The notes beneath the pieces were generated by a model. That model saw nothing but the letters and a program-made list of their open reading frames with translations. It was not told the DNA's origin and searched no databases. The translations under genes were made by a program, and so were the position numbers. A stretch of 32,603 nt of DNA from Campylobacterales bacterium. GTDB taxonomy: Bacteria > Campylobacterota > Campylobacteria > Campylobacterales > Hydrogenimonadaceae. Numbering within the stretch: position 1 is the first letter of the stretch; every line of letters starts with the position of its first letter. This document shows, piece after piece, positions 1-32,603 of this stretch. The stretch lies in NCBI GenBank assembly GCA_027065515.1, contig JAMOOM010000175.1, positions 1-32,603 of the forward strand. Direction: 5' to 3'.

Positions 1-797
1 ACACTGCTTCGTTTGACGATAATGGGTATCTCGAAGGTTTTGTATCTATTGCTTTCAAGATTGAAATAACTGAAGCGTATCTGCTCCACATCCGAAGGGA
101 ATACGGCATAATAAAAGAGTGTCGTATCGTTGATATCGCCAGAATAAGAGTCGATTCCCTGTCTGATCGCGCCATTTAGATGAAAATCGTCGAAATTTCC
201 ATATGAAATTTTCAGCTGGAGTGCCAGAATGTTGTTTTTTTGTTTGAATGCAGACGCCTGAAAGTTTTCCAGCTCGAGGTTATGCGCCAGAACTTGGCAG
301 AAATCTTTTGGCGGATTGAGTCTGACAGCTGAAAGTTTTTCGCCTGGAAGCGTATATGTTTTCCAGGGATCATCTTCATACGATACGATAAAATCCGGAA
401 TGCGAATAACTGGACCAAGCGCTTTGAAGTAATAGGTAAGATGTGCTATTGGACGGGGTGCGATCTCTTCCGGTTCTTTTATCAGTTCGACATTTTCCCC
501 ATCGTGCAGAGTAATCTGGTAGGGGTTTCGCCTCATTAGGGATGTCACTTTTATAGTGACTGGAAAAATCTGTCCGATATATAGTTTTTTGGGTAGATTC
601 TCGAAAGCGAGATAGATCAGATTCTCCGTGGGAGCATCCTCCACGATGTATTCGGGCAGCAGAGTATCGTCTTCCTCGCTGTTTGGTGCATATGCACCCC
701 GATCGTTTCCGGTATCCAGGAAAAATGGAGATTCGGCCTTGATTGGCGAGCCATGAAAGAGAATCAGAAAAAGGAGCGAAAGAGTGGCGAATCGCAT
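1..797 (-). CDS. Exported protein of unknown function (partial)
   Basis: An open frame runs without a stop from ATG at 797 to the left edge, so 265 codons are visible and the C-terminus is missing. I do not recognise the family. The N-terminus MRFATLSLLFLILFHGSPIKA is a plausible Sec signal peptide, with cleavage after SPIKA. An acidic linker follows (about residues 30-55), then beta-rich sequence such as LYIGQIFPVTIKV that resembles the Ig-like start of BatD-type or surface proteins. That likeness is weak and no catalytic motif is visible, so a periplasmic or surface protein is inferred. It follows the purQ stop directly: a GTG at 800-798 abuts the stop and the ATG lies at 797-795, so it is probably the last visible gene of the ctpA-pur operon. 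The GTG is a possible alternative start. Confidence 0.7.
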   Translation of the reverse strand, partial: MRFATLSLLFLILFHGSPIKAESPFFLDTGNDRGAYAPNSEEDDTLLPEYIVEDAPTENLIYLAFENLPKKLYIGQIFPVTIKVTSLMRRNPYQITLHDGENVELIKEPEEIAPRPIAHLTYYFKALGPVIRIPDFIVSYEDDPWKTYTLPGEKLSAVRLNPPKDFCQVLAHNLELENFQASAFKQKNNILALQLKISYGNFDDFHLNGAIRQGIDSYSGDINDTTLFYYAVFPSDVEQIRFSYFNLESNRYKTFEIPIIVKRSS

Positions 798-800
798 CAC

Positions 801-1472
801 TTAGCTTATGAATCCTTCCAGCATTCTCACTCCATCGATAGACCCCAGAATCGTCTCCATCGCTCGTTCTGGATGCGGCATGAGTCCAAAGACGTTTTTC
901 TCTTTATTGCAGATGCCGGCGATGTTGTCGATGGATCCGTTTGGATTTTGGGGATTGCCATCTTTGTCGCAATAGGTCAAAAGGACCTGCCCATTGTCGT
1001 AAAGCCTCTTCAGTCCATCTTCTTCTATGAAATAATTTCCTTCCGCATGAGCTATGGGAATGTTCAATATCTCACCTGCTTTGCATTCGGACAGAAATCT
1101 GTTTTCACTGTTCTCAACTTTTAGATAGTGGTATTGCGAGATGAAGTGCAGATTTTCATTGCGTTTCATGGCTCCTGGAAGCAGGTGACTTTCAAGGAGG
1201 ATCTGGAAGCCGTTGCATATTCCAAGTACATATCCTCCATTGTCGGCATAGGCTCGCACCGCTTTCATGACAGGACTGAAACGGGCTATCGCACCGCTTC
1301 TTAGATAGTCTCCATAACTGAATCCTCCGGGTATGACCACAAGATCCGTGTTGGCTGGAACAAGCTCTTCTTCATGCCAAAGAATCGTAACATCTTGTCC
1401 CAATCGCTCGAAAGCATATTTCGTATCGAATTCACAGTTCGTTCCGGGGAACTGCAAGATGGTGACATTCAT
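801..1472 (-). CDS. purQ: Phosphoribosylformylglycinamidine synthase subunit PurQ (glutaminase)
   Basis: PurQ is the class I glutamine amidotransferase subunit of three-part FGAM synthase. It releases ammonia from glutamine for PurL, which converts FGAR to FGAM in cytosolic de novo purine synthesis. The 223 residues span the whole family. The N-terminus [15 protein letters not shown] is typical. The nucleophile is Cys86 in GICNGFQ, and the His200/Glu202 partners sit in [19 protein letters not shown] (residues 48-58) is the family's oxyanion-strand motif. The start overlaps the purS stop by 4 bases (ATGA), so translation is probably coupled. The small separate PurQ and PurS imply a short PurL encoded outside this window. 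Confidence 0.97.
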
Positions 1473-1711
1473 TGGACAATCTCTATGCTGTAATCTTCTA
1501 TGACCGTATTTGCAAGAAGTGTTTCACACATCTTTTCGACTTCTGTTTCGGCCTCTCTCATCGAAGGGGCATCGATGTCCAGCACGATCTGTTTGCCTAC
1601 GCGGACATCGGATACATTATCGAAACCAAGAGCTCCGAGTGCATGATGAACGGCTTTGCCCTGTGGATCCAGGACACCCTTTTTGAGATATATGTTGACG
1701 ATCGCTTTCAT
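1469..1711 (-). CDS. purS: Phosphoribosylformylglycinamidine synthase subunit PurS
   Basis: PurS is the small structural subunit that bridges PurL and PurQ in the three-component FGAM synthase and helps pass ammonia between their active sites. At 80 residues it is the usual length. It shows the family pattern: an N-terminal strand (AIVNIYLKKGVLDPQG), the AVHHALGALGF helix, and VRVGKQIVLDID. A good ribosome binding site (AGGAGA) lies about 6 bases before the ATG. It overlaps purQ by 4 bases, and a 52-base gap without an obvious terminator separates it from purC upstream. The purC-purS-purQ order is common in bacteria with the split enzyme. Confidence 0.95.
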   Translation of the reverse strand: MKAIVNIYLKKGVLDPQGKAVHHALGALGFDNVSDVRVGKQIVLDIDAPSMREAETEVEKMCETLLANTVIEDYSIEIVQ

Positions 1712-1763
1712 TGTGTTTTCTCCTGAAAAAATAGACTTTTTATTGGCTTTGCTGCAAGGGGGC

Positions 1764-2477
1764 TTATTTTGAAAGGACTCTTTTCAAGACCTCTTCATAC
1801 GCCAGCTTAAGGCCGCCCAGTCCCTCTCTGAATCGGTCCTTGTCCAGCTTTTCTCCCGACTCCATATCCCAGAATCTGCAGCTATCGGGGCTGATCTCGT
1901 CGGCGAGGATGATCTTTCCATCCTTATCGTAACCAAACTCCACTTTGAAGTCCACGAGATTGAGAGAGCGCTTGGCGAAAAATGCTTTCAAGATCGTATT
2001 GATCTCTCTGCCAAGTCGCTTGAGCTCTTCGAGGTCGCCTTCATTGCGTACGAGATCCAAAACTATACAGTGTTCGTCGTTTAGCAAGGGATCGCCGAGT
2101 TCGTCGTTTTTATAATAAAATTCCACCAGCGCGAAAGGAAGTTTTGTTCCATCCGCGATTCCGAGGCGTTTGGTGAGGCTGCCCGTAGCGATGTTTCTAA
2201 CAACCACTTCGATCAGAATGATATCAACTTTTTTGACGATCATATGGTTGGCGTCCGGTGTCGATTCGTAATGGGTCGGAATCCCATTTTCTTCCAGCAG
2301 TTTGAAAAGCTCGGTGCTTATCTGGTTGTTCAGTGCGCCTTTGCCTCTCTCCTGGTCGTGCTTCAGGCCGTTGAACGCGGTAAGATCGTCTTTGAACTCC
2401 GCAATCAGAAGATCCGGGTTTTCAGTAGTGAAAAGGCGCTTGGCCTTTCCTTCGTAGAGAAGCTCTTTTTTTGTCAT
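1764..2477 (-). CDS. purC: SAICAR synthase PurC
   Basis: Phosphoribosylaminoimidazole-succinocarboxamide synthase joins CAIR and aspartate using ATP, giving SAICAR in de novo purine synthesis. The 237 residues match the single-domain bacterial enzyme. Visible signatures are the nucleotide-binding start [11 protein letters not shown] (residues 6-16), the [12 protein letters not shown] segment (about 90-101), and the C-terminal [14 protein letters not shown] motif. The ATG overlaps the end of ctpA by 4 bases, so purC appears to be translated behind ctpA and to depend on the promoter ahead of it. Neither base usage nor length is unusual. Confidence 0.97.
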
Positions 2478-3808
2478 TTCGACTCCTTGGTGATAATAAG
2501 TGCGCGCAGAATGTCAACCCCTTCTTTGAGTTGATTATCATTCAGAAGATCTTTTTTTGAAATTACATTCTTCTTTTTTGGTGCCGGTTTTTTCTCTTCG
2601 GCACCGTTCGTCTTTTTGCCGTCAATTTTTTCAAGTTCGGTTTTGAGATGCTCTTTGAGCTCCGACTCTTTGATCGAGAAGTGATCCTCTTCGACCGTTA
2701 CCTTTCCAAAATGCACGGTAATATCCGGAGTGACACCGACATTCTGGATAGTTCGGCCGCTTGGCAGGTAGTAGCGTGCGATCGTGAGACGCAAAGCTTC
2801 GTTTTTATCGATCGGCATGATGATCTGTACGCTTCCTTTGCCGAAAGTCTTTTCACCTACAATAACGGCGCGCTTGTGGTCTTGCAGGGATCCGCTGACG
2901 ATTTCGCTCGCACTCGCGCTGCCGCCATTGACGAGAACCACAATGGGAATCGCTTTGTACGTTCCTTTTTTGTGCGCTTTATAAACTTCGTTCTCGCTCT
3001 TGACGCGTCCTTTTTGCGAAACGATAATGCCGTGATCGACAAAAAGATCGACCGAGCCCACAGCCTGGTCGAGCAATCCTCCCGGGTTGTTGCGCAGGTC
3101 GATGATCAGACCCTTGGCGCTCGGATTTTCGGTTAGCGCTTTTTTGATCCCTTTGACCACTTTTTTGTCGAAAGATACGATGCGCAGATATAGGATATCT
3201 TTGCCTACTTTTTTGGTATATACCGATTGGATTTTTATGATATCCCGCACGATTGTCACGACGATCGGCTTGGGCTCGTTTTTGCGAACGATCGTCAGAG
3301 TTATCTTCGTTTTCGGTTTGCCGCGCATCAAGGAGACGGCTTCGTCGAGAGTCATATTGAGTGTGGATTTGTCGTTGATTTTCAGAATGATGTCGCCGGC
3401 TTTCAGGCCGGCTTTGTATGCAGGCGTTCCTTCCAGCGGCGCGATCACCGTCAGGGCGCCGTCGCGCATTCCGACCGTAACCCCAAGACCTCCGAATTCT
3501 CCACTCGTCTGTATCTTCATCTCCCTGAAGCTTTTGGCGTCTAGAAAAGATGAGTGGGCATCCAGATTCGTCATGAGGCCCTTGATCGCCTTGTTGATGA
3601 TTTCATTGATCGTCAGTTCATCGACATAGTATTTTTCGACAGTACTGATCACTCGCGTGAATTTGGTGAGTGCTTCGAGCTTCGAGACTGTGCCGTTCGC
3701 ATCGCTTTTGGCAAACAGGGTAGGCGATGCCATCAGTGTCAGCGCTGCTGCGGTGGAGAGGAATCCAGCCGCGATAAAACCTCTTTTTTTCTGCATAGTT
3801 TGATCCAT
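2474..3808 (-). CDS. ctpA: C-terminal processing protease (S41 family, PDZ domain)
   Basis: A periplasmic S41 serine protease of the CtpA/Prc type, which trims or degrades proteins from their C-termini. Residues 10-33 form a signal or anchor helix. The PDZ domain covers about 105-185 ([17 protein letters not shown]), and the protease core about 200-375. The catalytic dyad is Ser299 in GGSASASEI and Lys324 in [11 protein letters not shown], with Gln328 four residues on; this 25/4 spacing equals that of E. coli Prc. A lysine-rich tail (about 395-430) is low complexity. Its ATG lies only about 20 bases from the predicted transcription start and has no clear Shine-Dalgarno; an in-frame ATG at codon 5 is the alternative. 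It heads the operon containing purC, purS and purQ, a pairing I infer is historical rather than functional. Confidence 0.93.
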
Positions 3809-3834
3809 TTTTATCTGTAGATTATCGGGTGGCT

Positions 3835-3863
3835 ATTATAGTTGTTTCACACTGAAATGTTGA
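3835..3863 (-). promoter_or_regulatory. Probable sigma-70 promoter of the ctpA-pur operon
   Basis: On the minus strand a perfect TATAAT (3840 to 3835) is preceded, after a 17-base spacer, by TCAACA (3863 to 3858), which matches four of six TTGACA positions. It lies 27-55 bases before the ctpA start. Campylobacterota promoters often have weak -35 elements, so the -10 match carries most weight. Confidence 0.5.
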
Positions 3864-3888
3864 TGAATGATTGAAGGTATTTCGTGCT

Positions 3889-3914
3889 GCATCCCAGGCT
3901 GCCGCCCGGGATGC
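3889..3914 (-). terminator. Strong hairpin after the chemoreceptor gene, possible terminator
   Basis: GCATCCC (3889-3895) pairs with GGGATGC (3908-3914). After one mismatch the stem continues with GGC/GCC around a TGCC loop. It sits 11 bases beyond the chemoreceptor stop and before the ctpA promoter, where transcription should end. No clear U-run follows on the minus strand, so it may stabilise the 3' end rather than terminate intrinsically. Confidence 0.4.
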
Positions 3915-3924
3915 GAAGGTGGTG

Positions 3925-5904
3925 TCAGATTTTAAATTGCCGCAATTCGGCGAAGAGTTCTCTGGATAGCTGCTCGATCTTTTTAATCTGTTCGTCGGCA
4001 TTGTAGATTCGTTCTTTGTTACTCTGTGAAATGGATTCGAGAGATGATATCTGCGTAATGAAATAGTTCATGACATCCGTCGCCGTATCGATGGTTTTGG
4101 CGGTTTTTTTGATATGATCGACAGCCTCTTTCATCTGAGCGGTAACGCTGTTGATGCCCTGTTCGACCTGGACCGTCTCTTCCGTAAGACGGTTTACGTT
4201 GTCTATATTGTTTACCATTCGGCTGCTTGCATCCATAATTGATTGGACGATGACATTGATGGTGGCATTGATATCGGTCAGACTTTTTTGGGTTCGTTCC
4301 GCCAGTTGTCGAACTTCGTCTGCGACAACGGCGAAGCCTCGGCCATGCTCTCCCGCGCGAGCCGCTTCGATGGCGGCGTTCAGAGCCAGCAGATTCGTCT
4401 GCTCGGCGATATCGCTGATTACGTCGAGCACCTGCTTGACCTGGCCCGCTTCGTTGCTTAGGTTTTCCAGCTGGGAAGCCAGCTCGTTTTCCACCTGGGC
4501 GTTGCTTTCGATCTTTTCGATGGTACTGTGGATGAGCTCGACGGTCTGGTTGAGATCGTTATTGGCCCGATCCATCTGATCGCACGTCTGTCTAACATCT
4601 TCGTTGCTTTCAGTGAAAATCTGCTTGACATGTTCCGTTTTTTGGGCATATTCTTGGATGATCTTCGCTTCCTGGTCGGTATCGGCCTGGATTTTTTCAA
4701 AAATATCGCCAAGATGCTCGACGGCCTCGACATTTTTTTGTGTTCCCTGCCGAACGTGCAGAATGAATCGATGCAAAACATCTATCAGTCCATTGAAAGC
4801 GTGAAGAACTCTTCCAAACTCGTCTTTGTTTCCATCCTTGACTTTGATCGTCAGGTCGCGCTCTTTGGCCGTTTTCGAGATGATATTTTCAAGTTTCTCT
4901 AAGCGTTCGGAGAGATTCCTGATGGCGAGATAGGCGAGAATGAAGATTATGACGATTATGACGATATTGACTGCCATTTCGATGATGGCTTTGGATCCAA
5001 GAGATTGAAGGCTCTCTTCGATCGTATTGGCAATTTCGTCATCGACCTCTTTGAGGATATCGATTTTTTTGGTCATGGTTTCAAACCACACTTCAGGATC
5101 GACGCCGAAATTACCGTCGGTTGCGTGCGCTTTTGCGATATTGCGGAAATGTTCCACTTCTGCAAAAACGGGATCGTTTCGTTTTTGCAGATATATTTTG
5201 CGCAATTTGGGCGGCGCGATAGAGAGAAAATCATCTATATAGGCTTTCTGCTCGGCCACGAGAGAGATAAATTTTTCGTACAAAGAGGGAGTGAAGCGAT
5301 TGGCGCCGAAGGCCGCGCTCAGCACAGCCCTTTCGATACCTGCACGCTCTTTGGCCTTGAGAAAAGAGCCATAGGACGACAGCATCGAAAGAATCGACTT
5401 GTTGGGAGCCAGGAGAGCCGTTTCGGTGATGATATTCAATATCTGCTTATTGATGGCGGTATAAAAATCGACTGCCTGAGGAAGTGTCGTATTCTGCTGC
5501 TGCACCTTTTCTCTCATCGACGCAATGGTGGATAACTTATTGGATAGATCTTTTAGGACGAGGCGGATTTCGTTGGGGTAGTGGGAGTAGTCAAGCGAGG
5601 AAATTTTTTGATTGCAGGCTTTGATTTTGGCATCGGTGAGATTGTATTGATGCGGAAGCCGGGAAGAAAATTTTCTCCCCCCACTACCCAAAAATCCGGC
5701 ACTCATTCCCCTCTCTTTTTGTAATTCATGAATGAGTTGACTTAGATTCTTGGCCAGCTGGACAAGCTCGTAGGATATCTGGGCGTTGACTCTATCTTTT
5801 TGCAGTTGGTAGGCGCTGATACCGGTAAAATAGAGTAGAAGCACCATCGGTAAAGCTACCAGGCCGATGATTTTGGCTCGAATGGAAAGGTTGTTAAAAT
5901 ACAT
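3925..5904 (-). CDS. Methyl-accepting chemotaxis protein with NIT sensor domain
   Basis: A transmembrane chemoreceptor that reports ligand state to CheA/CheW and so to flagellar switching. Transmembrane helices lie at about residues 11-32 and 308-327. The periplasmic part between them is a NIT domain, recognisable by [16 protein letters not shown] (59-74) and [10 protein letters not shown] (184-193); this all-helical family is named for nitrate/nitrite sensing, although the ligand here is inferred. A HAMP-like linker (about 328-385) leads to the signalling coiled coil. The most conserved hairpin tip is near 501-536 ([20 protein letters not shown], then [18 protein letters not shown]). It is a single-gene unit with a hairpin downstream. 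The Shine-Dalgarno AGGAG lies about 14 bases from the ATG, which is long, but the N-terminus is typical for a receptor. Confidence 0.93.
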
Positions 5905-6144
5905 AATTCTTGATTTTACTCCTCTTGTGTCAGACTCGGTTTTTATAATTCAATGCAAATATTATTATAAAAATCCTTTAATTATTCTTTCAGTAAATTT
6001 ATATGATTGTGCGGCAGACGTGTCGAATGGCGACGCAGTGTTTTTGAATATTTTCCCGAAAAACAGGCACTTCGCTTTCGATATCGATCTCCCGGATGTA
6101 TATCTTCCAAATGACATTACATTTACTTTATATAATAAAGCAAG

Positions 6145-6174
6145 TTGACAACTATGGACTAAAGAGGGTATAAT
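6145..6174 (+). promoter_or_regulatory. Sigma-70 promoter of clpB
   Basis: Perfect TTGACA (6145-6150) and perfect TATAAT (6169-6174) are separated by 18 bases. Transcription should start near 6181, giving an untranslated leader of about 100 bases before the clpB ATG. Two consensus hexamers are unusual in this AT-rich setting and suggest a strong promoter that is held down by a repressor or read by the main sigma factor. No CIRCE or HAIR element is visible. Confidence 0.75.
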
Positions 6175-6239
6175 TTTTATGTAAATTTATGCGAGATCTT
6201 ATGAATGTGACTTAAGTTGCAGAATAAATCTCCATAGTT
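6150..6239. repeat. 9-base inverted repeat spanning the clpB promoter and leader
   Basis: AACTATGGA (6150-6158) is exactly complementary to TCCATAGTT (6231-6239), with 72 bases between. The left arm lies in the -35/-10 spacer, and the right arm lies about 50 bases into the predicted leader. The arms could be two half-operators for a looping regulator; they cannot pair within one transcript, because the left arm is upstream of the start. Chance is possible at this length. Confidence 0.4.
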
Positions 6240-6284
6240 AAGTTAATATGCATTTCAGATCTAAAAGAGAAAAAGGAGATATAA

Positions 6285-8861
6285 ATGAGTATATTCGAAA
6301 AACTTACGCATCAAATGACCGAGACGATAGAGTCCGGCGTCAGTCTGGCGCTGCACAATAAAAATCCGGAAGTTGAGCCCGTTCACTTGGTATGGGCGCT
6401 TTTGACAAACAGTGGAAGTGTGCTCAACCAGGCGCTTAACCGCATGAGTGTAGATAAAGCACCCATCGAACTTGAGGCCAAAAGTGTCGCCGATAAATTG
6501 CCAAAAGTTTCGACGGTAACGAAAGAGAGCATTAAAATATCCAGAGCCCTTCAGGAGTCTTTGCAAAAAGCCGAGGGTCTAATGGCGAAGCAGGGCGACC
6601 AGTACCTTGCTGTGGATACATGGCTTCTGGCCAATCTGGATCATCCACAAATAAAAGAGATCCTTGGAAAATATGTGGATATGATGGAGCTTAGAAAGAC
6701 TTTCGAAGCTATCCGCGGCGGCAAGAAGATCGAGAGCCAGACAGCAGACGAGACACTCGAAGCGCTCGAGAAGTATGGCATCGATCTGAACAAGAAAGCG
6801 ATCGACGGGGAGCTGGATCCTGTTATCGGACGTGATGAAGAGATCGAGCGCGTTATGCAGATCCTGATCCGTAAAACGAAAAACAACCCAATCCTCCTGG
6901 GTGAACCCGGTGTCGGTAAGACCGCCATTGTGGAGGGTCTGGCACAGCGTATCGTAAACAAAGAAGTGCCGTTGAGTCTGCAGAACAAGCGCGTAGTTGC
7001 ACTCGATATGAGCGCGTTGATTGCGGGCGCAAAATATCGCGGAGAGTTTGAAGACCGCCTGAAGGCTGTTATCGAAGAGGTGAAAAGCAGTGGAGATGTA
7101 ATCCTTTTCATCGATGAAATCCATACGATCGTCGGCGCGGGTGCTAGCGAAGGAAGCATGGATGCCGCCAATATGCTCAAGCCTGCCTTGGCGCGTGGCG
7201 AGCTTCATACGATTGGCGCTACGACTCTGAAAGAGTATAGGAAATATTTCGAAAAAGATGCCGCGCTGCAAAGACGTTTTCAGCCTGTGCATGTCAACGA
7301 ACCGAGCATCAATCAGGCACTGCAGATCCTTCGCGGTTTGCGGGAGAGACTTGAGGCGTTCCACAACGTCACGATCCTGGACAGCGCACTGGTGGCGGCA
7401 GCCAAACTTTCGGCACGATATATTACAGACAGGTATCTGCCGGACAAGGCGATCGACCTTATCGATGAAGCAGCGGCAGAGTTGAAGATGCAGATCGAGA
7501 GCGAGCCCAGCGAGCTGGCTCGTGTCAAGCGTGAAATCAGCCGCCTGCAGGTCGAAAAAGAGGCGCTGATGATGGAAGAGTCCAAGAAAAACGAAGCGCG
7601 TCTGAAAGAGATCGAAAAAGAGCTGGCCGACCTGGAAGAGAAACGGCGCAAACTCGAAGCGCAGTTCGAGACCGAAAAGAAAGTGTTCAACGAGATCGCA
7701 CAGATCAAGGTGGAGATCGAGAAGCTGCGCCACGAGGCGGAAACTGCCAAGCGAAATGGCGACTACAACAAAGCGGCCGAAATCGAATATGGAAAGATTC
7801 CGCAGCTCGAAGATCAGCTCAAGCAGCTGAACGAACAGTGGGAGCGCATGCAAAAAGAGGGCACGCTGCTCAAGAATGCTGTCGATGAAGAGATGATCGC
7901 CAAAATCGTGAGCAGATGGACGCAGATTCCGGTGACCAAGATGCTCCAAAGCGAAAAGGAGAAGATCCTTCATGTCGAAGAGGTGCTCGCGCAAGAGGTA
8001 GTAGGGCAAGAAGCCGCTATCAAAGCGGTAGCGCGTGCCATCAAAAGAAACAAAGCGGGGCTTAGCGAGCAGAATCGTCCGATTGGAAGTTTCCTGTTCC
8101 TGGGGCCCACAGGCGTGGGTAAGACCCAGACTGCCAAAACGCTGGCCAAGTTCCTGTTCGATACGGAAAAAGCTCTGATTCGTATCGATATGAGTGAATA
8201 TATGGAGAAACACGCGGTAAGCCGCCTGGTGGGAGCGCCTCCGGGATACGTTGGCTATGAAGAGGGCGGACAGCTTACCGAAGCGGTGCGAAGAAAGCCA
8301 TACAGTGTCATTCTTTTCGATGAGATCGAAAAGGCGCATCCGGATGTTTTCAATGTCTTGCTGCAGGTACTGGACGATGGTCGGCTAACCGACAACAAAG
8401 GGGTTACGGTCGATTTCAGGAATACGATCATTATCCTTACGAGTAACATCGCCAGCGACAAGATTATGGAATTCAAAGATCCGGAAGATCGTGAAAAGGC
8501 GGTCAAGGACGAGCTGAAAATGTATTTCAAGCCCGAATTCCTGAACCGATTGGATGATATGGTCATATTCAATCCACTCGATCAGGCGGCAATCACGAAG
8601 ATCGTGGACATTCTTTTCAGAAATGTTCAAGAGAAGCTAAAAGAGCGCGATATCACGATCGAGCTCAGCGATGCCGCAAAAGAGCTGATAGCCAAAGCCG
8701 GATTCGATCCGGTCTATGGTGCCCGTCCGCTCAAAAGAGCGCTTTATGAAATCGTCGAAGACCGGCTTGCCGAGCTGATTCTCGAAGAGAAGATCAAAGA
8801 GGGCGACAAAGTTCTCTTTGATGCCCAAAACGACGAAATCGTTGTGCGAATCAACCCCTAA
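6285..8861 (+). CDS. clpB: ATP-dependent disaggregase ClpB
   Basis: ClpB is a hexameric AAA+ chaperone that works with DnaK/DnaJ/GrpE to pull proteins out of heat-induced aggregates in the cytosol. The 858 residues match the full-length family. In order: the Clp N-domain (1-145), AAA-1 with Walker A GEPGVGKT (206-213) and Walker B FIDEIH near 275, the coiled-coil M domain (about 400-525, rich in E/K/A/L) that distinguishes ClpB from ClpA and ClpC, and AAA-2 with Walker A GPTGVGKT (607-614), followed by the small C-terminal domain ending VVRINP. AAGGAG lies six bases before the ATG. It is transcribed alone from the promoter at 6145-6174. G+C is clearly higher than in the genes downstream. Confidence 0.98.
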
Positions 8862-8876
8862 ATCTTCAAATTGAAA

Positions 8877-8900
8877 AGCTGGGAAAATTTTTTCCCAGCT
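8877..8900. terminator. Perfect palindrome after clpB, possible terminator
   Basis: AGCTGGGAAAA (8877-8887) is mirrored by TTTTCCCAGCT (8890-8900), with only TT between. The stop codon of clpB lies 16 bases upstream. No T-run follows the stem, so an intrinsic terminator is uncertain; the internal A/T tract could act in either direction. Confidence 0.4.
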
Positions 8901-8990
8901 ACTACCCTTTCTGAAATCTTCTATTTTTAAAAAATCCCTCAAAAGAGCACCTCCAAAATCAGTGCAGGCTCTATTCTTGAAAAAAATCGA

Positions 8991-9022
8991 CCGCTTTAAA
9001 TTGGAAAAGCGGAGATAAATTT
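8991..9022 (+). terminator. Second stem-loop downstream of clpB, weak terminator candidate
   Basis: CCGCTTT (8991-8997) pairs with AAAGCGG (9006-9012) around an 8-base loop, followed by a mixed AT tract ending TTTT (9019-9022). The stem is seven base pairs, and the tail is poorer in T than a classic intrinsic terminator. Confidence 0.35.
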
Positions 9023-9189
9023 TCAACAAGTTATAATTCCAGGTTAAAAAAATAAGAAAATGTCTATGTCTATATATAAAGCATCAAAGATGTGCTCAAG
9101 CCTTTCTGAAATTGAAAATGAAGAGAAATTTAGCTTTCTTTGGGTGCTTTAAGAAGAGAGATTGCAGAAAATTATCGGGAGATTTCGGG

Positions 9190-10485
9190 ATGAAGAATTT
9201 ATTAAAAAATATCAATTTGCTTTATGTTGAAGACGATAAGGAAATTGCCGAAGAGATGATCTGTATATTGAAAATGGAGATAGGGATTGACCATATATTC
9301 CATGCGACAAATGGGCAAGAGGGGCTGAAACTGTTTAGAGAAAACGATATCGGCTTGATTGTCGCAGATATCATGACGCCTGTTATGAATGGTCTCGAGA
9401 TGTCCAAAAAGATAAAAGAGATTGACCCCTCCGTTAGCATCATTATAGTTTCTGCCTTCAGTGAAGTTTCATATCTTCAAAAAGCTATTGAGGTAGGTGT
9501 GGATAATTATATTTTAAAACCAATAAATATAAAAAGTTTTTTAAATATTGTCGAAAAGTCCGCTTTGAATTTGCAGCAAAAAAGGCAGATCAAAGAGTAT
9601 GCATTGCTGTCTGAAATGTTGATGAACACCACCTCGAATCTTATATTTGCGATTTCGGACAATAGAGTTATATTCAAAAATAGAAGCTTGTCGAATAAAT
9701 TGGATATCGACGAGAAGAGCAACGACAATTTCTCCTTGTGCGATTATATTTTGAATATAGATGGTAGCAGGAAATTTAAAAAAGAAAAAGAGATGCTTTC
9801 ATATTTTCTTGACAAAAAGAGTGAACAAGTTATCTATATGAGAAAAGATATAAAAAACCCTCGATCGGCACTTGATATTTATGATGTTAACGTTATGTAT
9901 ATAGAAACATCGGACAAATATCTGGTGGTATTTACGGATATAACCAGGATATATAATGAAAAAGAGAGATACAAATTGGAATCTTTTACGGATAGATTGA
10001 CAAATGTAAAAAACAAACATTACTTTAAGCACATTTTTCACAAAATGATCGATAATGCAAAATTCGACAATAGATATAAACTAAGTTTGATTATGTTGGA
10101 TATCGACCATTTTAAAAAAATCAATGATACCTATGGGCACCAGACAGGTGATAAAGTGTTAAAGAGTATGGCGCAACTGGTGCGAAAAATGTTGAGAGAA
10201 GATGATATATTTGTCAGATGGGGAGGAGAGGAGTTCACTATTTTGTGTAATTTCGACATAAATGCCGCTATAGGTTTGGCTGAAAGGCTAAGAGAGCATA
10301 TACAGCTGCATAAATTTGAAACTATAGATAGGTTGACTTGTAGTTTCGGAGTGGCGACATTTTGTAAAAATGATGATAAAAGCACTCTGTTCGATCGTGC
10401 GGATAAGGCATTGTACAGGGCAAAGAATAGTGGAAGAAACCGGGTAGAATATATCGAATGTGCTTCGGAGAAAAAGGATGATTGA
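9190..10485 (+). CDS. Response regulator diguanylate cyclase (REC-PAS-GGDEF)
   Basis: Predicted to make cyclic di-GMP from two GTP when its receiver is phosphorylated. The receiver (residues 8-122) has the acidic pocket E14/D15/D16, phospho-acceptor Asp60 in IVADIMTP, and Lys110 in ILKPI. A PAS-like segment follows (about 130-255, ending VVFTDITRIYNEK). The GGDEF domain starts near 263 (FTDRLTNVKNKHYF) and has the catalytic GGEEF at 345-349. RxxD (REDD, 336-339) five residues before it is the inhibitory I-site, so product feedback is expected. I chose ATG 9190, which has GGGAG eight bases upstream; an earlier in-frame ATG at 9112 would add 26 residues outside the receiver fold. Codon use is AT-rich with many ATA. 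Its stop lies just before the receiver gene that follows. Confidence 0.92.
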   Translation: MKNLLKNINLLYVEDDKEIAEEMICILKMEIGIDHIFHATNGQEGLKLFRENDIGLIVADIMTPVMNGLEMSKKIKEIDPSVSIIIVSAFSEVSYLQKAIEVGVDNYILKPINIKSFLNIVEKSALNLQQKRQIKEYALLSEMLMNTTSNLIFAISDNRVIFKNRSLSNKLDIDEKSNDNFSLCDYILNIDGSRKFKKEKEMLSYFLDKKSEQVIYMRKDIKNPRSALDIYDVNVMYIETSDKYLVVFTDITRIYNEKERYKLESFTDRLTNVKNKHYFKHIFHKMIDNAKFDNRYKLSLIMLDIDHFKKINDTYGHQTGDKVLKSMAQLVRKMLREDDIFVRWGGEEFTILCNFDINAAIGLAERLREHIQLHKFETIDRLTCSFGVATFCKNDDKSTLFDRADKALYRAKNSGRNRVEYIECASEKKDD

Positions 10486-10486
10486 A

Positions 10487-10852
10487 ATGAAAAGAGTTTT
10501 AATCGTGGAAGACAATCAAGACAATATGGATGTTCTTGAGGCGTTTTTGGAAGATGATTACGAGTTGCTGAAAGCTACCGATGGCAAAATGGGGTTGGAG
10601 ATGGCGATAGATGAAAAACCCGATCTGATATTGCTCGATATATCTCTGCCTGCAATGGATGGCGCACAGGTGATAGCGGAGATCAGAAAAAATAGAGATA
10701 CAAGAAATACTCCCGTGATTGCACTAACTGCCCATGCAATGCTTGGGGACAAGGAGAAGTTTTTAAAATCTGGTTTCGATGGGTATATGAGCAAACCAAT
10801 TGTGGACGAAGACAAACTTATAGAGATGATCGACAGATTGATGGGAGAGTAG
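10487..10852 (+). CDS. Stand-alone receiver-domain response regulator
   Basis: A 121-residue CheY-like protein consisting of one receiver domain with no output domain. It shows the acidic pair E8/D9, phospho-acceptor Asp51 in LLLDISLPAMDG, the switch threonine in VIALTAHAM, and Lys in GYMSKPI. VEDNQDN at the start and TAHAM at the switch are typical of receivers that serve hybrid kinases (the DivK or CheY-like relay class). I infer that it carries phosphoryl groups between the two kinases and the cyclase of this cluster. The ATG at 10487 begins at the usual family start and has AAGG nine bases upstream; an in-frame ATG at 10478, overlapping the previous gene, has GGAG seven bases upstream and is nearly as good. 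Confidence 0.88.
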   Translation: MKRVLIVEDNQDNMDVLEAFLEDDYELLKATDGKMGLEMAIDEKPDLILLDISLPAMDGAQVIAEIRKNRDTRNTPVIALTAHAMLGDKEKFLKSGFDGYMSKPIVDEDKLIEMIDRLMGE

Positions 10853-10853
10853 A

Positions 10854-13760
10854 GTGGACTATACAAAAGCGATACAAATAGCACAAAACATTCACTGGGT
10901 AGGAATGTATTTGGAGAATGATCCTTTTCAGTGCCATCCTTATTTTATACACAATGGTGACGAGTCCATACTTATAGATCCAGGTTCAATGATAGAGTTC
11001 GATGCGGTTATGGAGAAAACTTCACAAATAACCGACTTGAAAAATATAAAATATATAATACTGCATCATCAAGATCCTGATCTGTGCGCATCGATTCCGG
11101 AAATAGAAAAAGTTATAGACAGAGATGATTTGAAGATAATTACGCATAGCCGCATGACGGTTCTGATAAAACACTATATGATAACATCGAGTTATTACGA
11201 GATAGACAAAAACGATTTTAAACTTGAAACGAACAATGGATTCAATTTAAAATTTCTCACTACACCCTATTGCCACTCTCCCGGAGCGTTTGTCACCTAT
11301 GATCCTAAAAGCAAAGTTCTCTTTTCCAGTGATATTTTTGGCGGGCTGGAAGAGTCTTGGGAGTTTTATGCAAAAGATGACTACTTTTCCAAGGTAAAAG
11401 CTTTTCATAGCACCTATATGCCAAGTAGGGATATTTTCAATCACGCTTTGAGAAAGATCGAGCAGCTAGATATAAACCTCATAGCGCCACAACATGGGTC
11501 GATCATAGAGAGACGATACGTATATGGGCTGATCGAAGATATGAAAAATCTTGAATGCGGCCTTTATATAGATAAAAAATATAACGATGAATTGACCGGT
11601 ACGATAGAAAAATTGAAAGCAAAAGAGAGAGAATTAAAGGAATACAAAAATCATCTCGAGGAGAAAGTAAAAGAAAAAACATACTTTCTCGAAGAAGCGA
11701 ATGCGGCGCTTCAGCTAGAACAAGAAAAACTGAATATGTTCAACGAGTATCTTGGTGAACTAAACTCTGTCGATGTAGGTTTTTTGGCAAACACCGCCAT
11801 AAAACAGATACTAAACATAGCCCAGGCGCAAATAGGTGTATTCTATATCAATGAAAACGACAAACGATTAAAGGTATTGGCGAAGCATAGCGTCGATCCC
11901 AAGCTGTTGAAATCGGGATTTTTCAACAACTCTTCCGGCGGCATAGTGGCTCAAGCATACAAGAGCGGCGAATGGATATATGTAGATGGGCTAAACGAAG
12001 AGTTGGCTCCCGAGATCGATCTTGGGTTTTACCGATCAAAACTGAAGCATATCGTAGCGATTCCATTGAAGTTTCAAGAGAAAAAGATAGGTGTCGTCCT
12101 GATCGGTTCCGTATCGAATGCCAGGTTCGACGAAGATTATCTAAAAGGATATATAAATACACTGGTGCAATCTTTGAACAATGCTATTACATATGTCGAA
12201 ACACAGAAACAATCTATCGAGCTTAGAGATATCAATATGCAGCTCGAAGAGGCGAATAGACTGAAATCAGAATTTTTAGCCAATGTATCTCATGAACTAA
12301 GAACACCTCTCAACTCTATTATCGGTTTTTCAAATATTTTACAAAAAAATAAAAAAGGAAATCTTTTACCGAAACAGTTGGATCAACTCGAAAAGATAAA
12401 CAGAAACGGTATGAACCTGCTCGATCTTATCAACAATATCCTGGATCTTAGCAAAATAGAATCGGGCAAAATGGAAGTCGAATTTAGAGAGATAGATATA
12501 GTGAGTGCCGTACACGATACTTTGGAACTTCTTATGCCGCAAGCAGCTAACGGCGGCAAAAAGATATCTTTTACAAATTCATTGGGAAGTGGTGCATATA
12601 AATATACGACCGATGAGCAAAAATTCAAACAGGTAATAGTAAATATAGTATCAAATGCATTGAAATTCGTTGAAAATGGCATCGGAAAGGTAGATGTAGA
12701 GGTTTTTGAAGAAAACGAAATGTTGAAGATAGCTGTTAAAGATAATGGTATAGGAATACCCGAAGAGAAATTTGAGAAGATTTTTGAGGCGTTCAGGCAG
12801 AGTGATGGAAGCACGACCAGGAGGTTTGGCGGTACTGGATTGGGGCTTGCCATATCAAAAAATATGCTGGAGTTGCTCGGTGGCTATATCGATCTCGAAT
12901 CGATAGTAGGGGAGGGGTCCACCTTTACCATTTGTCTGCCCTTGAACAAGAAGCAATCATCCATATTGTCGCCAGATTTTTTAAATGATTTCAAAGAAAA
13001 ACTCTACACTCTAGAGGATATCACCTCCGTGCTTGTGATAGACGATGCAAAGGATGTTAGAGATCTTATAGCGGAGTATCTAAGTGATCAAAATTATATC
13101 GTTTATGCCGCGGACAATGGATACGATGGAGTTGAGATGGCTAAAAAATTAAAGCCATCATTGATCACTCTGGATATCATGATGCCCGGTATGGATGGCT
13201 GGGAGGTTTTAAAAAGGCTGAAAGCGTCAAGCGAGACTTGCGATATTCCGGTGGTCACCATAACCAATGCGTCAAACAGATCCAAAAGCATATATCTGGG
13301 TGCAATCGACTCCATATCCAAGCCGTTGTCGAAAGATGATTTGCTCTCTTTTATCTCCAAATATTTCGATACCGGTAAAGCAGGCAGCGCTTTGATTGTC
13401 GATGATGAAGAGGATATCAGAGAGTTGATTCAAGAGTATATAGAAGACGATATAAAAAACATTCAAAGCGCATCCGATGGCAAAGAGGCTCTGGAGGTGA
13501 TAGAGAGAGGCTTTGTTCCCGATATCATCTATCTGGATTTGATGATGCCAAATCTGAGCGGATTCGAATTTTTGAAAATAGTGGAAACAAATCCCAAATT
13601 TAAAAATACCCATATAGCGGTAGTGACCGCAAAAGATCTAACGAACGAGGATATGGAGATTTTAAAACCGTCTTGTGTGAGCATAATTAAAAAAGGCGGA
13701 AATATCGAAGAGATAATCAAAGAGCTCGCCCAAGATGCCAAAAACGGCAGGTCAAAGTGA
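10854..13760 (+). CDS. Hybrid histidine kinase with di-iron MBL-fold (ODP-like) sensor, GAF and two receivers
   Basis: A soluble 968-residue sensor kinase, starting with GTG one base after the preceding stop. Residues 1-240 form a metallo-beta-lactamase fold like flavodiiron proteins and the oxygen-binding ODP sensors, with ligand candidates H72-x-D74-x-D76, H141, D160 and H214 in the right order; that domain is typically a di-iron O2 or NO site. A coiled coil (245-295) links to a GAF domain (about 300-450). HisKA has the phospho-accepting His480 in SHELRTP. The HATPase_c domain (585-700) has the N box near 601, DNGIGIP and GGTGLGLAI. Receiver 1 (725-838) carries Asp774 and Lys823. Receiver 2 (845-960) carries Asp895 but lacks the usual Lys-Pro pair. 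No membrane segment is visible, so it should sense cytosolic signals. The oxygen or redox stimulus is inferred. Confidence 0.88.
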   Translation: MDYTKAIQIAQNIHWVGMYLENDPFQCHPYFIHNGDESILIDPGSMIEFDAVMEKTSQITDLKNIKYIILHHQDPDLCASIPEIEKVIDRDDLKIITHSRMTVLIKHYMITSSYYEIDKNDFKLETNNGFNLKFLTTPYCHSPGAFVTYDPKSKVLFSSDIFGGLEESWEFYAKDDYFSKVKAFHSTYMPSRDIFNHALRKIEQLDINLIAPQHGSIIERRYVYGLIEDMKNLECGLYIDKKYNDELTGTIEKLKAKERELKEYKNHLEEKVKEKTYFLEEANAALQLEQEKLNMFNEYLGELNSVDVGFLANTAIKQILNIAQAQIGVFYINENDKRLKVLAKHSVDPKLLKSGFFNNSSGGIVAQAYKSGEWIYVDGLNEELAPEIDLGFYRSKLKHIVAIPLKFQEKKIGVVLIGSVSNARFDEDYLKGYINTLVQSLNNAITYVETQKQSIELRDINMQLEEANRLKSEFLANVSHELRTPLNSIIGFSNILQKNKKGNLLPKQLDQLEKINRNGMNLLDLINNILDLSKIESGKMEVEFREIDIVSAVHDTLELLMPQAANGGKKISFTNSLGSGAYKYTTDEQKFKQVIVNIVSNALKFVENGIGKVDVEVFEENEMLKIAVKDNGIGIPEEKFEKIFEAFRQSDGSTTRRFGGTGLGLAISKNMLELLGGYIDLESIVGEGSTFTICLPLNKKQSSILSPDFLNDFKEKLYTLEDITSVLVIDDAKDVRDLIAEYLSDQNYIVYAADNGYDGVEMAKKLKPSLITLDIMMPGMDGWEVLKRLKASSETCDIPVVTITNASNRSKSIYLGAIDSISKPLSKDDLLSFISKYFDTGKAGSALIVDDEEDIRELIQEYIEDDIKNIQSASDGKEALEVIERGFVPDIIYLDLMMPNLSGFEFLKIVETNPKFKNTHIAVVTAKDLTNEDMEILKPSCVSIIKKGGNIEEIIKELAQDAKNGRSK

Positions 13761-14935
13761 AAGATCAATATAAAAATAAAATACTGATAGTTGACGACTC
13801 CATGGATAATCTCGATCTAATCGAAGATATGCTAAATGATGAGGGATATGAAGATATCATCTGCGTGATGTCCGCCAGAGAGGCTTATGAAAAACTAAAG
13901 AGCAGTGATATAGATTTGATAATTCTCGACATAATGATGCCCGGGATCAATGGTATAGAAGCGTGCAGGTGCATAAAAGCCAATGAATCATACAAAGATA
14001 TACCCATTATCATAGCGACGGCAAAAGTTGATCTTGAAACCCTGAAAGAGGGTTTCGATGCCGGTGCAAACGATTATATAAGAAAGCCCATAGTAAACGA
14101 TATAGAGCTTCTATCAAGAGTAAAAAACGCTTTAAAATTGAAAGCGAGTATGGACAAGTACAAAGAGTTGGCCGAAAACCTGGATGAAAAAGTGCGGCAG
14201 GAACTTGAAAAAAACAGATTCAAAGAGCAGCTTTTAATGCACCAATCCAAAATGGCAAGCATGGGGGAGATGATCGGAAATATAGCGCATCAGTGGAGGC
14301 AACCTTTGAGTGCGCTTTCATTGTCGGTTCAGAAGGTTAAAATGCTGCACGAAAAAGATAAGCTGGATGCTCAAATCCTGAAACAGGCAACCGAAAAAAG
14401 TTTAATGCTCATAGAAAGGATGTCAGGTACTATCGATGATTTTATGGGCTTTTTCAGGCAAAACAAAGTCAGAACCCCCTTTGATGTGCAAAGCGCAATA
14501 GAAGAGACGCTAACGCTACTCGATGCCAGTTTGCAACACAATTGCATAGAGTACGATTTTATCAAAAGTGATGGCAAAATCGTTGTCGAAGGGCACAAGG
14601 GTGAATTTTCACAAGTCATTTTGAATATTTTATCCAACGCAAAAGATATACTCAAAGAGAGAAAAATCAAAAATCCCAAAATTGAAATAGAGGTATCGCT
14701 GGATGAAGAAAACGTGACCATAGAGATAAAAGATAATGGCGGCGGTGTGCCGGTAGAAATTATTGACAGAATTTTTGAGCCATATTTCACCACAAAAGAG
14801 GAGGGAAAGGGTACGGGGATAGGACTTTATATGTCAAAAGTTATAATAGAGAAAAACATGGGCGGAGGCGTAGGTGTAAGAAATGAGGAAAATGGCGCGC
14901 TGTTTTGGATAAAGTTGCCATATAAAGCTTTATAG
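13757..14935 (+). CDS. Soluble REC-histidine kinase
   Basis: A 392-residue cytoplasmic kinase with an N-terminal receiver instead of a membrane sensor. The receiver (8-125) has D13/D14, phospho-acceptor Asp58 in LIILDIMMPG, and Lys110 in IRKPI. A coiled coil (130-160) leads to a DHp helix with His178 in GNIAHQWRQPLSAL, a form common in Campylobacterota and deltaproteobacterial kinases. The HATPase_c domain (about 265-390) has NAKDILKER, DNGGGVP and GKGTGIGLYM. The GTG start overlaps the previous stop by 4 bases (GTGA), so it is translated together with the ODP-type kinase. It is probably switched by phosphorylation of its own receiver, making it a middle layer of a relay. Base usage matches the three genes before it. 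Confidence 0.9.
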   Translation: MKDQYKNKILIVDDSMDNLDLIEDMLNDEGYEDIICVMSAREAYEKLKSSDIDLIILDIMMPGINGIEACRCIKANESYKDIPIIIATAKVDLETLKEGFDAGANDYIRKPIVNDIELLSRVKNALKLKASMDKYKELAENLDEKVRQELEKNRFKEQLLMHQSKMASMGEMIGNIAHQWRQPLSALSLSVQKVKMLHEKDKLDAQILKQATEKSLMLIERMSGTIDDFMGFFRQNKVRTPFDVQSAIEETLTLLDASLQHNCIEYDFIKSDGKIVVEGHKGEFSQVILNILSNAKDILKERKIKNPKIEIEVSLDEENVTIEIKDNGGGVPVEIIDRIFEPYFTTKEEGKGTGIGLYMSKVIIEKNMGGGVGVRNEENGALFWIKLPYKAL

Positions 14936-14967
14936 AAGAGAATAAAAGCGTCGTCTTGGAGAATATC

Positions 14968-15534
14968 ATGAAATTTTTTTCAAACCTTAAGATCCGCACG
15001 ACCCCTTCGGTTGCGATTCGTATTTTTCTATGGGCTTTTATGCTCATAGGAGGAGTGGTCGGAGGGATCTATTGCGATTTGGTATGTTTTGAGAGTTTCA
15101 AAGCTCTCTTTCTTGATCCTTTTTATCATTTGTTGACTTTTATTCTCGGCTTCATATTGATGGCGATGGCTTTTCGGGCTGCGGCAGCCGGTGGAAGGGA
15201 GCTGGCAAAACATGGCAAAGATGGGCAGGTGCCGCGATTGGAAACCAATCGCCTCGTTACAGGCGGTATATATGCCCATATGCGCCATCCGATGCTTTTT
15301 GGACTCACTCTTGTGCCGCTAGCGCTTGGGCTGATGGTGGGGTCTGTCACTTTTATTACTCTGATAGCGCCCATCGAGATGACATTTATCGTAATCATGG
15401 TGCTAACTTTCGAAGAGTGGGAGTGCCGTAAAAAATTTGGCGGCGCCTACGATGCATATGCCAAAAATGTTCCCGCTGTCTGCTTCAAGCCAAAATGTCT
15501 AAAAGCGCTTTTTACAAAAAATTCCAAAAACTAA
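14968..15534 (+). CDS. Isoprenylcysteine methyltransferase-like membrane protein
   Basis: A 188-residue integral membrane protein of the ICMT/phospholipid methyltransferase superfamily, which uses S-adenosylmethionine. Hydrophobic helices lie at about 18-38, 52-70 and 108-142. The SAM-binding signature is GIYAHMRHPMLFG (97-109), with the conserved RHP, and the C-terminal pattern EEWECRKKFGGAYDAYAKNV. Bacterial members have no established prenyl-cysteine substrate, so the methyl acceptor is unknown. ATG 14968 has TTGGAG six bases upstream; a TTG four codons earlier is less likely. G+C is back to the level of the housekeeping genes. It converges on metK, which makes SAM, with 12 bases between the stops; that adjacency may be coincidence. 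Confidence 0.85.
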   Translation: MKFFSNLKIRTTPSVAIRIFLWAFMLIGGVVGGIYCDLVCFESFKALFLDPFYHLLTFILGFILMAMAFRAAAAGGRELAKHGKDGQVPRLETNRLVTGGIYAHMRHPMLFGLTLVPLALGLMVGSVTFITLIAPIEMTFIVIMVLTFEEWECRKKFGGAYDAYAKNVPAVCFKPKCLKALFTKNSKN

Positions 15535-15546
15535 ATGCGGACACCT

Positions 15547-16743
15547 CTAAAGAAGTGATTTGAACCAATCGATACGATCGAGTTTTTCCCATGGATAATC
15601 TTCATACCCCACCTGTCCTCTTGCAGCTATATCGGCATACAAAAAGGAGTTTTCGCATGGGTGGTCGAGTCCGAACATTTCAGTGATCCATACAGGCGTC
15701 AAAGGAAATTCAGCGGCTATCTTTGCCGAAAGCTCTTCATCTTTGATATTACCTGCGGCCGTTCCCATCGTATCTACCGTTACGCTTACCGGATGGGCAT
15801 GCCCGATGACATATGCTATCTCGACTATCGCTTTTTTGGCCAATTTGGCCGCGACTATATGTTTTGCGATCCATCGCGCTGCATACAGACCCGATCGGTC
15901 CACTTTTGTATAATCTTTGGAGCTTTGTGCTCCACCGCCGATCGGAGCGTAGCCTCCATAGGTATCGGCTACGGTTTTACGCCCCGTGGTGCCGCTGTCG
16001 GCCAAAGGACTGTGCGTAACATAGCGCCCCGTTCCGTCGATGAAGAAGCGGCAGCTTTTCGCATCAAACAGTGGATCTTTTTCGAGCGCCTCCTCTATCA
16101 CTTTTTGAATCTCTTCTCTGGCCTCCTCTATATCGAGCGTTTTTACATGTGGTATGGCTGCGACGATCGTGTGGATGCCTACGGGTTTTCCTTTGGTGAA
16201 ATTCACTTTCGTACCATAATCCATTGTTACCTGCGTCTTTATATCCACTCCGAAACGACCTGGATTGTCAAGAGCGTAGCTGTATAACAAATCACGGATT
16301 TTTCTGCTGTAAAAAAGTGCTGAAGGCAAAAGGGTCGTCGTTTCATCGGTTGCGAAGCCTATCATCATCCCCTGGTCCCCCGCACCGATTTCACCGCTTT
16401 TCTTGTCGACTCCTATACTGATATCGGGAGACTGGCGCGATATCAGAACTTCTATGTCGGCAGTATCGGGATAGAGGGTTTCGTCCTCGTCGAAACCGAC
16501 TTCCGGATACCCGATGGAGCTAAGTGCATCGAGAGCGCAGAGTCTGTAGAAATCTTCACTCACAGGAGCTGTGGTTTTCACTTCACCACCAATAATGATG
16601 TGTTTTCCGCTTATAAAGACCTCGGTCGCCACGCGCGAGTTGCTATCGAGCTCCAAAAGCCTGTCCACGATCGTGTCCGCGATGATATCGGCGCACTTGT
16701 CTGGATGTCCGGCGGATACCGATTCGGATGTGTAGAGATACAT
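15547..16743 (-). CDS. metK: S-adenosylmethionine synthetase MetK
   Basis: Methionine adenosyltransferase makes SAM from methionine and ATP in the cytosol. The 398 residues cover the three repeated domains. Signatures are SAGHPDKCAD (10-19, ATP and metal binding, with His13 and Asp15), GAGDQGMMIGFA (120-131) and HSPLADSGTTGRK. The usual GGGAFSGKD phosphate loop reads GGGAQSSKD here; the Lys-Asp is retained, so activity is expected. It is a single gene with its own start region, divergent from the DksA-like gene (82 bases apart) and convergent with the methyltransferase. Confidence 0.97.
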   Translation of the reverse strand: MYLYTSESVSAGHPDKCADIIADTIVDRLLELDSNSRVATEVFISGKHIIIGGEVKTTAPVSEDFYRLCALDALSSIGYPEVGFDEDETLYPDTADIEVLISRQSPDISIGVDKKSGEIGAGDQGMMIGFATDETTTLLPSALFYSRKIRDLLYSYALDNPGRFGVDIKTQVTMDYGTKVNFTKGKPVGIHTIVAAIPHVKTLDIEEAREEIQKVIEEALEKDPLFDAKSCRFFIDGTGRYVTHSPLADSGTTGRKTVADTYGGYAPIGGGAQSSKDYTKVDRSGLYAARWIAKHIVAAKLAKKAIVEIAYVIGHAHPVSVTVDTMGTAAGNIKDEELSAKIAAEFPLTPVWITEMFGLDHPCENSFLYADIAARGQVGYEDYPWEKLDRIDWFKSLL

Positions 16744-16825
16744 AAATTCTCCTATGGGGCTATAGGTGCCCGTTAAAGTATAATATTTGTATAATACCCA
16801 ATATATAAAAAAAGGAGAAGTATCT

Positions 16826-17146
16826 ATGGCTCATTTGAATTTGGATTTTTTCAAGAAAAAACTGGAAGATGAAAAAACGCGCATCATGAAAAATATCGAG
16901 GCGATCAATGATGAATTGGCGACCATTTCCGCCGAAGACGAAATCGACGATATAGAAGATCTCGCAGAGCTCAAGGTGGATAACGACCGGGACAAGGAAG
17001 TCCTTAGAATTTTGCTACAGGAGCTCAAGGATGTCAAAGACGCTCTCAGAAAGATCGAAGAGGGCAGATACGGCATAGATGAGAAGACCGGAAAGCCAAT
17101 TCCTCTCAATCGCCTGTTGGCCAATCCCGCCGCCAGAACGGCATAA
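16826..17146 (+). CDS. DksA/TraR-family protein lacking the zinc cysteines
   Basis: A 106-residue, highly charged protein. Residues 5-78 should form a long helical hairpin with an acidic tip region (DEIDDIEDLAE, 38-48). Residues 78-106 (GRYGIDEKTGKPIPLNRLLA) align with the DksA/TraR finger, but every zinc-binding cysteine is missing; the protein has no cysteine at all. DksA-type proteins enter the secondary channel of RNA polymerase and tune initiation with ppGpp. That role is plausible here but inferred. I chose ATG 16826 (AGGAG eight bases upstream) rather than an in-frame ATG at 16787, which lies in the promoter-like AT-rich region. The PEBP gene follows after 11 bases, so the two are probably co-transcribed. 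Confidence 0.82.
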   Translation: MAHLNLDFFKKKLEDEKTRIMKNIEAINDELATISAEDEIDDIEDLAELKVDNDRDKEVLRILLQELKDVKDALRKIEEGRYGIDEKTGKPIPLNRLLANPAARTA

Positions 17147-17157
17147 AAGGAGTCAAG

Positions 17158-17610
17158 ATGAGAATTTATAGTCCTGTTTTTGAAAATGGTGGAGAAATCC
17201 CCGCCAAATATACCTGCGACGGTATGGATATATCGGTACCGCTGCTTTTTGAGGATGTGCCAGAAGGCGCGCAGAGTCTTGCGCTGATCATGGATGATCC
17301 GGACGCGCCAATGGGAGTGTTTGTTCATTGGGTTATATACAATATGCCTGCGACACTCGAAGGGCTTCCTGAAGGAGTACCCAATGAGCCATATCTTGCC
17401 GAAGGGATCCGCCAGGGAGTCAACAGTTTTGGCAATATCGGTTACGGTGGGCCGTGTCCGCCAAATGGAGCGCACCGCTATATGTTCAAACTCTATGCGC
17501 TCGATATCGGACTGGAAGTGGATGCTGGACTTTCAAAGCGGGAGCTTTTGGCGCTTATGGATGGCCATATCGTAGAGAGTGCCGAGCTGATGGGTATCTA
17601 CGCACGCTGA
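17158..17610 (+). CDS. YbhB/YbcL family (PEBP-like) protein
   Basis: A 150-residue bacterial member of the phosphatidylethanolamine-binding/Raf kinase inhibitor family. The ligand-pocket signatures are intact: MDDPDAPMGVFVHW (45-58, with Asp49 and His57), GYGGPCPPNGAHRY (95-108) and FKLYALD. No signal peptide is visible, so it is probably cytosolic. The biochemical role of bacterial members is unresolved; small-ligand binding is the usual suggestion. AAGGAG lies about eight bases before the ATG. Its last 13 bases overlap the end of the convergent pdxA gene. Confidence 0.92.
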   Translation: MRIYSPVFENGGEIPAKYTCDGMDISVPLLFEDVPEGAQSLALIMDDPDAPMGVFVHWVIYNMPATLEGLPEGVPNEPYLAEGIRQGVNSFGNIGYGGPCPPNGAHRYMFKLYALDIGLEVDAGLSKRELLALMDGHIVESAELMGIYAR

Positions 17611-18560
17611 GCGCGAAGCTTCGTCATCTTTACAGCCTCATCGACAGCGTTGGTAAAACTTGAAAGATTTGGTTCCCTCTCTTTCAGATAGGCTATATCA
17701 AAAGCGGTGCCATGATCGACGGAAGTCCGAACGATCGGGAGGTTGAGGCTTATATTCACGCTTTCGTCGAAATAGAGAGCTTTCAGGGGTGCAAGCCCCT
17801 GATCGTGATACATCGCGATGTAATATTTGAATTCTTTCCGCATCCTGGGACTGAATGCGATATCCGGGACCATCGGACCGACAAAGAGTCGTTTCGATCT
17901 ATTGGCTTCCTCGATCGCGGCTTCGATGATGCTCTCTTCGTCTCCTAGTACCCCATGATCTCCGGCATGAGGATTTAGCCCCAGCACAGCCACACTCTTC
18001 GCTTTTGTCTCTTTTTGGAAGTCGAGCATGAATCTTGCGAGTTTGCTCTTTTCGATCTCTTTCGGGACATCTTTGAGCGGTATATGTTCCGTAAACAGCG
18101 CGACATACAGTTTTTCGCATCCAAGCATCATGATCGCCTCACGTTTGAAAAAATCGCGAAGCGCATCCGTGTGGCCTTTGTATTTTATGCCCGCTCTCAT
18201 CCATGCCTCTTTGTTGATTGGCAGCGTAACGACTGCATCGCACTCTTTTGCGGTGACTGCATCCACCGCTTTTTTAAAAGAGTAGAAACTGTAAGAACCC
18301 GCATCGGCCGAGGTGACACCCGGTCTTATGGGTATGGAAGGTGCAGGTGATCTGTGGTCCATATCCACAGGGATATTCAGAGCAAGCCTGTCTGCCGCCT
18401 CTTCCAGCAGATCGTATCCGGCGAAATAGACAGGGTGGCAGACTTTTTTGATTGCACCATGAGCTTTCAGCGCTATCTCCGGGCCGATCCCGTTGGGATC
18501 CCCGATACTTATGGCTATACGCGGCTTTATCGAAGAAAAAGTTGAAGTTTCAAGGCTCAT
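17598..18560 (-). CDS. pdxA: 4-hydroxythreonine-4-phosphate dehydrogenase PdxA
   Basis: PdxA oxidises 4-phosphohydroxythreonine to an unstable amino ketone that PdxJ joins to deoxyxylulose phosphate, in the DXP-dependent route to pyridoxal phosphate. The 320 residues match the family. SIGDPNGIGPEIALKA (18-33) is the N-terminal signature. Three metal-binding histidines occur in the family contexts YKGHTDALRDF, GLNPHAGDHG and MYHDQGLAPLKAL. The C-terminal VDHGTAFDIAY is also typical. It overlaps pdxJ upstream by 4 bases and, at its 3' end, the convergent PEBP gene by 13 bases. It is the last gene of a three-gene minus-strand operon. Confidence 0.97.
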   Translation of the reverse strand: MSLETSTFSSIKPRIAISIGDPNGIGPEIALKAHGAIKKVCHPVYFAGYDLLEEAADRLALNIPVDMDHRSPAPSIPIRPGVTSADAGSYSFYSFKKAVDAVTAKECDAVVTLPINKEAWMRAGIKYKGHTDALRDFFKREAIMMLGCEKLYVALFTEHIPLKDVPKEIEKSKLARFMLDFQKETKAKSVAVLGLNPHAGDHGVLGDEESIIEAAIEEANRSKRLFVGPMVPDIAFSPRMRKEFKYYIAMYHDQGLAPLKALYFDESVNISLNLPIVRTSVDHGTAFDIAYLKEREPNLSSFTNAVDEAVKMTKLRAQRA

Positions 18561-19339
18561 CTCGATATCAGTGTTTTCATCTCTTTTACAGCGCTCTTTA
18601 GGCCGGTAAAGACGCTACGCGCTATGATGCTTTGACCGATGTTCAGCTCTTCTATGGCGCCAATATCGACCACTCTTTCGACGTTATGGTAGTTCAGTCC
18701 ATGTCCTGCAGCCACTTTCAGTCCCAGGCTCTTTGCGTGATCTGCAGCCGTCAGCAGTGTGGTGAGGCTCTCTTCGAGCTTTGTCTGCAAAGTGTGTCTG
18801 GGCAGATCCAAAGATGCGATGGCGTGGTGCGTGCGGGAGAGATTCGAATAGAGCATCGCATGTATATTGGCGTAGCTGCCCGTATGAAGCTCCACCCATT
18901 CAGCCCCCATAGCATCGGAGAGGGTAATCATTTCCAAATCCGGATCCACAAACAAAGAGACCTCGATTTCATGGGCATGCAATTTCTCTATCGCCGCCAA
19001 TGTTCTATCTTCATATGAAATAATATCAAGCCCGCCCTCGGTCGTAACTTCTTCTCTGTGCTCAGGTACGAGTGTGGCGCGCATCGGTTTTAAAGAGCAG
19101 ACGATATCGATAATTTTTTCATCGATCGAACATTCGAGGTTTATGGGCAAAGCACTAGAAGAGATGATTTTTTCAGCATCTTCATCGTGGATATGGCGCC
19201 TGTCTTCTCTTAAGTGGATCGTAATCTGATCTGCTCCGGAGCGCTTGATGATACCCAGCGCATCTGCAGGGTCGGGATCATTGATTTTACGAGCTTCTCT
19301 CAAAACCGCTATATGGTCGATATTTACCCCAAGTTTCAT
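18557..19339 (-). CDS. pdxJ: Pyridoxine 5'-phosphate synthase PdxJ
   Basis: PdxJ condenses 1-deoxyxylulose-5-phosphate with the PdxA product to form pyridoxine 5'-phosphate. The 260-residue TIM barrel is complete. It starts with the very conserved LGVNIDHIAVLREAR (3-17), followed by ADQITIHLREDRRHI, where the His and Arg residues belong to the phosphate and acid-base site, then LNIGQSIIARSVFTGL near the C-terminus. It lies between the SGNH hydrolase and pdxA with 4-base overlaps on both sides, so the three are almost certainly translated from one message. Confidence 0.97.
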   Translation of the reverse strand: MKLGVNIDHIAVLREARKINDPDPADALGIIKRSGADQITIHLREDRRHIHDEDAEKIISSSALPINLECSIDEKIIDIVCSLKPMRATLVPEHREEVTTEGGLDIISYEDRTLAAIEKLHAHEIEVSLFVDPDLEMITLSDAMGAEWVELHTGSYANIHAMLYSNLSRTHHAIASLDLPRHTLQTKLEESLTTLLTAADHAKSLGLKVAAGHGLNYHNVERVVDIGAIEELNIGQSIIARSVFTGLKSAVKEMKTLISR

Positions 19340-20001
19340 TGCATTAACCCCTTTAAGAATTTATCGATAGAACGTGCTACTGTTTTGTAGCCTTTCGCAT
19401 TTGGATGGCTTTCGTCGCTTTTGAGCGATTCATTGCCGAGTACCGGCCCGAATAGATCCGGAATGTAAAGAGCCCCGGTTTTTTGCGCTACCTCTTCATA
19501 GAGGCCGATATCCGAAGTTATCATGAGCCCGACCAGATCCAAATCCGGAACTCCGATGATAATAGGTATGGCATTGCTGTTTTTGACATCTTTTACGATC
19601 TTTTCAAGATTCTCTTTTAGCTGCGATCTATCTCTTCCAGCGAGAATGTCTTCAAAACCTGTCTCGATAAGTACTATATCTGGATGGTAGCGCTTTAGGA
19701 CCTGTGTTATTCTTCTTGCTGCATCACAGCTCAATTCGCCGGAATGACCTTCGTTGATGATATCGATTCCGAGCATGTCGGAAAGTTGTGCAGGATAGTT
19801 TTTTCTTGGTGATGCGCCATCTCCTTTCGTAAGAGAGTCTCCAAATGCGACGATTACCGGAGGGCGTTTGTCATACATTAATATCGGAGCAATATCCACT
19901 TCAGCATAGTCGTCCGATTCGAGCCGATATTGGTTGTAAAAGTGAAATCCTACAAGCATCAAAACAACAAGTGCGATAAATTCGGTTTTGCTGATATTCA
20001 T
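19336..20001 (-). CDS. Membrane-anchored SGNH/GDSL hydrolase with altered block III
   Basis: A 221-residue lysophospholipase/arylesterase-like (TesA-type) protein. Residues 7-23 form a single hydrophobic anchor, so the catalytic domain probably faces the periplasm. Block I is FGDSLTKGDGAS with the nucleophile Ser56. Block II supplies Gly88 (HSGEL), and block V is DESHP with Asp196 and His199. Block III, normally GxND with the oxyanion Asn, reads GFED (115-118), so the Asn is replaced by Glu117. Activity may therefore be altered or reduced. The substrate is unknown. It heads the pdxJ-pdxA operon with a 4-base overlap, a neighbour with no obvious metabolic link. Confidence 0.88.
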   Translation of the reverse strand: MNISKTEFIALVVLMLVGFHFYNQYRLESDDYAEVDIAPILMYDKRPPVIVAFGDSLTKGDGASPRKNYPAQLSDMLGIDIINEGHSGELSCDAARRITQVLKRYHPDIVLIETGFEDILAGRDRSQLKENLEKIVKDVKNSNAIPIIIGVPDLDLVGLMITSDIGLYEEVAQKTGALYIPDLFGPVLGNESLKSDESHPNAKGYKTVARSIDKFLKGLMQ

Positions 20002-20039
20002 TGCTCTTTCTTTGCGGGTTTATGTAACCTTATTGGATA

Positions 20040-22647
<2,608 letters not shown>

Positions 22648-22648
<1 letters not shown>

Positions 22649-22668
22649 CCGCTCAAAAGCGGTTTTTA
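22648..22668 (+). terminator. Intrinsic terminator after the RCK-like gene
   Basis: ACCGCT (22648-22653) and AGCGGT (22658-22663) form a 6-base-pair stem with a CAAA loop, followed directly by a T-run (22663-22667) and more T-rich sequence. It begins at the last base of the stop codon and separates the RCK-like gene from aroB, so aroB and the genes after it probably have their own promoter or depend on read-through. Confidence 0.75.
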
Positions 22669-22711
22669 ATATTATTTTAAGTAAAATAAATAAAAAAGAG
22701 GCTTCGAGCAG

Positions 22712-23779
22712 ATGAAAATTTCCATACAACTTCCTCGACCACCAAGCCGAGACTATGATATCACGATCGGTCCTTTGCCCGAAATTAAAATCGATGGCAA
22801 GGCGGCCATCATCACCAACCCGAAGGTGTCCGGCCTTCATCTGAAAAATCTTTTAGGAGCGGTATCCGCCAAAGAGCTGTATATCGTCACCATCCCGGAT
22901 GGTGAAAGCTACAAAACGATGGATACGATCGAATGGGTACTCGATCGCCTTTTCGACCATCGTCTCGATCGAAAATCCACACTCATAGCTTTTGGCGGCG
23001 GCGTGATTGGAGATATGACAGGGTTTGCTGCCAGTATTTTCGAGCGGGGCATCGACTTTATACAGGTGCCTACCACGCTTTTATCGCAAGTGGATGCCAG
23101 TGTGGGCGGAAAGACAGGTATCAACAACCGTTTCGGGAAGAATCTTGTCGGGGCATTTCATCAGCCCCGTGCCGTCTATATCGATACAGAGTGGCTCAAA
23201 ACACTCCCTAAAAGGGAGTTTGCTGCAGGCGTGGCGGAGATCGTGAAGATGGCTGTAATGTTCGATGCGCCATTTTTCGAATGGCTCGAAACACATGATT
23301 TATATGATGATGCAAACCTTGAAGAGGCGATTGCTCGCTCTGTGGCGCTCAAAGCGAAAGTCGTCAACGAAGATGAAAAAGAGAAAGGCGTCAGAGCGGT
23401 TCTCAACTACGGCCATACGTTCGCGCATGTAATCGAGAATTTCAGCGGTTACGGAAATCTTTTGCATGGCGAAGCGGTTGCGATCGGAATGGTTATGGCA
23501 AACGACCTGGCGATCGAATACGGTTTTTTCAGCGAAGAGGAGGCCGAAAGGGTCCGCAAGCTGCTGAAACGTTATGATCTTCCCACCGAGTATCGCATCG
23601 AAGATGCCGAAGCGTTTTACGATCAGTTTTTTCTGGACAAAAAGAGCCATGATGGTCAAATCACTTTCATCGTTCCGGAAAAAATCGGAAAATGGCATAT
23701 GCTTGTCGATCCGGACAAAGAGCGTGTCGTAAAGGTATTGAAAAAATGGCAGGCAAAGGGTGAGGGCGGTGAAAGGTAG
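22712..23779 (+). CDS. aroB: 3-dehydroquinate synthase AroB
   Basis: AroB cyclises DAHP to 3-dehydroquinate, the second step of the shikimate pathway, using NAD and a divalent metal. The 355 residues match the family. The NAD-binding stretch is FGGGVIGDMTGF (94-105). The substrate-site motif is PTTLLSQVDASVGGKTGIN (120-138). The metal ligands are Glu176, His235 (NYGHTFAH) and His252 (LLHGEAVAIG). It lies 48 bases after the terminator of the preceding gene and overlaps the MscS gene start, so it probably leads the aroB-mscS-mtaB-ftsH-like-bioV unit. Confidence 0.97.
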   Translation: MKISIQLPRPPSRDYDITIGPLPEIKIDGKAAIITNPKVSGLHLKNLLGAVSAKELYIVTIPDGESYKTMDTIEWVLDRLFDHRLDRKSTLIAFGGGVIGDMTGFAASIFERGIDFIQVPTTLLSQVDASVGGKTGINNRFGKNLVGAFHQPRAVYIDTEWLKTLPKREFAAGVAEIVKMAVMFDAPFFEWLETHDLYDDANLEEAIARSVALKAKVVNEDEKEKGVRAVLNYGHTFAHVIENFSGYGNLLHGEAVAIGMVMANDLAIEYGFFSEEEAERVRKLLKRYDLPTEYRIEDAEAFYDQFFLDKKSHDGQITFIVPEKIGKWHMLVDPDKERVVKVLKKWQAKGEGGER

Positions 23780-25412
23780 CAGAAAACCTGGAAGAACGGT
23801 TTTTCTGGGTTTGTGGTTCCTCTTTGCAACTTTTGTCATGGCGGCACAAACTCCTACCATCGCACAAAAACTCCAAGAGAGTAACTCTTCTCGGATCGAA
23901 CGTCAAGTAGAGATAGCTACTTTTAAAAGTGAACTCGAAGCGGTAAAAAAAGAGATGGAGATGAATGTGTGGCATAAAATCTACGCCAATCATCTCACAT
24001 ATAATACAATAGCCTCCAAAATAGCCGATATCGACAAGCAGATCAAACGCTACAGAGCGCGCGGATACAGGAGATATCGCACAAAAATCAGTGAACTTCA
24101 GTCCAAAAAATCTCAGCTTCAAGAGCAGCTCAGCCTGCTCAAAGATTATGCGCAAAACCCGTTCAAAGCGCTTCTGAAGCCCAAAGAGATCGAAAAGGCT
24201 CCCTCCGTAACCAATCCTGTGGCGATCGTGGGGGCATTCTCATATATGAAACAGATTACAGAGGAGCTGCATCGCTTCGAAGAGAAGATCCATTCGCTCG
24301 AACAGTTCGTGAGCCTGCTTCGGAAGAAAAAAGAGATTTTAAAAAAAATGATCGAGATGGATCCATCGGACAAGAAGTTGCGTAAAATGCTTTTGCAGAC
24401 CGAGGGTGAGCTTCTGGATGCCAGCAAAGCCCTGGAGCTGCATAAAACAGCGCTCGTCATCTATAAAAAGAAGGTCGACGAGATCAAGCTGCGTCTGACA
24501 GACCAGATCAAAGAGCAGGTAAAAAGAGCCGGGACGATAGGAGTGACAATCTTTGTTCTGCTCCTTGTCGTGCTCTTTTTCAAATGGTTGGCAAAACGAA
24601 CCATTTCGGATAATGAGCGTTTCTATATGGCCAACAAGATCATCAACTTCTCTTTCATGGTGATCGTGATAGCGATTCTGACGCTCTCCTACATTGAAAA
24701 CGTATCATATCTCGTGACGGTATTGGGGTTTGCGTCCGCCGGTATAGCGATTGCGATGAAAGACTGGTTTATGAGTATGCTAGGATGGCTCGTCATCGTT
24801 CTGGGTGGTTCGATCCATGTTGGTGACCGTATCCGCGTCGATCGTGACGGGAAAAAATATGTGGGCGACGTATTGGATATTTCACTGCTTCGTATGACGA
24901 TTTTGGAAGATATCACATTGACTACATACGAGCACAACCGTCGAGCGGGAAGAATTATCTTCATACCGAACAACTATATTTTCACCGATATGATCGCCAA
25001 CTACTCTCACGCTACACTCAAAACGGTGTGGGACGGCATCGATTTTACCATCACTTTCAACTCCAACCATAAAAAAGCTACGCATATTGCAAGGGAGACG
25101 GCGAGGAAATATGCCAAGGGATACACCGACATAACGAGAAAACAACTCAACAAACTAAGAGCGAGATACAATCTCAAAAATACGAATGTAGAACCCAGGG
25201 TCTTCTCTTTTATCGAAGAAAACGGTATAAGAGTGAGTGTATGGTATCTTACCAACGCATATGCGACGCTGACTCTAAGAAGCACGATATCGGCCGAAAT
25301 CATCGATCTCATAAAAGAAGAGGAAGATATCGTCATAGCGTATCCATCTCAACACATATATATAGATAAGGCAAAATCGAAACCGACGCTGCCGGATCTG
25401 TCAGAGGATTAA
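23760..25412 (+). CDS. MscS-family mechanosensitive channel with periplasmic coiled coil
   Basis: A 550-residue inner-membrane protein. Residues 12-29 look like a signal peptide ending MAAQ. About 35-255 is a charged, helical, probably periplasmic coiled-coil region. Three membrane helices follow (259-277, 293-311 and 316-350). The last is the pore helix, Gly/Ala-rich with VLGFASAGIAIAMKDW, and leads into the MscS beta domain (GGSIHVGDRIRVD, 349-361). Such channels release solutes under hypo-osmotic stress. The start is GTG; 23760 and 23769 are both possible, giving a 20- or 11-base overlap with aroB. The stop abuts the mtaB ATG with no spacer. As I recall, the H. pylori counterpart HP0284 has the same neighbours. 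Confidence 0.9.
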   Translation: MRAVKGSRKPGRTVFLGLWFLFATFVMAAQTPTIAQKLQESNSSRIERQVEIATFKSELEAVKKEMEMNVWHKIYANHLTYNTIASKIADIDKQIKRYRARGYRRYRTKISELQSKKSQLQEQLSLLKDYAQNPFKALLKPKEIEKAPSVTNPVAIVGAFSYMKQITEELHRFEEKIHSLEQFVSLLRKKKEILKKMIEMDPSDKKLRKMLLQTEGELLDASKALELHKTALVIYKKKVDEIKLRLTDQIKEQVKRAGTIGVTIFVLLLVVLFFKWLAKRTISDNERFYMANKIINFSFMVIVIAILTLSYIENVSYLVTVLGFASAGIAIAMKDWFMSMLGWLVIVLGGSIHVGDRIRVDRDGKKYVGDVLDISLLRMTILEDITLTTYEHNRRAGRIIFIPNNYIFTDMIANYSHATLKTVWDGIDFTITFNSNHKKATHIARETARKYAKGYTDITRKQLNKLRARYNLKNTNVEPRVFSFIEENGIRVSVWYLTNAYATLTLRSTISAEIIDLIKEEEDIVIAYPSQHIYIDKAKSKPTLPDLSED

Positions 25413-26681
25413 ATGAAAAAAGTCTATTTTAAAACGTTTGGTTGCAGAACCAACCAGTTCGATACGCAGGTAATGATGTCGAATTTAAGAAATTATAAGA
25501 TTACCCAGAATGAAGAGGAGGCCGACATTATCGTCGTCAACTCATGTACCGTCACCAATGGCGCCGACAGCGGAGTGCGTGGTTATATCAACCGAGTAGG
25601 TCGCATCAACTCCAAAGCCAGAGTGTTGCTGACAGGTTGCGGCGCCCACACCAAGGGCGAATCACTTTTTGAAAGCGGAAAAGTTCATGGAGTGTTCGGC
25701 CATAGCGAAAAGGAGAGAGTTACCGATTTTTTGACCAATTCCGACCGTTTCTATGAAATAGGGGATCTCGAGCATGTCGATACGACCGTGGTGGAGCAGT
25801 TTGTCGGAAAATCACGTGCTTTCATCAAGATCCAGGAGGGGTGCGATTTTCGTTGCAGCTACTGTATCATTCCATATGTTCGCGGAAACGCCAGAAGTCT
25901 GGACGAAACGTTGATCTTGAATCAGGTCGAAAAACTGGGGGCCAATGGATTTGGAGAGTTCATTCTGACGGGAACGAATGTGGGCAGCTATGGGAAAGAT
26001 CGAGGCTCCTCCATCGCCAAATTACTCAAGCGAATGAGCCTCGTGCGCGGTGTACGGCGCATACGCATCGGATCGCTGGAGCCGATTCAGATCGACGACG
26101 AGTTCAAAGAGTTGCTGGACGAGCCATGGATGGCGAGGCATCTGCATATTGCTTTGCAGCATACAAGCGACAGAATGCTTGAAATAATGAACCGTCGAAA
26201 CTCCTATGAAAATGATTTGGCGCTTTTTGAGGAGCTTTCAGGGCATGGATATGCTCTGGGCACCGATTTTATCGTAGGCCACCCCGGAGAGGGAGAATCC
26301 GAATGGAAAGAGGCTATCGAGAGGGTCCGCGCTCTGCCCTTGACGCATGTGCATGCTTTCAGCTATTCCAAGCGTGACGGCACCCCAAGCGCCAAAATGA
26401 ATCCACAGGTTTTGGGAAATATAGCAAAAGAGCGCCATAGGGAGCTTACCGATCTGATAAAGGCTAAAAATTATGCCTTCAGGCGCTCCCTGTGCTCTTC
26501 GAAAAAGCCATTGGACGTGCTGGTGGAGAGCGAAAAAGATGGGTGTTTCGTGGGGCTTGACCAATATTTCAACAAAGTTTCAATCGAAAGCGACCACGAT
26601 CTGCGAGGAGAGTGGGTGCGAATCGATAGTTTCGAAGCAGAGCGACAGATAAATCGTGCAACCTTCAAAGGTCTATTTTAA
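25413..26681 (+). CDS. mtaB: tRNA t6A37 methylthiotransferase MtaB
   Basis: A radical-SAM enzyme that adds a methylthio group to t6A at position 37 of ANN-decoding tRNAs. The N-terminal UPF0004 domain supplies Cys11, Cys45 and Cys76 for the auxiliary iron-sulfur cluster. The radical-SAM cluster is C144-x3-C148-x2-C151 (GCDFRCSYC). A C-terminal TRAM-like segment ends the 422-residue protein. The FKTFGCRTNQFDT start and SCTVTNGADSGVR favour MtaB over MiaB or RimO. Translation starts on the base after the mscS stop codon, and the FtsH-like gene starts one base after its own stop. Confidence 0.93.
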   Translation: MKKVYFKTFGCRTNQFDTQVMMSNLRNYKITQNEEEADIIVVNSCTVTNGADSGVRGYINRVGRINSKARVLLTGCGAHTKGESLFESGKVHGVFGHSEKERVTDFLTNSDRFYEIGDLEHVDTTVVEQFVGKSRAFIKIQEGCDFRCSYCIIPYVRGNARSLDETLILNQVEKLGANGFGEFILTGTNVGSYGKDRGSSIAKLLKRMSLVRGVRRIRIGSLEPIQIDDEFKELLDEPWMARHLHIALQHTSDRMLEIMNRRNSYENDLALFEELSGHGYALGTDFIVGHPGEGESEWKEAIERVRALPLTHVHAFSYSKRDGTPSAKMNPQVLGNIAKERHRELTDLIKAKNYAFRRSLCSSKKPLDVLVESEKDGCFVGLDQYFNKVSIESDHDLRGEWVRIDSFEAERQINRATFKGLF

Positions 26682-26682
26682 G

Positions 26683-28335
26683 ATGCAGATGTCCAGAAAG
26701 AATCGTGTTATTCTTGCAGTCTCTGCACTTGTGGTGATACTGGTGCTCGGTTTTGCATATTTTATCAAGGATCGTGCGCGCACGATCGATGCGGCTACGG
26801 CACAAAATCTTATCGAGAACTCTTTGGTGAGAGATGTCGAGATCGAAGGCCCATATCTCTATTTCAAAAGTGGTGGAGCGAGATACCGCGTACCCAAAGA
26901 TGGCGTAGATATAAAAAAGCTGTACGAAACGACAGCTGTGACGATCAAGGAGCCCAACCCGTACCTTGCCGATATCTTTACCGTATCGATCCTGGCGTTG
27001 CTCGTAATATATCTTCTTAGATGGGCGCGCAAGAACAAGGAGCAAAGAGAGCAGCAGATCAGCGAGCAGATTCAGCTGGCCAGCGAACTTCAAAAACCTG
27101 CAGATATTCGCCCAATCATTTCCAATATAACATTCGAAGATGTGGCCGGGATCGATGATGTCAAAGAGGAGCTTGAAGAGATCATAGATTTTCTAAAGCA
27201 TCCGCAAAAATATAGAAATTTCGGTATTCGTATGCCGCGCGGTGTTCTTCTGGTGGGCCCTCCAGGCGTTGGCAAGACACTCATCGCCAAAGCCGTAGCG
27301 GGTGAGGCCGGGGTGCCGTTTTTCTATCAAAGTGGCGCCTCTTTCGTGCAGATTTATGTGGGCATGGGTGCCAAGCGGGTGCGCGAACTGTTCAAGCGCG
27401 CCAAATCCATGGCGCCTGCCATCGTCTTTATCGACGAGATCGATGCTGTCGGAAAAGCGCGCGGCGGGATGCGAAACGACGAACGTGAAGCAACGCTCAA
27501 TCAGCTCTTGACGGAGATGGATGGTTTTGAAGATAGCAGCGGTATTATCGTTATCGCGGCTACAAACAAGATAGAGATGCTCGACGATGCGCTGTTGCGC
27601 CCTGGCCGTTTCGATCGGAGGGTCTTTGTCTCGCTTCCCAACAAGGAAGAGAGAAAGTCGATTTTGAAAATCTATCTCGCAAACAAGCCTCATTATGTAG
27701 ATCTGGACAAATTGGCTCAAATGACGGTGGGATTCAGCGGCGCGGCATTGTCCTCCCTGGTCAACGAAGCGGCGATATATGCGCTCAAAAGTGGCAAGAA
27801 AGTGATAGAGAATGAAGATTTTCTGGCTGTCAAGGATAAGGTATTGCTGGGTAAGCGCAAGATTCTGACCTATGGCGACGAGGAGAAGAGGATCCAGGCG
27901 TCCTATCAGGCGGCAAAAGCGGTCACGGCTTACTGGCTGGATGTAAATTTCACAAAAATCGGTCTCTTGGGGGACCATTTTGAAAATGCCGAAAAGGAGA
28001 TTGTTTCAAGAAGTGAACTCCTCAATAAAATCAAAGTGCTGCTTTCTGGAGATATGATGATGCATATACACTTTCATGAGCACTTCACCAATGCTGCAAA
28101 CGATTTGAAAGAGGCGAGGATTTTGGCTCAGGATATGGTGGAGCGTTATGGAATGGGGGAGCGTATTCATGCCGATGTGGCGGATGTAGAGAAGATTCTC
28201 GAAGAGGCGAAGCTGGATGTGGAAGGTTTCGTCGCGCAAATGGAGGAGGGAATCTTGAGGCTTTCAGAAGAGATTTTAAAGCGCGAGATCGTTACAAAAG
28301 AGGATGTCAAAGAGATACTGCATGACCTTTTTTAG
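26683..28335 (+). CDS. FtsH-like membrane AAA+ ATPase lacking the protease zinc motif
   Basis: A 550-residue FtsH homologue. Two membrane helices (9-27 and 98-113) flank a short periplasmic domain. The AAA+ module has Walker A GPPGVGKT (192-199), Walker B VFIDEID (248-254) and Arg fingers in LLRPGRFDR (304-312). The pore loop FVQIYVGMG (221-229) replaces the usual FVEMFVGVG. Where FtsH has HEAGH the sequence is YQAAK (408-412), so both zinc histidines and the catalytic Glu are gone; the distal Asp in AANDLKEA (471-478) remains. I infer a proteolytically dead unfoldase or assembly factor. ATG 26683 follows the mtaB stop; a GTG nine codons upstream is less likely. It overlaps bioV by 14 bases. 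A true FtsH should be encoded elsewhere. Confidence 0.93.
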
Positions 28336-28840
28336 CGGCTTTTGCCTGCAAGACGAGGCTGAGCTTTTCGATGAATATCTAAATCTCTGGAGGGAAAATC
28401 CCTATGTTGTGGCCGGATTCAGTTATGGTGCGATCAAGGCGCTTGAATATACGCTCTCTCATCACGGCAGAATCGATAGGTTGATTCTGCTTTCACCTGC
28501 ATGGTTTGTAGGTATGGATAGAAGTTTTGTCAGGCAGCAGATGATCTTTTACAAAAAATCTCCCGAAAAATATATACAAAATTTCTACCGCAATGTCTCC
28601 TATCCCACGCGGATCGATCTTTCTGGTTACGCCAAAGAGTCTCCTGCCGAAGATCTCAAAGAGCTTCTTGGTTATGCCTGGCAGGAGGAAAAATTGCGAG
28701 AGATTGGACGAAAAGGTGTGCTTTTGGAAGTTTATCTCGGTGCAAAAGACCGCATTGTGGATGCCAACAGGGCTCATGATTTTTTCAAAAATTATGCGAC
28801 GAGTTATCTTTTCAAGCCTTTTGGTCATCTTCTTCGGTGA
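28322..28840 (+). CDS. bioV: BioV-like pimeloyl-ACP methyl ester esterase
   Basis: A short (172-residue) alpha/beta hydrolase. The triad candidates are Ser34 in AGFSYGAIKA, Asp143 in LGAKDRIVD and His169 in PFGHLL. The family start [16 protein letters not shown] and the small size fit BioV of Helicobacter, which removes the methyl group from pimeloyl-ACP and ends the disguised fatty-acid stage of biotin synthesis (the BioH role). The assignment rests on this resemblance and could be wrong in substrate. ATG 28322 lies inside the end of the FtsH-like gene; an ATG six codons earlier has a ribosome site too close. The 3' end overlaps the convergent FHA gene by 29 bases. Confidence 0.78.
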   Translation: MTFFSGFCLQDEAELFDEYLNLWRENPYVVAGFSYGAIKALEYTLSHHGRIDRLILLSPAWFVGMDRSFVRQQMIFYKKSPEKYIQNFYRNVSYPTRIDLSGYAKESPAEDLKELLGYAWQEEKLREIGRKGVLLEVYLGAKDRIVDANRAHDFFKNYATSYLFKPFGHLLR

Positions 28841-29315
28841 GAACTACAAAAATATAGCGATAAGGGGATGAAGGTGTACCCAGAATGATCGTATCGCCGT
28901 CTTTGATTTCGGTGCGTTCCACTTCGGTTCCACTTCCGATTCTTGTTCCATTGGCCTCCGAGCCGCATTTGCTGCCGCGGTCTAGAATATAATAACGGCC
29001 ATCATCGGTCTGCTCTATAAGAAGATGTTCTCTGGAAATCTGAAGTTTTTTTCCAAAGTCCACAAGATATAAGTCATTGGTTTTATTGTTGACAAAACTG
29101 TGCTTGAAGCGCTCTTTTACAAGCAACTCTCCATTCTTGCTGATTTCCAGACGTGATTCTCTACCGATAAGAAAAGGAAAATCCCATATCGCGATCATCT
29201 GATCTTGTTTGTTTCGTATTGGCACGGCTGCGGCCGCTTCTGCCGTCTGGGCCACGAGCGCCGCTTTTGGGATAAAGGTATTTTTGATTTTTAGTTTATC
29301 GACAGGGTTTGGCAT
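28812..29315 (-). CDS. FHA-domain protein
   Basis: A 167-residue soluble protein. Residues 1-40 are a low-complexity, Ala-rich leader, and about 44-160 form a forkhead-associated domain, which binds phosphothreonine peptides. The conserved residues are present: Gly51-Arg52 (LIGRES), Ser94-x2-His97 (ISREHLLIE) and Asn122-Gly123 (ANGTRIG). No kinase, phosphatase or secretion gene is adjacent, so its partner is unknown. ATG 29315 has GAAGGGG close upstream; a TTG nine codons earlier is not favoured. Its 3' end lies within the end of bioV, so the two messages would overlap antisense for 29 bases. Confidence 0.88.
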   Translation of the reverse strand: MPNPVDKLKIKNTFIPKAALVAQTAEAAAAVPIRNKQDQMIAIWDFPFLIGRESRLEISKNGELLVKERFKHSFVNNKTNDLYLVDFGKKLQISREHLLIEQTDDGRYYILDRGSKCGSEANGTRIGSGTEVERTEIKDGDTIILGTPSSPYRYIFVVLTEEDDQKA

Positions 29316-29458
29316 TATGACCCCTTCTGCTTTTTTAATCAATTTTAGCGAGATTAGTCTTAATTTATCGCCGCAACGCTTTTAAGGCAGTGAAAGGCCG
29401 AGTTTGTGAATACAAAATAGGGTAAAATAAGGTCAATTTTAAAAAACAAGGAAGGAAG

Positions 29459-29992
29459 ATGGATACTATCAAGGTGGGTGTCGTTACCGCAAGCGATCGT
29501 GCAAGTGCCGGCATATACGAAGATATTTCGGGTGTCGCGATTATGGACACTCTAAGAGAGTATTTGCAAAACGAGATAGAGTTTCTCTACCGATGTATAC
29601 CCGATGAACAAAACGAGATCGAAGGTGCGCTGATAGAGCTGGCCAAAAGTGAAGAGTGCGATCTTGTCGTCACTACCGGCGGCACGGGACCGGCTTTGCG
29701 TGATGTGACACCTGAAGCGACCGAAGCTGTTTGTGAAAAGATGATGCCCGGATTTGGTGAATTGATGCGGCAGGTGAGCCTTCAGTACGTTCCCACGGCG
29801 ATACTCAGTCGTCAGACGGCGGGTATCTGCGGGAAAAGCCTCATTGTCAACCTGCCCGGAAAACCAAAATCGATCAGAGAGTGCCTGGATGCGGTTTTCC
29901 CTGCTATTCCATACTGCATAGATTTGATCGGGGGACGCTACATGGTCACGAACGATGATGTCATCAAAGCGTTTCGTCCAAAAGGAAAATAG
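29459..29992 (+). CDS. mogA: Molybdopterin adenylyltransferase MogA
   Basis: Adenylylates molybdopterin before molybdate insertion, a late step of molybdenum cofactor synthesis. The 177-residue MoCF domain is complete: GVVTASDRASAG (7-18), TTGGTGPALRDVTPEA (72-87) and LPGKPKSIRECLD (132-144). LRDVTPEAT and the length favour MogA over MoaB. GGAAGG lies immediately upstream with about four bases to the ATG. Molybdoenzymes such as periplasmic nitrate reductase are usual in this phylum, which would fit the NIT-domain receptor in the window, but no such enzyme is visible here. Confidence 0.94.
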   Translation: MDTIKVGVVTASDRASAGIYEDISGVAIMDTLREYLQNEIEFLYRCIPDEQNEIEGALIELAKSEECDLVVTTGGTGPALRDVTPEATEAVCEKMMPGFGELMRQVSLQYVPTAILSRQTAGICGKSLIVNLPGKPKSIRECLDAVFPAIPYCIDLIGGRYMVTNDDVIKAFRPKGK

Positions 29993-29999
29993 TAGAAAA

Positions 30000-32603
30000 A
30001 TGGGAAAAAAGAAGAAAAAATTTATAAAATATAATCAAACCATACGCAAGATTTTCGGTGGCGAAGGCTTTGACGAAGGAATCGCCCGCGTGCCATTGGA
30101 TAACCTGATCGAGATGGCGATGATCCTTTCTCTCAAAGAGCAAAATCTCAGCAAAGCCGATCTCGTGCGTGCTTTCAGGAGATTATGGTCCAATGCGGAT
30201 ACTGCGGACAGGGCATTGATAACGGAATATCTGAAATCTTTGGATACAACTTTCAAGGCTGACGGAACGGTTACCGATACGCTGGCCAGAAGTGAAAAGA
30301 TAGATGAAATTCTGGCATCCATTCCCCATTCACCTGCCGAAGAGGTGGCAATAAAGGAGCATTTTGCAGAGGTGAAGCTCAAGAAGATCACTCCACAGCG
30401 CATTGCGCGCGAGCTGATGAAATTGCGCAACATACAGAAGCGCTCGCATTTGGAAGAGGCTTTCGATGGGGCTTTCGACGAAGAGGGGAACTTCATCTTC
30501 TTTCACGCTTTCTCTTTCGAGGTTTTCGAAGAGAGATTTCACAAAATATTGCAGCTAAATTGTCATCCATTCGAGGATGAAGAGATCGTGAAAGAAGACG
30601 AGGGTCTGTTGAGCGACAAATTGTCAAAATGCAAAGAAGAAGCTGTTTTGAAAATGCAAGAGCGCATAGAAGGGTTTTTGCATTATGCCCAGGCTCCAAA
30701 CCGCTATATGAACAAAGATCAGATCATAGCTTCCATAAAGCGAATACCCGAAGATTGCGACATGATCCTCGTTCCAATTCCCGATCCAATCATAAAAGAG
30801 ATATTCAGTGAGAAATTCGATATCGCCGATATCGAATTTCGCGCGGATACGATCAGGCTTTTCAGGAATGAGAGCAGATCGCTCTTTGCGAATATCGAGT
30901 GGAGAGTGGAGTATCGCCTGCTTCTGGAAGTGCAAAAGAGATGGATCTATCAGGCTGTATGGCACAATGAAAAGATGCCGATAGAGGAAGATTTCAGACA
31001 AAAACAGATAGAGGCCGGATCAAAATTCGATGCGGAACTGGAGGCTCTCAAAGATGCATTGATGCTTGAAGCGGATGGCTTGGGCATGAAGGAAGAGCAG
31101 ATCGAAGCGATTATAGCAGGAGCGGTGATCGAGGCTATCGCAAAGAGCGGAATTCTTGAAATTCCATACAAGACTCTGAAAGCGATAAATAGATATTTTG
31201 CCAAGCAGATAGAGGGGTTGAAACTCAAAAAACAGCGTGAAGAGCTGCTTGCCAAGACGATCAGGGATTTTAAAAACCTGTTTCCTCTGGCGCGCGAAAT
31301 GAACAGAAAGCTCATTTTTCACGTAGGCCCCACCAATAGCGGTAAAACATACGCCGCGATGCAAAAGCTGATAGCGGCCGATACCGGATACTATCTGGCA
31401 CCACTGAGGCTTTTGGCGCTGGAGGGTTACGAAACGCTTAAAAAAGCCGGCATCGAGGCATCGCTCGTGACAGGCGAAGAGCAGCTGATCGACGAGGAGG
31501 CGGCCCATATAAGCTCGACAATCGAAATGGCCAATTTTCAGATAGATGTGGATGTTTGCGTTATCGATGAAGTGCAGATGATCGCCGATAGTGACAGGGG
31601 TTGGGCTTGGGCGAACGCTATCATCGGAATACCTGCCAAGACGGTTATAATGACAGGAAGCGAAGATGCACTCAGCGCCATCGAAGAGCTTGCCGAATGG
31701 CTGGGCGAAGAGCTGGAGGTGGTTCGTTTCGAGCGTAAGGCTCCATTGATTTTGAACCACCATCCTACATCCCTCAAAAAGCTGGAGCCCTCCACGGCGA
31801 TCGTTGCATTCTCCAGGCGAGATGTATTGGCGCTCAAAGAGCAGCTGAGTGGACGTTACGATGTGTCGGTGGTATATGGAAATCTGAGTCCTGAAGTGCG
31901 TCGTGAAGAGGCGCGCCGATTCAGGGAGGGGGAATCGCAGGTACTGGTGGCTACGGATGCGATAGCCATGGGGTTGAACCTTCCTATCCGTACGATCCTT
32001 TTTGCCAGGGATTCCAAATTCGACGGCCAAAGCAGGCGTCTGCTGACTCCTTCGGAGATCAGACAGATCGCCGGTAGAGCAGGGCGTTATGGTCTGCACG
32101 AAGAGGGGTATGTGGGCGCGCTTACGGGCCCGGTGCTCAATACGGTCATCGAACTGATCGACGAACCGGCTTTGCAGATACATGGGCCTTATCGGGTGAT
32201 GGCGAATTTCGAACATATCGATCTTGTAGCCAAGATCATAGAGACCGAAAGCCTTTCGGAAATTTTGGGTTTTTTCGTCAAAAATATGAGGTTCGATGGC
32301 CCTTTTATCGCCGCGAATATCGAAAATATGCTTGAAATCGCGAAGATGGTGGATCTTTACAATCTTGATCTAAAGACAAAATATCATCTTGCATGCGCTC
32401 CGCTTAGCCTGGGGTCGGCATATCTGGAGAGCGTATTCCATCGATATCTTATAGCTCTTGAGCGGCACGAAGTGATTCATTTTGCGATTCCGAACAATCT
32501 TCCTGCCGTCGCAAAGACATCCGATATGCTTTTTGAAGCCGAAGAACGCGTAAAAGAGGTTTCGCTCTATCTGTGGCTATCTTATCGTTTTCCGGAAGCT
32601 TTC
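30000..32603 (+). CDS. Suv3-like DExH RNA helicase (partial)
   Basis: An open frame runs from ATG 30000 to the right edge with 868 codons and no stop, so the C-terminus is missing. The helicase core resembles mitochondrial Suv3: motif I GPTNSGKT (443-450), motif II DEVQM (523-527), TGSEDA as motif III, ATDAIAMGLNLP as motif V, and motif VI QIAGRAGRYG (689-698). Suv3 unwinds RNA 3' to 5' for exoribonuclease partners such as PNPase. The first 440 residues are charged and helical with no family I recognise; a Lys-rich start (MGKKKKKF) could bind RNA. It starts seven bases after the mogA stop, with AAGGA 13 bases from the ATG (a long spacing). RNA decay is inferred. Confidence 0.88.
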   Translation, partial: MGKKKKKFIKYNQTIRKIFGGEGFDEGIARVPLDNLIEMAMILSLKEQNLSKADLVRAFRRLWSNADTADRALITEYLKSLDTTFKADGTVTDTLARSEKIDEILASIPHSPAEEVAIKEHFAEVKLKKITPQRIARELMKLRNIQKRSHLEEAFDGAFDEEGNFIFFHAFSFEVFEERFHKILQLNCHPFEDEEIVKEDEGLLSDKLSKCKEEAVLKMQERIEGFLHYAQAPNRYMNKDQIIASIKRIPEDCDMILVPIPDPIIKEIFSEKFDIADIEFRADTIRLFRNESRSLFANIEWRVEYRLLLEVQKRWIYQAVWHNEKMPIEEDFRQKQIEAGSKFDAELEALKDALMLEADGLGMKEEQIEAIIAGAVIEAIAKSGILEIPYKTLKAINRYFAKQIEGLKLKKQREELLAKTIRDFKNLFPLAREMNRKLIFHVGPTNSGKTYAAMQKLIAADTGYYLAPLRLLALEGYETLKKAGIEASLVTGEEQLIDEEAAHISSTIEMANFQIDVDVCVIDEVQMIADSDRGWAWANAIIGIPAKTVIMTGSEDALSAIEELAEWLGEELEVVRFERKAPLILNHHPTSLKKLEPSTAIVAFSRRDVLALKEQLSGRYDVSVVYGNLSPEVRREEARRFREGESQVLVATDAIAMGLNLPIRTILFARDSKFDGQSRRLLTPSEIRQIAGRAGRYGLHEEGYVGALTGPVLNTVIELIDEPALQIHGPYRVMANFEHIDLVAKIIETESLSEILGFFVKNMRFDGPFIAANIENMLEIAKMVDLYNLDLKTKYHLACAPLSLGSAYLESVFHRYLIALERHEVIHFAIPNNLPAVAKTSDMLFEAEERVKEVSLYLWLSYRFPEAF

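Follow-up and report, generated by a model that had tools for sequence, protein, structure and literature searches.

An ODP-family sensor module fused to a GAF-containing hybrid histidine kinase in a Campylobacterales bacterium

The oxygen-binding di-iron protein (ODP) has been described in Treponema denticola and Thermotoga maritima (PDB 6qnm, 6r9n, 6qrq, 6qwo), where it stands alone and works together with a cytoplasmic chemoreceptor and CheA. According to the TREND paper (PMC7319448), ODPs fused with signal-transduction domains were identified in Muok et al. 2019. In the literature we found no experimental description of an ODP-kinase, no ODP kinases in Sulfurimonas and no ODP alongside haemerythrin sensing, most subscription journals lying outside the search. 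Metal sites for O2 or NO ahead of a kinase or GGDEF output are known from FixL, DosS, NreB and haemerythrin-GGDEF proteins; these are haem, Fe-S or four-helix di-iron sites, unrelated in fold to the ODP.

The window analyzed here is a stretch of 32,603 nucleotides from a Campylobacterales bacterium (Hydrogenimonadaceae; assembly GCA_027065515.1, contig JAMOOM010000175.1). An open reading frame at 10854-13760 on the forward strand encodes a protein of 968 amino acids; it begins with GTG and follows immediately on the gene before it. Its features and those of the adjoining genes are as follows.

9190..10485, + strand: receiver-diguanylate cyclase with a GGEEF motif (Pfam, homology, sequence)
10487..10852, + strand: single-domain CheY-like response regulator (Pfam; start at 10487 by homology)
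10854..13760, + strand: ODP-GAF-HisKA-HATPase-REC-REC hybrid sensor kinase (ORF list, translation, Pfam)
10926..11498, + strand: ODP di-iron sensor module, residues 25-215 (Pfam PF19583, PDB 6qrq, Foldseek)
11067..11081, + strand: HQDPD motif with H72, D74 and D76 (sequence, alignment)
11274..11276, + strand: H141, predicted metal ligand (sequence, alignment)
11331..11333, + strand: D160, predicted bridging ligand (sequence, alignment)
11490..11495, + strand: Q213-H214 of PQHG (sequence, alignment, PMC7785958)
11580..11753, + strand: long helical linker from ODP to GAF, residues 243-300 (full-length model, sequence)
11784..12146, + strand: GAF domain, residues 311-431 (Pfam GAF_2, weak, E 2.2e-8)
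12264..12467, + strand: HisKA domain, residues 471-538 (Pfam)
12612..12947, + strand: HATPase_c, residues 587-698 (Pfam)
13029..13352, + strand: receiver 1, residues 726-833, acceptor D774 (Pfam Response_reg)
13389..13718, + strand: receiver 2, about residues 846-955 with approximate boundaries, acceptor D895 (second Response_reg stretch, sequence)
13757..14935, + strand: REC-histidine kinase of the WRQPL type (ORF list, Pfam, homology)

An earlier note on this DNA had read the protein as an ODP-type sensor domain followed by GAF, HisKA, HATPase and two receivers, and all of the latter domains were matched by Pfam, GAF_2 weakly. The features of a hybrid histidine kinase are complete, with the phospho-acceptor H480 lying within SHELRTP, the ATP-binding boxes DNGIGIP and GTGLGL of HATPase_c, and both receiver aspartates intact. 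No membrane segment appears among the domains found. The full-length model (pTM 0.28) is too poor for domain coupling and was used only for helix extents; at low confidence it draws linker residues 243-300 as one long helix, probably a coiled coil.

Assignment of the N-terminal module to the ODP family rests on several lines of evidence. The Pfam profile PF19583 aligns over its whole length (1-194 of 194) with a score of 220.3 bits against a curated cut-off of 27.2 and an E value of 2.7e-65, a sequence match far beyond chance. As the profile also matches in many control genomes, motif and fold features matter for membership. The functional module would take up about residues 1-240. Sequence searches of the PDB returned the two ODPs as best matches (E 2.9e-30 for 6qrq and 6.9e-22), with flavodiiron proteins behind them (4e-10 and weaker). 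An AlphaFold2 model covering residues 2-249, for which 24 natural sequences served as input, reached a pLDDT of 88.5 and a pTM of 0.87, and the structural superposition that the earlier note had proposed, run with Foldseek against the PDB, placed ODP chains at ranks 1-8, including the peroxy di-iron form 6r9n, followed by flavodiiron proteins. Zinc lactamases, a closer likeness to which had been named as grounds for abandoning the idea, enter only from rank 40, at a TM of about 0.62 compared with 0.83 for the ODPs. It is hardly conceivable that the module is a metallo-beta-lactamase domain akin to zinc hydrolases and unrelated in role: a weak Lactamase_B match exists (E 1.8e-11), but it falls far below the ODP score, the motif reads HxDxD-L where zinc enzymes have HxHxDH, and zinc hydrolase identity was rejected by motif and fold ranking together.

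In the translation, H72, D74, D76, H141, D160 and H214 stand exactly at the six di-iron ligand positions that had been proposed, and alignment shows the HDDHDH set kept in 82 of 83 fused relatives and in both solved ODPs. HxDxD in place of HxExD had been taken for a peculiarity. It does separate the protein from flavodiiron proteins, but among ODPs it is the rule, the two solved ones reading HQDPD and 82/83 fused relatives having aspartate in the middle position; HxDxD as an unusual feature was accordingly rejected. The residue after D76 is leucine (HQDPDL), compared with HQDPDV in the solved ODPs and HxEPDH in flavodiiron relatives. A seventh candidate ligand residue, absent from the earlier list, is Q213 of PQHG. 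The ligand set of the Thermotoga ODP is unusual in that the motif 2 histidine is replaced by a motif 5 glutamine (PMC7785958), to which Q213 probably corresponds by alignment; it is kept in 82/83 fused relatives and both solved ODPs, and is leucine in two flavodiiron relatives. Altogether, the window module has Q73, H107, G144, H185, Y188, Q213, C235 and G236 in common with the solved ODPs but not with the two flavodiiron relatives. The single exception to the ligand set among the fused relatives is a degenerate 500-residue ODP-GGDEF protein (L031:5344-6846), which has lost most of its metal ligands (N, E, D, Y, D, Y at the six positions) and whose GGDEF motif likewise looks degenerate; it is possibly a pseudo-sensor.

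The module thus shares with the T. denticola and T. maritima ODPs the fold, the HQDPD motif, the six ligand residues, the glutamine and the other ODP-type residues, but differs from them in being fused to GAF and a hybrid histidine kinase. The chemotaxis arrangement, a stand-alone ODP beside a sensor-less chemoreceptor, is not found in the window. With flavodiiron proteins (ROO 1e5d, FprA 1ycf, flavorubredoxin 4d02) it has the di-iron metallo-beta-lactamase fold in common; unlike them, it reads HxDxD-L instead of HxExDH, lacks a flavodoxin domain and carries the ODP-type glutamine, so that neither hallmark of a flavodiiron protein, HxExDH ligands or the flavodoxin domain, is present.

To place the module among its relatives, 84,980 species genomes were scanned; 483 encoded relatives came up, and 80 loci were kept. 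The commonest fusion joins ODP to a WRQPL-type kinase in a protein of about 500 amino acids. Further fusions include PAS-kinases, GAF-kinase-REC(-REC) hybrids as in the window, cyclase-type proteins (GGDEF, PAS-GGDEF, PAS-GGDEF-EAL), SpoIIE phosphatases with or without TPR, and an OmpR-type winged helix. ODP-SpoIIE proteins were seen in L098-L100, L102 and L104 (Leptospiraceae, Spirochaetaceae) and in L113 (Magnetobacteriaceae), those of the spirochaetes scanned also carrying TPR. In a maximum-likelihood tree, the window's module falls into a six-member clade of hybrid kinases (support 99/89). This clade lies within the branch of fused modules, from which the stand-alone ODPs, the two solved ones included, are set apart (96/96); the flavodiiron outgroup is very long-branched, and the root is not to be trusted. 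Within the order, the module occurs in 49 of 299 sampled genomes and in frames of more than 800 residues in only three of the 299, the window's among them, whose genome has one PF19583 match. No relative was found in viral contigs, and a viral origin was rejected. Curated family, homology to solved structures, predicted fold, ligand conservation and tree agree, and we therefore conclude that the window protein is an ODP-family sensor kinase. It belongs among the ODPs fused to signal-transduction domains, a general kind already reported in 2019; the general architecture idea is alike, and the hybrid GAF-REC-REC form, its cassette and a one-component form are documented here.

The one-component form comes from Sulfurovum. 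At a locus flanked by ilvB, seven genomes of Sulfurovum and relatives encode an ODP-kinase followed, where the contig reaches, by an OmpR-type regulator. Three Sulfurovum genomes have instead a single 353-residue ODP-winged-helix protein (L094:8001-9062, L103:2866-3927, L108:8001-9062), whose winged helix is 53-62% identical to the DNA-binding domain of the replaced regulator. Kinase and receiver have dropped out, with the ODP predicted to act directly on the output. Since an ODP joined directly to a DNA-binding domain replaces a kinase-plus-regulator pair, the module would be a sensor, not an enzyme; this replacement and the range of output domains bear out the preference for sensing over catalysis voiced in the earlier note, as does the lack of a flavodoxin or rubredoxin partner, none being present in the protein or in the neighboring genes scanned. 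That the module is a residual or active O2- or NO-reducing enzyme whose turnover the fused kinase reports is very improbable: the ligand set is intact and the superfamily is common to flavodiiron oxidases and NO reductases, but the compared sites carry ODP-type, not flavodiiron-type, residues, and the module is fused to many kinds of signaling output, a bare DNA-binding domain among them. The Sulfurovum replacement is likewise hard to reconcile with an enzyme.

Taken as a whole, it is likely that the window encodes an ODP-family hybrid kinase switched by O2, possibly NO, binding at a di-iron site. Sequence and model establish the family, the ligand residues, the domains and the conservation of the cassette; for iron occupancy, ligand, switch direction, phosphate route and output, we infer the following scheme. 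The metallo-beta-lactamase-fold module would hold a di-iron center via H72, D74, D76, H141, D160, H214 and probably Q213, and this center would bind O2, possibly also NO, reversibly. The change at the metal site would alter autophosphorylation of H480 through the long helical linker and GAF. Phosphate would then move from H480 to D774 and D895 in the attached receivers, and from there to the CheY-like regulator, the REC-kinase and the receiver-diguanylate cyclase, either directly or via an Hpt protein encoded elsewhere. The window's module is only about 28% identical to the characterized ODPs and lies on a separate branch, and ligand and affinity may therefore differ from those of the chemotaxis proteins.

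Because many related ODP kinases adjoin haem d1 genes, NO rivals O2 as the ligand, and the module might primarily sense NO, or nitrosative species derived from nitrite, and tune denitrification and lifestyle. Of the 80 loci, about 29, most of them from Sulfurimonas, have the ODP-kinase next to such genes (radical SAM, cytochrome d1-like, SUMT-type methylase); two further, distant methylase-only matches are left out of this count. The kinase gene often overlaps the methylase gene by about 16 bases. In L073 (4987-10185) and about 28 other loci of Sulfurimonas and relatives, an ODP-kinase and an OmpR-type regulator end a haem d1 biosynthesis operon. Among the proteins of the window's genome are a cytochrome d1 nitrite reductase and a possible NorB, a member of the cytochrome-oxidase-I family, and flavodiiron proteins, the enzyme relatives of the ODP fold, reduce NO as well as O2 (PMC6033852). 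However, the haem d1-adjacent loci come from another kinase subgroup, the nir genes of the window's own genome adjoin a kinase pair with PAS and not ODP, six other loci adjoin anaerobic ribonucleotide reductase, an O2-type target, and the characterized ODPs are O2/Fe(II) sensors. A primary NO sensor is therefore rather unlikely, while still the most serious of the alternatives considered.

In the six ribonucleotide reductase loci (L048, L062, L088, L091, L096, L105), the ODP-kinase and its regulator lie upstream of the reductase; this context and that of haem d1 fit O2, NO or both. On contig C162 of the window's genome (L124:261-5958 and 8131-16803), a PAS-kinase and its regulator stand close to a haemerythrin, nrdD and a nir cluster that includes the cytochrome d1 nitrite reductase; this kinase pair has PAS where relatives have ODP. 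As nir and nrdD lie on another contig with a PAS-kinase, the argument from gene context is not directly transferable to the window kinase, and the notion that this kinase itself sits in the nir locus was rejected. Sensing of Fe(II) availability or redox state by metal loading, with O2 only oxidizing the site, seems quite improbable; the title of Muok 2019 calls ODP an Fe(II) and oxygen sensor and the metal site could be either occupied or vacant, but the cassette and the neighbors scanned showed nothing related to iron.

The ODP kinase gene lies in a gene cassette. The REC-kinase gene shares 4 bases with it and lies 3' of orthologous hybrid kinases wherever the contig allows, and in L036, L037, L038, L039 and L040 a CheY-like regulator lies ahead of the hybrid kinase. 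By homology, the diguanylate cyclase starts at 9190 rather than 9112; its RxxD inhibition site reads REDD, followed after five residues by GGEEF. L036 has a receiver-GGDEF gene in the same place (66% identical), and L037 a more distant one downstream (35% identical). The cassette with CheY-like regulator and REC-kinase is thus conserved, and the receiver-diguanylate cyclase is found in the window and one close relative. Pfam found no Hpt domain in the ODP kinase or the cassette genes, and a relay would therefore not be complete locally. Elsewhere in the window's genome there are four Hpt-like matches, including a candidate of 134 aa on contig C161, so that a full His-Asp-His-Asp relay is possible. 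The output would likely be c-di-GMP. Beyond clpB, on the opposite strand (3925-5904), lies a methyl-accepting chemotaxis protein with its own sensor, a NIT nitrate/nitrite-sensing domain (Pfam).

Little is known about the means by which free-living Campylobacterota perceive oxygen and nitrogen oxides at redox boundaries, and the ODP module is a concrete, testable sensor candidate for this group. Its outputs in relatives range from kinases and c-di-GMP enzymes to a one-component form that binds DNA and is suited to a simple assay; with the same module fused to so many different outputs, ODP looks like an all-purpose plug-in module for sensing oxygen or a related gas. More tentatively, and with somewhat more doubt than belief, the fused branch could be a general mobile gas sensor of Campylobacterota and some Spirochaetota, Nitrospirota and Gammaproteobacteria, with NO and O2 as natural ligands. 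Denitrification (by haem d1 operons), the anaerobic reduction of ribonucleotides and c-di-GMP would then be under its control, by way of kinases, cyclases, SpoIIE phosphatases and one-component regulators that bind DNA.

Follow-up and report, generated by a model that had tools for sequence, protein, structure and literature searches.

A Suv3-family helicase of Campylobacterota with a large N-terminal domain found in three families of the phylum among the genomes searched

Results

The DNA analysed here (the window) is the entire contig C175, 32,603 nucleotides in length, of a 221-contig draft genome of a Campylobacterales bacterium. Its last gene (positions 30000 to 32603, forward strand, 868 codons up to the contig end) encodes a helicase whose core, judged by sequence and predicted fold, is almost certainly of the Suv3 family, and whose long N-terminal region is, with great confidence, a folded module. 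This N-terminal domain is restricted to three Campylobacterota families within what was searched. Bacterial Suv3 proteins and their variable N-terminus are already known, and the novelty lies in this particular domain and in its distribution.

Helicase core

A reading of the letters and translations alone (the sequence-only reading) had recognised the core motifs as those of Suv3, and the comparisons bore this out. The Pfam scan placed the RecA1 or DEXQ-box domain of Suv3 (PF22527, DEXQc_Suv3) at 31305 to 31775 on the forward strand with an E-value of 1.8e-56 and 190.4 bits against a cut-off of 27. Motif I (GPTNSGKT) starts at 31326, and motif II (DEVQ, 31566) lies inside RecA1. RecA2 (Helicase_C, PF00271, E 9.1e-15) follows on the same strand at 31782 to 32138 and contains VATDAIAMGLN (31947) and QIAGRAGRYG (32064). 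The Suv3 C-terminal helical region (32139 to 32603, forward strand) reaches the contig end; the Suv3_C_1 match there is weak and below its cut-off, and the first 25 of the 48 positions of SUV3_C (PF12513) fall in the window with 30.2 bits against a cut-off of 27. On contig C83, which probably continues the gene (see below), the complete SUV3_C match was found at 103-246 (E 2.2e-15, 57.8 bits, same cut-off).

Among PDB sequences, human SUPV3L1 (E 5.4e-76) and Candida Suv3 (6.9e-69) lead, with Ski2 (1.2e-21), Mtr4 and Hel308 (1.7e-14) far behind. Hel308, RecG and RecQ models appeared in the NCBIfam scan of the window protein, all far under their cut-offs. Structures were compared with the predicted full model of a 930-residue relative (L053), whose pTM of 0.56 makes the placement of its domains uncertain. 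This model superposed on SUPV3L1 (3rc3) with a Z-score of 43.0 and 2.3 A over 482 residues (model 413-908), and the next enzymes, Hel308 (19.1) and those of Ski2 type, reached about 19. A grouping of the core with DNA-repair helicases was thus looked for in both comparisons and not found.

Residues of human SUV3 which contact RNA are K234, T275, F373, K375, T424 and D425 (PMC5758563). The human numbering was placed on the alignment by one constant offset of 45 and read by eye; at these positions, in motifs Ia, Ib, IV and V, four of six residues are identical to human SUV3 and the other two are K to R changes. By analogy with its family, the enzyme probably acts on RNA, and we would rely on this rather firmly.

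Gene start and contig junction

The open frame extends from 29955 to 32603 on the forward strand and is still open where the contig stops. The ATG at 30000 (protein MGKKKKK...) is likely the start codon, since the gene upstream ends at 29992 and the relatives begin with MA or MGKKKK at the aligned position. That upstream gene (29459 to 29992, forward strand, 7 bases before the Suv3 start) codes for a molybdopterin-binding protein (MoCF_biosynth; MoaB/Mog-like), which is also the same-strand upstream neighbour in eight clustered Suv3 loci. The gene limits proposed from the sequence, 30000 and 32603, were right.

The last 177 bases of C175 (32427-32603) recur, with 2 mismatches, as the opening 177 of contig C83 (locus L001), and C83 carries the frame on by 62 codons to a stop (C83 bases 178-366). 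The joined frame counts 930 codons, and the Hydrogenimonas-type relatives L053 and L005 are likewise of 930 amino acids. The gene is thus probably one of 930 codons split between the two contigs. The mismatched overlap suggests mixed strains in the assembly and hints that the contigs derive from slightly different ones, so that the junction is given as probable. Of the full gene which the sequence-only reading had called for, 868 codons were obtained in the window and the remaining 62 on C83 across this probable junction. The window protein is 87% identical to L053; its nearest named relatives are Hydrogenimonas MAGs, with one of which it groups in the tree.

Two other genes of the window were of note. 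The product of 26656-28335, an FtsH-like AAA plus peptidase M41 protein of 559 amino acids in which the M41 match covers profile positions 53-111 of 191, is a shortened or unusual FtsH. At 10854-13760, a protein of 968 residues combines an ODP-type metallo-beta-lactamase domain with GAF, histidine kinase and two response-regulator stretches.

N-terminal region

Motif I begins at residue 443, so that 442 residues stand ahead of it, close to the 440 first estimated. The number is 435-442 in every one of the 29 distinct complete genes (these come from 34 loci whose N-terminal region is complete, five of the loci being second copies), and 27 columns are invariant across their alignment. The lineage-specific part was taken as 30000 to 31235 on the forward strand (about residues 1-412), with its boundary where the SUPV3L1 alignment begins. 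The high charge and the initial lysine run which had drawn attention to this region were both confirmed: D, E, K and R make up 34% of residues 1-425 vs 24% elsewhere in the protein, and the start MGKKKKKFIKYNQTIRKIFG (30000 to 30060, forward strand), in which a helix is predicted at 2-18, is basic in 100 aligned rows, with a mean net charge of +7.2 over residues 1-20 (5-95% range 6 to 8). The other blocks are mostly neutral or acidic up to about residue 380.

The AlphaFold2 model of residues 1-436, built from the 100 rows, has a mean pLDDT of 89.9 and a pTM of 0.63. It predicts helices to about residue 154, strands at 157-188, a long helix at 201-230, helices at 239-272, strands at 277-312 and helices at 313-383. 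A 44-residue helix (390-433; 31167 to 31307, forward strand), with the conserved LLAxTIRDFKNLFPLAR, then leads into RecA1. The constant length, the invariant residues and the confident fold point to a domain that is folded and basic at its tip, and not to a loose charged tail.

The proposal that the region resembles no known domain held in all the searches performed. No credible Pfam or NCBIfam model was found in residues 1-436, in the single scan or in the Pfam scan of 29 members, and a profile search of PDB sequences returned one chance-level match (E 0.43). Foldseek with the N-terminal model gave nothing credible against the PDB (best E 0.06) or against viral models (best E 0.02); the latter match, to a long viral A-type inclusion protein (probability 0.72, rmsd 38.7 A), was rejected as chance. 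VIA-align likewise gave nothing credible (best Z 5.6). The region may have some already known fold, since VIA-align re-ranks the Foldseek matches alone and the searches hardly probed parts of the model. In viral_contigs, 600 candidate stretches were searched for the N-terminal domain, and none contained it.

An internal duplication was considered from the order strand-strand-long helix, which occurs twice in the model, and was rejected, as profile comparison gave it no support: the two halves scored 15.0 against each other, 8 of 150 shuffles were as high and unrelated segment pairs scored 16.8-19.8.

Distribution in Campylobacterota

The distribution was determined in 298 genomes spread evenly over the phylum. 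Strong matches to the Suv3 core were obtained in 70 genomes, a count of strong rows, the larger tally of 92 including weak matches to other helicases. The profile search of the N-terminal region, which the sequence-only reading had put forward, recovered the domain in 49 of the 298 genomes. In each of them it shares one open frame with Suv3, to which it is fused, and the E-values are 4.8e-50 or below, hence more than chance. One weak match outside Suv3 (E 0.00116, 111 residues, genome G269) was counted as chance and is not among the 49.

This long form is present in 5/5 genomes of family f1 (one, G199, as a fragment), 18/19 of f4 and 26/26 of f8, which are by tree neighbours Hydrogenimonadaceae, Sulfurovaceae and Sulfurimonadaceae respectively. 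The bacteria in which the domain is known so far thus oxidise sulfur and hydrogen. A short form, without the N-terminal domain by profile search, is found in 19/20 genomes of f7, which we take to be Arcobacter relatives, and in 2/2 of f10. In the remaining families of the sample, Suv3 was found in none of 226 genomes. Two of the families in the sample, f3, mostly without DEAD-box helicases, and f2, mostly with one, are inferred to be Campylobacter and Helicobacter, a pattern which fits their description in PMC5874925.

Named genomes were scanned with two peptide patterns from the helicase junction, a procedure which detects copies of the domain fused at that junction only; 80 of 256 relatives were kept, and all 80 carry Campylobacterota titles. 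The cores of the short forms are 52-57% identical to the present one, and in the tree they form one clade beside the long forms. The short forms are strongly grouped (100/99); the grouping of the long forms is weak (39/87, the branch side occurring in 34% of 200 bootstrap trees). Because the outgroup branches are long, the tree fits a gain of the N-terminus in the long forms or a loss in the short ones. The tree was built without Vitreoscilla and Ideonella (missed by the motif pattern), without Paracoccus (on purpose), and without L001, L002, L007 and five duplicate loci.

Two irregular loci were observed. About 1 kb upstream of the Suv3 gene of one genome, a 45-residue frame (G010:C2:153127-153237) repeats the first 37 N-terminal residues (E 1.5e-13) and is a partial duplication of the start of that gene. 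At L102 the helicase frame stops 55 residues past motif I while the contig continues, and this is an interrupted gene or an assembly error.

C-terminal zinc ribbon and basic tail

The long forms end in a zinc-ribbon motif (C-x2-C ... C-x2-C), present in 65/65 of the non-window rows of a 66-row alignment; the tail that comes after it is basic, with a mean charge of +7.4. For the window gene both lie on C83, its probable continuation beyond the window end. Of the 80 loci taken from named genomes, 79 have a helicase frame, and 73 of these carry the ribbon; the six without it are all shortened, five at a contig end and L102 by its interrupted frame. None of 14 short forms has the ribbon, the basic tail being kept there. 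The motif is also found in Suv3 of Azospirillum, Lachnospira and Butyrivibrio. Its presence in other bacteria together with its absence from the short forms indicates that it is not special to the long-form lineage; possibly the motif is ancient and has disappeared from the short forms.

RNases, DEAD-box helicases and gene neighbours

An RNB-family exonuclease was detected in 67/70 Suv3 genomes vs 213/228 without Suv3, and such a near-universal enzyme carries no co-occurrence signal. The search of the window's own draft genome found none, probably owing to an assembly gap; its four sampled congeners have one. PNPase and RNase J were looked for in this genome only, where RNase J is present and PNPase occurs as a contig-end fragment (217-amino-acid frame). 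DEAD-box helicases, on the other hand, are found in 70/70 Suv3 genomes vs 130/228 others, so that Suv3 stands beside a rich repertoire of helicases instead of taking over from the DEAD-box enzymes.

Gene neighbourhoods were clustered for 93 loci, and the 25 largest clusters were judged by eye from the first 60 residues. The neighbours differ between families, and no RNase gene was recognised beside Suv3 in these clusters. Downstream on the same strand, four long-form loci (L051, 8256-10322, and three others) have a UvrD/Rep-type helicase-like gene and 10/14 short-form loci (L033, 743-2701, and nine others) have a member of one cluster that is ankyrin-type repeat protein-like, both by eye.

Discussion

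Our preferred interpretation, to which about even weight is given, is a 3'-5' RNA helicase that uses its N-terminal domain for docking a partner or for holding RNA. As judged from its family, the enzyme would unwind or translocate along RNA in the 3'-to-5' direction at the expense of ATP, with RNA threaded through the ring of RecA1, RecA2 and the C-terminal region as in SUPV3L1. Grip on structured RNA or ribonucleoprotein could come from the basic helix at the start and from the zinc ribbon, while the N-terminal body would bind a partner specific to the lineage. The likeliest such partner would be a 3' exonuclease (PNPase or RNase R) that receives unwound 3' ends from the helicase. That the domain serves docking or RNA holding is a balanced call, and that the partner is an exonuclease is a tentative suggestion leaning to the unlikely side. 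The docking idea is modelled on mtEXO, in which the Suv3 N-terminal domain touches Dss1 (PMC5758563). In the alignments returned, the N-terminal model is unlike SUPV3L1's own N-terminal domain, and the analogy is therefore one of position, without demonstrated likeness of fold. The mostly neutral or acidic blocks argue against a large RNA-binding face, and the short form, which lacks domain and ribbon, indicates that neither is needed for core function.

The known bacterial degradosomes employ DEAD-box helicases and mitochondria employ Suv3, according to PMC5818665. The sequence-only reading had raised the possibility of a bacterial Suv3 degradosome; the lack of RNB correlation, of a recognised RNase neighbour and of any Suv3 genome without DEAD-box helicases speaks against a simple form of it. 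It is quite doubtful that the N-terminal region is a new fold on which free-living Campylobacterota assemble a Suv3-based machine for RNA decay. If true, this would be a bacterial counterpart of the mitochondrial degradosome, unlike every described DEAD-box degradosome.

Lysine-rich helices, zinc ribbons and basic tails are features common in ribosomal proteins. The helicase might serve ribosome biogenesis, its basic helix, ribbon and tail targeting pre-rRNA or ribosomes so that RNA structure is removed with no exonuclease involved. The basic start across 100 rows, the basic tail in 65/65, the uncorrelated exonuclease and the confinement of Suv3 to genomes with DEAD-box helicases (70/70) would all suit such a role. 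Against it, inspection by eye of the 25 largest neighbour clusters showed no ribosomal gene, and where the family has been studied it works together with an exonuclease in RNA decay (PMC5818665, PMC5758563); we regard it as unlikely, if worth retaining.

Somewhat more improbable is an ordinary Suv3 N-terminal domain which has diverged past recognition, without any lineage-specific addition. The region occupies the same place in the protein, and other bacterial Suv3 have N-terminal stretches in this most variable part of the family (PMC10253155). However, hhalign gave the 100-row profile probabilities of 0.7% at most against eight sets of N-termini from other bacterial or phage Suv3, the profiles of those sets being thin; no Pfam Suv3 N-terminal match was found among 29 members; and the model aligns structurally to SUPV3L1 only from residue 388-413 onward.

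Action on DNA or on RNA-DNA hybrids, in R-loops or repair, for which the N-terminal region would be the DNA-binding module, would accord with the several substrate types unwound by SUPV3L1 (cited in PMC10253155) and with the UvrD/Rep-type-like gene next on the same strand in four long-form loci, but the core is much nearer to Suv3 than to Hel308 and retains the RNA-contacting residues, making this very unlikely. Finally, a disordered, low-constraint charged extension, as the charge and lack of database matches might suggest, is contradicted by the constant length, invariant residues and confident predicted fold and deserves hardly any credence.

The long form in three families, the short form in related ones and no Suv3 in 226 other genomes of the sample constitute a natural experiment on what the extra domain adds; the domain may also merit a protein family entry of its own. 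An RNA helicase survey of the class counts DEAD-box enzymes and does not mention Suv3 (PMC5874925), and a literature search by title, mostly of papers outside subscription journals, found none on this protein.

Comparison with known Suv3 proteins and degradosome helicases

Suv3 had been introduced as a family best known from mitochondria. The core is indeed Suv3, but bacterial members are less unusual than this implied, since the core was found in Alpha-, Beta- and Gammaproteobacteria, Bacillota and a phage, with matches in 43 plasmid records and three phage records. Among 14 control genomes, the Pfam Suv3 model matches Caulobacter, Synechococcus and Corynebacterium, and also four archaea, so that it is not strictly specific. 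In Salicola phage SCTP-2 (L138, 3114-4934), a Suv3-type helicase 37% identical over the core is annotated as a hypothetical protein. A publication of 1999 dealt with the conservation of Suv3 from Rhodobacter to eukaryotes (cited in PMC10253155), and PMC10253155 describes the N-terminal domain as the most variable part of the family; the role of that domain in human SUV3 was given as unknown as of 2018 (PMC5758563).

Human SUPV3L1 (3rc3, 3rc8, 7w1r) has the same two RecA domains, Suv3 C-terminal region and RNA-contacting residues, whereas the present protein has some 410 N-terminal residues that did not align to it and a C-terminal zinc-ribbon motif, in a setting with no mitochondrion. The yeast-type Suv3 of mtEXO (6f4a, with Dss1) shares the core (Z 40.7) and also has a large part before RecA1; this part contacts Dss1 there (PMC5758563), whereas the partner proposed here is putative. 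In other annotated bacterial Suv3, 11 to 419 residues were measured before motif I. Those of Azospirillum and Lachnospira have the same core and C-terminal zinc-ribbon motif, with 214 and 56 residues before motif I respectively vs 442 in the window protein, and no relation of the Azospirillum stretch to the window N-terminus was detected. The short Suv3 of f7 and f10 share core and basic tail and differ by the absence of both N-terminal domain and zinc ribbon. The DEAD-box degradosome helicases RhpA and CshA are likewise superfamily 2 RNA helicases of related bacteria, and they belong to a different family from Suv3.
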